A stretch of 64,000 bases of DNA from Eublepharis macularius (taxonomy: Eukaryota; Chordata; Lepidosauria; Squamata; Eublepharidae): assembly GCF_028583425.1 (NCBI RefSeq), contig NC_072795.1, positions 11,245,001 through 11,309,000 of the forward strand. The letters run 5' to 3'. The notes beneath the pieces were generated by a model. That model searched no databases and was not told where the DNA came from. It saw only the letters and a list, made by a program, of their open reading frames with translations. A program made the position numbers and the translations under genes. Of this stretch, positions 1 to 64,000 are shown piece by piece (the stretch's first letter is position 1; every line of letters begins with the position of its first letter).

Positions 1-505
1 CAAAGGTTATCATCATGAAATAAGGATTAGTTTTTAATTATGTAGCATGAGGCTGTATATTCATGCAATGTTTAAATTTCTTGGTAAACAAATTCCATTA
101 ATCCATTCACAATGTCATGCTCTTCCAGAGGTTTCTGTAAGATTATTGGACAATTTTTCTATCTGGAAGATATTATATCACAGATGCTTGGTTTTAGTTC
201 ACAAAACTGTGAATTTGTGTCTGCAGAGATCATCTCTCTTCTTCTTCACAGTAAAAAGGTTGTAAAATAAACATACACAGTTGAGAAAAAGGCCTTAATC
301 CCATTATTCCTTTGCAAACTTTGTATACAGAACCAACCCACCTCTTAAGTGCTAAGTTTCAAAAAATTCAATGAATAGAAGATTGTTAGGAGTAGAATAG
401 ATCTGCACAAGGAGCTAAATGTGAGTCTTTATGTAGAAAAGAATTGAGTTTTTATGTAGAAAACCATGATTTAAATCTAGTCTCACCGACTAGTGATTTA
501 AATCG
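1..505. other. AT-rich stretch, nothing recognised
   Basis: I see no coding exon, RNA gene or clear repeat boundary here. A 72-codon open frame near the start has no family resemblance I can name. The end carries short direct repeats of a GATTTAAATC-type motif that leads into the LINE tail beginning near 510. Confidence 0.4.
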
Positions 506-510
506 TGATT

Positions 511-900
511 TTTAATTTTTTTTTATTTACGTCATTTATAGTCCGCCTTTCTCACTGAGGCTCAAGGCGGATTACACAGTATGAGGTTAATACAATCAGT
601 ATCAAGTTAGTACATTTCAATACAATACCAAAAGGTAAACATATAAGAGTTTAAAGACATAGCATTAGCAAGGATCCAAGCCACAGTAGAGATACTGAAG
701 CAAAACATAACAATTCTAGGACTAACATTAGACAGCATGGAGCAATGGTTGTACAAAGGAGTACATATTTAAAGCAGCAGATAATATATGAGCCCAAAAT
801 GGTGATGAAGTCTATGATCCCCAACTTGTTAGTGAAGCACCTGAGACCCCATCCCTACAATGCAGCCCTCCCATTTGAGTAAATCATAATTTAAATCGAT
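511..900 (-). repeat. CR1/L2-like LINE 3' end
   Basis: Read on the minus strand, the sequence ends with a motif of the form TGTAATCCGCCTTGAG, then a short spacer and a TATAAATGA-type tail. This is a common squamate LINE 3' end. The same end recurs at 34905-35215 (minus) and 35290-35560 (plus). Only untranslated 3' sequence is visible, with no reverse-transcriptase frame. The exact clade is inferred. Confidence 0.5.
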
Positions 901-1159
901 TCAATTTGAATCAAATCCACCCTGAAAAAAATATCAGTTTAAACTATGCAAGCCAAATGTCATGTGGAATACATACCAGATGGAGTACATATCACAAACA
1001 GAACAGGGGAAAAGTCATGCTTCTTTTAAAACAAAACTAATCATTTGCCAGGTTAATAAACTGGGGTGAAGGTGGATATAGATATAGTTAATCCCACCCA
1101 CCCTTAATGTCCCTGAAACAAAAAATGGTTTTCTGAGAATCGAAACCCGGCAGGCTCCT

Positions 1160-1440
1160 ACAGGAGGGAGTTCTACGAAAAGGGCACTACTACCAAAATA
1201 GACTTTTTCCCAAACATGGTTCTTGAACCAGGGTTCCTTCGGATAGCATCAATATAAGGAAGAGGTATTCTCCCAGATAAGCCAGACTACAGCGATAAAG
1301 CTTTAGATACTTAAAACCAGCCCTCTGAACTGTGATTAGAAGCCTGTTAGGAACCAATGCAGGGCACAGGGCTTGCATTCTACTAATAATTCATTGGACC
1401 AATTTCTGGAATTTGAACTGGTGCCATCATTACAGTGAGA
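1160..1440 (-). repeat. LINE-derived fragment (CR1/L2-like)
   Basis: The text around 1285-1400 resembles 37690-37870, including phrases such as TTTAGATACTTAAAACCAG and AGGAACCAATGCAGGGC. I take both as degraded copies of the same LINE region. No open frame survives. The following stretch to 2093 holds nothing I recognise. Confidence 0.35.
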
Positions 1441-2093
1441 TTTACACTTCACAGACTCATGATGTAATTCACACCAAGCCTTGGCTCCCCACCTCCCCAG
1501 ACTTTCCCATCAGATTTCCCAGGATGTTCCGTTTGCATATCTAGAGATGCAACCCACAAAAGATTCAGGTCAAGTTCTACTACTGACCCATCTAAAGCTA
1601 ATTCACAAAAGTTCATCTTGAAATAAACATTGCTAGTCTTTAAGGTGCCACTGGAGTTTTGTTTTATTTTATTGCAAAAGACTATCAATGTTTATCATTA
1701 CCCCCCACCATTGTCCCAATGAAAAAGGCCTCAGAGGTGAGGGGGGAATCCTTTTTATCAGGGCACTCACATTTCTGTGCTTAAATGTTACAAACAAATG
1801 CATAGCTGTCCATTTTTTCCCTCAGTAATACCATATCATATACTGTGCTACCCTTATCTTACCTGCATTTAAAGGGAAAAAAGAGGCACTTAACACCGAT
1901 ACACAACTTTTAACATTGAAGGGATGGCCACCTCCCTTCCTCCTAATTCTAAGCGATCACGGCCATTTCAGCAATCAGGCAGGGAGGACGAGGACGGGCT
2001 TCCTTGTGTTTGTGAGACCAAAAGCTCTCCCTTTTCCAAAGGTCTGGGCTTTCAAATCTCGGGAGTTTGTTCTGGGGTCTACTCACTCCCAAG

Positions 2094-2309
2094 TAGGGTT
2101 GCCAGCCTCCAGGTGATAGCAGGAGATCTCCCGGAATTATAACTGATCTCCAGACCATAGAGCTCAGTTGCCCTGGAGAAAATGGCTGCTTTGGAGGGTA
2201 GACTGTATGGTATTATGCCCTGCTGAGTTCCCCTCCCCCATCCCCTGCCTTCTCCAGGCTCCACTCCCAAAATCACCAGGAATTTCCCAACCTGGACCTG
2301 GCAACCCTA
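2094..2309. mobile_element. hAT-type MITE, TAGGGTTGCC family
   Basis: The element begins TAGGGTTGCC and ends GGCAACCCTA, with inner halves rich in CCTGGAGA and ATCTCC motifs. It is flanked by CTCCCAAG (2086-2093) and CGCCCAAG (2310-2317), an 8-bp target duplication with one mismatch, as expected for hAT transposons. It encodes nothing. It is the reference copy for the family, with more than ten copies in this window. Confidence 0.8.
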
Positions 2310-3086
2310 CGCCCAAGTCATGAATTCCAGACTCAGCTTAAATAAAAGTTACGCTTATTTAGGTTTAAGCCCTCTTACACAGGCAACAGACATTAAAATA
2401 CGAAAACCTTACTGTTGCAACATAAAATCTAAAACATGAGAGCTAGCTACCGAAGCATATCTGCTTGGTGTCCCTCTTGCTGCTTATCTCCCATGCCTAG
2501 CTGGTTCGGCAAAGGGACACGCTGAGGGGACGAACAGCATGTGGCTTTCGGCTTCTCGCCACCATACTTGCACGATGGAGAATGGAGTACCAAAGAATGG
2601 AGTCGGGCTGGGTGAGCTGAGAAGCCATCTTTTTTTAGGACTCAGTGCAACTCAAGAGCCAACCAGGGCTGAGCTGTTAATTACCGTTTCGGCTGTGAGA
2701 AAATCTAGGGAGTGAACTTGGAGCCTCGCCAAGAACAGCCTCCCAAGGTCGAATCTCTGGGGAACTCAAGAGACTGCTCCACAGGTGTTATTAATCAGCG
2801 CAGCCACCACATATCTGAGCTAGGCCGCAGCCCGGGGAACACAATTTTGAACCTTTCAGCTATTTTTACCAAAACCCTGGCTTTGGCTAGCAGCGCCTTA
2901 CAAACATACCCAAAGAACTGTGCGTGATCTGCTGTGGATATGCTTGTCCATTCATCGGTTTCAAAAGAATTTAACTGTTCTATAGAGGTCTCTGTGGCAC
3001 CTCAGTACACAGTTACCCTGTGGTATCACTTGCCCGTCTCGCATTGGACTGATGAATATAATATTCCTCTGACTGTGAGAGAAGAC
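2310..3086. other. Unassigned intergenic sequence
   Basis: Moderate GC with no repeat ends, splice-bounded open frames or RNA genes that I can recognise. It may be old unique sequence. Confidence 0.3.
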
Positions 3087-3089
3087 ATA

Positions 3090-3239
3090 GGCTGTTTCCA
3101 CACACGTTGAATAATCCACTTTCAATACGCTTTAGTGAACATTTGTAACTGATTTTCCATGTGTGGAACAAAAAATCCACTTCTAAAGGATAACTAAAGC
3201 GTATTGAAAGTGGATTATTCAATGTGTGTGGAAACGGCC
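3090..3239. mobile_element. Foldback MITE, 3-bp target duplication
   Basis: The 150-bp element starts GGCTGTTTCCACACACG and ends with the near-perfect reverse complement (GGAAACGGCC). About 50 bp at each end can pair. ATA flanks both sides (3087-3089, 3240-3242). Its ends match the 150-bp element at 59596-59745. A 3-bp duplication suggests the PIF/Harbinger superfamily, but no transposase is present. Confidence 0.75.
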
Positions 3240-3302
3240 ATAAATAAGGATGTTAATTTTGGCTCTGATTTGAGCTGCACATCCAATCAGATCAACTCAT
3301 AA

Positions 3303-3521
3303 CTTGTTTATTTACTGCTCTTCAGGGCAACTTAACACCCACTCAGAACAGTTTACAAAGTATGTTATTATTATCCTTACAACAACAATCACCCTGTGAG
3401 GCGGGTGGGGCTGAGAGAGCTGTGACCCAAGATCACCCAGCTGACTTCAAGTGGAGGAATGGGGAAATCAAACCCGGTTCTCCAGATTAGAGTCTTACCA
3501 CTCTTAACACCAGACTGGCTC
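3303..3521 (-). repeat. tRNA-derived SINE, minus strand
   Basis: Read on the minus strand it opens with AGAGCCAGTCTGGTG, a tRNA-like head (GTGTTAAGAGTGG, then a GATTT-type B box). It continues through the GTCACAGCTCTCTCAG and CCTCACAGGGTGATTG motifs of a squamate SINE and a tail with interrupted TAA/ATT repeats. The same type recurs at 26892 and 47150. Confidence 0.75.
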
Positions 3522-3609
3522 TCTCTATATATATATTGTGGTTTTATCCTCCTCTACCCTGCCTTGCTGGCAAATCAGTGAAATCAAGACACTGAGTATC
3601 ACTGGTAAA

Positions 3610-3805
3610 GTAGTTAGTATCATACTGGGATCTGGGAGACCCCAGGCTCAAATCCCAACTCTGCCACAGAAACTTGCTGGGTGACCTTGGGCCATCACAC
3701 ACTCTGTCTAAGCTATCTCGCAGGGCTGTTGTGAAGAGAAAAGCGATGTAAGCCATTTTGGGTCTCCACTGCGGAGGAAGGTGGGGGTATAAATTAAACA
3801 TATCC
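3610..3805 (+). repeat. tRNA-derived SINE, plus strand
   Basis: A worn tRNA-like head is followed by the body motifs CTCTGCCACAGAAACTTGC, GGGTGACCTTGGGCC and GGTATAAATTAAA. It is a second SINE subtype, also found at 20328, and at 21305 and 5339 on the other strand. It lies head to tail beside the SINE at 3303-3521. Confidence 0.7.
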
Positions 3806-4905
3806 ATTTCTGCTGAAAAGTTATTCGTGACATTTCCCCTCCTCCCCACCCAAGCCCTCAGACCACAACTCCTAGTGGTTTCATGTAAATATTCAAAACT
3901 ACTGGGAACCAGGCAGAAGTGTGAGGCATCCCACAGGATTTTTTTATTAAATTTTTTTTATAACAATAAACTATTAAACTATATACAATCATGAATTTGC
4001 AGTCATACAAGAAGTCAATACGAAAATCCGTTAATCTACAGGATTAATAGCAACGGGTACAACAGCAGTACCTCCATCTGGTACCTCCTTTTACCTGAGA
4101 GGCAAGGGACAAAACCACTTCCCAGCCCTCCCAGGTGCCCCAGGAGAACGTGGCCAAAGGTTCTGAAAGTAATGCAGAGTGCCTGGAGCTTGACTGAGGT
4201 CTTACCCCCTCAAAAAAGTTTACCCAACAAGCCAACCTATGCTTAAAAGTAAGCAGAGCGATGTTTAGCAAATGCTCAAAAGCCAAAGCGTTTACCACGT
4301 AAGATATTCAAGAGCCAGGAAATGGGGCTAACAGTTCCTGCAGAGTTCCTTTCCACTCAAAGACGGAATTTGCACAGTGGTAAATAGTGTACAGTTGCGG
4401 AAAAGAAACTTTACTCTTTAGCAAGATAGGTTTTATTATTACTGTTACGCATGCCCCGCTCACCTGAGCGGCGAGAATTTCCAGGCGCCACCACTTACCT
4501 GGGTTGATCCCCTTCGTAGAAGAGAGGAGAAAGCACAGGAGCCTTCTCTTGCTGTCTCTCTCTTATTTACAAATATATTGGTAGAGCACAGGTGGAGGTA
4601 GAGAGACAGTCCTTCACAGCAGCCAATCCACTGCTCCACACCAAATCCACAGAGGAAGAAAAGTCCTGCACCCTCCAGGAGTTTAAAGTTCACTCCAGCG
4701 GCAGCTACCTGCTCCTTTATCTCCTGCCAGCATCCAAACCTCTAACAAAGGGCACCGTTCTTCCTTTAAGACCCCTCCTATTCTCCACCATGAAAAATTA
4801 CTAGACAGGTACCAAATGGTTCCTTGACACTGGACTGAGTACTTCTAGAGGCCACCACAGGAAATGTTTCTTTGTTCCGCTCACACCAACATGTGAACTG
4901 CGTTT
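3806..4905. other. Unassigned stretch with a splice-donor-like site
   Basis: On the minus strand there is an AATAAA-containing AT-rich run near 3945-3965 and a strong donor-like CAG|GTAAGT near 4490. An open frame of 77 codons (4460-4693) crosses this site. I recognise no protein. The region could be part of an unrecognised minus-strand transcript or an old element. Confidence 0.25.
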
Positions 4906-4909
4906 CGAG

Positions 4910-5035
4910 TGTTTGGTCTGAAGTAGAAGGGCAAGATTTGGGTCCAGCAACACCTTAAAGACCAACTAGATTTCCAGGGTATGAGCTTACGAGAGTCAAA
5001 ACCCAGGAAGATTTTCATCTTGCTCAAAAAGTAGT
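4910..5035. repeat. Interspersed repeat, GTGTTGGTCTG type (partial)
   Basis: It carries GGTCTGAAGTAGAAGGGCAA, GTCCAGCAACACCTTAAAG and ACCAACTAGATTTCCAGG, the hallmark blocks of a repeat found about a dozen times here. Several copies contain both orientations of these blocks, so the repeat has inverted ends and is probably a non-autonomous DNA element. No target duplication is visible at this copy. Confidence 0.6.
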
Positions 5036-5338
5036 TTTATCTTAACCTCTGAGTGTTCCCAGAGTGCAAATTTACATTTTTCCATGCACCAACGTGAGAG
5101 TTACTCGTGGGCAAATTGTTACTTAATCACATACTTGCCTCTTCCCTTCAGACTGGTGAGAGAAACCCATGATTTCCAGCATGGATGGGCATTAGAATAA
5201 AAAAATCCCCACTTCCCAAGCAAGTAAATGCAGTATGGTTATTTAGAGACACCAAGCTCAAAATATATCAACTGCATTATTTGCTTTTACTTTGTTTATA
5301 CCTTCGTCTACTATATTGGGGACAAAAAGCAGCTTAGA

Positions 5339-5466
5339 TTGTGCTCCTCTTCTCCATTTTATTCTCAAAACAACCCTGTGAGGTAGTTGAGGCCAAGAAT
5401 GTGTGACTGATCCAAGGTCTCCCAGATCCTAACCCAACGCTCTAACCACTACACCACACTGGTCTT
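5339..5466 (-). repeat. tRNA-derived SINE, 3'-truncated
   Basis: On the minus strand it reads AGACCAGTGTGGTGTAGTGG, an A-box region, then GATCAGTCACACATTC and CTCACAGGGTTG. The tail is missing. It lies just upstream of the 210-codon open frame at 5536. Confidence 0.75.
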
Positions 5467-5535
5467 AACCTGTGAATAGAGAAGATTCCAGATTAATCCC
5501 TGGCCACACCAGGTATAAGATCTCCTGAAGAATGC

Positions 5536-6168
5536 GTGGGAATAACGTGTGGGACGTTCCTTATTTGCACTTCTTATTTCCTTGTATTTGTGAATCCAAC
5601 CACAAATACTGATGATGCTTTCAATGCACCACACTCCATGATAAGATTTGAACAACCACAAAATACACGGCCCCCACTTTCAGGGGACGTTGCCCCCCAA
5701 GGGGACCTATGCGGTTTCCCATTTCAAAGCCTAGTTTCTGCACTAATTGATCCAAAGTGGGGTGCCCTCAGGTGGATCCCCGAAAAAGCTTTGAGTGACC
5801 CTAATTCATATTCCCATACACTTGGCACACTCAGCCCAAACACCGGTTCTGGCACCAAGAGCTTCAACTTGGGACTTTCCTACGAAGCTCAGAGGATTAC
5901 ATCGGATCATTTGAACAACGCACTGCAACACATGCATGCCCTTTGCATCTTCCCAAAAGTTTGGGCTACCCTGAACCATACACCCATACAGTGGTTGGGT
6001 AAGGAGCAGATAAATTCCCTGGATATTGTGGTTAACATCAACAACAGGCAGGTCTGTACAGACCTATATTTTTCTTTAAAAACCCTACAGATAAACCCTT
6101 TTCTGAGGTCTGATCATCACCACGTAACATATATTAAGAAAAACTTACTATACAAGTCAATTTCTTAG
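5536..6168 (+). pseudogene. Open frame with retroelement RT-like C-terminus
   Basis: This 210-codon frame is the longest ATG-to-stop frame in the window. Residues about 158-208 contain SLDIVVN, TDLYF and a segment with SDHHHVTYIKK. This recalls the block after the reverse-transcriptase core in Penelope-like and some LINE proteins (typically FLD...TDLY.KPTD...HP...IP). The first 150 residues match nothing I know. The expected KPTD and SQF residues are absent, so this would be a degraded fragment, probably fused by chance to an unrelated open frame. A chance frame of this length is also possible. Confidence 0.3.
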
Positions 6169-6199
6169 ATTTAGGAGGAATTGTGCCAACATACTTCTA

Positions 6200-6985
6200 G
6201 AAAGAGGCCTAGGTTTAGGGCCGTATCTTGACCACTAGAGGGTACCCGAGCATAGGTTATAGCTAACGTATTCTAGGGCTTTATCTCATAGCAAAAATAA
6301 TTTGCTTCAATACTAAGAAAAAAGTTGACCTTGAGAGAGTGGTATGTAGTTTCTCTTTTAACCATGTAACAGATGGACTCGGTAAGAGCAAAACTAAATA
6401 GTGGAGTATATTGAATGGAATATCCTCAGATGTGACAAAAACACTATTACTTGTTTTAAAAGGATGCCAAATCTAGTACACAGCAACACAACTTCACCCA
6501 TTATCACTCAGCCAGTATTACCAGGAGCCAACCTACCCGGTATGAACGACACACAACACAAGTTTACATGTAAGATGAAGGAATTTAATAATACAGGTGA
6601 TGGAAAAACAATGTGTACACAAAGATTTTACCACACTAACCCGAGACCACTTGTTCACGTCATTAAGGGCCCTTGCAATGAAATATGCGAGGAAAACAAC
6701 CAGAAATCTCAACATACATATTTCTGAACAAAAGCAATTATTTCCCATATTTTTTTAAAAAAAGATGTCTAGTCATCGTAACAAGGTATTACTAAGGGAA
6801 AAAGTGGAGACTGTTTTACAACCAGTGGGACTATAAATCTTGATATACACTGGCCTACAGCTTTTTTACGTTTGGTGGACAAGGAAGTGCGAAGGGGCCC
6901 CATCCTGGGACGCTGGAATTCATATTCTTTATTTTAAATTCTGAAAGTTATACCTTCTGAGATTTGTTGCTTTTATTGGTACTCC
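6200..6985. other. Unassigned AT-rich stretch
   Basis: An open frame of 108 codons (6401-6727, plus) is present but shows no recognisable domain. The AT-rich composition and lack of splice context make it doubtful. No repeat ends are seen. Confidence 0.25.
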
Positions 6986-7065
6986 TTGTATTTTTACTAG
7001 TGTTGTAACCCACCCTGAGTCCGCTTGTGGGGAGGCCAGGCTAAAAATCAAATAAACTAAATTAA
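6985..7065 (+). repeat. LINE 3' end fragment
   Basis: The motif TTGTAACCCACCCTGAGTCC, followed by a GGCTAAAAATCAAATAAAC tail, is of the type that ends CR1/L2-like LINEs. Only the last 80 bp can be recognised. Confidence 0.45.
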
Positions 7066-7420
7066 ACCTGGAATGCTCTAACGAACAGTTTCCTGACAGC
7101 AGGGGTCTCCAAAATTCAGTGTGTGCAACCACAACATGGCTGCCACAGGAGGTGGAGACAGCCACAACATGGCTGCCATGGCTTACCTACAGTCACACAA
7201 TTAAGATTCTTGTAATGTGGTGGTAGCTGATTCCAAAGCAACAAGCAAATCTCCAACAGCCAAATATAAACCCTACTGGGCAAAAGACCCACCTACTTTC
7301 TAAAAATACTTGGCAGGTGGTAGGAAAGATGTCAGCAGGCACTATGGCACCCACAGGCACTATGTTGGAGGCAACTGCCTTATAGGTTAGTCATACTTTT
7401 AACTTCTTTAAGTTAGAGAT

Positions 7421-7785
7421 AAGCTGCCTATAAGAGACAAATTACACAAGGAGAAGCACATGAAGGGAGTCGCAAAGTTAGCTGGGAAGCTGAGTTTTAA
7501 AAGAGATGGGAAGGCTTTGTTAATTTCCCCTCTCTACAGAGCCAGGGCTATTCAGAGGGTTTGTTAATTTCCTCTTTGCCTCCAGAAGGCTCTGTCAGTT
7601 TCACCTCCCCTTCTAGGAGGCAAAGAGGAAATTAACAAACCTTCTAAGCAGCCATCTCCCTAGCTCTGTAGAGAGGGGAAATTGACAAAGCCTTCCAATA
7701 TCTTTTAAAATTCAGCTTCCTGGCTAACATTGCAACTCCCCTTACCTGCTCCTCCTCTTGTAATTCATCTCTTGTAGCTTGGCTT
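7421..7785. mobile_element. Long foldback element
   Basis: The left arm (AAGCTGCCTATAAGAGAC, then GTTAGCTGGGAAGCTGAG and AGGCTTTGTTAATTTCCCC) is mirrored at the right end. A second inner inverted pair (TTTGTTAATTTCCTCTTTGCC and its complement, 7560-7645) folds inside. The right terminus complement reads AAGCCAAGCTACAAGAGA, which shares GCCAAGCTACAAG with the 202-bp Harbinger-like family. It is therefore probably a relative. No clean target duplication was found. Confidence 0.6.
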
Positions 7786-8355
7786 TAGGGAACTTTGTTT
7801 CAACCTGGAAGCTATGGTTATGTCAATTTTCTATGGTCCATGACCTTGCGAGTATGTATTAACAGCTCACTTGGAATATATGCAGGCCTGTTATATAGAA
7901 GAACCTCAACCATCTCTGGATAAGACACGGTATTTAGATGGCTCTTGTAACATAGTTTTGCCATGCTCCGTTTGTATTTTGTTAGACTATGTCTGTCTTT
8001 GGTTTTTAATTTTCTGTAATATTCATATTTGGTATTGAAAGTTTTTTTAAGTTATGCTGTTGGAAATCTTCTGTTGCCGCTGCATGCAAAACACACAGGA
8101 ACACTTAAGAAAAATCAAATTTCTTTTTCCATTGCATCCTCTCCCGCCCCACCCACCCCCCTTCCTTGATTTCTGAGTGGACAAAGAGTGAACGCCATCA
8201 AAACAACTCTTCTCAGAGAACATGCTGCAATCTGACACCAGCAATAAAAGTTAGCATTGTGCCTGGATGCATTTCACAAAGGACACTTGTAAGATGAGGT
8301 CATAAACATCACGGCCTGAAATATTAGCTTCCCATCGGACTAAAATTTTAAGTTT
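7786..8355. other. Unassigned stretch
   Basis: Mostly AT-rich sequence with a CCCCACCCACCCCCCTTCC run near 8145. No gene, RNA or repeat boundary was recognised. Confidence 0.3.
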
Positions 8356-8359
8356 TGTA

Positions 8360-9090
8360 ACAACCAGTCTCGTAAAGAGTTCTGATGAGTTTGAAAAGCT
8401 TGCACAATGTGTTGTTAATTTGGTTGGACCTAACAAATGGCATTACATCTTTTTTAAAAGGCTTTCGACAATACAAGCACTGCCCCCTTCTCATACATTT
8501 GTCACCACTGAACATGAAAAAAGAGAAACCAATTGCTGAACAGGTCCTGACTGGAGACACCATTTAAGCCAAGATCGAAACCGAAAAAGCAACTAGTGGA
8601 GCAGCATGAATCACCCAGTGGAGGCATGCCAGGGCACATCTCTGTCGGTTGTCCCTGCCAGGACCCTACTATACAAAGTGAATACATCTTTAGCTAAGCA
8701 GATGGGGGATTTGACTGAAGGCAAGAGGACCTGTAAGCAAAAATTAACAAAGGGAACAGGGAAGGAAGTACTTAGGGGTTAGACAGGCAGAGCCAGAACA
8801 GACTAAAGAGCCATCTTCTCTGGCCTCCAAAAGCAAACAGCCTATAGGAAGGGTGCAAAGACAATCACGCTCCCTCAAGGTTTGCCCCCAGCTTCTGGTA
8901 CTCATGAGTAGATTGCCTCTGGATATGGAGGTGCCACTGAACCCTCATGACTAATAGCCACCGGTGGACCAATCCTCCATGAAGTTGCCTAGTCCCCTTT
9001 TACCACCACTTAAGTTAGTGGCCCCACCTGAATCCTACAGCCGTGAATTCCACAAGTTCATTACACCTTGTAAGAAACAGTATAGATCCT
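8360..9090 (+). repeat. Inverted duplicate, arm A
   Basis: This segment matches 13125-13827 in the opposite orientation. Matching blocks include GTGGAGCAGCATGAATCAC, TGCCAGGGCACATCTCTGTC and CCTCCATGAAGTTGCCTAG. The right third resembles a reptile repeat also seen at 58855 and 63490 (GTGGAATTCAC... dispersed repeat). The two arms are therefore probably two copies of one interspersed element, not a local inversion-duplication. Small indels separate the arms. Confidence 0.65.
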
Positions 9091-9420
9091 AAACCTGTTG
9101 CTGATAATGCAGACTTCAGATAATGAGGATAAAATTCACTGCACACTTCCTTCACATCAATCATTTTATAACTGTGACTCGGCCACCACTCCGACCCCTA
9201 AGGTTTTAGTCTTTTCCCATAGTAAAGATACTCTAGCCCCAATGATCATTTTGGTTGCCCTTATCTGTGCTTTCCTTTAGCTCTTTACAGTAGTCTTCTT
9301 GAGTATCAGGCAACCAGGACTTCGGATGATATTCTGCATGCCGACCACAGCTCAGTTTCACAGCAAAACGCTATGCCCAAAGCCCAAGCTGCCTACCTTA
9401 AATGGCTTGGCCGTGGATTG

Positions 9421-9622
9421 CAGTTGCCTACCTCCAGGTGGGGCGTGAAGATCTCCTGGAACTGCAATTGATCAGCAAACGACAGAGATCAGTTTCCCTG
9501 GAGAAAACGGCTGTTTGGGAGGGTGGACTCTGGGGCATTATAACCTGTTGAGCTCCACCCTCCCCCCGGCTCCACCCCCACCCCAAATTTCCAAACATTT
9601 CCCAGCTGGAGCTGGCAACCGT
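9421..9622. mobile_element. hAT-type MITE, TAGGGTTGCC family
   Basis: It contains GTTGCCTACCTCCAGGTGG at the left, TTTCCCTGGAGAAAACGGC in the middle and AGCTGGAGCTGGCAACC at the right. The outer bases have decayed, so exact ends and a target duplication are not clear. Confidence 0.65.
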
Positions 9623-9865
9623 GCCCTGGACTCAGCGCTAGTTCCAGATTTTAAGAGGCCTGGGGCAGAGAGCACCCAGATAACCTCCCCTTCTGTGCCC
9701 ACCCACATACCTGTGCATCCTTCGCACACTCCCTCATGAGCTACCCCCACCCCCTGTCCCTGAGGATGCTGGAAAGCACATACAGCCAAGAGCATGGAGG
9801 ACAGAGCACTTACAAACAAGCAGGTGGGGGAAAGGCACGCAGGTCAGTGGCAGTACCCCCTCCCC

Positions 9866-10057
9866 AGTAGCGTTGCCTTCAGGCGGGGGCCTGAAGCTCT
9901 CCCGGAATTGCAACTGACCTCCAGACTTCACCCTGGAGAAAATTGCGGCTCTGGCGCGTAGACTCAATGGCACTATACCTCAATGAGGTCCCACCCCTCC
10001 AGGCTCCACCCCCCCCCCCAACTCCAGGAATTTCCCAACCCAGAGTTGGCAGCCCTA
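9866..10057. mobile_element. hAT-type MITE, TAGGGTTGCC family
   Basis: The left end TAGCGTTGCCTTCAGG and right end GAGTTGGCAGCCCTA bracket the usual body (CTCTCCCGGAATTGCAAC, ACCCTGGAGAAAATTGCGG). It lies immediately left of the CpG island. Confidence 0.7.
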
Positions 10058-10099
10058 GGTTAAAAAGTACTGCACAGTTGCCCCAGGAGGAGTAAAAGC

Positions 10100-10600
10100 A
10101 GCTGCAAGAGCCAGGAGCGCGCTCCTTCTCCTCCCCGCTTTGCAAAAAGCACGCGCGAGCCCGCAAACCCAGGCGAGCGCCGCACCTCCGCAGACCCTGC
10201 AGCGTCGTCCGCGCGGCGCAGCTGGAAACACAACGGGAAGCCCAGAGCTGCGCGCGCAAATTGGGCGCCTCCGGGCCGATAGCTCCGCCCCCTCTTCTAG
10301 GGCGCGCGGGTCCGGAAGCCGCGCGTGCGCAGAGGATCAGCGCGCGGCGGGAAGGGAGGGGATCTTCATTTAGGCGCGTTTTTAGGCGGGAAATTTAAAG
10401 GTTTTTTTCTGTGAGGGAAACGAGACGGAGGGGATTGGTCGGGGGGAATCCGCCGGCGGCCTCTTTTAAAAATCTCGAAAACCGCCAGTTTTCGGATTCA
10501 GCGGAGCAGTCCTTTAGTGGGTCTACTCCGAATCCTGCTCCGTTGTGCTCAGAGGGGCTTACTCCCGTGAAAGCGCTCTTAGAGTTGCTCCGTTTATCAA
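10100..10600. promoter_or_regulatory. CpG island, likely promoter; orientation unknown
   Basis: This is the most CpG-dense stretch in the window not explained by a repeat. Visible sites are an NRF1-like GCGCGTGCGCA (10321-10331), GC boxes, an E2F-like TTTTAGGCGGGAAA (10379-10392) and an inverted CCAAT box ATTGG (about 10434-10438). GGCGG, four bases and TTTAAA form a CDE/CHR-like tandem as in promoters repressed by the DREAM complex. The CCAAT box on the right side of the CDE/CHR hints at leftward (minus) transcription. I found no exon that can be tied to it. An open frame of 126 codons on the minus strand (9879-10259) runs through an adjacent MITE and is not convincing. Confidence 0.6.
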
Positions 10601-10696
10601 GCGTCACACGGACAAACTTTAGATTATAAACAGACAGCCTTGCCAGTCTGAGGCAAACATCATAAGACTCCTATTCACTTTCGCAAGGTTGTTTAA

Positions 10697-10787
10697 AGTG
10701 CAATCCTAGATAAAGTTACTCCAGTGTAAACTCATTGATTTCAAAGGGCTTAAGACTGGAGTAACTCTTTTTGGGATTGCACTGTTC
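10697..10787. repeat. Short palindromic repeat, GTGCAATCC type
   Basis: About 90 bp: AAGTGCAATCCTAG at the left and GGGATTGCACTGTT at the right, with inner arms of AGTTACTCCAGTGTAA and its complement. Other copies lie at 29551, 30046 and 40323. It looks like a tiny foldback element. Confidence 0.7.
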
Positions 10788-10818
10788 ATCTCCAAAGTGT
10801 TGCAGCTCCTTCCCACCT

Positions 10819-11172
10819 AGGATTGCCAATCTCCAGATGGGGCCTGGAGATCTACTAGAATTACACCTAGGGCCGTGATTCTGGGTTGGGGAATTCCTGG
10901 ATATTTTGGAGGAGGGGTGCGGAGAGGCCCTCCAGAGCACCCATTTTCTCCAGGGGAACTGATCTAGGTAGGATAGAGATTACTTGTAATGCTGGGAGAT
11001 CTCCAGCCTGCAGAAATCAGTTCCCCTGGAGAAAATGGCTGCTTTGGAGGATGGATTTTATGGCAATATACCCTGCTGAGCTCCCTCCTCTCCCCTCCCC
11101 AAACCCTGCCCCCCCCCCAGGTTTTGCCCTCAAATCTCCAAGAAATCCCAAACCTGGAGTTGGGAACTCTTT
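10819..11172. mobile_element. Composite of two hAT-type MITEs
   Basis: One copy starts TAGGATTGCCAATCTCCAG. A second family copy in mixed orientation is embedded (GGTTGGGGAATTCCTGG at 10884, ATTTTCTCCAGGGGAACTG at 10944, then TCAGTTCCCCTGGAGAAAAT at 11019). The right part ends CCTGGAGTTGGGAACTC. This is best read as one family member inserted in, or recombined with, another. Confidence 0.6.
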
Positions 11173-11299
11173 TCCCACTATCCCCCTCTGTCGAGATGCT
11201 CTCTCCTAATTTCTCAAGGCTGTTTCATCTCCAGGTGTGCAGTTTTGTGATTTGTTAATTTATTACAGCAGAAGTTTCCGTGAGCCAGAGGGTCAGATG

Positions 11300-11495
11300 C
11301 TGAACCTATTTATTTTGTACATTTGCGTTCTGCCCTTCCTTCAAGGAGCTCGTGATGACACACATACCTTTTCTCGTTCTCCTTTTTATTCCCACAACCC
11401 CGTGAGGCAGGAGAAGCTGAAAGAGCAAAACTGGCCTTCTACGCACTGAGCTTTTGGGCAGAGATTTTAATCTTGGTGTCTTCTAACCTGGCGCT
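11300..11495 (-). repeat. Degraded tRNA-derived SINE
   Basis: The minus strand retains a CCTCACGGGGTTGTGGGAAT body motif and an AGCTCCTTGAAGG-like stretch, with a poorly kept head. Boundaries are approximate. Confidence 0.45.
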
Positions 11496-11623
11496 TCAGG
11501 TAAGTAGCTGTGTTGGTCTACAGTCTGCAGACTGTAGGAGAAGAAGAAAAAAACAAAAGCTGAGAACCGCTAACTATGCAAACTAGAAAATAAAGTATAC
11601 AATAAACAATAGACAGTTGCTGT

Positions 11624-11800
11624 CTAGGGCTGTCAACCTCCAGGTGGGGCCAGGAGTTCTCCCAGAATTACTGATCTCTAGACTAGAGGGATTAGTTCTC
11701 CTTCAGAAAATAGCAGCTTTGAAACCCCAAATCCGGCCCTCCCCAGCCTCCACCCCCAAATCTCCAGGAATCTCTCAGCCTAGAGGTGGCACCCCTACAT
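11624..11800. mobile_element. hAT-type MITE, TAGGGTTGCC family (worn)
   Basis: Left TAGGGCTGTCAACCTCCAGG and right CCTAGAGGTGGCACCCCTA ends are recognisable, as is a body with TCTCCCAGAATTACTGATC. The arms carry many differences, so this copy is old. Confidence 0.65.
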
Positions 11801-12372
11801 GATACCTGTTTCCATTTGTTTTGTAGCCCCATATCCTTTGAGGTGGTCCTTTGGAATTAGCCCTTTGCAGATATCCAGATGGACACCTTGGGATTTCGTG
11901 CTATTCTCAGCCTCAGTTGGTATGCATACATGCCGAGACATGCATGCTCTCATCTCATGCATGCTGAGACATGAATTGCGCCCAAGCTGGATGATAGAAC
12001 TGTAAGTTCAGAAGTTTATTTCATGGAAAATAGCCTTGCCTCCCTGTCAATGGTGCTCAATGCATTCCTTGGGACATGGTTTCACTGCAATTATCAGACT
12101 TGCTTTCTCGGAAAACTGATCTTGGCCTGCTTAGAACACCTCTTGTGCAATTAACGGACCCTGTTTATTCTACACTGGCATCCAGCCTCTGGCATGCTGC
12201 CTCTGATAAGCCACCTTCCGTTATCTGCCTGAAGTTAACCCCATGGACGCCTGTGCCTGCCTGAAGCAGAACACTGCTCAGGGCCTCTTAAAACCTGGAA
12301 CCGGCCTTGGGTCCAAGGCAAAGCCATTTCAGGTGGCCAGCTTGGACCCTGAGTCACAGTGCTTTGCTATGA
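11801..12372. other. Unassigned stretch
   Basis: It contains a short palindromic run of GCATGCT/CATGCATG motifs (11930-11965). No coding exon or repeat family was recognised. Confidence 0.3.
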
Positions 12373-12380
12373 AACTGAGC

Positions 12381-12797
12381 TAGGGTTGCCAGGTCCCTGT
12401 ACCCTCCCAGCGGGAAGGGGGGACCTGGCACTTATCTTGTGCCCTATAGGTGCTTGATTTCATGCTTTCACTTTGCTAACATGCTCCTGGTACTTCCAGG
12501 AAGTGACATCATCACACCGGTCACAGGCATGCTCCTACGCTTTGCACAGGGCTAATTCTGGCCCAGCAAAGCGTGGGGGCACGCCTGCAGCCAGCACAAC
12601 AATGTTACCTCAGGAAGAGACATTGTCACACCCCATCAGGAGCATGCCCATGGTCCGCTTTCCTGGGAGGCCTGCCGGTGGTGGGCAGTCTCCGGGGGGG
12701 GGGGGTAGTCACCCCCTCCGATCTCCAGCGATTGGCAAGTAATGGGGCAAACTCCAGAGGGAGACTGCCTGCCACCAGCAAGCAACTGGGAAGCCTA
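12381..12797. mobile_element. hAT-type MITE, TAGGGTTGCCAGG variant
   Basis: The 417-bp element begins TAGGGTTGCCAGGTCCC and ends CAACTGGGAAGCCTA. It is bounded by a perfect 8-bp duplication, AACTGAGC (12373-12380 and 12798-12805). Its interior is GC-rich and unrelated to the shorter copies, so it is a distinct subfamily sharing termini. Open frames inside are shadows. Confidence 0.85.
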
Positions 12798-12846
12798 AAC
12801 TGAGCTGTGGTCGGCATGTGGAATACATGATTACAAGACATAAAAT

Positions 12847-13002
12847 CAGGGGTTTTTTTCTAGGGAAAGAGGTGGCAAAACTCTCAAGAGGGAAATGAGG
12901 AAGAAACACACAGGATTCTTTGAAATTATATTATTTTCAAGCACTATTGCCGAGTATTTTCAAGAGGTGCCAGAACTCCGTTCCCCCTGAAAAAAAGCCC
13001 TA
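12847..13002. mobile_element. hAT-type MITE, CAGGGCTTTTTTTC family, short form
   Basis: The 156-bp copy starts CAGGGGTTTTTTTCTAGGG and ends CCTGAAAAAAAGCCCTA. A perfect CATAAAAT duplication flanks it (12839-12846, 13003-13010). It keeps the terminal blocks GAGGTGGCAAAAC and AGAACTCCGTTCC but lacks the central palindrome seen in the longer copies. Confidence 0.85.
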
Positions 13003-13124
13003 CATAAAATGATGAATGGTATGAATGAGATGTGTAGTGAATTTTATTCTCATCATATTGAAGTCTTTGGGTCATGTGCCTAACTGATCAGCTGTGGATT
13101 CAGGATCCATAAATTGAAATACTA

Positions 13125-13827
13125 TTTCTTACAAAAGTATAATGAACTTGTGGAATTCACGGCTGCAGGGTACCGTCAAAGCCACTAGATTAAGTGATGG
13201 TAAAAGGGGACTAGGCAACTTCATGGAGGATATTAGTCATGAAAGTTCGGTAGAACCTCCATATCCAGAGGCAGTATACTCAGGAGGAGTACAAGAAGCT
13301 GGGGGCAAGCACTGAGGGAATGTGATTGTCTTCACTCCCTGTCTATAAGTCAGTTGCTGTTGGATGACAAAAAAGATGGAACTTTAGTCTGTTCTGGCTC
13401 TGCCTGCTTAACCCATAAATACTTTTTTCCCCATTCCCTTTGTTAATATTTGTTCGCAGCTCTTCTTCCATGGATTTTTGCCTTCAGTCAAGTCTCCCGT
13501 CTGCTAGGCTAAAAGGTGTATTCATTTTGTACCGTACGGTCCTTGCAGGGACAACCGACAGAGATGTGCCCTGGCATGCCTCCACTGTGTGATTCATGCT
13601 GCTCCACTAGTTGCTTTTTCAGTTTCGATCTTGACTTAAATGGTGTCTCCTCCAGTCAGGATCTGTTCAGCAATTGGGTTCTCTTACAGCATGATCAGTG
13701 TGACAAATATATGAGAAAGGAGGCTGTGTTTAGTGGGGAAAGTCTTTAAAAAACAAAAATGATGTAATACCATTATTTAGGCCCAACCAAATTAATACAA
13801 ACTCATCTGAACTCTCTATGAGGCTCC
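13125..13827 (-). repeat. Inverted duplicate, arm B
   Basis: Reverse-complement counterpart of 8360-9090. Shared anchors are AACTTGTGGAATTCACGGC, GGGACAACCGACAGAGATG and CAGCATGAATCA (on the opposite strand). An open frame at 13516-13749 is a repeat shadow, since its counterpart in arm A is also only an incidental frame. Confidence 0.65.
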
Positions 13828-13844
13828 CAGCAAAATCTCTGTGG

Positions 13845-13972
13845 GATAAGGTTAGGCTGAAATTGGGTGTCTAGCCAAAGGTCACCCAGAAGTTTCCATA
13901 GCACAGCAGGAATTTTGACCTGGGTGTACACAGTTCCTAGTCCTACACTCTAACCGCTATTCAATACTAGCT
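13845..13972 (-). repeat. tRNA-derived SINE, partial
   Basis: The minus strand shows GCTAGTATTGAATAGCGG, GTTAGAGTGTAGGACTAGG and GGTGACCTTTGGCTAG, the head and body of the squamate SINE. The 3' half is missing. Confidence 0.6.
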
Positions 13973-14790
13973 TTCGTTAATGGGAATAATAGTGCAGTAT
14001 TAAGGTATGTGTGCAACAGGTAATACCATTTTTCAAAAATTACTTGCATTTTTAATAGAAATGAATGTCAAACATATTAAAAGAGAATTGGATAACATTC
14101 TGAATGAAATAAGTTGGATTTGCCACACAGAATTTCAGTACTTTCCACAAAACGTCAACACTTTTAAGCATAAAACAATTTGAGGAGTTCAAGGTTGTGC
14201 TTGATATGATACTGAACACAACTGAAAACATTTCAGGAGGTAGAAAAGAATGACCAGTTAATGTAATGAATGTAAAAAACCTGATGAAGCTAGAATTCAA
14301 CAAATAAAAAAAGACAAATTACAATAAAAGATTTAGAAAAAAACAAACAATAGGCTATTGAGGGGAACATAAAAGGAATCAATTTGACTTATTCTTTGGA
14401 TGGTTTCCATAGCGGATTCAGAAAACATTATTATAGATGAAATATATCAGGTGCATTCAGTTTGTCCTGTACCAAAACTCTGGACACAGGCATATTAGTT
14501 CTATGCCAAAATTTTAATTTAAAAGAGAAAATAATCACTATAATTCATGACAATTTTGATATTAAAACGGAAGTAGTTGTCGGTAGATTGAGGAAGGAAA
14601 AAATACAATTCAAATGGGATTTCCCCCCTAAGATTTTGTTTAAGTTTCATCAAAAAATATGTAGACTACAATGAAAGACCAAGCCTGAACATGGTTGAAT
14701 AAACTTGATGCTACACCACAGCATTCTTCTGAGGCTAATAAAGACAACTCGAGTGACTTACATGGCAGTCCTGTGCAAATGACTGTAGTC
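13973..14790. other. Unassigned very AT-rich stretch
   Basis: Contains frames of 70-83 codons (14052-14303 minus, 14462-14674 plus) without any motif I recognise. It may be a decayed transposon body, but I cannot support a family. Confidence 0.25.
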
Positions 14791-14792
14791 TA

Positions 14793-14900
14793 TCCAGTAG
14801 AAAAGAGCAAGAGTCCAGTAACACCTATAAGACTAACAAAAATTGTGGTGGGGAAAGAGCTTTCATGAGTCACAACACACTTCTTCAGATACAGATAGAA
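14793..14900. repeat. Interspersed repeat, GTGTTGGTCTG type (partial)
   Basis: Contains AGTAGAAAAGAGCAAGAGTC, CACCTATAAGACTAACAAAA and AGCTTTCATGAGTCACAAC. It matches 52425-52555 and 53440-53530. Confidence 0.65.
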
Positions 14901-15207
14901 TATGAGTCCATCTGTCCTTATATCTTGGAGAGTTAAGATGCTAAATGACAATAGCCGGTGAATGACAATAAATGGTGAATGACAATAGCGCTGTGACTGG
15001 GTAGGGTGGGGTATGCAGAGGGGTAGTGAGTGTGGAGAAATCAGCATTGGTAATGAGGCAGAAAGTCTATCCAGTGATTTCAAAAGACTTCAAAGCTCGC
15101 TTATTAGGAGCAGTTCACATCAACTTCAACGGAATTAAATGTTGAATTTATGTTTGCCCTCTTCATTCTCTCTTGTAGGACCTCAAAAAACTTATTCTAG
15201 AAAATGG

Positions 15208-15459
15208 AGCTTGTCAACAAATGAAATTCACATCATTCTATGATCTGGATGAAATACAATCTGCTAATGTTTTTTAAAGTTCTTCCCAAATTTCAGTATC
15301 TTCAAGCTACACTAGAATGAAAAGAATACCAATAGCTTGTCAACAAATGAAATTCACATCATTCTATGATCTGGATGAAATACAATCTGCTAATGTTTTT
15401 TAAAGTTCTTCCCAAATTTCAGTATCTTCAAGCTACACTAGAATGAAAAGAATACCTCT
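15208..15459 (+). repeat. 126-bp tandem duplication in 5S unit 1
   Basis: AGCTTGTCAACAAATGAAAT recurs exactly 126 bp apart (15208 and 15334), and the two halves are almost identical. Unit 2 has one copy, more diverged from each of these than they are from each other. The duplication therefore happened recently, after the two units separated. Confidence 0.85.
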
Positions 15460-15708
15460 TTCCATCAAATTATTGAGTTGTTATAATGAGAACAAGACTT
15501 GGAAAAACATTATGGAAAAGAGTCCATTGAAAGAAGGTGCACCAGCTTTGAACGCCTGGGAGCAAGCGGAGAAGCAAGAAAGCGCAGAAGATGAGAGACG
15601 GGAATTTGGCACGGTAGAGACTAGAGAGCGGATTGCTGACGCCTGCGAAGCAGAACTCGGAGTATTGCTGGGGCTTGATTAAAAGCAGCGGCAGCAGACT
15701 TTTAAAAC

Positions 15709-15829
15709 GTCTACGGCCATACCACCCTGAACGCGCCCGATCTCGTCTGATCTCGGAAGCTAAGCAGGGTCGGGCCCGGTTAGTACTTGGATGGGAGACC
15801 GCCTGGGAATACCGGGTGTTGTAGGCTTT
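15709..15829 (+). rRNA. 5S ribosomal RNA, copy 1
   Basis: 5S rRNA is the RNA polymerase III-made component of the large ribosomal subunit, assembled with uL18 and uL5. From memory of human 5S rRNA, this 121-nt sequence differs at only two places: position 69 (C for U) and position 111 (U for C). The internal promoter is present: the A box around residues 50-64, the intermediate element near 67-72 (which carries the first change) and the C box around 80-97. A TTTTT run follows at the 3' end, the usual pol III terminator. The start was set at GTCTACGGCC. The body is complete and identical to copy 2, so it looks functional. A dispersed, recently made copy that is not transcribed cannot be excluded. 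Confidence 0.95.
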
Positions 15830-15831
15830 TT
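15827..15831 (+). terminator. Pol III T-run terminator of 5S copy 1
   Basis: Five Ts directly follow GTAGGC at the 3' end of the 5S gene, followed by a C/T-rich tract. This fits the oligo(T) termination signal of RNA polymerase III. Confidence 0.75.
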
Positions 15832-16012
15832 CTTCTTCTTTTGGCCTCCAAGTCCGGCTTCATTCTCTTCCTTCTTTCTCTGGCGGAAGCTGCTGCTTCT
15901 TCTCTTTTGCTGTGACTAGCGCCCCAGGGCAATACTTTCTTTTTCGCAAACAACTGCATCATTGGGGGGACTACACTAAAGGACAGCGAGGAATCGCTTA
16001 GGCCACGTCCAC

Positions 16013-16947
16013 TCTGTCTGCACCCTTCCTCCCAACAAAATCTCCCTCCCGTGGGATCCCCAATAGTGATCAGTCATGCTCCGTGTCCTCTCTACGATGG
16101 CGAGGCATGGCTTTCCGCGGTGTGCGGAAGCTATGTAAGGTTGGATCTGGTTAATATCTGGCTGGGATTCTTCCTGGAGATTTTTCCCCCCCGTTTTCCC
16201 ATCAAAATCCTTTGTCCTTCCCTTTTTAGCTCTCCTTGTTTGAGGGCAACTGTTCCTTTCCTTTCATCATGGATTGCACCTTGAAGTATTACTGTCTGTT
16301 CCGAGAAGGACTAGATTTTGTGCCGATCAAGGGACAGTTTTGTCCTCAGATTACTCCTCCCCTCCAACATAAACTCAGTCCTTTCAGGAGTCTTTATTCA
16401 ATGAGACCAAACAGTGATGGATTCGGTCACATCCCTGCACTAAGAGAAGTGTTTCATCATTTACTTAGTTGTTGTTCTTTCTTATTTATGCAAGTTTTTA
16501 GGGGTCCATTTTTATTCCCCATTTTTCCACAAACCTGGTTTTATTATCCAGGGATTTTGCTGAAACCTGTGTTCTGTTTCAGTATGGTCCCATTGCGCAT
16601 AGTTTTTGATCTGTACTATCAGGCAGAGATGGCTCTGAATTTAGGGATATCTCTTAGTAATCTTTGTACTGCAGTATTTGGTAAGTCAGTGCAAATTTAG
16701 AACTCACTTTTTCTGAAACAAATTTGCCAGAATTCTAACAAATTCTCCTTTCTAATCCATGGAAGACTTTCACCAGGAGATGGCGCTGTTCATTCAAATT
16801 TCCCCTGAAAGACGTCACCATAATTGTTAGTTTTTAGGGTGTTTCTGATCTTTCTGGGATTTCCTGTTTGGAAAGATCGGTGTTTTTTTTTGTTGATATC
16901 ATTGTAGTTGACTGTTATTTATTCGGTTATATAGTGAAGAGTCCAGA
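16013..16947. other. Spacer between the two 5S blocks
   Basis: About 935 bp that is not repeated after unit 2. It includes the degenerate 5S-like stretch at its start. A 154-codon open frame (16236-16700) has no recognisable domain, and its hydrophobic runs reflect T-rich DNA. Confidence 0.4.
16091..16190 (+). pseudogene. Degenerate 5S rRNA-like sequence
   Basis: TCTACGATGGCGAGGCATGG is followed by CGGAAGCTATG, TGGATCTGGTTAATATC and TGGCTGGGATTC. These align in order with the 5S start, the A box, the intermediate element and the C box, with a deletion of roughly ten bases and many substitutions. No T-run of the 5S type follows, although TTTTTCCCCCC comes shortly after. It is most simply an old 5S pseudogene between the two intact genes. 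The alignment was done by eye. Confidence 0.5.
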
Positions 16948-17474
16948 AGCATTGGTAATGAGGCAGGGAGTCTATCCAGGTATTTCAAGACTTCAAAGCT
17001 CACTTAGGAGCAGTTCACATCAACTTCAACGGAATTAAATGTTGAGTTTATGTTTGCCCTCTTCACTCTCTTGTAGGACCCCCAAAAACTTGTTCTAGAA
17101 AATGGAGCTTGTCAACAAATGAAATTCACATCATTCTATGATATGGATGAAATACAATTTTTTAAAAAAAGTTCTTCCCAAATTTCGGTAACTTCAAGCT
17201 ACGCTAGAATGAAAAGAATACCTCTTTCCATCAAATTATTGAGTTGTTATGATGAGAACAAGACTCGGAAAAACATCATGGAAAAGGGTCCATTGACAGA
17301 AGGTGCACCAGCTTTGAACGCCTGGGAGCAAGCGGAGAAGCAAGAAAGCGCAGAAGATGAGAGACGGGAATTTGGCACGGTAGAGACTAGAGAGCGGATT
17401 GCTGACGCCTGCGAAGCAGAACTCGGAGTGTTGCTGGGGCTTGATTAAAAGCAGCGGCAGCAGACTTTTAAAAC

Positions 17475-17595
17475 GTCTACGGCCATACCACCCTGAACGC
17501 GCCCGATCTCGTCTGATCTCGGAAGCTAAGCAGGGTCGGGCCCGGTTAGTACTTGGATGGGAGACCGCCTGGGAATACCGGGTGTTGTAGGCTTT
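17475..17595 (+). rRNA. 5S ribosomal RNA, copy 2
   Basis: The same 121-nt sequence as copy 1 with no differences, including the changes at residues 69 and 111 relative to human 5S. The pol III internal control region is complete and a run of five Ts follows. The upstream flank (TTGATTAAAAGCAGCGGCAG and TTTTAAAAC) is also the same as in copy 1 for at least 30 bp, which would preserve any upstream promoter contribution. Confidence 0.95.
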
Positions 17596-17597
17596 TT
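17593..17597 (+). terminator. Pol III T-run terminator of 5S copy 2
   Basis: Five Ts follow GTAGGC directly, as in copy 1. Confidence 0.75.
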
Positions 17598-17809
17598 CTT
17601 CTTCTTTGGCCTCCAAGTCTGGCTTCTTTCTCTTTTCCTTCCTTCTCTGGCGGAAGCTGCTGCTTTCCTTTTGCTGTGACTAGCGCCCCAGGGTGATGCT
17701 TTCTTTTTCTCAAACAACTGCATGTTTGTGTAGTCATTGGGGGACTACACCAAAGGACAGCAAGGAATAGCTTAGGCCACGTACAAGTGCGGTTTTGAGA
17801 ACTGCAGTT

Positions 17810-17935
17810 CTCTTCATCGATCTGACGAAGAGAACTGTGGTTCCTGAAAGCTTATGCTACAAAAAAGTTTGTTAGTCTTAAAGGTGCTACTGGACTCTTT
17901 ACTATATTGCAACTACAGACACTGCTAACTCCTCT
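17810..17935. repeat. Interspersed repeat, GTGTTGGTCTG type (partial)
   Basis: TGACGAAGAGAACTGTGG, AAAGCTTATGCTAC and GTTAGTCTTAAAGGTGCTAC are the inverted-orientation blocks of the dispersed repeat. It abuts the end of 5S unit 2. Confidence 0.6.
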
Positions 17936-17949
17936 GGATCTTTTTCAGT

Positions 17950-18350
17950 TACGCCGCCTCTACACATTTCACCTGCGCTTCTTCAGTGGCTGTTGGCTGT
18001 GCTTGATACAATTATACACAGCCCTCTGAAGCAGCTTAGGCGAAACGCATAGGGGCAGCACATCTGAATAAAACTCTTTCCCCTCTTCTCTTGCACCTTG
18101 CATAATACCACCACATGTGTAAAAAAAATTAGCATTTGATTGGTCACAAAACCGTCTTTGACTGGTACAATGTTTATAAATCCTAGCAAGTATAACAGGT
18201 GTTAAATACCCTGCCTCTTTACATTAGGCTTAATGTGTGTAAATGAACATCTAAAGCTTTTTATGGCATGAAGGAAAAAAGCATCCCATTAAACTGCTAT
18301 CTAGGGGGCAGGACATTTTTTTCTCCAGATTGTTGGCAACCCTAGTTATG
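17950..18350. repeat. Possible Penelope-like fragment, then MITE remnant
   Basis: CTGAAGCAGC...GGCGAAACGC (18026-18048) has the order of a hammerhead-like CTGA...GAAACG core found at Penelope-like element ends, but the stem is weak. The last 45 bp (to 18345) end TTGGCAACCCTAG, a remnant of the TAGGGTTGCC MITE. Boundaries are uncertain. Confidence 0.3.
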
Positions 18351-19055
18351 AGTTTAACATAATGTCAGAGACTTCTTTTTTTAATAGAGAGAGGCTTTTT
18401 CCCGCTCTGAACTTGTGCATTACACTTGTATTCCCTCTTTATTCGCTTCATATTGAATAAAACTCAGAGGAGGAAAGCAGGAAAAAATACATTCTGCAGT
18501 TAAATCCTGCAAAATATCTCATAGCAGTATAGCTCAATTTGTAAATTCAGTATACAGAATATTTATTTTTCCAGTTACATGCTAGTTTATTTCCTTGATG
18601 TCCTTTTTGTTCCTTTCGGGAGGCATATCTACCTGCTGACCTTAAAGTGTGTGAAATTTTATTCCCGAGTTTCACAGGTAATGCCTGTTTTCTAGCCTTC
18701 ACATGCACACCAGGGTCACTTTGTTTTAAGCACAATGTCCCTAGATCTTTCATCCCAGGAAGTCACATGGACCCTATAGAACACCTTATTCCCTTTTGGA
18801 TAGGTTGCGGATTAACAGGTCTCTGTCAGTTTGCACTTTTTGCTGCTTAATATCCAAATTCAAGGTTACGGTTGCTAGGGAAACCTCACAACAGCTGTGT
18901 GAGTCCATCTGCATAGGATTTACTTTTCCCTGATTAAAAGTCTATAAAGCAGATCCCTGGCCTGTCTCATTAGAGGCTATGTCCCTATTCAGCCAACATG
19001 TTCCATTCCAGCTTTGCCTTCAGAGAGATGAGGTCAGTTTCCTAGTCCAGTGTAA
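18351..19055. other. Unassigned stretch
   Basis: No exon, RNA gene or repeat family recognised. Open frames of 67-68 codons on both strands overlap each other and show no motif. Confidence 0.3.
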
Positions 19056-19061
19056 TCCATT

Positions 19062-19355
19062 GGTAAGGTAAAGGTAGTGCAAGCACCAAGTCATTACTGA
19101 CCCATGGGGGGACATCGCATCATGACATTTTCTTGGCAGACTTCTGTTACAGGGTGCTTTGCCATTGCCTTCTCCAGTCATCTACACTTTATCCCCAGGA
19201 AGCTGGGTACTCATTTTACCGACCTCGGCAAGATGGAAGGCTGAGTCAACCTTGAGCCGGTTACTGAACCCAACTGCCGCCAGGATCGAACTCAGGTCGT
19301 GTGAACAGAGCTTGGGCTGCAGTACTGCAGCTTACCACTCTGCGCCACGGGGCTC
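19062..19355 (-). repeat. tRNA-derived SINE with AAGGTAAAGG tail
   Basis: On the minus strand the head reads GAGCCCCGTGGCGCAGAGTGG and then CTGCAGTACTGCAGCCC, with a GTTCGATCCTGGCGGC-type B box. The body contains GCAATGGCAAAGCACCCTG and GGGTCAGTAATGACTTGG, and the tail is ACCTTTACC. This is the widespread squamate SINE with an intact tRNA-like promoter. It is nearly full length and fairly well preserved. Confidence 0.8.
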
Positions 19356-19616
19356 TTGTAATCCATTGGGAAATACAATATTGGTGGGATCTGAAGTGGG
19401 AGTGACTATCCTGTTCTTATTTCTCCATCCCTGCAGAGAGTTCAATAGGGCCTTTTATCTACTGTATTTTTTCCCTATGAATATTTTCCCATGAAGTATG
19501 ATACGTCCCTTTCAGATCTTAACGCAGCTAAATGTTTCTAACCTTCCTCCTATGCATCCTCTTTCCTTGTTTTTTGTAAATTAAATTTTATTTGATTACT
19601 TAGCCAATCTTAAAAG

Positions 19617-19800
19617 ATGTGTGCCATCAAGTCGCAACCAACTTATGGTGACCCCAGCAAGGGGCTTTTAAGGCAAGCGAGAAGCAGAGGTGGTTTGCCG
19701 TTGCCTCCCTCTGCAGAGTCTTCCCCAGTGGTTGCCCATCCACATACTGACCCTGCTTAGCTTCTGAGATTGGGCTATAACATGCTGTCTTCCCTCTCCA
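19617..19800 (-). repeat. 5S rRNA-derived SINE
   Basis: The plus strand starts with the Bov-B-type end (GCCATCAAGTCGCAACCAAC, TTATGGTGACC) and a GGTTTGCCGTTGCC block. It ends in 5S-derived sequence (CTGCTTAGCTTCTGAGAT). On the minus strand this is a 5S head, a shared SINE middle and a Bov-B tail. Similar copies lie at 46905 and 54221. Confidence 0.75.
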
Positions 19801-20007
19801 CTTTAGAGGATACTGGGTGTGAGAGTAAAGTTGAGAAAAGGACTGTTTCCCAGCAGCTCTTGCCTCTTAACTGTTATCTAGGACAACAGCTGTTCTCAAT
19901 GAGAGGAAAAGAGTCGAGAGGCTGGTAAAAATGAGGGAATGCAAGTAGAGACTGAGAGAGGATCTCAGCAGGTCTATGAGAACTGGTGAAGCGTCAGAGG
20001 AGACTGA

Positions 20008-20209
20008 GAGCCAAGCTACAAGTGATGCCTGCCACAGGTTGGACACTTGTCAGCTGCCCTCAAGTTTTGATGGGAAATGTAGGCGTCCTGGTTTTACATC
20101 TTGGCTCTCCATTACAGCTGCAAGACCAGGATGCCTACGTTTCCCATCAAAACTTGAGGGAAGCTGACAAGTGTCCAACCTGTGGCAGGCGTCACTTGTA
20201 GCTTGGCTC
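20008..20209. mobile_element. Harbinger-like foldback MITE, 202 bp
   Basis: The element starts GAGCCAAGCTACAAGTGA and ends TCACTTGTAGCTTGGCTC. The two halves are almost complete reverse complements, with AGTTTTGATGGGAAATGTAG mirrored in the right arm. TGA flanks each side (20005-20007, 20210-20212). Other copies are at 25960, 33601, 37928, 38165, 39765 and 63564. A duplication of the form TNA suggests PIF/Harbinger. It encodes nothing. Confidence 0.85.
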
Positions 20210-20327
20210 TGAGACCATGGAGCAGAACATTACCAATAGCAGGCAGAAACTGAAAGTTGCCCTAGGATTCCAACAACAACTGAATGAGCAACCAAGTCTT
20301 GGGGCAGTGTGTATAGTAGTTAGGGCC

Positions 20328-20520
20328 AGCGTCGGGCAGTGGTTAGAGTGCTAGAAAAGGAGCTGGAAGACCCAGATTAGAACCCCCACTCTGCCATGGA
20401 AGCTGATTGGGTGACCTTCAGCCATCACACACTCTCAGCCTAACTAACCTCCGAGGATTAGACGTCAGGTGCTTTGGGTCCCCAATGGGGAGAAAAGTGA
20501 TGTATAAATGAAATAAATAG
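20328..20520 (+). repeat. tRNA-derived SINE
   Basis: Head GGGCAGTGGTTAGAGTGCTAG, then CCACTCTGCCATGGAAGCTG, ACACTCTCAGCCTAAC and the GGGTCCCCAATGGGGAG tail region with ATAAATGAAATAAATAG. Full length apart from a small internal deletion. Confidence 0.8.
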
Positions 20521-20577
20521 GAAGATCTTGCTGTTTACCTTGTCCAATTCTACCAAAGAACTGGCAACCACGGAAGT

Positions 20578-20603
20578 CATCATCATCATCATCATCATCA
20601 TTT
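20578..20603 (+). repeat. (CAT)n microsatellite
   Basis: Eight or more CAT units in a row within otherwise unremarkable sequence. It explains the methionine run in the minus-strand frame there. The following stretch to 21300 holds only a worn GTGCAGTCTC palindrome remnant near 21078-21150. Confidence 0.8.
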
Positions 20604-21304
20604 TTATTACAGTACCACGACCAATATACAAAAAATTATGAACCACGGAAGTCTGGTTAAAGACTTCAGTTACTGCATTTTTAATTCAGTTATTCTGCGC
20701 TTTCTCTTAAGTTGCTTTAAACTTCTCTTTTTATCTTCCTCATAAATCACTTCTTGACTATATGACCAGGGGGTCAATGTGTTATTTGGCCCATCCACCA
20801 AGGCTGGAGAGGTAGCTAAACCTGGAGTGCCTTCAGTAGTTGACTGGGCCAGGTGCGCTACTCATTATCATTATCAGCATTACAAATTTATATCAGTTTC
20901 ATGCTAGTTCAAAAATACTGAGAATTGTCATTTGGCGAGGGTGCTGCTGAGAACAGTCTCTTTGAAATTTCATAGAACTACAGTTCCCAGAATTCCTAGG
21001 GAGAAGGAAAAACTCTTACTGTAGATATAACCTAGAAAGAAATGCTCTAAAACTCATAGTTTCTTAAAACAATTATGGTGCAGTCTCAAGCAGAGTTATT
21101 CCATTCAGTCAATTTAGAATAGAGTTGCAATGCAAGCCGTTAAAAGGGCTTCCTACTTATCACCAGCCCCAAAAAAGTTTAATTAAATAAAAAGCTTTTT
21201 CTATCAGTTCTGAAAAATAATTAGGTTTGAGTGTTCCTTTTTCAGATAGAAATGGATTTTATTTTATTCATAAAATTTCTGGATCATCATTGTCCTTAAA
21301 GTGC

Positions 21305-21543
21305 TCAAAACATTTATTTACTTCATCTATAACCCACTTTCCTTTCCCAGGGGGACCCAAAGTGGCTTACAGCATTCTCCTCTGCTCCATTTTATCCTCA
21401 CAACAACCCTGTGAGGTAGGTTAGGCTGAGAGAGTATGACTGGCCCAAGTTCACCCAGAAAGTTTCCAGGGCATAGTGGAGATTTGAACCTGGGTTTCCC
21501 ATATCCTACCCTGACACTCTAATTACTACACCACAATGGCTCT
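21305..21543 (-). repeat. tRNA-derived SINE, near full length
   Basis: On the minus strand: AGAGCCATTGTGGTGTAGTAA head, GGTTCAAATCT B box, GTCATACTCTCTCAGCC body and a TATAGATGAAGTAAATAAATG tail. Confidence 0.8.
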
Positions 21544-21559
21544 CAGGACAAAAGCTATT

Positions 21560-21751
21560 GGCCATTTCCAGACGGCTTACCTGCCCCCGGAACATCATGC
21601 CATGTTGCGGGGAAAACGCGAAATATCGCGTTTTCTTGCGTGAGTTTTGCGCGACATCGCGCAAAACTTGTGCGAGAAAACACGATATTTCACATTTTCC
21701 CTGCAACATGGCGCGACGTTCCGGGGGCAGGTAAGCCGTCTAGAAAGGGCC
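21560..21751. mobile_element. CpG-containing foldback MITE, 3-bp target duplication
   Basis: A 192-bp palindrome: GGCCATTTCCAGACGGC at the left and GCCGTCTAGAAAGGGCC at the right, with centre arms AAAACGCGAAATATCGCG and its complement. ATT flanks both ends. The centre is related to the element nested at 33723-33934, although the outer arms differ. Confidence 0.8.
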
Positions 21752-21858
21752 ATTGTTTAGAAATAAAAACATCAGGTCTTTACTAGACAAAATTGTAGAT
21801 GACCATGGCCAATTGCGGGGGGGGGGGAGCTCAAAACAACAGTAATGTTATGTTACAG

Positions 21859-22115
21859 CAGGGCTTTTTTTTCAGTGGGAATGCAGTGGAACGGAGTTCC
21901 AGCACATCTCAAAACTGGTCACATGTCCGGTGGCCCCGCCCCCTGATCTCCAGGCAGAGGGGAGTTTAAATTGCCCTCCGCACCACCTGCGTGGAGGGCA
22001 ATCTAAACTCCCCTCTGTCTGGAGATCAGGGGGTGGGGCCACCGGCCATGTGACCATTTTCTCCTAAGGCAACCCACTGAGTTCCACCACCTCTTTTCCC
22101 AGAAAAAAAGCCCTG
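21859..22115. mobile_element. hAT-type MITE, CAGGGCTTTTTTTC family
   Basis: CAGGGCTTTTTTTTCAGTGG and CCCAGAAAAAAAGCCCTG form the termini. An inner palindrome (TGATCTCCAGGCAGAGGGG and its complement) fills the middle. No matching target duplication was found, unlike the copies at 24389, 31737, 51513 and 60052. The following 22116-22837 stretch is unassigned. Confidence 0.8.
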
Positions 22116-22837
22116 ACTAACCCAAACTGACTGTGCTTAGCTTCCAAGATCTGGCAAGCTGTGACTAAAACAGGATGTTATTGTGGTTGTTTTTTAGGTC
22201 TTCATTGTGGTTGTTTTCAGCTGATTCTCTGTGGATCATGCTGGTTTTCAGTTGCTTATTTGGTTCTGCTTTAGCTATTCCTGTTTTTTTTACAGCTGAA
22301 CCAGATGCAGCATAAGGTTGTATGTGATCTTCTGTACTTAAGTGGTCTAAGTGGATTATTGATCGCTGGCCAGATTTAAAGAATGATTTTAATGATTTTA
22401 AAAAAGAGAACATTAAAAAACTTTAAATGGTTGGAGGTGTTATATTATTCATTTCTAGTGACTTTACAGGCATTGGCCAATAGGTAGCTATGATACTTGC
22501 CTAACCGCAGTATGCGTGGCCCTCCAAAAGCAATTGGGCAGAAAGTGAGGTGGTGGGTCGGAAATACAGTTTCCAAGTGACAAAAGATTAGGAAAATAAT
22601 ACATCCATGCAAAGGATGTACTGCTGTTTGTACTGGGGGTGGGAGAGTAATAGATATTTGAATTTTACGTAGCTACAGACTACAGCTGTCACAGCTGTTT
22701 TTTCACCCTGCTGCACTTCAGTGGTTACCACTTCCATGGCAAAGAAATATGATGACATGCATTACCAGAGAGAAAAGGAGACAGTAGCTTGCTGCTTTGG
22801 TGGCAGACGCAGGTTGGCGGTAATGTTTAGTCCCAAC

Positions 22838-23284
22838 CAGGGGTCATTTTGTAGAAACAGAGCTGGAGGAACTCATTGGCATAACTCATTAGCATAACTC
22901 ATTAGCATATGCCACGCCCCTTGACAGCACTGAAATGTGTTATTGGCATAACTGATTTGCATATGCCACACCTCCTGACATCACCTATCCTGGCTGTTTT
23001 GGACCCAATCCTGGCCATTCAGGGCCGAAATTGGGCCCAAAATGGCAAAAAGGGGCTGAAAATGGCCGCAAAGGGGCCCAAAATGGTCAGGATCGGGCCG
23101 CTGCTGAGTGGGAGAGTGATCCACCACCTGTCAGAGGCCCGATCCAGGCCGTTTCAGCCCCAATCCAGGACGAAACGGGCCCAAAATGGCCAAGAGTCAG
23201 GTGGGCAGGGCCATATGACATGTGACCTCTTTGGGGAACTGCCGGAACTGCGTTCCTGTGAGTCCCCCCTCGAAATGAGCCTTG
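22838..23284. mobile_element. hAT-type MITE, CAGGGGTCATTT family
   Basis: It begins CAGGGGTCATTTTGTAG, continues with AACTCATTAGCATATGCCAC repeated in variants, has a centre rich in GGGCCCAAAATGGC and ends CTCGAAATGAGCCTTG. The termini match those at 54793, 57551 and 61641. Frames inside are repeat shadows. Confidence 0.75.
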
Positions 23285-23353
23285 CTCTTATCTCTTCTGT
23301 TTGCACTTGACCCCTGCTTGCTGAATTAAGCAGCTCTCCAGGTGTGTTGCATG

Positions 23354-23572
23354 GCAGGGTGGCCAACTATGGGTTGGGAAATTCATGGTGTTTTTAATGG
23401 GTGGACCCTAGGGAGCATAGAGTTTGGGGAGGGCCCTCAGCAGGGTGTAATGCCATAGAGTCCATCTTCCCAGACAGCCATTTTCTCCCGGAGAACTCAT
23501 CTCTGTAGTCTGGAGATTGGTTGTAAATCTGGGAGATCTCCCGGCCCCACCTTGGGTTGGTAACCTTATGAG
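23354..23572. mobile_element. hAT-type MITE, TAGGGTTGCC family
   Basis: Reversed family copy with GGGTTGGGAAATTCATGG at the left, ACAGCCATTTTCTCCCGG in the middle and CTTGGGTTGGTAACC at the right. Outer bases have decayed. Confidence 0.65.
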
Positions 23573-23925
23573 AGTGAATGAAAGGACAGAGAGGAGAATG
23601 TGTTGGTGAAACCTAGCATTCCTTTCCAGATTTGTATTTAATGATTCAGAGAAATATTTGGGTTGGCAACCCTGAACATGAGTGAAATAGAATGCAGAAA
23701 ATCCCAATGTATCCAGAGACCAATTCGTCTGCATGTTTCTGTATATAAAATGGTGTGGAAACTTATTAGAGTAGCAATACTATGCTACATGGATTTGGTA
23801 AGAGGCGAGGGAAGAAATAGCACACGTATTGTTTGTAGAGACTTGCTGCTTTCTCAAAACATTGAAGAAATAAAAATCTGTGTGATGATATATAGAGCAC
23901 AACAGACAAGGAGAAAAGTTTGCTA

Positions 23926-24118
23926 ATTCTGAGTTTGGAAACTCCAGGAGATTTCGGGAGCCCGGGGAGGGCAGAGTCCGTAGAGAGAAGGGACCGCAGG
24001 GGCAAATAATGCCACAGGGGCTGCCATTTCCTTCAGAGGGACTGATCTCTGCACTCTGGAGATCGGCTGTAATTTTGGGAGGTCCCCAGGCCTCGCCTGT
24101 AGGTTGGCAACCCCACAA
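23926..24118. mobile_element. hAT-type MITE, TAGGGTTGCC family (old)
   Basis: GAAACTCCAGGAGATTTCGG, GGGGCTGCCATTTCCTTC and TAGGTTGGCAACCCC mark the copy. It is well diverged. Confidence 0.6.
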
Positions 24119-24388
24119 CTTTAGAGAAGATAAAGGGAAGTCTCGAGATTAATTGGTTTGCTGATGGGGGCTTTTCTGATGAGATTGGTGTGTGTGCTGC
24201 TGAGCCGCACAATAAAGGAACTGTGTGTTCATTGAGGGGGCTGGCAGCCAAAAGATGAACTGCTCCTTCTGCCACAGTCAGCAATTTTTTTTTCTTATTT
24301 CAGAGCCACAAGGATGAACTGTATGACCACATGGAGCAGAGGAACAGCTCAGCAGGTGCTGCACCCTTCCTATTCTTTCTAGTGTGCT

Positions 24389-24688
24389 CAGGGCTTTTTT
24401 TCTGGGAAAAGAGGTGGTGGAACTCAAGACCGCACAATGACGTCACTTTGGGTCAGCTGGAACAAGGGGGGAGTTTTTTAAAGTTTAAATTGCCCTCGGT
24501 GAAAATGGTCACATGGCTGGTGGCCCTGCCCCATGATCTTCAGACAGAGGAGAGTTTAGATTGCCCTCTGCACCGGTGGCAAACTCCCCTCTGTCTGGAG
24601 ATCAAGGGGCGGGGCCACTGGCCATGTGACCATTTTTAAGAGGTGCCGTAAGTCCGTTCCACTGCGTTCCCGCTGAAAAAAAGCCCTG
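24389..24688. mobile_element. hAT-type MITE, CAGGGCTTTTTTTC family
   Basis: 300 bp with AGTGTGCT before and AGTGTACT after (7 of 8 identical). The left arm carries CGCACAATGACGTCACTTTG, also present at the far end of the copy at 60052, showing opposite orientations of one asymmetric master element. Confidence 0.85.
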
Positions 24689-24897
24689 AGTGTACTGGAG
24701 CCTGCAAATAAATTTGCTTTTGGAAAGGAAGTAATCTCTTTGGTGATAAATGTACAAGTTGGGTAATGCAGGAGCCTGGTAAAAAATTGTAAGTCCCCAA
24801 AACTAACTAAAGGGACAAGATAGTTCTGATGGCAGCAGTTCTGTCTTTAAACATGGAAGTGTCCCAACATTCTGAAATGGGGCAAATCCAATGATAG

Positions 24898-25540
24898 TAA
24901 GGTTGCCAGGTCCAATCTGGGAAATTCCTAGAGATTTTGGAGGTGAAGCCTGGGAAGGACAGGGCTTGGGGAGGGGAGGGGCCTCAGCTGGGTTTAATGC
25001 CATAGAGTCCACCCTCCAAGGCAGCCTGGAGATCAGTTGTCATTCCAGGAGATCTCCAGCCACCACCTGAAGACTGAACACACAAGAGCTGCTCCGGGAA
25101 TATAGAACCTACAACCAACGCAACCTACCCGGAGTAAACAATTTCAAAATTTTGGAAGCCGCGTGGCTTCTTGAAACGCAGACTTCTACATACTTTGGAA
25201 TTCTCCAGAGACTGTTCTTTACAGTTCTTGTATAAATTCGGCTTGAACACTTGTATGCATTCTTCATGTTGGAATGAAATATGATTGTATGAAATTTGTA
25301 TTTTTGTAAAGAAATTGTACTGACTTTACAGATTATGGTCTTTTCCACCAGTTGGATGTTGTTAGTAAGACATATTTATATCTGTTGATGGAATAGTAGA
25401 TAATGATTGGATTTATTATTGAGCACTGTTGCACTTTATATCTATAAAATTGTCAAAAATTTGTAACAATTTTGGAATTGTTTACTCCGGGGAGGTTGCA
25501 TTGGTTGTAGGTACTACCTGAAGACTGGCAACCTAGATAT
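24898..25540. mobile_element. hAT-type MITE split by a later insertion
   Basis: The left part runs from AAGGTTGCCAGGTCC to ACCACCTGAAGACTG (25076). The right part resumes at 25513 with ACTACCTGAAGACTGGCAACC. The interruption is the element at 25077-25512. Confidence 0.75.
25077..25512 (+). mobile_element. Penelope-like terminal insertion, 15-bp target duplication
   Basis: The 436-bp insert lies between 15-bp direct repeats (25062-25076 and 25513-25527, 14 of 15 identical). Near its left end is CCTACAACCAACGCAACC, complemented at its right end by GGTTGCATTGGTTGTAGG. At 25154-25179 a GAAGCC/GGCTTC hairpin is followed by TTGAAACGC, the layout of stem II and the GAAA core of a hammerhead-like ribozyme as known from Penelope-like elements. 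No protein frame is present. The class assignment is inferred. Confidence 0.55.
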
Positions 25541-25670
25541 CAGCAAAAGGGGTACAAAGGTAAGAAGTTCAGAATCTGCACCCTGCTAGTGACTTGCTTT
25601 CCTCCATCCAATTTCCCCCACCTCTGATATCAGAAGTGACCTCTGTTAAGAGAAAAACACATGGGAAAAT

Positions 25671-25808
25671 TAGGGTTGCCAGCTCCAGGTTGGGAAATTG
25701 GGCATAGCCTGGGGAGGGAAGGATTTGGAAGAGGAGAGAAACGTCAGTGAGGGGACTGGGATGTTTGGAGATCAGTTCCAGGCCTCAGCTGAAGTTTGGC
25801 AACCCTAG
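25671..25808. mobile_element. hAT-type MITE, TAGGGTTGCC family, internally deleted
   Basis: TTAGGGTTGCCAGCTCCAGG and AGTTTGGCAACCCTAG are well kept. The interior is shorter than in other copies (about 137 bp). Confidence 0.75.
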
Positions 25809-25959
25809 GGAAGAGAAGCTGTAACACGGGAAGTTGTGTACACAAGGAAGTGTCAGTGCCCCCCATCCACAGCCCCCATTTGTTAAACTGGGTCCATATC
25901 TCTTTCTTTTTGTACAATAGGAGCAGCCGATTTAAACACAGAGTTGTCATCACATCTAA

Positions 25960-26193
25960 GGGCCAAGCTACAAGTGACAAATGACACAGGTTGGACACTT
26001 GTCAGCTTCCCTCAAGTTTTGATGGGAAATGTAGGCGTCCCGGTCTTGCAGCTTGGCTCTCTGACTGCTGTCCAACGGACTTTTCAACTGTCACTTGTCC
26101 AACATTCCACCAAGCTGCCTACATTTCCCATCAAAACTTGAGGGAAGCAGACAAGTGTCCAATCTGTGTCATTCGTCATTTGTAGTCTGGCCC
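25960..26193. mobile_element. Harbinger-like foldback MITE, 234 bp
   Basis: Starts GGGCCAAGCTACAAGTGAC and ends with a diverged complement (TGTAGTCTGGCCC). TAA lies on both sides (25957-25959, 26194-26196). It has the extra centre block AAGTCCGTTGGACAGCAG-like (seen reversed), shared with the 37928 copy, so there are two size classes, 202 and 234 bp. Confidence 0.85.
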
Positions 26194-26209
26194 TAATTTG
26201 ATCTAGAGA

Positions 26210-26330
26210 GATCAAGGTGGGTAGCCTTGTCCGTCTGTCTGCAGCAGTAGAAAAGAGCAAAAGTCCAGAAGCACCTATGAGATTAACAAAATGTGTGGTA
26301 GGGCAGGAGCTTTCATGATAAGAGCTCAGG
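26210..26330. repeat. Interspersed repeat, GTGTTGGTCTG type (partial)
   Basis: GATCAAGGTGGGTAGCCTTG, CAGCAGTAGAAAAGAGC and GTCCAGAAGCACCTATGAG. Same start as the copies at 52425 and 56705. Confidence 0.65.
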
Positions 26331-26888
26331 ATTTAATACGCAGTGCTCTGACATATTTATTTAATGAATGAATTCTCAATACAACCCTCCATTATTTGGA
26401 GGGTTTACTGAGCACAGGCCTGGTATGGTGAGGTCTAAAATCTGCCTTCCTTGTTGTTCTTCCAGCGCTTGGGAGAGCAGAAGGGAAAGCGGATTAAGAT
26501 TATATTTCTTTCAGGATGATCATCGGGACATCAACAATTCATGGGACTGACCAGCCACACAACTATTAGTCAAATGCTGCCGTCTGTATTTCATTTAAGG
26601 TATTTCTGTAATGCTTCTCCAGAAAGAATTGTATTTGAGGTGGTTTACAGACTATTATAATAACAAAAATGCAATACCGCTAAAAATAGACAACAAAACC
26701 AATGTACTACTGGATTCTTCCCCTGCTTCCCTCGTCTTGGGGAGGGGCATTAGCTAACCACAAGTCCTTACGCTACGATCTTGTTTTATACTTCATGAAT
26801 GGTCAGAATATCTACAATTAGGACAGATTGCAGCGCTCATGCACTGCAGCCCTTGCCTAGGCTGTTTTTTTTTTTTAAAGTAAGATCA
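26331..26888. other. Unassigned stretch
   Basis: No gene or family recognised. A poly(T) run lies near 26866. Confidence 0.3.
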
Positions 26889-26891
26889 TCT

Positions 26892-27160
26892 GAGAGCCAG
26901 TTGGGTGTAGTGGTTAAGAGCAGCAGGACTCTAATCCGGAGAGGCAGGTTTGATTCCCCACTTCTCCGCTTGAAGCCCACTGGGTGACTTTGGGTCAGTC
27001 ACAGCTCTCTCAAAGCTCTCTCAGCCCCACCCACCTCACAGGGTGATTGTCGTGAGGATGATGACAACACACTTTGTAAACCACTCTGAGTGGGCGTTAA
27101 GTTGTCCTGAAGGGCGGTATATAAATCTAATGTTGTTGTTGTTGCTGTTGTTTTTATTAT
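26892..27160 (+). repeat. tRNA-derived SINE, full length
   Basis: GAGAGCCAGTTGGGTGTAGTG head, AGGTTTGATTCCCC B box, GTCAGTCACAGCTCTCTC, AAACCACTCTGAGTGGGCG and a GTTGTTGTTG-type tail. The best-preserved copy of this subtype in the window. Confidence 0.85.
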
Positions 27161-28520
27161 TGTTTCATAACAGAAAGGAACAATTGCTGAATTATTTTGC
27201 TGAATTTTTTGGCGCTCACTCTGTATATTTTGCTTCATTTTTTTGAAAAAAATCAAATTTAATTTTTTTTAATTACCTGAAATAACCCAAGCAGAGGTAG
27301 GGTATAAACGTTTTCAAATGGAGGCAGGACTTTGTGAGTACTTAAGAAGCTCATTTAGGAACCGGAAGTGTCCACATAATTGCTTGGATGTGCTATGTCA
27401 AGAAAGCCTTATCATATCCAGCCTCAAAACATGTGTTTTCCGACAATTATGACATGGTTCATACATTATCTATATTGATTGATTTCTCTGTTTTTGATCG
27501 CTGGCAGCCGAATGAATGAACTGTCCCCTCTGGAGAGGACTTTGTTTACTATGATGTGAAAGCTCTGTCCATTGGTATCAGACTGTGATAGCCCCTTCAC
27601 ACTTACAAGTTAAAAATGTGCCTTGGTGATTAGCGCCTATAATGGCCAAGTACATTGGCTTATTTTTTAATAGTTGCAGTGTATTTCCCAAATCTTCAAA
27701 ATGTTCACCATCGTAAAGTTCAATATTCATTACTGTAGGCATCTCAGTACAACTCCAATTCCAGCAGTTCTTTCTGGAAAATCCATACTTTTCAAGTGGG
27801 GTGAGTATGGGGGCACCAGAGGGGTTATAAGAACATAAGCATAGTCTTGCTAGATTATACCAAAGATCCATCTGTCTCAAGAGGTTAGCTGGATTACCCT
27901 GGCAATTTTGCAAACAGGACATGAAGGTAAAAGCTATTCCTTGTTCTTTACTGACTTAAACTAGTAGACACAAAATCAGCCCTGACTCGGTCCTAATGGA
28001 CAGTTTGTGTGTATGCCAAATGTGTTGTGGTATAGTCACTCAGTATAAAATCGGAGGTTTTTTGTTTGGGCAGGAAACTTGTCTTCCAGGCACTCTCAGC
28101 TTTGGCTTCTTCTAGCAGAGTTTCTAGCTCTTGAGATGTGAACAAATTTCTGAAAGTTGGAAGCTTTGAAACAAATTTGCTTTCCTTCTGGCCCCTGCAG
28201 TGGACCCTTTGCTTCTTCTTTGCTCTGTGCTCCCCTGTCCTTTTCAAAATATTCCTGATTCTGTGAAAACCATATGCTTGCTATAAAAATTAAGTATGTT
28301 GTGTTTTTAAAGTTGTATAACAATCCTGCATTCTGCTGCCCATTCTGGAGTCTTTTGGTCCGGTATACAGTTGTTGAAGTTTACATTATTTGTACGGGCT
28401 TCGCCCAGTGTTTTGTCCCCAGTAGATCCTTTTTGAGATTTTTGCCCTCTTCCTTAGCTACATCTGACTGACAAGCAGGCTTGAGAAGAAGCAAGACAGT
28501 ACTTGCTGAGACCTCGCAGC
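27161..28520. other. Unassigned stretch upstream of the candidate exon
   Basis: A short repeat piece (ATCCATCTGTCTCAAGAGG, near 27868) belongs to the dispersed repeat also seen at 58855. A minus-strand frame at 27993-28247 contains SQELETLLEEAKAESAWKT, which looks protein-like, but I cannot name it and it has no visible splice partner. Confidence 0.25.
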
Positions 28521-28874
28521 TCTCTTTTTCCCGGCGGCCAGACTTGTACGGATGGCTGGCCCTTTAATTAGGCTGGGCTTGGAACTGCTCAGTTCCCTTA
28601 CTTCTGGCTCTGAGGAAGCAAAGAGAGAGAGCTGTTACCGCACTGAGGAAGCCTGTACTAGAGAGAGAGTCTGCAGCAGAGAGAGAGAGATTATGTGTGT
28701 AAGCAAGCCACTGAAGGAGGGAGGTATCTGCCAATTCTCTTCTTGAAAACAGAAGAGCAGAGGCTAGGATCTCAGCCTGGATGGCAGGCGCCCGTACAGA
28801 AATGTGCTGATTTCATCCCCATTAATGCATCTTAAACCAGGCAGATTAACATTGCAGACGGCGTGTCATTCTCC
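28521..28874 (+). promoter_or_regulatory. Candidate untranslated first exon of VWA5B2
   Basis: A repeat-free, purine-rich stretch with CCCGGCGGCC near its start, AGAGAGAGAG runs and a strong donor at its end (TCTCCAG|GTAAGC, intron from 28875). The next plausible acceptor on this strand that leads to a coding start is CTCCATAG (49199) or CTGCAG (49204), about 20 kb away, 30-40 bp upstream of the VWA5B2 ATG. No transcript evidence is available, so this rests on the donor and the lack of repeats alone. Confidence 0.3.
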
Positions 28875-29545
28875 AGGTAAGCCCTTAACATTCACGTATG
28901 TTGAGTAACTTTGCAGGGTAGCAAAAAGAGTGGGAGGAGCTCAGTAGCATTGGGAGACAGCAGCTATTTGGGACCCTTGTTCTTTTGGGGAGCCTCTCGT
29001 GAGCAGGATGTGCCTGGTCCATAAGAACAGAGTAACTTTAGCTTGCTTCTGTTTTCTCTCTTTTTTTTCCTTTTAAAAAATGGCTTCGCAAAGAGGATCT
29101 CTTCTATTTGTCCTAATGACCAAGAAACCCATATTGCAGGCGTGACCCACATCTTACGAGCCGGGAAGGCAGCAAATGGAACATGGCACACCAGCCTTTC
29201 AGCTGTGTAGACAGGAGCTGCTGCTGCATTATAGACAGACCTGCACTTTATGTATTGAATATGTACCATATTAATAATTTACCATCACTCATCATAGTAA
29301 ATGTCCTCAGACCTCTGTTAAATCTTTAACTGGAAGCACATAGGACTCTTTTTAGAGATCCTTCTGCTCCACAGCTGGGTTTTTTTTAAAAAAAAAAATG
29401 AGAAATGGGAGAAAAGCACTGGAAATCTTTTTGATACAAGCGACTGGGTTTGAGGTTAGTTGGACGGATTCTCCCTAATTTCCTGGAAACTGACACATTA
29501 GGCTGAATGTATATACTGCAGGTATGATCAGATGTTTAGTAGTTT
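28875..29545. other. Unassigned stretch
   Basis: No recognised repeat or exon. Contains mixed T and A runs near 29060 and 29385. Confidence 0.3.
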
Positions 29546-29550
29546 TATAG

Positions 29551-29640
29551 TGCAATCCTAAACAGAGTTACTCCAGTCTAAGCCCCTTGATTTCAATGGA
29601 CTTAGACTGGAGTAATTCTTCTTAGGGTTGCGCTGTTAGT
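29551..29640. repeat. Short palindromic repeat, GTGCAATCC type
   Basis: TAGTGCAATCCTAAACAGAG at the left and TTCTTAGGGTTGCGCTGTTA at the right, with an inner AGTTACTCCAGTCTAAG and its complement around a CCCCTTGATTTCAATGG centre. Confidence 0.8.
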
Positions 29641-30045
29641 AAAAGCAATCAAATTGTACCCAAGAAGACGGGTGAAATCAAGTTCTCTTTTGTGCCAAAC
29701 TCCTAGGTCTGTGCAACCAATCCAGAACAACTTTGGCAGGCATTTCCTTTGATTCGGGGCTTTTTTAGATATTTTCCATTCCTATTTTCTGCTCGGACTT
29801 ACTGGCAGTGCTGCGAACAGATGGTGGATCCCGGCAGGAGGCTCCATCTTAATGCCTGACATGTCTGTTCTAACTATTTCTGTCAGTAGGTCCAAAAGTC
29901 TGTTTATCTATTTTAGACCTCCCTTCAGACAGGAGAGAAAGGGTTCTGTGAATAGATATATAATAACTTGAGGGGGATTGTCGGTAGCCTCAAGTTGCAG
30001 AAAGGAGGAGAATTGGGGGGGGGGGGATATGTACAGGTGACCTTA

Positions 30046-30136
30046 CAATGCAATCCTAAACAGAGTTACTCCAGTCTAAGCCCATGGAAATCAATGGGCT
30101 TAGACTGGAGTAACTCTGCTTAGGATTTCACTGTTA
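30046..30136. repeat. Short palindromic repeat, GTGCAATCC type
   Basis: Near-perfect hairpin: ACAGAGTTACTCCAGTCTAA pairs with TTAGACTGGAGTAACTCTG across GCCCATGGAAATCAATGGGC. Only 400 bp from the previous copy. A G-run lies at 30017-30028. Confidence 0.85.
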
Positions 30137-30534
30137 GTGTATGTAGTAAGGGCAGTCTCAGGGCAGCCAGTGAAGTATCTCGGATAATCCCGCTTTAGCC
30201 TAATGTCCTTATCTCACAGTCGTGAAAAGGAAAATCTCATCAGTTTGTGTTGGCGGCGCCTTGTTCCTGACGCTTCTCCATCTTCCAGTTGCCTAGAAGG
30301 TGAGCTAGACTGATTGTGCATCTTTGTTCACTTGTTGCTGCGCTCCATGATCTCTGTGGGGTTGTTCACACTCTGTATACTAATGTGTCTACCTGATTTC
30401 GTAGCACTTTCTAGGTGATGGTTTATAAATTTACCTCTTGTGTGGAGCTCAGAAAACGGTGAGAAATTGTTTGGCATGGTTCTGACTCTCCAGTTAAGCC
30501 AGAATGGACCTACGTAGCAGGATTACATGGATTT

Positions 30535-30660
30535 GATTTTTATTTTAATTCAGTGGGGACCCCAAGTAGCTTATATCATTCTGCTTTTATCTTCTCTGCG
30601 ACCCTGTGAGGTAGGTTAGGTTGAGTGTGTATGAGTAGCCCAAGGTCACACATGAAACTG
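30535..30660 (-). repeat. tRNA-derived SINE, 3' part
   Basis: TTTTATTTTAATTCAGTGGG, CCCCAAGTAGCTTATATC and ACCCTGTGAGGTAGGTTAGG are the reversed tail half of the SINE at 21305. Confidence 0.6.
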
Positions 30661-30870
30661 CCTATACTGAATCACATCTATCAGGGCTAGTATTGTCTAC
30701 TAAGTTTGGCGGCGATTCTCCAAATTACCAGGCGGAGTTCTTCCGCATCACCTACTACCTGATCCTTTTAATTGGAGATTCAGGGGACTGCCACTGAGCC
30801 ACAGACCCTCATTCAGCAAACTTCCATTGCAGAGCAGGGGTTCAAACCTAGCTCTCGCAGAACCCAGTCC
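30661..30870 (-). repeat. SINE of the GCTCAGTGGTAGAGC type, degraded
   Basis: TCACCTACTACCTGATCC, TTAATTGGAGATTCAGGGG and TGCCACTGAGCCACAG are reversed motifs of the tRNA-headed SINE also present at 62419. The head is worn. Confidence 0.5.
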
Positions 30871-30944
30871 AGCAGTGTAATGCAGATCTCTTCCACTTTT
30901 GAGAAAGGATGCAGTAGTATTGATTATTTATCCATGAAACTTTT

Positions 30945-31168
30945 GTTTCAGGTGGGTAGCCAAGTTGGTCTGTAGTAGAAGAGCCAGATTCTAGTCCAGT
31001 TGCACCTTAGAGACCAACTAGATTTCCAGAAGATGAGCTTTCAAGAGTCAAAGCTCCCTTCGTCAGATATAAGAATTGGGAAAGACTCCTAGCTTTTTCC
31101 ACTCTTTGTATCTGAGGAAGGGAGCTTTGACTCTTGAAAGCTTATCTCCTGGAAATTTAGTTGCTTAT
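30945..31168. repeat. Interspersed repeat, GTGTTGGTCTG type, hairpin form
   Basis: AGAGTCAAAGCTCCCTTCG at 31034 is mirrored by GAAGGGAGCTTTGACTCTTG near 31117, giving a foldback of two inverted half-copies. The left half starts CAGGTGGGTAGCCAAGTTGG. Confidence 0.7.
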
Positions 31169-31229
31169 CCATGTAAGTTATCCGCAAATATATAAACAAA
31201 TAGTAGTCACAAATGAGATTAAAAACCAC

Positions 31230-31690
31230 AGCCTTCTTCCAGGATGTGTGTGTGTTATATGCCATCAAGTCACTTCCCACTTATGGTGACCGTATAAATT
31301 AATGACTTCCAAAAAACCCTATCATTAACAGCCTTGCTCAGATCTTGCAAACTGAAGGCCATGGCTCCCAATATTGAGTCAAGCCATCTCATGTTGGGTC
31401 TTCCTCTTTTCCTACAGCCTTCAACTTTTCCTAGCATTATTGTCTTTTCCAGAGAGTCCTGTCTCACCTTGATGTGACCAAAGTACGATAGCCTCAGTTT
31501 CATCAGGTTAGCTTCTAGAGTGAACTCAGGCTTGATTTGATCTAGGACCCACTTATCTGTCTTTTGGGCCATCCATTGTCTCTGTAAAACTCTCCTCCAA
31601 AACCACCTTTCAAATGAATCAACTTTCTTCATTGTCCAACTTTCACATCCATATATAGTAATAGAGACTATTTTAGTATGTATTATCTTG
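31230..31690 (-). repeat. Bov-B (RTE) LINE, 3' terminal fragment
   Basis: The minus-strand frame (31270-31632) contains MKLRLSYFGHIKVRQDSLEK and a GKVEGCRKRGRPNMRWLD block, the conserved C-terminal end of the Bov-B reverse-transcriptase polyprotein. It then runs into a 3' end of the type GGTCACCATAAGTGGGAAG, CTTGATGGC. The fragment is 5'-truncated. The same tail is used by the 5S-headed SINEs here, which probably relied on this LINE for retrotransposition. Confidence 0.85.
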
Positions 31691-31736
31691 ATCAGAGCTC
31701 CATATTCTAAAGTCCAAGTAATGCCACAGGTAAATC

Positions 31737-31996
31737 CAGGGCTTTTTTTCAGCGGGAACGCGGTGGAACGGAGTTCCGGAACCTCTTGAAAATGGTCACA
31801 TGACTGGTGGCCCCAGCCCCTGATCTCCAGACAGAGGGGAGCTTAGATGGCCCTCTGCGCTGCTGGAGCGGCACGGAGGGCAATCTAAACTCCCCTCTGT
31901 CTGGAGATCAGGGGGCGGGCCACCAGTCATGTGACCATTTTCTCCAAGGGCAACCCACTGAGTTCCACCACCTCTTTTCCCAGAAAAAAAGCCCTG
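31737..31996. mobile_element. hAT-type MITE, CAGGGCTTTTTTTC family
   Basis: 260 bp with a perfect GGTAAATC duplication (31729-31736, 31997-32004). The central arms AGACAGAGGGGAGCTTAGAT and their complement pair across a GC-rich loop. Confidence 0.9.
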
Positions 31997-32221
31997 GGTA
32001 AATCTAAGCAGTTATGAAGTTTCCACAACCATATTGCTACTGAAAAGAGGGGCCTGCCTTGGGAACTACTAGATTGTCTCTCAGAGTGAACATTTCCCTG
32101 GAAGGTTTCAAAGATTGGGGAGGTTTATCGGTTGTTAAGTAACAAATTTGCTGTTGACGCAACATTGGCCAGGGGTTGCACTGACACTCATCTTTCTTCC
32201 CCTCCCTGCCAGAGAACCAAA

Positions 32222-32690
32222 TCAAATCAAATTTATTATACGGTCAAAGACCAGCATAAAAGAAATACTACAAAATTACAGAGTTAACATTATTAATAAA
32301 AATAGCACAACATTAAAATAGTTAATTAAAACAGTAATATAAAAGGGTGGTATTTATATCAACTCCAATAATGAGAGCATTTGGCAGATTTTATAGGCTA
32401 TTGCACAAACTTTTGCAACTGAGGCTGTAGTGGTTGGAGTTCCATCTTCTAGAAGTAGCCTAGCATATTCCAAGCTCGTTCTTCCAGGTATGCTATTGGT
32501 CAAAGGAGTAATGAGCTTGATGTGAGCATCCTGATAGAAGGGACAACGTAGAAGAACGTGGTCTACAGTCTCAATTCCTCCTTCATTGCAGGGGCAAAGC
32601 CTTTTCTCATAGGGAACCATAATAGCACCTCCAACCCACTTTTTGGGAGGGGGTTTGATAACTGAGGGCTTCTCTTGAAACAATGGGCCA
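32222..32690 (-). repeat. LINE 3' fragment with CCHC-like motif
   Basis: The minus-strand frame from 32863 to 32354 carries LCPCNEGGIETVDHVLLRCP (a Cx1C...H...C motif) followed by LTNSIPGRTSLEYARLLLED. Such a cysteine-histidine motif lies near the C-terminus of many LINE polyproteins. The first 55 residues of the frame come from unrelated DNA right of 32690. The clade is not resolved. Confidence 0.6.
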
Positions 32691-33460
32691 AATCCACACG
32701 CACTCACCATCCGCTTTTCTTGCGCAGTCATGGCAGTTGGGTTCATTTCGCTACCATGCTGTGCATCATCACATTCACCCTCCCAGTGCATCTTCGTGGC
32801 GCAGTCAGTTCTCCACACACCACTGAGTAAAGCGTTATGGTGGGCGGTTCCCTCCTCCGTCATTAGGGTTGACGGCGCACATCACTTCCCCTTTTAAAAA
32901 AAAAAAAGTTAATTTTGCGCTATACCGATATTCCAACTTTTGAGAAATGGCAAGGTCACCTCCCCCTCAACTTTGATTGGCCCATTTTTTGCTCGTCACA
33001 GACCACTTTCTAACAATTGGCTGGTTGTTATGGCAGGCAAATTTGAAAATAATTTGTCACATTAAAACATTCTCCGGAAACCCTGTTGCTCACAAAGTGG
33101 GTTTTCCAGTACACTGACCTTTATTTATTGTACAAATGCGCTATGAAAGCCCTTTAAAAAAAAAAAAAGGGCTGGGCAAAAACAGATTTCCGCCATTATC
33201 ATGTGGTACGGAAAGGAGGCGCAATTGTGGTGCGGTGATGGCGGGGAACACGCAGAATGGGAAAGTGTGCAAGTATCTGCTTGAACAGCACCGTAGTTGC
33301 AAAAAAGGCACGGAAACAAAAAGGAAGTGTGGTTTCGGCCAATATGTAGTAGCTCTACCCTTCCAATTTTGTACCAGGAAAAAAAAATGGGATGAATTCT
33401 ATAAATTACACACCTCTTTCTTTTTAGGATTGATTCCACTTGGTGGCTGGGGAACAGGGG
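32691..33460. other. Possible truncated DNA transposon, unassigned
   Basis: The left edge GGGCCAAATCCACACGCAC resembles the terminus of the foldback at 42601 (GGAAAATCCACACGCC). No complementary right end was found. Poly(A) runs at 32896 and 33157 break the stretch, and the 136-codon frame at 33136 has no motif. Confidence 0.3.
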
Positions 33461-33600
33461 CAGACTGGGAAGTTAAAATGTCCCTCGGAGCAAGCCAAGT
33501 GAAGCAGCCACACACAGCAGGCACCCCTCAGCTCAGACCCAACTAGCAGCACCAGTAATGGGCCTCAGCTCAGCAGCTGCCCATGGGTGATGACAACTGA

Positions 33601-34017
33601 GAGCCAAGCTACAAGTGATGCCTGACACAGGTTGGACACTTGTCAGCTTCCTTCAAGTTTTGATGGGAAATGTAGGCGGCCTGGTTTTACAGCTTGGCTC
33701 TCCATTACAGCTGCAAGACCAGGGCCGATTCCAGATGACTAACCTTAAGGCGTTTCATGCCGCCCTATTCCGGATTGCGACGGGGAAAATGCGAAATATC
33801 ACGTTTCCTCGTGCAAGTTTTGCGTGACGACGCGTAAAACTCGCGCGAGGAAACGCGATATTTCGCATTTTCCCCGTCGCGATCCGGAAGAGGGCGGCAT
33901 GAAACGCCTTAAGGTTAGTCACCTGGAATCGGCCCAGGATGCCTACATTTCCCATCAAAACTTGAGGGAAGCTGATAAGTGTCCAACCTGTGTCAGGCGT
34001 CACTTGTAGCTTGGCTC
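33601..34017. mobile_element. Harbinger-like foldback MITE carrying a nested foldback
   Basis: The outer element has GAGCCAAGCTACAAGTGATG and its complement at the ends and TGA on both sides (33598-33600, 34018-34020). Without the inner insertion it would be about 202 bp, the family length. It was therefore present before the inner element arrived. Confidence 0.85.
33723..33934. mobile_element. Nested CpG-rich foldback MITE
   Basis: 212 bp, GGCCGATTCCAGATGAC at the left and GTCACCTGGAATCGGCC at the right, flanked by CAG on both sides. Arms of about 95 bp pair almost perfectly around TTTTGCGTGACGACGCG. The many intact CpGs suggest recent origin. Confidence 0.85.
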
Positions 34018-34900
34018 TGAGCCAACACCAGTCACTGCTGCTGCAAGGTCTGAACTGAGTAGCCCCTGTTGCATAAGAAGAACTACAGGGGCTTGACTCT
34101 GCTTGGTTCTGGCCATCAGAAGCCCTCCCAGAAAGCAGCCCAGCAGGAACTATCCTGGTTCATTAAATGACCAATTTGTCACTACTATGAGCGAGTTCAT
34201 GCAGAGCACTAAAATCTGAGTATGTAGCCTTGCTCTAGGATACGAGATTTCGCCAGGCACGGTTGCCTATGCACACCTCTACAGTCATTGAGACAAGGAA
34301 AATGGTTGTTTTAAAACAGAAAGATAAATCCTTGACTGACTCTGAATTCCACACTTGCTCAGGGCAATTGTGGTTAAGCAGAACACATGAAAACACACCA
34401 CCACTGAGCCACAATCTCTGCCAGAACCCTGGCAAAGGGCATTTATCCACTAACTTATTTGTTGTGGATTAGTACCTGTTTCAATCACCTTTAATGCTTT
34501 TATGTCCATTCCTGACCTCTCTATCAACAACAGATGGGAGCTTCTGGAATATTGCACTAGCAAATTTCCTCCTGTTAACTTGCAAAAAAGGCTGATGGCA
34601 ATTGAACAAATCTGAAAACAGGTTTATCTTAACATTAGAACTGCCTTTTTAGATAAGGCAACACTCTGTCTAGTTCAGCATTCTGCTTCCAGCATCAGCC
34701 AGCTAGATGCCTCTGGGCCCTCATCAGCAGGTCATGATAAAAGTTTATTAAATTTTGTGGGGGATGGAGAACGTGGACAAAGAGAACGTTCGCCTATAAT
34801 ACTAGAACATCCAACAAAGTTAATAGGACAGTATTCTCAAGACAAACAAGGATAGACTCAAAGGGTAAAGAATTGTTGGCATATTCTCCCATAGGTCATT
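34018..34900. other. Unassigned stretch
   Basis: A dispersed-repeat piece (TCTGTCTAGTTCAGCATTC, near 34666) is the only recognised feature. Confidence 0.3.
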
Positions 34901-34904
34901 CATT

Positions 34905-35215
34905 CATTCATTCATTAATAGTCCCCCTTTCTCACTGAGACTCAAGGGGGATTACACAGTGTTAGTCAATTCATGCAATGGCTCATGCAGTAGGGTTTGG
35001 ATTGCATAAATTTGAAAATACAGAGCTAAAACAATGCTGAAACAAAGCCTAAGCACGTAAACATGACACATTAAAAAGTGCATAAATTACCTAGTAGAAG
35101 CATACTTACAGCAACAGACCATGCGCAGTAGTATAGTCTACAGTTCCTATCCCTTTACCAAAGCATCTTCCGATGTCCCCCAATTTAATTGGATTCAAAA
35201 GGAGGTAATAACATG
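34905..35215 (-). repeat. CR1/L2-like LINE 3' end
   Basis: Starts with (ATTC)n at 34899-34914 and CCCTTTCTCACTGAGACTC, the complement of the LINE terminus. The body includes a CTAGTAGAAGCATACTTAC block complementary to one in 35290-35360. Confidence 0.6.
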
Positions 35216-35289
35216 GGGAGGCTCGAGTCTCTGAACCCTGCTTATAGGCCTCCTACAACATCTGCCTAGGACTATAACTCCACTACTTC

Positions 35290-35560
35290 ATACTGTGTGT
35301 TGCTGCAAGTACGCTCCTACTGGATAGTTTCTGCTTCTTTAATATGTCTTATTCAAATTACTTATTTTTTGTTTTCAGCAATGTTTCGTTTCTGTGTTCC
35401 TGTATTCGAATTTATGCTTCTTTTCAAATGTATGCAATGTATACCCTGTTGTATTGTTTATTGAACGTCCCAGCTGGTGATCATATTTGACTTACACTGT
35501 GTAATCCATCTTGAGTCACAGTGAAAAAGGCAGACTAAAAAATAAATAAATACTAGATGG
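35290..35560 (+). repeat. CR1/L2-like LINE 3' end
   Basis: Contains GTACGCTCCTACTGGATAG, ACACTGTGTAATCCATCTTG and ends AAAAAATAAATAAATAC. Same family as the preceding feature, opposite strand. Confidence 0.6.
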
Positions 35561-35910
35561 ATCATTCGTCTGAGCTAGAATGGTTGGTTTTATGTTCTTG
35601 ACTGCCTTTGTCCCCATTATACTGTCTCTGAAAACAGAAATTACATCTCTCTCTCCCTTTTAATAACTGTTTATGGATATATTATCTATGAACTTGTCTA
35701 GTTCTTTTAAAAAACATCTAAACTATAGTGAACTCCATGTTTTGCAGAAAGGTGCTTTATCACCATCAAACTTGAGTGGCTTTTGACTTCTGATATTATT
35801 ACATCTCAACATGGATCACCTCTGTTATGTCCCCCTTTATTCTTCCCACCCTCAAGCTAGAAATCCCTGAACTTCTTTAGCCTTGCTTCATTGGGAAGGT
35901 GCTCAAGCCC

Positions 35911-36121
35911 TAGGGGTGCCAACTCTGGGTTAAGAAATTCCTGGAGATTTTAGGGATGAGCTTGGGGGAGACAGGGTATAGGGAGAGGAGAGACCACAGC
36001 AGGGTATAATGCCATAGAGCCCACCCTCCAAAGCAGCCATTTCCTCCAGGGGAATTGATCTCTGCGGCCTGGAGATCAGTTGTAAATCCAGGAGATCTCC
36101 AGTCCCCATCTGGCAACCATA
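35911..36121. mobile_element. hAT-type MITE, TAGGGTTGCC family
   Basis: TAGGGGTGCCAACTCTGGG, CAGCCATTTCCTCCAGGGG and CCCATCTGGCAACCATA mark the copy. The stretch before it (35561-35905) is unassigned. Confidence 0.7.
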
Positions 36122-36423
36122 TCTAACCCTAATTATCTTACCTTTTCCATCTATATTATATTTTTGTAAAAGTATGCCCGTTCTCCTACTTCAACTGGAA
36201 ATGTTTGAGATTTCTATATTGTTTTTCTTTCGTCATCAATTGTTCCTTTCCCAGCCTCACTAGATTGCAGGACAAAAAATAAAACTGAAAATACATTTTA
36301 AAAAAGAACAGTAACAAGAAATGCTGTTTCAGTTGCTCTCCAGAACTGTATATTTGAACAAGAAAGTTGGGTTGGTGATGATATCCTTTGGAAGATAACA
36401 GGGACTGGAAGGTATGTCCTTCA

Positions 36424-36652
36424 TAGGGTTGCCAGCTCCATGTTGGGAAATTCCTGGAGATCTGGGGGGTGAAACCTGGAGAAACCTGGAGGAAGTGGGG
36501 TTTGGGGAGGGAAAGGGCCTTGGCATGGCATAATTCCATAGAGTCCACCCCCCAAAGTAGCCGTTTTCTCCTGGTGAACTGATCTCTGTGGCCTGGAGAC
36601 CAGTTGTGATTCCGGGAGATCTCCAGCCGCTACCTGGAGGCTGGCAGCCCTA
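36424..36652. mobile_element. hAT-type MITE, TAGGGTTGCC family
   Basis: ATAGGGTTGCCAGCTCCATG at the left and GAGGCTGGCAGCCCTAG at the right. A CTGGAGAAAC duplication inside (36477-36491) gives a local direct repeat. Confidence 0.75.
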
Positions 36653-36929
36653 GTCCTTCATCTCACTTGCTTCATAATAAATGAAGTTCATGTGAACTGC
36701 AAAATGCCATTCTAATACAAAAACATTGGAAAGAACAGATGGCCAGATACATTTCCAGAGAGACCTAAAGGGTGGGGGTCTGAATTACGGAGCCTTTGCT
36801 CCAGACATGCAGGTTACCTGTTTCTAAATTTCCTGAGAAAGAAATTCTTGCCCTTTCATTTCCCCTTCTGGGTTTATAAATCCCTTCATAGAGATCCTAT
36901 GAAGGGATTTATTTTTAATGTACTCTACT

Positions 36930-37925
36930 TTTAGTAACACACTCCAAGGGGCTTGCATTTTTTAAATATACAAAGGATTTTTAAATATACAAAGAATAAA
37001 CACAATTAAATTTAAAATGCCAGGAAGCCATAATGTGCCAAAATGTAGTGAAAGCAAAAATCAGCAGCATCTCTTATCTGCTACCAACACTAATTCATAC
37101 CCAAATCCTATTGAAAGAGGCTAACTTTTAAGAGGGGTTCCAAATTTCCCTGGAGAGGAAGTTCCACCATCTTGGTATTTGACTGCCTGGCAGTTCTCTG
37201 GTGGTGGTGGAACATGAGGTAGGACTTCTCCCTGCAATTCCTTGATCCCAGACAATTTAGAGTGTCAGTCTATGGAATTCAAGTTACTCTGATTTCATCT
37301 CCCACCCCTTGCTGCAAGAACTCCAAGGTCTCTTGAGTCAAAAGGGTCTTTATTGAAAGATTATATTCAAAGTACAGGTGTCCATAATAAATCCAAAGGC
37401 AAGAAGGCTTCTGGCCAAACACAAAGCTTTGTTGAGAATGACGTGTTAGTTTCATGTTGTAATATATCAAACCCTCCTTTCTAAATCCCCCCCATAGTCT
37501 AGAGAAAGCAGAGGCTTGGGAATGCGAAAGTAAGACTCCTCCAAGGTCTGTAGCTAGCTGCGTTAGATAAGGCCGTCCTGGGAACACAAATGTTTCGGTA
37601 GCTCTCTGTGAACCTGCAGACAAATAACACTAGAAAAAACAGCAGTTAAAGATACTCAGAAGCAATATGGCAGTACTGTGGATAGCAGGCCTGACATAGA
37701 GTTTTAAAGATCAAAACCGAGCACTTAGAATTAGGCTGGAGTAATATGATTTGAATAGATTGTGCCTGCCTACAGATGGGCTGCTACATTCTAGACCAGC
37801 CGTAGTTTCTGGGAACTTTTCAAAGGCAGCCCCACATTACAATAATCCAAGCTGGAAGTCGCCAAGATTTATAATTGTAGCTGGCCAGACTTCTCTGGGA
37901 ATGGCTGCCACTGATATACCAGACT
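36930..37925 (-). repeat. CR1/L2-like LINE pieces with gaps
   Basis: 37130-37260 (GGAGAGGAAGTTCCACCATC) matches 41175-41200. 37690-37870 (TTTTAAAGATCAAAACCGAG, GGGCTGCTACATTCTAGACC) is a standard part of a reptile LINE 3' region. The middle (37271-37640) is not recognised. Confidence 0.45.
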
Positions 37926-37927
37926 CA

Positions 37928-38161
37928 GGGCCAAACTACAAGTGACGAATGACACAGGTTGGACACTTGTCAGCTTCCCTCAAGTTTTGATGGGAAATGT
38001 AGGCAGCTTGGCAGAATGTTGGACAAGTGACAGGTGAAAAGTCCATTGGACAGCAGTTGGAGAGCCAAGCTGCAAGACCAGAATGCCTACATTTCCCATC
38101 AAAACTTGAGGGAAGCTGACAAGTGTTCAACCTGTGTCATTTGTCACTTGTAGCTCGGCCC
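37928..38161. mobile_element. Harbinger-like foldback MITE, 234 bp
   Basis: GGGCCAAACTACAAGTGACG to CACTTGTAGCTCGGCCC, flanked by TCA (37925-37927, 38162-38164). Shares its centre with the copy at 25960. Confidence 0.85.
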
Positions 38162-38164
38162 TCA

Positions 38165-38381
38165 GAGCCAAGCTACAAGTGACGCCTGACACAGGTTGGA
38201 GAGTCCAATGCCTGCACTCCCCTCCCGACCGCATGTTCTCCCTTCCGTAGACTGCCGCTCTGTAAACTTCAATTAAATGGAGAGCCAAGCTGCAAGACCA
38301 GAACGCCTACATTTCCCATCAAAACTTGAGGGAAGCTGACAAGTGTCCAACCCGTGTCAGGCGTCACGTGTAGCTTGGCTC
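38165..38381. mobile_element. Harbinger-like foldback MITE, rearranged interior
   Basis: It starts directly after the TCA that ends the previous copy and ends CGTGTAGCTTGGCTC before TGA. The left arm breaks off after GACACAGGTTGGA and about 85 bp of foreign sequence (GCACTCCCCTCCCGACCGC) replaces the rest. The tandem placement, sharing one TCA, suggests insertion at the edge of the earlier copy. Confidence 0.8.
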
Positions 38382-38384
38382 TGA

Positions 38385-38735
38385 GGGGGTGAAAAGGTAC
38401 TCCTGATCATCTGGGATCAGCGATGGATCAGGAAGAAAGCCCAGGCTGTAGATCTGGGCCTTCCCAGAGAGTAAAACTTCACCCAGCACTTGTTGACTGT
38501 AACCTCCAGGATTAGCCAAACCCCTGCTAAATACACTTGTCATTTGTCAGGGCTAAGCTTGAATTTGTTCACCTTCATCCAACCCACCGCTGCTGCAGGT
38601 GCTAGTTGAGCAAATCCAACCCCTCCTTAAAACCAGATTAAGAAAGAGGCAGAGCAGGATCGTTTCATCTGCGTACTGATAACACTGTGCCTAAATCTCC
38701 AGGTGGCCTTCCCCAGAGATTTCACAGAGAGACTA
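38385..38735 (-). repeat. CR1/L2-like LINE piece
   Basis: GAAAGCCCAGGCTGTAG, CTTGAATTTGTTCACC and CATCTGCGTACTGATAACAC are conserved phrases of a LINE 3' region. It continues the piece left of the Harbinger-like pair, so those MITEs landed inside this older LINE. Confidence 0.55.
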
Positions 38736-38756
38736 AAATGTTACATAGGAAATTTA

Positions 38757-38830
38757 TTTACTTTATTTATTCCCCAACTTTCTCCTCATTGGAAACCCAG
38801 ATCAGCTTACATCAAACCATGTGGAATGTG
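38757..38830 (-). repeat. SINE tail fragment
   Basis: TTTACTTTATTTATTCCCC and TCCTCATTGGAAACCCAGAT are the reversed 3' end of the squamate SINE. Confidence 0.55.
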
Positions 38831-38859
38831 AAATGCCATTGGGAAGAACCGCAGTTCCC

Positions 38860-39066
38860 TAACTGCTGTAGCATAGCGGTTAAGTGGCTGCGCTATACAT
38901 CAGAACTCTGCTAGTTCGACTCCCACTACTGCCATGAGCCCTGCTTCTCTCAGCCCCAGCTCCCCAGCTGTATCGTGGGGATAATAATAACACTGACTGC
39001 TCTGAGTGTGGCACTAATCTGTCCAGAAGGGCAGTATATAAGCACACGGTAGTAGTAGTTGTTGTT
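38860..39066 (+). repeat. tRNA-derived SINE, GCTGTAGCATAGCGG type
   Basis: Head CTGTAGCATAGCGGTTAAGTG, B-box-like AGTTCGACTCCCAC, body CAGCCCCAGCTCCCCAGCTG and tail TAGTAGTAGTTGTTGTTG. Related to the minus-strand copy at 53680. Confidence 0.65.
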
Positions 39067-39764
39067 GTTACCACCATTGTGCCCCTTCCCCAAAGGACCA
39101 GATCCACCTGAGATCAGTACCTTCCAGGGAATTCAGGAAAAAAAAACCAAACAGGTATGAACATATCCGTGTCCCTTTCGTGGCACGCGTCATTAACTAA
39201 GATGACCAAGGCCGCTTCTGAGCTAAAAGAAGGGTGGGAATCACAACTGAAATGTGAAAACAGCTGGATAGCTTACAGTGCCTAGCAAGGGGGGGGGATC
39301 TAATTGCAATAGATCACAGTGACCTCGCGTTTCCACCCACCAGGCCTTGGCTACAGCTGAACTGAAAGTCCAGGTGGAATTAATTGGGGAAAATATACCC
39401 CTTTAATCTCACCCACCCAGATCTCCATAATACGTGCCACCTTGGCCTGCTCACCCAGGAGGATAAATTTTCCTTTTACCAGCCTGACACTCCACAGTAG
39501 CTTCAGATCAGATAGAACAGTGTTTTGGCAGCTAGCAAGAGAGAACATAAGGGAGATCAGCTCCAATTTCCTACCCTGTCTCTTCCCCTCTCACTACCAT
39601 ATCTCCTTCTGCCTCACATGCCCCCATAACCCTCAGACATCACTCAAAAATAAGATACCCCTCTTTCTCACCATAGATCAGAGCATTAAGAAAAAACCTG
39701 ATTTTTCCCTCAAGTAAGATTCCTCATCCTGCCTCTCACAAAGAGGTGGAAAACAAGCTACTCA
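39067..39764. other. Unassigned stretch
   Basis: No exon or repeat recognised. A 91-codon plus frame and an opposing 71-codon frame near 39351-39717 show no motif. Confidence 0.3.
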
Positions 39765-39966
39765 GAGCCAAACTACAAGTGACGCCTTACATAGGTTGGA
39801 CACTTGTCAGCTTCCCTCAAGTTTTGATGGGAAATGTAGGCGTCCTGGTTTTACAGCTTGGCTCTCCATTACAGCTGCAAGACCAGGATGCCTACATTTC
39901 CCATCAAAACTTGAGGGAAGCCGACTAGTGTCCAACCTGTGTAAGACGTCACTTGTAGTTTGGCTC
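39765..39966. mobile_element. Harbinger-like foldback MITE, 202 bp
   Basis: GAGCCAAACTACAAGTGACG to CACTTGTAGTTTGGCTC with TCA on each side (39762-39764, 39967-39969). Same length as the copies at 20008 and 63564. Confidence 0.9.
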
Positions 39967-40322
39967 TCAGTTCCACGTTAATGAAGGACATAGAGGGGTG
40001 CCCATCTCCCCTCGCCTGGGCTGATTATGAGAAGAGTTTGGTTTTGTTGTCATGTGCCAAAAGGAGCAGGGTTTTTATTGTTGTTAAATGCCCACCGTAG
40101 TCCATGCGTTGCCCGCTAATTCATTATCAGCTTTCCATGATTGTCCAGAACTTTGGTGGATGCTGGCATTCTCATGAGAATGCTGAAAGTCCCAGTTGCA
40201 TTTCTTGAATATCTGTCTAAAAATATCTATTGGCATACCAAGTTTAAGTCCCTTTCAGTATTTTCTGTCCTGTCCCTTGAGCTTTTGACATTCAGGGTTT
40301 GTCAGCATTTACCATATTTAGA

Positions 40323-40415
40323 GAGCAATCCTAAGCAGGTCTACTCAGAATTCTACTCAGGTCTATTTGATGGGGCTTACTCCCAGGAAAGTATTCTTAG
40401 GATTGCACTGTTAAG
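40323..40415. repeat. Short palindromic repeat, GTGCAATCC type
   Basis: AGAGCAATCCTAAGCAGGTC to TTCTTAGGATTGCACTGTTA. The centre differs from the 29551 and 30046 copies. Confidence 0.65.
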
Positions 40416-40644
40416 CATAGTTCAACTGGTCCGTATTTAAAACCCACAGAGAATTGGACCTCATTATGTAGATCGATTATACATATTTTACCACATTATT
40501 TCATTTCTCATACTTATGGGATAGTGGCTGAAAGGAATAGTTTTTATTTTATTTTATATGTTTTTATGCTGTCTTGCAACCCAAATAAGGTCCTCGAGGT
40601 GGCAAACATGAAAACATTTGAACATTGAAACATTTGAAATAATA

Positions 40645-41026
40645 TCCTACTATATAAAAGGCAAGCCGTATTGGCAACGACTCACTTTTTACCCTTGCGC
40701 AGGTGCATTGCCAACAACTCTGGCCTCTAGGCCGCTGCAAAGTGCCTGCTTGCTGATGGGAGGCGGCCTGCCGAATCGATGGTCAACTCACTACTCCCTG
40801 TGCCTCCCCTCAAGCCCTCCCACTCTGGCCTCAAGGCCGCTGCAAAGCGCCTGCTTGCTGATGGGAGGGGGCCCGCCAAATCGATGGCCTACACACTCCT
40901 CCCCGTGCCTCCCCTCAAGCTCTCCCACTCTGGCCTCCAGGCCATGTCGAAGTGCCCACTTGCCACCAGAAGGGGGCCTTTCTAGAGCCCGTTGTATTTT
41001 TTTCACACAACAGGCGATGTTGCTAG
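40645..41026 (+). mobile_element. Non-autonomous Helitron, 382 bp
   Basis: It starts TCCTACTATATAAAAGGC directly after an A and ends GATGTTGCTAG directly before a T, as expected for Helitrons (5' TC, 3' CTRR, A/T target). Just before the 3' end is a hairpin, GCCCGTTGT and ACAACAGGC, across a T-rich loop. There is no inverted repeat or target duplication. No RepHel protein is encoded. The interior is made of three 105-bp tandem units, which produce a spurious 137-codon frame. Confidence 0.85.
40718..41000 (+). repeat. 105-bp tandem repeats inside the Helitron
   Basis: CTCTGGCCTC recurs at 40718, 40823 and 40928. Each unit holds GCCGCTGCAAAG, CTTGCTGATGGGAGG and TCGATGG. The third unit is truncated and diverged (GCCATGTCGAAGTGCCC). 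Confidence 0.85.
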
Positions 41027-41029
41027 TTT

Positions 41030-41440
41030 AAAATAATTCAATAAAAACACAAACACATGAACATATAACACAGCCAGAAAGGAAAGCCAATAACAGTTAT
41101 TGGAGGTATGCCAAACAAAATAAAAATCTTCACCCACTGCAGAAGACAATAATAGAGGGGGCAGGGAGACGAAGCTCCCTGGGGAGGAAGTTCCAACAGT
41201 TTGGCTCCATGACTGAAAAGACCCCTTCTAGGGTTGTCACCCATCTAGCCTCAAACGGCAGGGGCACCTGAAGCAAGTCCTTCAAAGATGACTGGAGTGG
41301 ATGAGCAGGTTCATATGAGAGAAGGCAGTCCAGAAGTTTGTGCCATTTGAATTGGGCCTGAGAAAGAAGGCAGCTTGGTGTGTTGAGGGTATCTGAAGAA
41401 CCTTGAGGTTCAGAATGCTGCTTTGTGAACTCCACTTGCT
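41030..41440 (-). repeat. CR1/L2-like LINE 3' region
   Basis: Contains AAATAATTCAATAAAAACAC at the left and GGGGAGGAAGTTCCAACAG, CATGACTGAAAAGACCCC in the body. The block before the Helitron (about 40540-40625, TTTTATGCTGTCTTGCAACC) may be the rest of the tail, so the Helitron may have landed in it. Confidence 0.45.
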
Positions 41441-42595
41441 TTCTACCTGTTAACCTTGTATCAATATTTGTAAATCAGCCATGTATTCCCCCAAACACCA
41501 CATGTTTCCAGAGCTTACTCCTATTTAAAACAACAGCAACAACAACTAACCATATCAGTCTTGTAATATCCTGCCATTTGGGGAAAAGAGAATACTAATT
41601 ATTTATTCTTCCCACTACTTTTTCTGATCATGGATGGAAATAACAGGTTTCTGGGTAGATGCAATATAGGGAGTTCCGCGACAATTTCTTCTTTCTCCCA
41701 CACCTCAGAGTCAATAGCCGATGGGCAGTGTTACTACATGGATGAATTTCAGTCCTGTTCATGCATACAAGCGATTGTGTGGATGTACACCTGTTGAGTT
41801 AAACTGTGGGAGGAGGGGGTCATACTCTGCTTTTTAAAAAAATTATGCACGTTTATTTCCCTCCCTGCTTCCTAGACAAGCGAAATAAGATTTCTTACTA
41901 GGGTGAAAATAGCAGAAATCCTGGAGCTTAATAAATATATTACCAGCTCCTGTATTTCTGGGGCTTGAAGGGAGACGAGAATCACAAGGTGAAAACCTCT
42001 GAATGTGTTTATTCATTACTAACTGCCTTGCAGCTGCCTGAATAAAACATGTGAAGACCAGATGGGCTCTGTTTACTTTGGTAGGATAAATGTAAAGGGT
42101 ACTGTTGATTAAAAAAAATAAAAGCTACTGGAGCCTCTGTGATAAGTCCTTAGTAAACAGTTCAGTGAAGCGCTAGCCAATTGGTGTCGGGGCAAATAGC
42201 GAGGAAACCATCTTTGCACAGGTTCTTGAGAATGTGTGGAGAGGGGATCTTTCTTCAGTGGCCTTCTGTGATTTCCTGAGTCTCGTTTGAAGCATGAGGG
42301 TCTTGCTTTAGGAAGCTTGAGATGAAGATCTAACTCAGCCTTCATGCATGATCATTAGAAACCGAGTACAAACACATTTAAAACTTTCTCTCTTTCTGCA
42401 TACGCACACAGACTGTGAGTGAAGAGCTGAAGCCCTTAAATGTCGTACTTGGCCCTTGAGAGTAGGGAAGTGGGATTTCCATGGCTGGGGTCTAGAAGTG
42501 CTTTGACTGAATTCAACACTGCTGCAACTAGCTAGGAGGATTCCTGGAGACGGGTGCCCCTGCTCCTTCTTAGCCATCATTTATAAGATAGGAGA
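41441..42595. other. Unassigned stretch
   Basis: No recognised repeat, exon or RNA gene over about 1.1 kb, so this is a candidate for unique sequence. Confidence 0.35.
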
Positions 42596-42600
42596 CTACA

Positions 42601-42766
42601 GGAAAATCCACACGCCCTTGGAGCGTCCCGGCGTTGCGCTAAATGTTCGTTAAACACCCAGAAGTATAGCGTCTTTCTAGTGCGATTTCAGAAATTGCTA
42701 TACTTCCGGATGTTTAGCAAACATTTAGCGCAATGCCAGGACACTCTGAGGGCATGTGGATCTGCC
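42601..42766. mobile_element. Foldback MITE
   Basis: Left GGAAAATCCACACGCCC and TGCGCTAAATGTTCG, right AACATTTAGCGCAATGCC and GGGCATGTGGATCTGCC. CTACA lies on both sides (42596-42600, 42767-42771). The loop (GTGCGATTTCAGAAATTGC) is itself partly palindromic. Confidence 0.75.
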
Positions 42767-42771
42767 CTACA

Positions 42772-43612
42772 TATTACAAATTGAGTTCCGATTTTCTCCG
42801 CAACAAATATATATCATTTTCAAAGTGTATGTTAAACATAAGAGCCCTCTTTTTTCTATTATTCCTGACTCTTAATCCATAAATCCAGATATCATAAAAT
42901 CATTATTATCTAGTTCATGTAAAAAGTCTATAAACGGCTTCCATTCAACCAAAAACTAAGGCAATGTCTTTAATCAGTGGAGTAGTTTAGTTTTGCCCTT
43001 TTTCTCATCTTTCTAAACTATACTTTTATTATTATTAGCTGCTTGTCTTGTTTGTTATTTCAAGTTTATATGTGTTGTTAGTGTGGGTTTTTTTAGATTG
43101 TTGTGTTTCTTCTGTCTTTTAAGTTTACTGTTTATAGTTTAAATAAATAAAATTTATACTTAAAAAAAAAAGACAGGAGAAAACCAGGTTACAAAGTGTC
43201 CTCATTCCAGCAAAAGAACTTTTCTGCCTCCCGCACCCCTCCAGCACTGCGTCCCGCTGATCTCCATGAAAATCTACTCTTTTTTTTTTTTAATAAAATT
43301 TTTATTGGAATTAGAATCATTTGATTTCACATTACAATCAATTCCCGTTTCCCAATTTCTAACCCCCTCCCTTTCCCCCATGAAAATCTACTCCTGAGAG
43401 ATAGAAGACCCTGAGGAGCAACATGGGTGGGGGCTGCAGTAGAAAGGGTGGAAATTGCTAGTCCACAGCCGTTCTATGCTAGTCACTGGGTCTACACCGA
43501 TCACTTATTTTAGGGGCACCATCTGAATTTCAGGAAAATATCTTTTGATTTCTCAGAATTCTTTTGGAGAGACGTACAGGCAGTTGTTCGTTCACCTCTC
43601 TCTGCCATATTC
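42772..43612. other. Unassigned stretch with AT-rich tails
   Basis: Contains AATAAATAAAATTTATAC plus poly(A) at 43143-43170, and a poly(T) followed by TAATAAAATTTTTATTGG at 43280. These are retroposon-like tails whose bodies I could not assign. Confidence 0.3.
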
Positions 43613-43615
43613 TGA

Positions 43616-43824
43616 ACCTGTTGCCAGCTCCAGGTTGGGAGATTTTGCAGGTGGAGCCTGGAAAGAGCGGGGTTTGGGGAGAAGAAGGACCTAGCAGGGT
43701 ATAATGCTATGGAGTCCACCCTCCAAAGAAGCTATTTTCTCCTGGGGAACTGATGTTTTATGGCTTGAGATCAGTTGTAATTCCAAGAGATCTCCAGCCA
43801 GCACCTGGAGGCTGGCAACCCTAT
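43616..43824. mobile_element. hAT-type MITE, TAGGGTTGCC family
   Basis: TGTTGCCAGCTCCAGGTTGG at the left, GAAGCTATTTTCTCCTGGG in the middle, TGGAGGCTGGCAACCCTA at the right. Confidence 0.75.
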
Positions 43825-43997
43825 GTTTAATATAAAAGAGGCATGCTGACTTCTGTCTTGTGTTGATAGGTGGGTCATAGCTGCTTTATTGCAGTGTCTA
43901 CAGTCAGAGACTTCTCTGCAATAGACATGAATTCTAATTTGTTAGTTTAGTATGTTCTTTTAAGCCAATTCTTAAATCTGGTTCTGAATTCTCCCTA

Positions 43998-44222
43998 GAA
44001 GCTAAAATTACAAAACAGAGGCTATTGTACTTTGGACACATCATGAGAAGACAAAATTTACTGGAAAAGACAATAATACCAGGAAAAGTTGAAAGCAGAA
44101 GCAACAGCCTTCAATTTATAAGATCTGAGCAAAGCTGTTAAATAATGATAGGATGTTTTGGATGTTGTTATCTCGTAGGGTTACCATAAGTCGGAAGCAA
44201 CTTGAAGGCACATAATACACAC
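43998..44222 (+). repeat. Bov-B (RTE) LINE 3' end fragment
   Basis: Frame remnants read LLYFGHIMRRQ and LEKTIIPGKVES, the same C-terminal block as at 31270, with internal gaps. It ends GTTACCATAAGTCGGAAGC, CTTGAAGGCACATAATAC. Confidence 0.75.
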
Positions 44223-46640
44223 TCACAACTGAGGTTGCCAATCTACCAAAAGAATTTTTTCCCCAAATAATCAAAAGGCAAACTGTTCCTCATAGCTGTG
44301 TATTTTCTGTTATTTGTTGATGCGCAGTCTTAAGCAGCATAACACCCTTCTAAACCTATTGATTTCAAGAAGGGTGTGTCTCTACTTTGCATTGCATTGT
44401 AGGCATCTTTGTTTTGAAATGTGTTCCTGGATCTGCCAGAACCTGCTAAACTAGCAACCACTCCACAAGACTGGCTCCAGGTCCTTGATCTTCAACCCAG
44501 AGAGTTTTGCTCCACAAAAACCAGGCTAGGGACCAGAATTTTATGTCCTCAACAACTTTGCAAACGTATAAAAGATGTTGGGAAAATAGAGCATACAGAA
44601 GAACATTGGAATGGTGCTGCCAGTCAGCAGCATGCTCTAGCTATTGGCTGAACAATTGTGATGGCCCCTTCTTTCAGAACAGCTTGAAATATTCATGAGT
44701 ATTTGAAGTGCTCCGAAAGTAATTGCTAGTAAGCTGCAGAGGGGGAAAGTTGTTTTGGCTGGAAAACTGCATAGAAAGTGAGCCCAAGAGGTAAAGAAAG
44801 TTTTGCAGCGGTCCCAGATCCGGTGTGGCTTGGAGAAAGGCAGCAGAGTCAGTACATACATATGTGCCAACAAGTTGCAACTGACTTATGGCAACCCCAG
44901 CCAGGGATTTTCAAGGCAAGCAAGAAGCCGAGGTGGTACCTCTGTGTTATGCACAAAGAAGAACGAATTTAAGGCTTCCTACGCTGGCCAGCTCCGTACT
45001 ATAGAAATTTCAGAGGAGGACATGATGCAATAGCTTTGCTTTTTGGAGATTTCCTCATCTGAACTGGTTAATCTACTCATTTGTTTGATTTACAAATGTG
45101 TTTGAATACAAATTTATAGGTATCTCTTTGGATGCACTGAAGGGACTGTAAGATAACCTACAATCTAACAAACAAGAACTAGCTCTAAATGTTAAGAAAA
45201 GACTGTCTTTAATATTTTCTTTTTCTGTTGTAATATAAATTGAACCAAAAACCCTAAATCACCTCCAAAAGTAGCAGTCAGTGTCCTTGGAAGACTTAAC
45301 TCAGTTTTAGGATTGCACTGTAAATAAGTAGGCTGCAACCTAAGGGCATAATTGATTAAAACTGATCCCTATTTAATCAACTAAAGCAGAGATTCTTAAT
45401 GGGGACCGTATAGCCTTCCCAGAATGATCCGCGAATTCTGAGTGTCATTTGGAACTACGGGAGAGGGGACATTCAGGATTTTAGGAAGCCCATTATCCTT
45501 TTCAATGGCTTTTGACGGCCAGCAGAGAAGTATTATTGCTCACCTAGGTTGACAAGCAAATATCAAACATAGCTTTAAAAAGTACATATCTGTTACGCAA
45601 TAGGATCTCAGTGAATATAAGCCTAAGAGATCTGTTTATTGAGTGCACATGTCATAAATATACCTAAAGTTGCTTTGTCTTCTGTCCTAGTTTTTATTTA
45701 TGTTTGGGGGGGGGGGGCAATTCAATGATAATGTTGCATGCTCAGTAGGGAATACTGAGAGTTTAAGAACAACCAAACTAAAGATTTCATTGAATGATCT
45801 GCCAGTTACAGCTTGCAGCCTTAACTTTAACATCTTTCAGCATCCATTTTTTTATATTACATTTTGTCCTAGTTTTTTTGTATTATTGCCTTTTTTTAGC
45901 TTCCAGTTTTGCTTTGCATTTTACATCCCCGTGCTTCTGAATTCATTCCCCACCCCACCTAATCTGTGGAATATAATTCTAATCCCTTGAAACTATGTTA
46001 AAGTCCACCCTGAAGTCTTGATTGTTAATATTCTTGATGACACCGTCTTTTGTCTTTTTGTCATTGTGACTGTAGCAGTGAATTTAACAAAATTGCGTCC
46101 CTCCCAATCTGTTTCAACAAGTCACCTTTTGTGTTCCAGAGAGAAGCACAAATACTGAGTCTAATATTCAGGGCTGAGTCGTTCGCTGTTTGTTTTTCCA
46201 TGCCATCTTTCACATGAGCGACAGCTGGCCAGAACCCTGCCAGTGTAGTCAGTACTGCATATACATACATATATTAGACAAGATCACTTGGAACCATGGA
46301 TCCGCCTCCTGGTCTTCTGAGTTGTGAGTAAAGCCCAGACATTCTGTGAGACCACAAGGGTTGCTCTCTTCTAAAGGGCAGTGTCTGCTGTCCCCACCCC
46401 CATAAGCCACCCGCAAAGGTTGCCAGGGTGATTTATTTGCACTCATGGATGGGCAAATGGTACTAAGATGAGAGAAGGGACAAGAATATTTGTTCAGGGA
46501 TTACTTATTAACGCTGATAAATCTGAGATGGGAAAGCATCGAGTGCAAAATCCCGGCAACATGGACGCCAGTACCATCTCCAGTTCCAGACACATGTATT
46601 CCAACGTTCTGTTTGCGTTCTCATTGTGGACACAACTTTG
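44223..46640. other. Mostly unassigned stretch
   Basis: The only recognised element is a 5S-SINE/Bov-B-type tail at about 44855-44945 (GTGCCAACAAGTTGCAACTG, GGCAAGCAAGAAGCCGAGG; minus strand). A frame at 44421-44651 has no recognisable domain. A G-run lies at 45704-45717. Confidence 0.35.
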
Positions 46641-46644
46641 AGAT

Positions 46645-46810
46645 CGTTTCAGGTGGATAGCTGTGTTGATCCATAGTAGAAGAGCAAGATTCAGGTTCAG
46701 TAGCACCTTGAAGAGCAACTAGATTTCCAGGTGTCTGAAGAAGAGAGCTTTGACTTTCAAAATTTCATACCCTAGAAATCTATCTTTAAGGTACTGCTGG
46801 ACCCAAATCT
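46645..46810. repeat. Interspersed repeat, GTGTTGGTCTG type
   Basis: TCAGGTGGATAGCTGTGTTG, GTAGCACCTTGAAGAGC and AGAGAGCTTTGACTTTC; the right half repeats the motif in inverted form (TTTAAGGTACTGCTGGAC). Confidence 0.65.
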
Positions 46811-46904
46811 TACTCCTCTACAACCTTGAGAGCAGATGTACAAAGAGATTTTCAAACTGGCATAGTGAGTACACAAAAAATTGGCCATTTCACCATCACC
46901 AGTC

Positions 46905-47118
46905 CTGACCTGAATAGCCAAAGTGAGCCTGATCTCGTTGGATCTCAGAAGCTAAGCACGGTCGGCTTTGGTTAGTAATTGAATGGGAGACCTCCAACAA
47001 AGACCAGGGTTGCAGAGGCAGGCAATGGCAAACCACCTCTGATAGTTTCTTGCCATGAAAATCCCACCAGGGGTCGCCATAAGTCAACTCTGACTTAAAG
47101 GCACCACACACACACAGT
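46905..47118 (+). repeat. 5S rRNA-derived SINE, full length
   Basis: The head GAGCCTGATCTCGTTGGATC, TCAGAAGCTAAGCACGG and GGTTAGTAATTGAATGGGAG aligns along 5S rRNA, keeping the A box and C box of its internal promoter. Then follow GGCAATGGCAAACCACCTC and a Bov-B tail, GGGGTCGCCATAAGTC, with CA repeats. The head is well diverged from the intact 5S genes at 15.7 and 17.5 kb, so it was not derived from them locally. Confidence 0.85.
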
Positions 47119-47147
47119 ATATATATCCAGATAGTTTAACAACATAT

Positions 47148-47380
47148 TTGGTGTAGTGGAATTTAAGAGCGGCAGGACTCTAATCTGGACAAGTGGAGAT
47201 TCCCCACTCCTCCACTTGCAGCCAGCCGGGTGACATTGGGTCAGTCACAGCTTCTTGGAGCTCTCACAGGGTGATTGTCATGAGGATAATAACAATACAC
47301 TTTGTAAACCACTCTGAGTGGGCGTTAAGTTGTCCTGAATGGTGGTATATAAATCGAATGTTGTTGTTGTTGTTATAATT
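47148..47380 (+). repeat. tRNA-derived SINE
   Basis: Same subtype as 26892: TTGGTGTAGTGGAATTTAAG, AAACCACTCTGAGTGGGCG and a GTTGTTGTTGTTG tail. Internal deletions shorten the body. Confidence 0.8.
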
Positions 47381-48695
47381 TATACTCCTTGCTTGTACCT
47401 CTTCTTCAAAAGTAACTTGTTACTGCTTGGAATATGATGTTTTCCCTTACAGCCTGGCCTCTTCTGATAAAGGACCCCTTGTAATATTGCCTTCATGGTG
47501 CAGGACCTCCTACAGTGTATGTTCTTCCCGCCCCAGGCTAGTTTGGTTAGATTGGAAGACCATATGGAAGAACTCTGTTAGCTCCCTCCCCATGACAACA
47601 TTCCTTCCCTAGGTACTAAGGCAGACACATTGTGGGCTCCTCCCAGGTGGCTTAGATCTTTGGTACAAAACAAATGTCTACAAGGAATCCAAAGTGCACT
47701 TCATAAATCACAATTTAAATATACATACATTTTGACCTGTATTTTGAATTGAACCTGATAGCTTATTGGTTGTTACTAATTCATAAATTGCTTACTTGTT
47801 CAGTAAATACTCTGGTGTCTGGGCCACCATTCTCTGAACTTGTAAGTACACATTAGAAAGAAGTAAAAAAGCTTTTAAGAACATTTCTCAGATTCCTCCC
47901 CCCCTTACCCGGCATCGTAATGTGGTTATTGGCTCAGCACAGATTCACACGCTGATTGATTTGTTTCTAGTCCAAATGTGCTACCAGGACTGATACACAG
48001 CAGTTACGCCAAGCCAGCAGCAAAAGTTCAAAATCCTCTGCAATAACAGGTGGTACCTCTGCTTGGCATTCAGGTTTTCAGGTGCTATTGCTGGATAAGC
48101 GAATATCTAATAGTGCTGTAAGCAGATCACTGTAACACAAGTCTATTATGCAACACCTCCCAGTTCTATCTGGGTGAAGGTTCAGCATGAACAAAGCTAG
48201 GGTTGCTCTCCAATGCTTTCACTGGGCCCTGATCACCTTCACTTGTGCCTTTTGCTTTTCAAAGCAAGCCACAACCTCTGGGTCCTTAGAACGTTCACAC
48301 ATTTCTCAACAAAGAGACAGGTGTGTGCTGTCAAAATCGTGATTAAGGCTGATTATAGAGTATAGGTGGGTGGGATGCTGCTGCCCAGAAGGGCTGCTGG
48401 TGGATAGGAACATGCACAGCCCGTGATCAGAGGCAACGAGCTGAGCCCTTACCCATCACCAGTGAAGCTGACCACAATGGCCCCTGCAGAGCGGGCCACT
48501 CGGTTTATCCCTGGGCCATTTAAACTTCTCAGTCTACCACCTTAGTTTTCCATGGGTTATTACAAAGCTTCTGCTTTCCAGAAAAAACTTGTTTCAGGCT
48601 TGTGAGCCAACAAAGCAAAGAATGGACTGCATGACCACATAAAGATCAAAGCAGTCCACATCTGGACAGGCAAATTAGCCCACTTTTCACAAGTA
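47381..48695. other. Unassigned stretch 5' of VWA5B2
   Basis: No repeat family or exon recognised. If VWA5B2 has its promoter close to the coding start it would lie here, but I see no CpG island or TATA box in a convincing position. Confidence 0.3.
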
Positions 48696-48699
48696 GGTT

Positions 48700-49058
48700 G
48701 GAAAGTTTGAATCTCTCTGTTGCAGTAAACATGATCCTACTGGGTAGTTTCTGTATGGTTTAATATGTCAGTCTTAGACAGAATTTTGTCCAGAGGCAAT
48801 TGAATGGACAAATAAATGGTATGAATATGCCTCTATGGCTAAATTAACTTCTAATATGCACAATAGACCAACACAAGAATTTCAGGAAAAAATGGAGAGA
48901 TTTCTTTGATTACGTAGCTGGAAATTAAGAAAAGAATAATGAACATGGATATAGATCAATGATAAAACTAAGACCTTAAAAATGTTAAATATAAAATGTG
49001 ATGCCTATGATTGAACATAGAATGTTCAGTGAGAAAAGCAGACTATAAATAAACATTT
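48700..49058 (+). repeat. CR1/L2-like LINE 3' end
   Basis: AACATGATCCTACTGGGTAG resembles 35308, and GTTCAGTGAGAAAAGCAGAC with a TATAAATAAAC tail gives the 3' terminus. Confidence 0.5.
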
Positions 49059-49236
49059 TTTTAATTCCCCTATAAAGATTGTGGGACTTCTCCTCTCTCC
49101 CAAACTCTATTCCACTTTGACCCATTTCTCCCACTTCCTCCTTCATTGATCTGGCTTCCCCACTTGGCTTTTTTTCTTTCTTCTTGTCATCTCCATAGCT
49201 GCAGGGGGTGGAGCTTGATAGTTCTACCTGAAGACC

Positions 49237-49375
49237 ATGCCAGGTTTGTACTGCCTGCCAACCTGGACTGCCCTCCCTTTAAAGAGCTCGTGTGTGAAGG
49301 CCTGTGCCAATGGGTATTCGCTGGGATTCACTGCGTACCTTACTTACATCAACTTGGAACAGGAGCCTGTAGAAG
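49237..49375 (+). CDS. VWA5B2: VWA5B2 coding exon 1 (start codon)
   Basis: First coding exon of von Willebrand factor A domain-containing protein 5B2, a large protein of the VIT plus VWA type (human about 1240 residues) whose cellular role is little known. The 46 residues begin MPGLYCLPTW and contain VKACANGYSLGF and LTYINLEQEPVEG. From memory, mammalian VWA5B2 starts MPGLYC, has RACANG at the same place and ends this exon with PVDG. VWA5B1 starts MPGLLNW, so 5B2 fits better. The segment opens the VIT domain. The exon ends GAAG|GTAAGA, phase 1. An acceptor-like CTCCATAG lies 37 bp before the ATG, so the first exon may be untranslated and upstream. Confidence 0.88.
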
Positions 49376-49814
49376 GTAAGAGCTTCTTGGAGTCACAACA
49401 GCGCATTGTGCGTGCATTGATGGTAGGTGCTGCCTCTGATATTAAAAGCAGTGTAGTGGTCCTTGATGCATTCTTTTTGCTGCTTCAGAACTCAGGTAGA
49501 CGTGCTCTATAATATACTTCTTTTATTACCATAGATCAGCCACCATTCTCTGCTCTTTTGTGGAGAGTCCTCCTCATTGAATAGACCAGCTGAAAGCAAA
49601 TCCATCTGTTCAACAGTGCCTTTTAGTGTTCTTGTAATTAAGATGAGTTACAGGGAAATAATTTGGTGGACTGTGACGGAGTATGGGTTTGTGGGTGAAG
49701 TTGGTTTGAGAGAGTCTGTCCATCATTCACTGCTGCAAGAGTTACAAAGAGGAGGTAGCTCAGCTCTGGCATGCAGGAAGAGCAAACTGAATGGGAGGGT
49801 GGACTGTCATTAAA

Positions 49815-49958
49815 GTGAGCAAGATTCGAGTCCAGTGGTACCTTAGAGACCGAGTAGATTTCCAGGATATGAGTTATCTTGACTCTCAAAAGCTCATCTC
49901 CTCGAAATCTAGTTAGTCTCTAAGGTGCAGCTGGACTTGAATCTTGCTCTTCTACTGC
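49815..49958. repeat. Interspersed repeat, GTGTTGGTCTG type, in VWA5B2 intron 1
   Basis: GTCCAGTGGTACCTTAGAG and ATCTAGTTAGTCTCTAAGG lie in opposite orientations around GAGTTATCTTGACTCTC, so this is the hairpin form. The hAT MITE at 49967 inserted at its right edge. Confidence 0.7.
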
Positions 49959-49966
49959 ATAACGAC

Positions 49967-50370
49967 TAGAGGTGGGCACGAACCAGAAAAAAAATGAACC
50001 ATGTGGTTCGTGGTTCATCAAATTTTACAAACCACGAACTTTCACGAACCTGTCCCTGGTTTTCGAACTGGTTTGCTTGGTTTGTGAAAACATCACATCC
50101 AAGTCAGAAAATCATCACTTCCGGGACAGCAGAAGGTAACTTCCAGGCCAGCAGAAGGTCTGCAGGAAGTCCATCCCCTGTTGCCTAGGAAACTGATTGA
50201 TTGGCACCAGGCTGTCTGCAGTCACAAACCAAAAAATGAACCAAACGAACCAGCCTAAAGTTCGTGGTGGTTCATCAGAAATGGGATCTGATGAACCGCA
50301 GTTCGCGAACCACGAACCAGCCTGGTTTGTGCTTAATTTTGGTTCGTATTTCGGTTCGTGCCCATCTCTA
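49967..50370. mobile_element. hAT-type MITE beside VWA5B2 exon 2
   Basis: 404 bp starting TAGAGGTGGGCACGAACC and ending GGTTCGTGCCCATCTCTA, with several internal TGGTTCGTGGTTCAT-like repeats. A perfect ATAACGAC duplication flanks it (49959-49966, 50371-50378). Its right end is 33 bp from the first base of VWA5B2 exon 2, so the branch point of intron 1 must lie in the duplication, in the short remaining stretch or in the element itself. Confidence 0.92.
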
Positions 50371-50403
50371 ATAACGACACTTAAGGCGGTTTCCATTGCC
50401 CAG

Positions 50404-50565
50404 GAGTATTCGTTTATCCACTGGAAGAGTCAGAGGTGGTGGCAGGCTTTGAAGCTGTGACAGGAGGCAGAACCTTCACCTTCCAGATCCAGAACCGGCA
50501 CAGGGCAGAGGACTGCTGCCTTGACTGTAGTTCCACTTTGAACCAACCTCTGCGCTGCACCAATG
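50404..50565 (+). CDS. VWA5B2: VWA5B2 coding exon 2
   Basis: Preceded by TTTCCATTGCCCAG and followed by GTGAGT. It reads GVFVYPLEESEVVAGFEAV, then FTFQIQNRHRAEDCCLDC and LRCTNG. GVFVYPL...E.EVV.GFEA is a strongly conserved VIT-domain block of the VWA5B proteins. The exon is 162 nt with phase 1 at both ends, so skipping it would keep the frame but remove the core of the VIT domain. It joins exon 1 through a shared glycine codon. Confidence 0.9.
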
Positions 50566-51512
50566 GTGAGTTACGCTTACTTCTCTTTTGCAAAGTTTTG
50601 ATCCCAGAACTGGAGATAATAACAATCGAGCAATGCCAATTGCCACTTTGGGGTCAGGAAGGAATTTTCCTCCAAGCCAGGTTGGCCAGGGATCCTGGAG
50701 GTTTTTTGCCTTCCTTTGGGCATTGAGCAGGAGTCACTGGGGTGGGGGGATAGCTGTGAATTTCCTGCATTGTGCAGGGGAATGGACTAGATGACTGCTG
50801 GGATCCCTTCCAGCTCTATCAGTGAAATCCTAAGCAGAGTTTCTCCAGTCTAAAACTGTTTCTGTGTTTTCTATTTTTCTATATTGAGCTTGAATCAAAG
50901 CTAACACTCAATTCAAACAGCCTAGGGTTTGGGCAGGGGGTAGAAGAGTTGTGTCAGGTTACAGCTCCTCTGCTTTTGTTGTGTGATAAAGTGAGCAGCT
51001 CCCCATTCCGAGAGCTCTGTCCCAACAGTGTGAAATCTGCTCCATTAAAGAGCCTGAGGACTTTAGGCTGTGATCTAAGAGGCGTTTTGGTTCAGGTCTC
51101 CGCTCTGCCACAAACTTTCTCTCCCCAAGAACTATAGCCTTGAGTGAAGCTGCTGTATTTCAGGACTCTCTTCATAATGCAAGGAATAATACTGGCCTAT
51201 CCCACTGGGCTGTCATTAGGATTGCAAAGGTGATAATTGTGAAATGATTGGAGTTGTTAAGAAAAGGTGCTATATAAGTACTCTTTAGTATCTCGCTGAA
51301 ACTTCTAGGCGGGTCTTTTCTGTTACTGATTGCATTTTATATCCCATCTATTCTGCAGACTCTTGGCAAGCAGTGAGGTGAGTTAGCCATGGATGTCACT
51401 CACTATAGCTACCCAGTGACTTTTATGGCAAGTTCAAACTTATCAGTTCACACCAATCCTGTTTCGCACATAGCAGGCTGGTTATCCTCTTGTGATTTGA
51501 TTGAATCGCATC
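50566..51512. other. VWA5B2 intron 2, left part
   Basis: Contains a degraded GTGCAATCC-like piece near 50820-50860 (GTGAAATCCTAAGCAGAG) and a tRNA-SINE-like CAATTGCCACTTTGGGG stretch that I could not extend. Otherwise unassigned. Confidence 0.35.
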
Positions 51513-51766
51513 CAGGGCTTTTTTTCAGCTGGAATGCGGGGGAACGGAGTTCCGGAACCTCTTAAAAATGGTCACATGGCTGGTGGCCCCGCCCCCTGAT
51601 CTCCAGACAGAGGGGAGTTGAGATTGCCCTCCGCGCAACAGCGCGGAGGGCAATCTCAACTCCCCTCTGTCTGGAGATCAGGGGCGGGGCCACCAGCCAT
51701 GCGACCATTTTCTCCGAGGGCAACCCACTGAGTTCCACCACCTCTTTTCCCAGAAAAAAAGCCCTG
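51513..51766. mobile_element. hAT-type MITE, CAGGGCTTTTTTTC family, in VWA5B2 intron 2
   Basis: 254 bp with a perfect ATCGCATC duplication (51505-51512, 51767-51774). The centre is a nearly perfect palindrome (AGATTGCCCTCCGCGC and its complement), cleaner than in the other copies, so this copy is probably among the youngest. Confidence 0.92.
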
Positions 51767-52424
51767 ATCGCATCCCACTGTAAAAGAGTTTAGTTTCTAT
51801 TGTTACATGTGTTGTGGGCTCTTCTTAATCCCTTTTCCTTATTCTTATTTAAGGACCCAAATTGAGATGTAGTTTGCCAGCCTAATTAATAACCAAATAA
51901 AGTAGACTGACTTACCCTGTACCTTCTTACAAAGCAAATTATTATATTTTCCAGTGCTCAGGTCTGAAGCTCTGGTTCTAGGATGGCTAGTCAGGTACCC
52001 TGAGGGGAAACCCACGCCACTCAAAATTTCTCTTAAGTGCAGTTCTTCTGCCTTTTAAAAAACATGTGGTTGGGGTGGATCTTCTGGCAAACAGTGAACT
52101 CGATGTATGTTTTAAGAGGCCATAAGGGCCCTGTGCTTTAACTCCCATTTTTCCAAGTTATGGCTGTGAAATAGATAACACCACAGATTCAGTGAAAGCC
52201 CCTTATAAGTGTTTGCCCTTATGTGATTTATGTCTGCTTGCATAGCCTAGCCTTTCTAAATCACGGTAGCTTAAAAACGGGCTAATGTCCAATAAGGAAA
52301 CTGAACACAAGATGAAAGAGTACTCATAGCTTCCCTGCACACACGCACACACACCAGAGTGAGGATTAAAATCAGCTTGGAGGAGATGACTTTTGGCAGG
52401 AAAACTGCATGAGGGAAGATCAAG

Positions 52425-52605
52425 ATGGGTAGCCGTGTTAGTCTGTCTGTAGCAGTAGAAAAGAGCGAGAGTCCAGTAGCACCTACTAGACTAACAAAAT
52501 TTGTGGTAAGGCATGAGTTTTTGTGAGTCACAGCTCACTTCTTCAGTGGTATTTTGTTAGTCTTACAGGTGCTACTGGACTCTTGCTCTTTTCCACTGCA
52601 TGATG
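52425..52605. repeat. Interspersed repeat, GTGTTGGTCTG type, both ends present
   Basis: GATCAAGATGGGTAGCCGTG opens it. GTCCAGTAGCACCTACTAGA at 52471 is mirrored by ACAGGTGCTACTGGACTC near 52565, ending TTTCCACTGCATGA. This shows the element's inverted terminal regions. The stretch 51770-52420 is unassigned. Confidence 0.7.
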
Positions 52606-53128
52606 GAAATATCCCTTCTTCCTCCCTTCCCGCTCTACCATCTACCCCTTTAAACCTCTATGGCTACATTCTGCTTATTTTTCCCAACTAATCTTATAAG
52701 GTATTGTCCAACCCTAATATGGTACATTCCAGAGATAGGTTTACAACCTGTGACTTAAAGTTAGTGAGAGCTAGGTCTGAACTAGAAGGTACATCCCATG
52801 GGTTCTAGTACCAATAAAGTTACATCAGCACTTGCTTTTGGGGTGCCATTTTGACGGGCCAGATAAATAGGGTTTCCACAGAGATGTTGGGGTAGAGTTG
52901 CAATTCCATCTGTGTCATGGTCTTGCCGCCCAAATGGTGGCTTTCGGGTGGGAAGACGAGGGAGGGGCTATACATCACTGCAGTATTTCAATGAGAGCTA
53001 TGGCTTCTAGAGAGTAGCGCAGAGATTTAGGCTCCTTCCATATGTCTAAATAATTTAACATCCAAATCATGGTTGAGAATATGCCTTTGGTGTGGAAGGC
53101 ATCTCTTGACTCTCCATCTTCTACCCAG

Positions 53129-53348
53129 GTCACCTGATCCTCGATGAAGACTTGGCGCGTTCCATGTTCATCATGAGCACTGGCCCCGTTGGGCCCTCAG
53201 AAACCTTGACTGTGGTCTTCAGCAGTAGCCAGGAGTTGGCAACCCTCCCAAACGGCGCCCTGCGTGTCATCTTCCCCTCCGTGCTCACACCCTTCCTTTT
53301 ATCTGTCCCTGAAAGTGAAAGTGAGGCGAGAGGCTTGTGTGACGACAG
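53129..53348 (+). CDS. VWA5B2: VWA5B2 coding exon 3
   Basis: Preceded by CTTCTACCCAG. It reads GHLILDEDLARSMFIMSTG, then TLTVVFSSSQELATLPNGAL, RVIFPSVLTPFLLSVPESES and GLCDD. LP.G.LRV..P.VLTP and GLCDD are VWA5B2 landmarks at the end of the VIT domain and the start of the linker. The exon enters in phase 1 and leaves in phase 2 (220 nt). The donor is ACAG|GTTGGC, weak at positions +3 to +6. If read through, the frame stops 4 codons later at TGA (53362-53364), so correct splicing is essential. Confidence 0.88.
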
Positions 53349-53439
53349 GTTGGCCCTATGGTGATTTTCATGGCTTTCTCGGAGTCTCGGGGGGCGGAGG
53401 AGCAGAGAGTAAAGAGGACTGAAAAGCTTACGGGAACTG

Positions 53440-53530
53440 TGGCTTACCCATATGAAAGAGCCAGAGGCCAGTAGCACCAATAAGACTAACAAAATTTGTG
53501 GTAGGGTATGAGCTTTCATGAGTCATCCCA
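53440..53530. repeat. Interspersed repeat, GTGTTGGTCTG type (partial)
   Basis: CAGTAGCACCAATAAGACTA and GAGCTTTCATGAGTCATCC, in intron 3 of VWA5B2. Confidence 0.6.
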
Positions 53531-53679
53531 CCTTACCCATATAGGCTCTCAATTTTTGGCCAGCATCACGTAGTCTAATCCTTATAGGATGTTCTTCCAA
53601 GCACGGTCTCTCACATTCTATACAACCTTAATTTTTTTCAGCATAGGCAACACTGCCAATTGGTTATCTAGTGGGTAAA

Positions 53680-53885
53680 TAATAATAATAATACACTTAT
53701 ATACCACGTGCCCACTCAGAGCAATGGACAAAGTCAATGTCATTATAATCCACACAATACAGCTGGGAATCTAGGGATGTGGCTGACCCAAGGCCACCTA
53801 CTGAACTCATGGCAGTAGTGGGATTTGAACCATAAGAGTGCTGATTTACATCCTAAACTCTTAACCATTATGCTACAGCAGCAGT
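53680..53885 (-). repeat. tRNA-derived SINE, GCTGTAGCATAATGG type
   Basis: The minus strand reads GCTGCTGTAGCATAATGG, GGTTCAAATCCCACTAC and ends in an ATTATTATTATT tail. Sister of the copy at 38860. Confidence 0.7.
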
Positions 53886-54220
53886 AAATGGAGAGCAGCC
53901 TGAAGTCTTGGGAAGGTTCTTCCCTTAAGGAGGCTTTTATGAATTAGAAAAGATTTGAAGGAGAAAAGAGATGATAAAGGTTTTGAAATATGGAATTTCT
54001 CTTTTTTTTTACTGCCATTTTTATCATGGCCAATGAGCTGAAGAGACCAGAAATAGCATTTGCAGGGAGTCTGGGTCAGATGCTCAGGCAGCAGCTAGCT
54101 TATTATGGGTTACTTGGTTTATGGAGGTTTGACCCTTGATTGGCTATTTCAACATTGATAAATTTGTGTCTCTTTTCTATGGTGGAAGCAGAAATTCATC
54201 TTCTAATCTATAATGGTGGT

Positions 54221-54405
54221 GAAAAGTGCCATCAAGTTGCAGCTGACATATGGAGACCCCTGATGGGTTTTTTAAGGCAAGAGGCTAACAGGGGTGGTTT
54301 GCCATTGCCTGCCTCTGCATGGTGACGTTGGGCTTCCTTGGTGGTCTCCCATCCAATTGCTAACCAAGGCTGATCCTACTTAGCTTCTGAGATCTGTCTA
54401 GTGCT
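54221..54405 (-). repeat. 5S rRNA-derived SINE
   Basis: GCCATCAAGTTGCAGCTGAC and GTGGTTTGCCATTGCCTGCC, then GGTCTCCCATCCAATTGC and CTACTTAGCTTCTGAGATC, the reversed 5S head. Confidence 0.8.
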
Positions 54406-54792
54406 TCATATATCAAACAGCCAGCCCCTTTAAATTCTCATCTTCTCGAGGAACAGTTTATATTTCCAAAGTGGCATGCTGAACCATGCGGCTTGAGTGG
54501 ATTTGTGCAGAGTTCAATTGTGAAATTATGACAAAAAATGTACCTGACTCACAATTCACATCTACCAGGGTTTTGCAAAGCTATTGAAAACGGGCCCTTT
54601 AACACTGAAGAAAAAAAAACACAACACCTTACAATTTTCTTGCTAATTGTTCTTTAAAATATACCCTCATAGAATTTCTCCTTATTTAAAAAAATGGTAG
54701 CCTTTCTGTACTGCTGTCTGTCTGGGATACATTCCTATGGATCAGGAGAACAATGAGGTTTCCTTTAAACTTGTACTGGTATTTCCCCTCTT

Positions 54793-55102
54793 CGGGGGTC
54801 ATTTTGTAGAAAAAGAGCAGGAGGAACTCATTAGCATAACTCATTAGCATATGCCACACCCCTTGCCATCTCCGGAAGTGTCATTAGCATAACTGATTTG
54901 CATATGCCACACCCCCTGACATCACCTATCCTGGATGTTTTGGGCCCAATCCTGGCCATTCAGGGCTGAAATTGGGCCCAAAATGGCAAAAAGGGGCTGA
55001 AAATGGCCGAGAGTCAGGTGGGCGGGGCCACCTGACATGTGACCTCTTTGGGGAACTGCCGGAACTGCATTCCTGCGTGTTCCCCCTCGAAATGAGCCCT
55101 GC
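54793..55102. mobile_element. hAT-type MITE, CAGGGGTCATTT family, in VWA5B2 intron 3
   Basis: 310 bp with a perfect CCCCTCTT duplication (54785-54792, 55103-55110). It is the shortest copy, lacking the middle block with GGCCGCTGCTGAGTGGG seen at 22838. It lies about 245 bp before exon 4. Confidence 0.9.
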
Positions 55103-55347
55103 CCCTCTTTATTTTTTTTAAAAAAGTCTCACTCTAAGCATGCATTTGCTTTTTCCCAGTCAAGCCTGGAAATCGCACCCATGCGACAACTTCCTAGCAC
55201 GCCTCAGGCTGGGCAGCCAACATTTCGCACGCCACATAATGGATTGTTTTCTGCTCTTTCAAGATAAGGCTGCTTAGCAAGCTGAGCATGCCAAGCTTGT
55301 ACATGCCAGGCAGATCTAATTTGTGATTTTCCTCTGTTTTGCGCCAG

Positions 55348-55502
55348 TTCCACCAGTTGTTTTGGATCCAGCGGGCTGAAGAGCGAGCAGTCCTTCCTCC
55401 TGCCACCCAGAGACACCGATATCTTCAAGGGGGATGTTTACAACCCCTTTCCCTATGAGTTCGCTTTTGAAATGCTGGTTAAGGGACCTTGCTTGCTGGC
55501 AG
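55348..55502 (+). CDS. VWA5B2: VWA5B2 coding exon 4
   Basis: Preceded by CTCTGTTTTGCGCCAG and followed by GTATTT. With the last two bases of exon 3 it reads SSTSCFGSSGLKSEQS, then PRDTDIFKGDVYNPFPYEF and AFEMLVKGPCLLA(G). TSCFG and F.FEMLV.GPCLLAG match mammalian VWA5B2 from memory, and the spacing across the exon 3/4 join (CDDS.TSCFG) is exact. The 155-nt exon leaves in phase 1. The next expected exon (starting with a sequence like LESPSHALRAD) was not found before the window end, so intron 4 is at least 8.5 kb. Confidence 0.9.
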
Positions 55503-55685
55503 GTATTTGCCTTCGGAGTGTATTCTCCTTGCTTCTGTTTTTGATGCATAATAGAGGGCCAAACCTGCAGCCCTCTATTATGTATGCCTTTTCTGCACTA
55601 ATTCCCCATCTCTTCCTAGCAACCCACACCGCAAAAAAGGGAGTTGGTCAGGTACCAGCACTGCTTAAATGGTCCAAAAGCTGCA

Positions 55686-55717
55686 GGGTGGTGGTGGTGG
55701 TGGTGGTGGTGGTGGGG
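55686..55717 (+). repeat. (GGT)n microsatellite
   Basis: Nine GGT units flanked by Gs, in VWA5B2 intron 4. Confidence 0.9.
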
Positions 55718-55764
55718 AATTCCTACTTCAGTTGGGAGTTTCCAAGGATAGTTTTAGGTGGCCA

Positions 55765-55875
55765 TGTTTGTCTGCAGTAGAACAGCAGGATTCCAGTCCA
55801 CTGGCACCTCAAAGACCAACAAGGTTTTCACAGTGTAAGCTTTTGAGAGTCAGAGTTCCAGTGCTTCAAATATAG
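55765..55875. repeat. Interspersed repeat, GTGTTGGTCTG type
   Basis: GTCTGCAGTAGAACAGCAGG, TCCACTGGCACCTCAAAG and GTAAGCTTTTGAGAGTCAG. The following stretch to 56700 is unassigned, apart from an (AG)n run at 56342-56356. Confidence 0.6.
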
Positions 55876-56704
55876 TACCAAAGCTAAGGAACATTAAGCA
55901 AATGTGGCTTGATAGAAGTTTAGAAAATTGTTGGTAAATGCAGCTTTCTTTTTACAAGCGTAGATATGTCCATGTCTTCTGCCATTGATCCTCCCACCTC
56001 CTCCGCCTTCCCCAATCCAAGAATTATTGCAGTTAGTGATGGGGGACTCCCGTATCTTTCCATCATCACTAGCTCTAGGTTTCTTTCAAGTCACCTACAA
56101 GATAGAAATGGTGCCTTAGCACAGGAAGGAAGCAGCAAGCAGGCTCCTGTACACTGGGGACTTTTTAAAAAATAGCAATTGAATATTATTATAGCATTAT
56201 AACAATGTGTCGATAATGTTCTCTGAATCCTCAGCTTTCAAAAAAAAAGTTTCTAGCCTTTTCTATTTTGGAGATATAAGGGGAAAGGCATATCTCTGCA
56301 ATTAAGGGGTCTGAATCCCAGCTTTTTTCTAAAAAAAAAAAGAGAGAGAGAGAGATGGGAATTCAGAAAAATCTGATAGATACACTGTTATATACTACAA
56401 TGCTCTTCCTTAATGAAAACACCCTCCTGAGCTGATCCATTATACTACGCTTCTAATCCCCTGAACATTTCTGTTTTGCAAATCAAGAACCCTGTCGCAT
56501 TAGCAGCATGCAAGGTAGAATCCACTCTGTACCAGGGACTGTGTGGTGTAAGGTGGTTATGAGTGCCTGCATTTGCCTCTGCTGCCTTTATACGTGCATT
56601 GCTAGTGGATGAGAAGGTATAACTTACAGCCTCACTAATGTAGTTCAGCCTAAGGCCACTGCAATGAATTTTCAATTGGTGGTAATTGAGTATAATAGTA
56701 TTGT

Positions 56705-57240
56705 AGAAGATCAAGATGGGTAGCTGTGTTAGTCTGTCTGTAGCAGTAGAAAAGAGCAAGAGTCCAATAGCCCCTATAAGACTCACTGCCGGCGCACCAC
56801 GGACTGCACAATGATGTCATCGTGCAATGATGTCATCGCGCAGCGCAAGCCGGGGGCATTCACCTGCGGATGGCTGGGGTGGCGGGCGGAGGCTGCTCCA
56901 CGCTCCGCACACCGCCCCGGCAGTGGCTCGTGGCTGCTGCACCTGGCTGGGTCGTGTGGCAGTGGCAGCGGCACAGGGCTGGCTGGCTGCAGCAGCTGCG
57001 GGCCAGCCACGCCAGCTCCGCAGCGCATGCCTCCGCCCCCGACACCCCCTCCGGCGCCTCTCCAGTGCCCTCGCGCCTGAGGCCACTGCCTACCTGGCCT
57101 CTATGGGCGCGCCAACCCTGGTAAGACTAACCAATTTGTGGTAGGGTATGAGCTTTCTTGAGTCACAACTCACTTCTTTAGTGGTATTTTGTTAGTCTTA
57201 TAGGTGCTACTGGACTCTTGCTCTTTTCTACTGCATGAGG
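56705..57240. repeat. Interspersed repeat, GTGTTGGTCTG type, interrupted
   Basis: The left half ends CCCCTATAAGACT at 56783 and the right half resumes at 57129 after a duplicated TAAGACT. The right half ends in the inverted arm ATAGGTGCTACTGGACTC. Removing the insert restores the same layout as 52425-52605. Confidence 0.75.
56784..57120. mobile_element. GC-rich hAT-like MITE
   Basis: 337 bp, CpG- and GC-rich, starting CACTGCCGGCGCACC and ending GGGCGCGCCAACCCTG. The ends are imperfect complements (10 of 15). ATAAGACT precedes and GTAAGACT follows it (7 of 8). Five overlapping frames on both strands lack stops only because of the base composition. It is unrelated to the other families here except perhaps at its tips. 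Confidence 0.65.
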
Positions 57241-57324
57241 GAAATATCCCTTCTTCCTCCCTTCCCACCCTACCATCTGCCCCTTTAAACCTCTGTAGCT
57301 GCATTGTAATTGAGTGTAATAGTA

Positions 57325-57440
57325 TTGTAGCAGACCAAGATGGGTAGCTGTGTTAGTCTGCCTGTAGCATTAGAAAAGAGCAAGAGTCCAGTAGCACCTG
57401 TAAGACTAGCAAATTTTGAGGTAGGGGTATCAGCTTTACG
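57325..57440. repeat. Interspersed repeat, GTGTTGGTCTG type (partial)
   Basis: GACCAAGATGGGTAGCTGTG, GTCCAGTAGCACCTGTAAG. Its upstream flank (GTAATTGAGTGTAATAGTATTG, in shorter pieces) repeats the flank at 56682-56705, so flank and element were duplicated together. Confidence 0.65.
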
Positions 57441-57550
57441 GCATCTAATAGTATTGTCAATGCATAGCAGGCAGAAGGATATACACAAAGAGAGGCATGT
57501 GATGAAATATAGGTGCTGGCGTTTGTGGAAGGACCATTCAGTATTCCTTC

Positions 57551-57974
57551 CAGGGGTCATTTCATAGAAAAAGAGCTGGAGGAACTTATTAGCATAACTC
57601 ACTAGCATATGCCATGCCCCCTTTACATCACCAGAAGTGTGTCATTAGCATAATTGATTTGCATATGCCACACCCCCTGACATCACCTATCCTGGCTGTT
57701 TTGGACCCAATCCAGGCCATTCAGGGCCGAAATTGGGCCCAAAATGGCAAAGGGGCTGAAAAGGGGCCCAAAATGGTCAGGATCGGGCTGCTGATGAGCG
57801 GGAGAGTGATCCACTACCCATCAGAAGCCTGATCCAGGCTGTTTTGGCCCCAATCCAGGACAAAATGGGCCCCAAATGGCGGAGAGTCAGGTGGGCGGGG
57901 CCACCTGACATGTGACCTCTTTGGGGAACTCTCGGAACTGCGTTCCTGCGCGTTCTCCCTCAAAATTAGCCCTG
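57551..57974. mobile_element. hAT-type MITE, CAGGGGTCATTT family
   Basis: 424 bp with a perfect ATTCCTTC duplication (57543-57550, 57975-57982). Confidence 0.9.
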
Positions 57975-58014
57975 ATTCCTTCTATTCATTTCATCCATAA
58001 TCCAGTAGATGATG

Positions 58015-58145
58015 CGAGTCCATTAGCACCTTAAAGACCAACAAGACTTCCAGGGTATAAGCTTTCCAGTGGGAACTTGACTCAAAAGCTTATACCCTGG
58101 AAATCTTACTCGTCTATTGCGGACTAACACGGCTACCCACCTGAC
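58015..58145. repeat. Interspersed repeat, GTGTTGGTCTG type, hairpin form
   Basis: CCAGGGTATAAGCTTTCC is mirrored by AAGCTTATACCCTGG, and the right end is CTAACACGGCTACCCACCTG. Confidence 0.7.
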
Positions 58146-58850
58146 ACTAATCCAGCAGTTGGCTGGTCAATGGTGCAATGCCAGGTCTTGTCTCAGCCCC
58201 CATCTATCCAGGCTGGGGAAAGCTGGACTCTGACCACTTCTGCCTTTTACTCCCCTTTGCATCCTCCCTAACATCAGGAAATGTCATTCTAGGACAAGGG
58301 AGGATCTTTTTTTGTACTAAGGAGGGCCCAAGGAAGTGGCGGTGAATGAAACCGTTCCAGAAGGGGTTCACGCAGTTGGCTACGGCAGGTGAAGGATTTA
58401 TGGAGAAGCTCACTGGAAGGAGATGATAATTTATTCTTGAACAGGGCAGGGGAAGAATCGAAATCTCTTTTAAAATATCTTACCTTAAAACCTTTTTTTT
58501 CTTTTTGCTGAGCCTGTCGTTTTATCTAATGACAGATAAATGTGGGAGAGAAAGGAGGGAATTGGAGGGGGGAGGCAGAAGCAGCTTGGTAGAGCCTGCT
58601 TGAGACAGCTTGGGAATTAATCCCATTAGGAGCTGGCTGAAGTCCCATCCCTCCTTACAGGCTGCACTCCAAGCCTGACCGTGTTTCAACCTAGTAAAAG
58701 TGTCTTGCCATGCTGAGGAATGGCTTCTGTGTCAGAAATAAAAACCGGGTGATGAAAAATATCTACCTCAACGACAGTACCAACATTTTGCATAAAGCTG
58801 CTGGGCTAGCACGGTTTGCTGGGAACCATGTTGTAAGCCTATATAAATTT
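58146..58850. other. Unassigned stretch in VWA5B2 intron 4
   Basis: No exon, RNA gene or repeat recognised. Confidence 0.3.
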
Positions 58851-58854
58851 AAGA

Positions 58855-59540
58855 AGAGCGCTGCTGGACCAGACCCATGGTCCATATAGTCCAGCATCCT
58901 GTTTTGCACAGAAGCCAACCAGGTGTCCTGGAGGGCCAACCAACAGGGCATAGAGCCTGAGGGACTTTCCTGCTCCTGCCTCCAAGCGCTAGGATTCAGA
59001 GGATTATTGCCTCTGTAGATGAGGGCTCCCTTCAGCCACAATGGCTAAGTCTCTCTCTACACGAGACGCCTTGGCTCAAGTTGGTCAAGTGTAGGGAGAT
59101 GCAATGTTAGCCAGGAAGCATCGTTTAAAAAGACAGAGCCGGCTGAGATCACTCCTCAGAGGGGTTGTTAATTTCATCTTCGCCTCCCTGAAGGCTCTGT
59201 CAATTTCACCTCTCCAGTCTAAAACTATGTAGGATGGCAACCAGAGGGCAGCGAGGAATGGAAATGAGCTGGAGCTGCCTTCCAGAGCCGGCTTGAACGT
59301 AGAGAGGTTATAATGGGCTGAAGTTTCCCTTTGGGCATTTCACAGCCCTTTCCCACAGCTCTAGTGTACAGCAAAGCCTTTGTCCTGCCGCCGGCTCTGT
59401 CTTTTTAAACTACCTTTCCTGGCTAATATTGCATCTCCCTATACATGTTCTTCACGTGTCAGATGTCTCGTGTAGAGAGATTCTAAGCCACTAATGGGCC
59501 TCTCTGTGAATCTATCTTACCCCCACCCCCCGCCTTTAAA
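58855..59540 (-). repeat. Dispersed GTGGAATTCAC-type repeat, interrupted
   Basis: CTGCTGGACCAGACCCATGG, ATAGTCCAGCATCCTG and CCCTTCAGCCACAATGGC are the reversed 3' part of the repeat at 63490-64000. It continues after the insertion with GCCACTAATGGGCCTCTC (59487). Confidence 0.6.
59052..59480. mobile_element. Long foldback element nested in the repeat
   Basis: TCTCTCTACACGAGACGCC at the left pairs with the right end (GTCTCGTGTAGAGAGA). Inner arms AAAGACAGAGCCGGC and GCCGGCTCTGTCTTTTT also pair. CTAAG occurs on both sides but not flush with the ends, so the target duplication is uncertain. Confidence 0.65.
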
Positions 59541-59595
59541 GCTATCTATGCTCATGGCTGTCACTGCAGTGAATTCTGCAACTTAATTACTCATT

Positions 59596-59745
59596 GGGTG
59601 ATTCCGCACACGTTGGATAATGCACTTTCAATGCAGTTTATCAATCATTTGAGGTGTTTTTTTTGTTCCACACATGAAAAAATCCATTCCAAATGATTTA
59701 TAAAGAGGATTGGAAGTGCATTATCCAACGTGTGCGGAATCAGCC
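59596..59745. mobile_element. Foldback MITE, 150 bp
   Basis: GGGTGATTCCGCACACGTTG to CAACGTGTGCGGAATCAGCC, ATT on both sides. Same length and end structure as 3090-3239. Confidence 0.85.
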
Positions 59746-60051
59746 ATTGAGTAAAGAAGTATTTCCTTTTGTCTGTCCTGAACCTATTGTGCATCAACTT
59801 CATTGGTTGTCCCTGAGTCCCAGTTTTCTGAGAGAAAAGGCGCCTTCTTTCCACTTTCTCCATCCAATGCATAATTTTATAAACCCTTCCCAAGGAGTGG
59901 TAGGAATATTACAAGAGACTTATTGTTAAGATGGGGAAAATAGGGGGCTTTGGGGGTGGATGGGATCATGCAGGGCTTACCTGAGCTGTGCCTAGTAAAA
60001 ACAACAGAATTCTCCTGCCAAGGAATGGCCTGCATAAAATATGCAAATGTA

Positions 60052-60382
60052 CGGGGGGGGTTCAGCTGGAACGGGGTGGAACAGAGTTCCAGCACCTCTA
60101 GAAAATGGTCACATGGCCGGTGGCCCTGCCCCCTGATCTCCAGACAGAGGGGAGTTTAGATTGCCCTCTGCACCAGAGGGGAGTTTAGATTGCCCTGGCG
60201 TGGAGGGCAATCTAAACTCCCCTCTGTCTGGAGATCAGGGGACGGGGCCACTGGCCATGTGACCATTTTCGCCGAGGACAATTTAAACTTTAAAAACCTT
60301 CCCCCTTGTTCCAGCTGACCCAAAGTGATGTCATTGTGCGGTTCTGAGTTCCACCACCTCTTTTCCCAGAAAAAAAGCCCTG
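60052..60382. mobile_element. hAT-type MITE, CAGGGCTTTTTTTC family, longest copy
   Basis: 331 bp with a perfect CAAATGTA duplication (60044-60051, 60383-60390). The left tip is altered (CGGGGGGGTTCAGC), the right tip is standard. It contains a partial direct duplication of AGAGGGGAGTTTAGATTGCC. Confidence 0.88.
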
Positions 60383-60390
60383 CAAATGTA

Positions 60391-61280
60391 TATCTATTTG
60401 TTTGTGTATATTTTCTTCCACAAGACCTGATACAAGCAAAGATCTATGCAGGGTCTCATATCGCAACTGGGGGGAATCCTTTAGTCTCTTTGGGGGTTCT
60501 GAGATTTCCCCAGGAACTGCCCACAGTTCTTTATTGTTGCTTCGTTAGAACAGCAACTGCTGACTTCTGTTCCCCAAAACAAATTATTCGCTTTAGTGGG
60601 ACTGTCCATAACTTCCTCTCCTTAACAGTAACCTAATTGCATAATTATGAATAAGGTAGATTTCAGACTGCAGCACAAAGATGGAACAGTTTTCTGAGAA
60701 ATAGGGACAGCCCTATCAACTTACAAATTCAGTTTCCTTCCAATTGGTGCAGCAAGCTCTCTTTCTAGAGTGAGTCCTTCAAGTAAAATCTAATTCTGGC
60801 TAGCTGAGGGCGTAACTACATTATAGTGCCAACATGTGTCTAGTCATAGGTGCGTGACCAGACCACAGTTAGGCATATATTGGGGATCTCACCTGTAAAA
60901 GTGCTGGTCACTTGGCACTGTGAAGAAGCGCTGCAAGGGGGTGGGGGAGATGGAGTTTCCGCTTTCCCTCTCACCCTGCTTTCACTGGAGAAGAGGGGCA
61001 AAAGCTCCCCCCCATTGCCCTTTCTGCTGATGAAAGCAGAGTGGATGGGAAATCAGAAACTCATTCTCCTTCACTGTGCCAAGCGCTTTTTAAGGTTAGT
61101 TTCTCAATATGCATCTGACGGCAAGTCTGGCCCCATACCTGTGATATGTCACTTGTTAGGCATTTCATGAAATTATAACTTAAAGCTTGTTGAGGGTTTT
61201 TTCTCCCCATTTCTCTCTGCTTCTTCCAGAGGCCTGAAAAGACTAACAAAATTTAATCCAGCATAAGCTTTAGTGAGTCA
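60391..61280. other. Unassigned stretch
   Basis: No exon or family recognised. 106- and 103-codon frames lie here without motifs and without flanking splice sites in a VWA5B2-compatible frame. Confidence 0.3.
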
Positions 61281-61285
61281 AACAG

Positions 61286-61345
61286 TGAAATCCGGTTTAA
61301 TCCTAAACCTAAATAAACCCTAAGGATTTCACTGAAAGCTATCTT
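61286..61345. repeat. Short palindromic repeat remnant
   Basis: GTGAAATCCGGTTTAATCC to CTAAGGATTTCAC, a decayed GTGCAATCC-type hairpin. Confidence 0.5.
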
Positions 61346-61640
61346 TAGCAGTTAGAAGTGAGCTTTGACTCACACAAGCTTTGGCTGGAATGAAATGTGT
61401 TGGTCTTTAGGGTGCCACTGTGCATCGGTTTGATTCTTCTGCAATCAACTAACAGAGCTCCCCCTCTGGAATAATTTGTGCTTATTTGCATTATGAAGGA
61501 CTCTCAGTTGCTATGTATCTTAAATAGATCTGACCTATTTTCAACGTTCCTCAGCAGGCAAGAAACTAATCAGAAGAGAGCCCCAGAAATTAATTGCTAC
61601 AAAACATTTAAAATGTGTATTCCCCCACCAATGCCATACA

Positions 61641-62105
61641 CAGGGGTCATTTCATAGAAAAAGAGCTGGAGGAACTCATTAGCATAACTCATTAGTGTAT
61701 GCCATGCCCCCTGACATCACCAGAAGTGTGTCATTAGTGTAACCGATTTGCATATGCCACACACCCTGACATCACATATCCTCACTGTTTTGGACCCAAT
61801 CTTGGCCATTCAAGGCCAAAATTGGGCTCAAAATGGCAAAAAGGGGCCCTAAATGACTGAAAGAGGCCATTTTGGGCTCTTTTGGGCCTGGTTTGGGGCC
61901 AAAACAGCCCAGAGCGGGTCAGTGCTAAGCAGGGGAGGGTTCCCTTGCCCGGCACTGATCCAATCCAGGCTGTTTCAGCCCCAATCCAGGCCGAAACGGG
62001 CCCAAAATAGCTTAAAGTCAGGTGGGCGGGGCCGCCTGACACGTGACCTCTTTGGAGAACTGCTGGAACTGCGTTCCTGCATGTTCCCCCTCAAAATGAG
62101 CCCTG
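61641..62105. mobile_element. hAT-type MITE, CAGGGGTCATTT family, longest copy
   Basis: 465 bp flanked by GCCATACA (61633-61640) and GTCATACA (62106-62113), 7 of 8 identical. The centre carries two blocks based on GGCCCAAAATGGC that are inverted relative to each other. Confidence 0.85.
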
Positions 62106-62162
62106 GTCATACATGATTCAAATTACTGAAGGCTTAGTAATACTGTTCTACTACCAAATATA

Positions 62163-62350
62163 GAGCTGCCAACCTCCAGGCGTTGGCTGGAGATCTCCCA
62201 GAATTACAACTGATCTCCAGGCCATAGAGATCAGTTCCCCTGGAGAAAACAGCAGCGTTGGCATTATACCTTGCTGAGGTCCCTCCCCTCCTCAAACTCT
62301 GCTCTCCCCAGGCTTTGCCCCCATATCTCCAGACATTTTCTAACTAAAGA
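62163..62350. mobile_element. hAT-type MITE, TAGGGTTGCC family, right end lost
   Basis: TAGAGCTGCCAACCTCCAGG and GATCAGTTCCCCTGGAG are clear; the right terminus after TATCTCCAGACATTTTC is not. Confidence 0.7.
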
Positions 62351-62418
62351 GCCATCCAGTTTATCTTAGAATTAGGTTTGTATGATGCCTTGAAAAATAT
62401 GCAAATTTTCAGTATCTA

Positions 62419-62930
62419 AATATTGAAGGGAGTGAAGCTCAGTGGTAGAGCATCTGATTTTCTTGCATCCTGGGAGACCAAAAGGGCCCTGAAAAGGGCC
62501 CTGCTCCCTGGCTCAGCCTTGCTCCTCAGTGGAGAGGATGGAGGAAGGAGAGGCCCGGTCCTACCCTGTCAGATACAGAGGAAAGGAGCAGCTCCCAGCT
62601 GCTCCCACCCTCCTCATGGTGGGGGTTGCTGAGTTATTGATGGCAGCAGCAGCTGCTACCCCCTGCATAGAACCCCTCAGGGGTTGGGTTGGCCCAGAGG
62701 GATAGCCAAGCCACCGGCTCACCAAGACTTTACCTTTAATAGCCAATCTGCCCCTGTGTGGAAGATCCCGTGTTCTGTCTCCGGCATCTCCAATTAAAAA
62801 AAGGTAGAAGGTGATGTGAAAGACCTCAAACTAAGACACCAAAGATGCTCTGCCACTGCCAGTCAGACAAGACTGACCTTGATAGACAAATGACCTGATT
62901 CAGTATAAGCCAGCTTCATGTGTTCGTGTG
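62419..62930 (+). repeat. SINE of the GCTCAGTGGTAGAGC type with a 280-bp insert
   Basis: The head GAAGCTCAGTGGTAGAGC and the later CCGGCATCTCCAATTAAA, GTGATGTGAAAGACCTC and TCAGTATAAGCCAGCTTC are parts of one tRNA-derived squamate SINE. Between them, from about 62480 to 62745, is unrelated GC-rich DNA with a CAGCAGCAGCTGCTACC stretch, which must be an insertion. Its ends are not clear. Confidence 0.6.
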
Positions 62931-63068
62931 TATTTCTGAGAGTTAGTTCCCACGTGCTTCGGTTGATGGCGAGTGATTGAAATGTGGAATTCACTGCAAA
63001 CAAAGAAAGGGGTGGTGGAAACCCACAACTCAACCCGAAATATACTGTAGATGCTAGAAGGGTCAAGT

Positions 63069-63470
63069 GATAACAATTGAAATATATACATATTAAACAT
63101 ATTTAAAATATTTATTATACAGTGTACATAGTAATAAAATTAAAAACAAAGGGCCTGAATGTATTGTCGAAGGCTTTCACGGCCGGAGAACGATGGTTGT
63201 TGTGGGTTTTCCGGGCTGTATTGCCGTGGTCTTGGCATTGTAGTTCCTGACATTTCGCCAGCAGCTGTGGCTGGCAAAGGGCCTGAATGTCAGGCTACAT
63301 AGGAAAGTTTTAGATAAGCTGTAACATTCTCCAAATACAGTTGATAAACATATCAAATGAGCAACACAAGGCCATACACGTTTCGGCCCAAGGGCCTTCC
63401 TCAGTGGTCAGTAATACACACTTTAGTAATAAACAGACCCACACATCCAGAAAGCAATATTTATCAATTC
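63069..63470 (-). repeat. Penelope-like terminal fragment, interrupted
   Basis: On the minus strand a CTGAGGA block is followed by an AGGCCCTTGGGCC hairpin and GAAACG (63379-63405), the order of a hammerhead core as known from Penelope-like elements. AT-rich sequence lies on both sides. The fragment is interrupted at 63163 by another small insertion. Confidence 0.45.
63163..63275 (-). mobile_element. 113-bp Penelope-like terminal insertion
   Basis: Flanked by perfect 15-bp repeats of AAAGGGCCTGAATGT (63148-63162, 63276-63290). On the minus strand it starts GCCAGC, loop, GCTGGC, GAAA and contains CCCGGAAAACCCACAACAAC and CCGGCCGTGAAAGCC. The latter phrases are, from memory, part of terminal sequences common to Penelope-like elements in reptiles and amphibians. 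Confidence 0.7.
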
Positions 63471-63489
63471 TTCCATGATGTTTTTATCT

Positions 63490-64000
63490 GAAAATGAAAA
63501 TAGAATTCATTGCCAGAGGACATAACAATGGCCACAGGCATAGATGCCTTTAAAAGAGCCTTAGAGCCAAGCTACAAGTGACGCCTGACACAGGTTGGAC
63601 ACTTGTCAGCTTCCCTCAAGTTTTGATGGGAAATGTAGGCGTCCTGGTCTTGCGGCTGTAATGGAGAGCCAAGCTGTAAAACCAGGACGCCTACATTTCC
63701 CATCAAAACTTGAGGGAAGCTGACAAGTGTCCAACCTGTGTCAGGCATCACTTGTAGCTTGGCTCTCAGATAGAGTCATGGAGGAGAGGTCTAACAGTGA
63801 AGACTAGACATGGTGACTAAGGGGAACCTCCATGTTCAGAGGCAGTAAACTTCTGCATGCCAGTGCCAGGAGGCAACCCCAGGGGAAGGCCTCAGCCTCT
63901 GTGCCCTGTGGTTGGCCCTTCATAGTAACTGGTTGGCTGCCATGTGAGACAGGACATTGGACTAGATGGACCACTAGACTGATCCAGCAAGGCTTATATA
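63490..64000 (+). repeat. Dispersed GTGGAATTCAC-type repeat, interrupted by a MITE
   Basis: AGAATTCATTGCCAGAGG and GATGCCTTTAAAAGAGCC precede the MITE at 63564. AACCTCCATGTTCAGAGGC and GACTAGATGGACCACTAGAC follow it, running to the window end. Relatives are at 8900, 13130 and 58855. Confidence 0.65.
63564..63765. mobile_element. Harbinger-like foldback MITE, 202 bp
   Basis: GAGCCAAGCTACAAGTGACG to CACTTGTAGCTTGGCTC. TTA precedes and TCA follows, so the 3-bp duplication has one mismatch. It splits the repeat at 63490. Confidence 0.85.

Follow-up and report, generated by a model that had tools for sequence, protein, structure and literature searches.

Two sequence types of 5S rRNA gene have been described in zebrafish and in frogs, and these systems, as presented in the accessible portions of the papers cited here, are the closest to the locus reported below. 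In zebrafish, 2330 maternal-type genes are listed against 12 of the somatic type (PMC5513064). The somatic type is located on chromosome 18 (12 genes, or 14 in a later ChIP count) with one further gene on chromosome 8 (PMC5513064, PMC12953832), and its genes are separated by long intergenic regions (PMC12953832). For Xenopus, 20,000 oocyte and 400 somatic 5S copies are stated in PMC5513064. The type I genes of Engystomops, likely to be active, display a TATA box 25 bp upstream, a C at -1 and a T-rich end (PMC3342222). No report of two 5S types in a squamate was found in a non-exhaustive literature search, and no literature was found under the name '5S-Sauria'.

The DNA analysed in this work, hereafter the window, is a stretch of 64,000 nucleotides from the gecko Eublepharis macularius (assembly GCF_028583425.1, contig NC_072795.1, positions 11,245,001 to 11,309,000 of the forward strand). 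Searching the 64-kb window with Rfam returned two matches to RF00001, at 15709-15827 and 17475-17593, each covering model positions 1-120 and scoring 111.4 bits against a curated cut-off of 38 bits (Table 1). The initial annotation had described two 5S genes alike base for base and about 1.77 kb apart, and both statements hold: all 121 nucleotides are the same and the genes are 1,766 bp apart. The 34 consensus base pairs that could be compared are all standard. Upstream of the genes, a TATA-like TTAAAA is found at -30 and a C at -1. The pair does not resemble retropseudogenes, as 183 bp of upstream sequence is common to both members with 2 substitutions; a check for target-site duplications gave flank repeats of 5 and 4 bp only as the longest around the two genes. 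When Rfam matches were accepted at E up to 1, 39 were obtained in the window and all except the two 5S genes remained under the gathering score; most of these sub-threshold matches, which involve microRNA models, are taken here as palindromic repeats. Three such palindromic repeats, at 63611-63718, 39813-39918 and 20059-20158, perhaps belong to a short DNA transposon family. A 105-bp tandem repeat is present in 2.2 to 2.5 copies at 40717-40978. The exact 5S pattern had no match in the viral contig set and none in the genome contig set, and Pfam applied to five reading frames gave a single weak zf-RVT match, under the cut-off.

Table 1. Features of the 5S locus, in window coordinates
Feature	Position	Strand	Remarks
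5S rRNA gene copy A	15709..15829	+	T2, G25, C69, T111; RF00001 111.4 bits; 34/34 pairs standard
5S rRNA gene copy B	17475..17595	+	identical to copy A; RF00001 111.4 bits
T-run, pol III terminator-like, end of gene A	15827..15831	+	read from sequence
T-run, pol III terminator-like, end of gene B	17593..17597	+	read from sequence
Upstream part of homogenised tract, block A	15532..15708	+	TTAAAA at -30, C at -1, CpG-rich
Upstream part of homogenised tract, block B	17298..17474	+	only A and B match here among 40 scored places
Duplicated block A	15043..16011	+	holds gene copy A
Duplicated block B	16948..17785	+	holds gene copy B
Exact 126-bp tandem duplication, block A only	15208..15456	+	–
Spacer between blocks, 936 bp	16012..16947	.	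1 place in genome search; no other match in window
Decayed 5S fragment	16125..16177	+	agrees with gene positions 46-98 at 38/53 sites; SINE tail looked for beside it and not found

Each gene is carried by one of two duplicated blocks. The 126-bp tandem duplication noted initially is indeed exact and restricted to block A. The right-hand edge had been described as broken by a dispersed repeat; the first dispersed-repeat match (defined as sequence matched elsewhere within the window) occurs at 17820, 35 bp past the end of block B. No further 5S unit was found on either side of the pair within the window. The decayed 5S fragment located between the two genes, in the same orientation, scores 46, a value not approached in 2000 shuffles, which reached 35 at most, and is perhaps an older unit. 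Its assignment to a SINE was considered and dropped, as no tail was found nearby and it scores 46 against the gene and 40, 30 and 20 against three SINE copies; the fragment is short and this choice is not firm. The three 5S-derived SINE copies of the window, at 46918-47110 (+), 54394-54226 (-) and about 19775-19641 (-), have a common tail, which is presumably Bov-B-like, as would be in keeping with a squamate; a tail-only match is present at 44937-44882 and a short 5S-like piece alone at 22151-22117 (-).

The divergence of the two blocks was measured by aligning block A, minus one tandem copy, to block B (826 columns, 39 substitutions). The substitutions are distributed unevenly: 22 in 344 columns far upstream, 2 in 183 between -183 and -1, none in the 121 of the gene and 15 in 178 downstream. 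The shared flanks had been described as differing at many sites, which is correct for the far upstream and downstream parts and does not apply to the near upstream region. The best low-divergence tract extends over 322 columns, from -177 to about +146 (by alignment, 15532-15854 in A and 17298-17619 in B), and includes a single substitution, at -45, compared with 38 in the 504 columns outside. This contrast was matched in none of 200 shuffles, and a run equally long with at most one mismatch in none of 20000. The contrast between identical genes and divergent flanks is thus real and its border falls outside the gene. The gene and the near upstream region do not differ in rate (0/121 versus 2/183, Fisher p 0.52). 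Since the tract spans about 177 bp upstream and these two rates are alike, homogenisation fits better than selection acting on the RNA alone. Of the two causes proposed initially, gene conversion or purifying selection, these data favour the former, in the form of a recent event that homogenised the promoter together with the gene, rather than selection confined to the RNA. The observed/expected CpG ratio is 0.91 from -183 to -1 and 0.32 window-wide; the CpG sites from -183 through the gene are common to both blocks in 21 of 21 cases. In the outer flanks, which display a Jukes-Cantor (JC) divergence of 7.4%, this holds for 4 of 12. Such retained CpGs fit an unmethylated, active promoter, and a recent conversion would look the same.

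The search was extended to the 2.24-Gb assembly, composed of 72 contigs in which some stretches read N. The best 47 of 140,816 first-look candidates for 5S were scored, and the window pair ranks first among them, alone at 111.4 bits. A 329-bp promoter-plus-gene query, in which the gene starts at query position 184, gave 793 candidates; among the best 40 that were scored, the promoter is matched at two places, the window copies themselves, the other 38 matches beginning at query position 183 or later. Within the searchable assembly the pair therefore does not form a tandem 5S rDNA array, with two units, outer flanks about 7% apart, a promoter at 2 of 40 scored places and a spacer found at one place, and the initial view of a mini-cluster as opposed to a long array is upheld to the limit of that assembly. 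Among the 39 candidates scored out of 34,498, only two places matched the ribosomal 5.8S sequence, so that rDNA arrays seem poorly represented in the assembly; these two matches, L095 and L096, are located on different contigs and differ from each other by a few bases.

Sixty-three other 5S-like loci were collected from these searches, namely the 45 remaining matches of the 5S search (L003-L047) and 18 further ones from the promoter-plus-gene search (L076-L093). They are mostly retrocopies or 5S-derived SINEs. Twenty-nine of them start at transcript position 4 or before, 9 at positions 5-19 and 25 at position 20 or later; a SINE-tail motif is found in 18 of the latter, the rest of the 25 being left unclassed. 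Target-site duplications of at least 7 bp accompany 18 of the 29 start-reaching copies, compared with 1.4% when flanks are swapped between loci, and the start-reaching copies are accordingly separate retropositions. Thirteen of the 29 end at positions 81-92, like the mammalian tailless 5S retropseudogenes described in part in PMC5322556.

These loci point to another 5S sequence, C2/A25/T69/C111, hereafter the major type, which is four bases apart from the T2/G25/C69/T111 of the window pair. Aligned to a major-type reference and counting letters present, the 63 loci display C2 in 24/24, A25 in 38/40 (T in 2), T69 in 59/63 (G in 4) and C111 in 39/41 (T in 2); SINE-like copies have a common ancestry and are not independent counts. 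An unmasked reference can hide end mismatches, and the four sites were therefore masked in a recount of the 29 start-reaching copies, which gave C2 in 24/27 (T in 2, G in 1), A25 in 27/28 (T in 1), T69 in 28/29 (G in 1) and C111 in 14/17 (T in 2, A in 1). The window-type letter C69 occurs in none of the 63 loci and G25 in none of the 40 reaching position 25. When scored against both types, 58 loci are nearer the major type, 4 tie and one, the SINE-like L032, is nearer the window type; retrocopies of the window type were sought among these 63 loci only. Three of the differing positions, 2, 25 and 111, have partners in the RNA (117, 52 and 8, respectively); for position 69 the predicted fold gives 106 as partner, and the Rfam consensus leaves it unpaired. 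The pairing-neutral character of the four differences was considered as a sign of selection and discarded as uninformative, as no pair is lost in 86 of 119 single transitions, of which 45 retain or create a pair and 41 affect unpaired sites. Relative to the human 5S sequence, positions 69 and 111 would be the sole differences of the window type, and positions 2 and 25 those of the major type.

The initial annotation had named a main array differing at residues 69 and 111 as one half of the evidence that would count against its reading. The retrocopies do carry T69 and C111, together with C2 and A25, but no such array was found. With up to 2 mismatches allowed, a query made of the major type's 63-nt 3' half hit 8 places, of which L020 is exact, two are the window genes and the other five belong to the 63 loci; a major-type array is found neither among these 8 places nor among the best 47 of 140,816 and the best 40 of 793 candidates, and no intact major-type gene was found among the 3'-half matches or the 40 scored promoter-plus-gene places. 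This lack is weak evidence of absence. Fluorescence in situ hybridisation in the Hokou gecko places the 5S signal at one chromosome pair site, according to the accessible part of PMC4524605, and two genes would hardly yield such a signal. As far as sequence can tell, the retrocopies point against the window pair being the main 5S genes.

The retrocopies also permit a rough dating. Three copies, selected as the nearest to the major type out of 63, display 0/78, 0/93 and 1/100 non-CpG differences from it (1/271 in total); the closest, L020, is truncated at its 5' end and lacks positions 2 and 25. As these copies are nearly unchanged and the block flanks have diverged by the 7.4% given above, the major type would, provided that the flanks evolve neutrally, still have been abundant in the germ line once the two blocks had separated. 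Major-type RNA thus appears to have been abundant there until fairly recently. If the closest copies are as old as the point estimate, four changes would have arisen in that time with a chance of 0.001; at the upper bound on their age the chance is 0.15, which leaves room for a recent turnover of the 5S type. What the retrocopies date is the major RNA, not the present-day genome.

The window pair is probably a small homogenised locus made of two complete 5S genes of a second, minor type, and two kinds of 5S RNA gene probably exist in the animal or did so until recently. An older tandem duplication would have produced the two blocks; the tract would have been homogenised afterwards by gene conversion, with selection on the promoter and the RNA contributing. 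Both copies may be transcribed by pol III, and the bulk of germline 5S RNA would originate, now or until recently, from the C2/A25/T69/C111 type, the array of which would be missing from the searchable sequence. The pair might instead be the collapsed or shrunken main array, in which case the present 5S RNA would be window-type and the retrocopies would preserve one that has since been replaced. We hold this to be unlikely: the pair does top the 47 scored matches, alone at its score, and the genome searches revealed no other array, but a single spacer copy and outer flanks about 7% apart are unlike neighbouring units of an active array, no additional unit flanks the pair within the window, and the closest retrocopies belong to the other type. 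It is quite improbable that the genes are a silent orphon escaped from an array, with a recent conversion as the sole cause of their likeness, given that every compared base pair is standard (34/34), that the TATA-like element, the C at -1 and the T-run have all been kept and that all 21 CpG sites are common to both copies. Likeness between silent copies can, however, also result from a recent conversion, and the existence of just two copies with a decayed third fragment in between, as well as the lack of C69 at the 63 other loci, would suit such an origin.

Selection on the RNA and promoter, operating without conversion, could by itself keep the tract identical, an account compatible with the other readings. 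According to the accessible part of PMC3342222, elements upstream of the 5S genes of other vertebrates are conserved and have a regulatory role, and the near upstream region of the window genes is CpG-rich. However, the 132 positions from -177 to -46 are all unchanged, for which the chance at the flank rate is 6e-5, and this stretch lies farther out than the TATA box of type I frog genes, at 25 bp, and than their TATA-like element, placed another 12-13 bp upstream, as given in the same source. The one change of the tract, moreover, sits nearer the gene, at -45. Selection alone is in our opinion an unlikely cause. An assembly artefact, with the two genes polished into a single sequence or a tandem duplication that is not real, would suit the exactness of the 126-bp repeat and the length of the tract, which is close to that of a short-read insert. 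Bulk 5S reads would, however, have imposed the four major-type bases, none of which is present in either gene, and one substitution survives at -45; an artefact is very improbable. The reading favoured here remains the homogenised minor-type locus.

A more specific form of that reading is a developmental two-type system in a reptile, with a two-gene somatic-type locus and an unassembled germline or oocyte-type array as the source of the retrocopies; judged from the sequence, it is put forward tentatively and is less likely than not. If true, it would represent an oocyte/somatic 5S switch in an amniote. Tetrapods are reported with a single gtf3a gene (PMC6991959, in the part available), so that a dual system in reptiles would have to do without a second TFIIIA gene. 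Should the pair be expressed, this squamate would have more than one 5S RNA sequence, and the ribosomes of germ line and body could differ, as in zebrafish and frogs. In any case, retropseudogenes provide a fossil record of the germline-abundant 5S RNA even when the array is missing from an assembly.

The locus can be compared to the described systems, again as far as the accessible portions of the sources extend. The tailless 5S retropseudogenes of PMC5322556 fit many of the other loci, with their beginnings at the transcript start, their target-site duplications and the 13 of 29 endings mentioned above, and differ from the window pair, whose members have a common upstream region. With the Engystomops type I genes, the window genes have in common a TATA-like element, here at -30, a C at -1 and a T-run at the gene end. 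In these frogs the two types were obtained as cloned repeat units, whereas the other type is known here from retrocopies alone. The likeness to Xenopus resides in a pair of sequence types whose copy numbers differ greatly, although the minor type there still comprises hundreds of copies of known expression, compared with two genes known as sequence in the gecko. In zebrafish, stage-specific expression has been shown, whereas the gecko pair is known from its sequence, the other type is deduced from retrocopies, and only four bases separate the window and major types, set against the zebrafish types. The zebrafish somatic genes nevertheless offer a likeness in organisation: a small locus with a long spacer, existing beside a type of very high copy number, just as two genes would exist here beside an apparently germline-abundant one.
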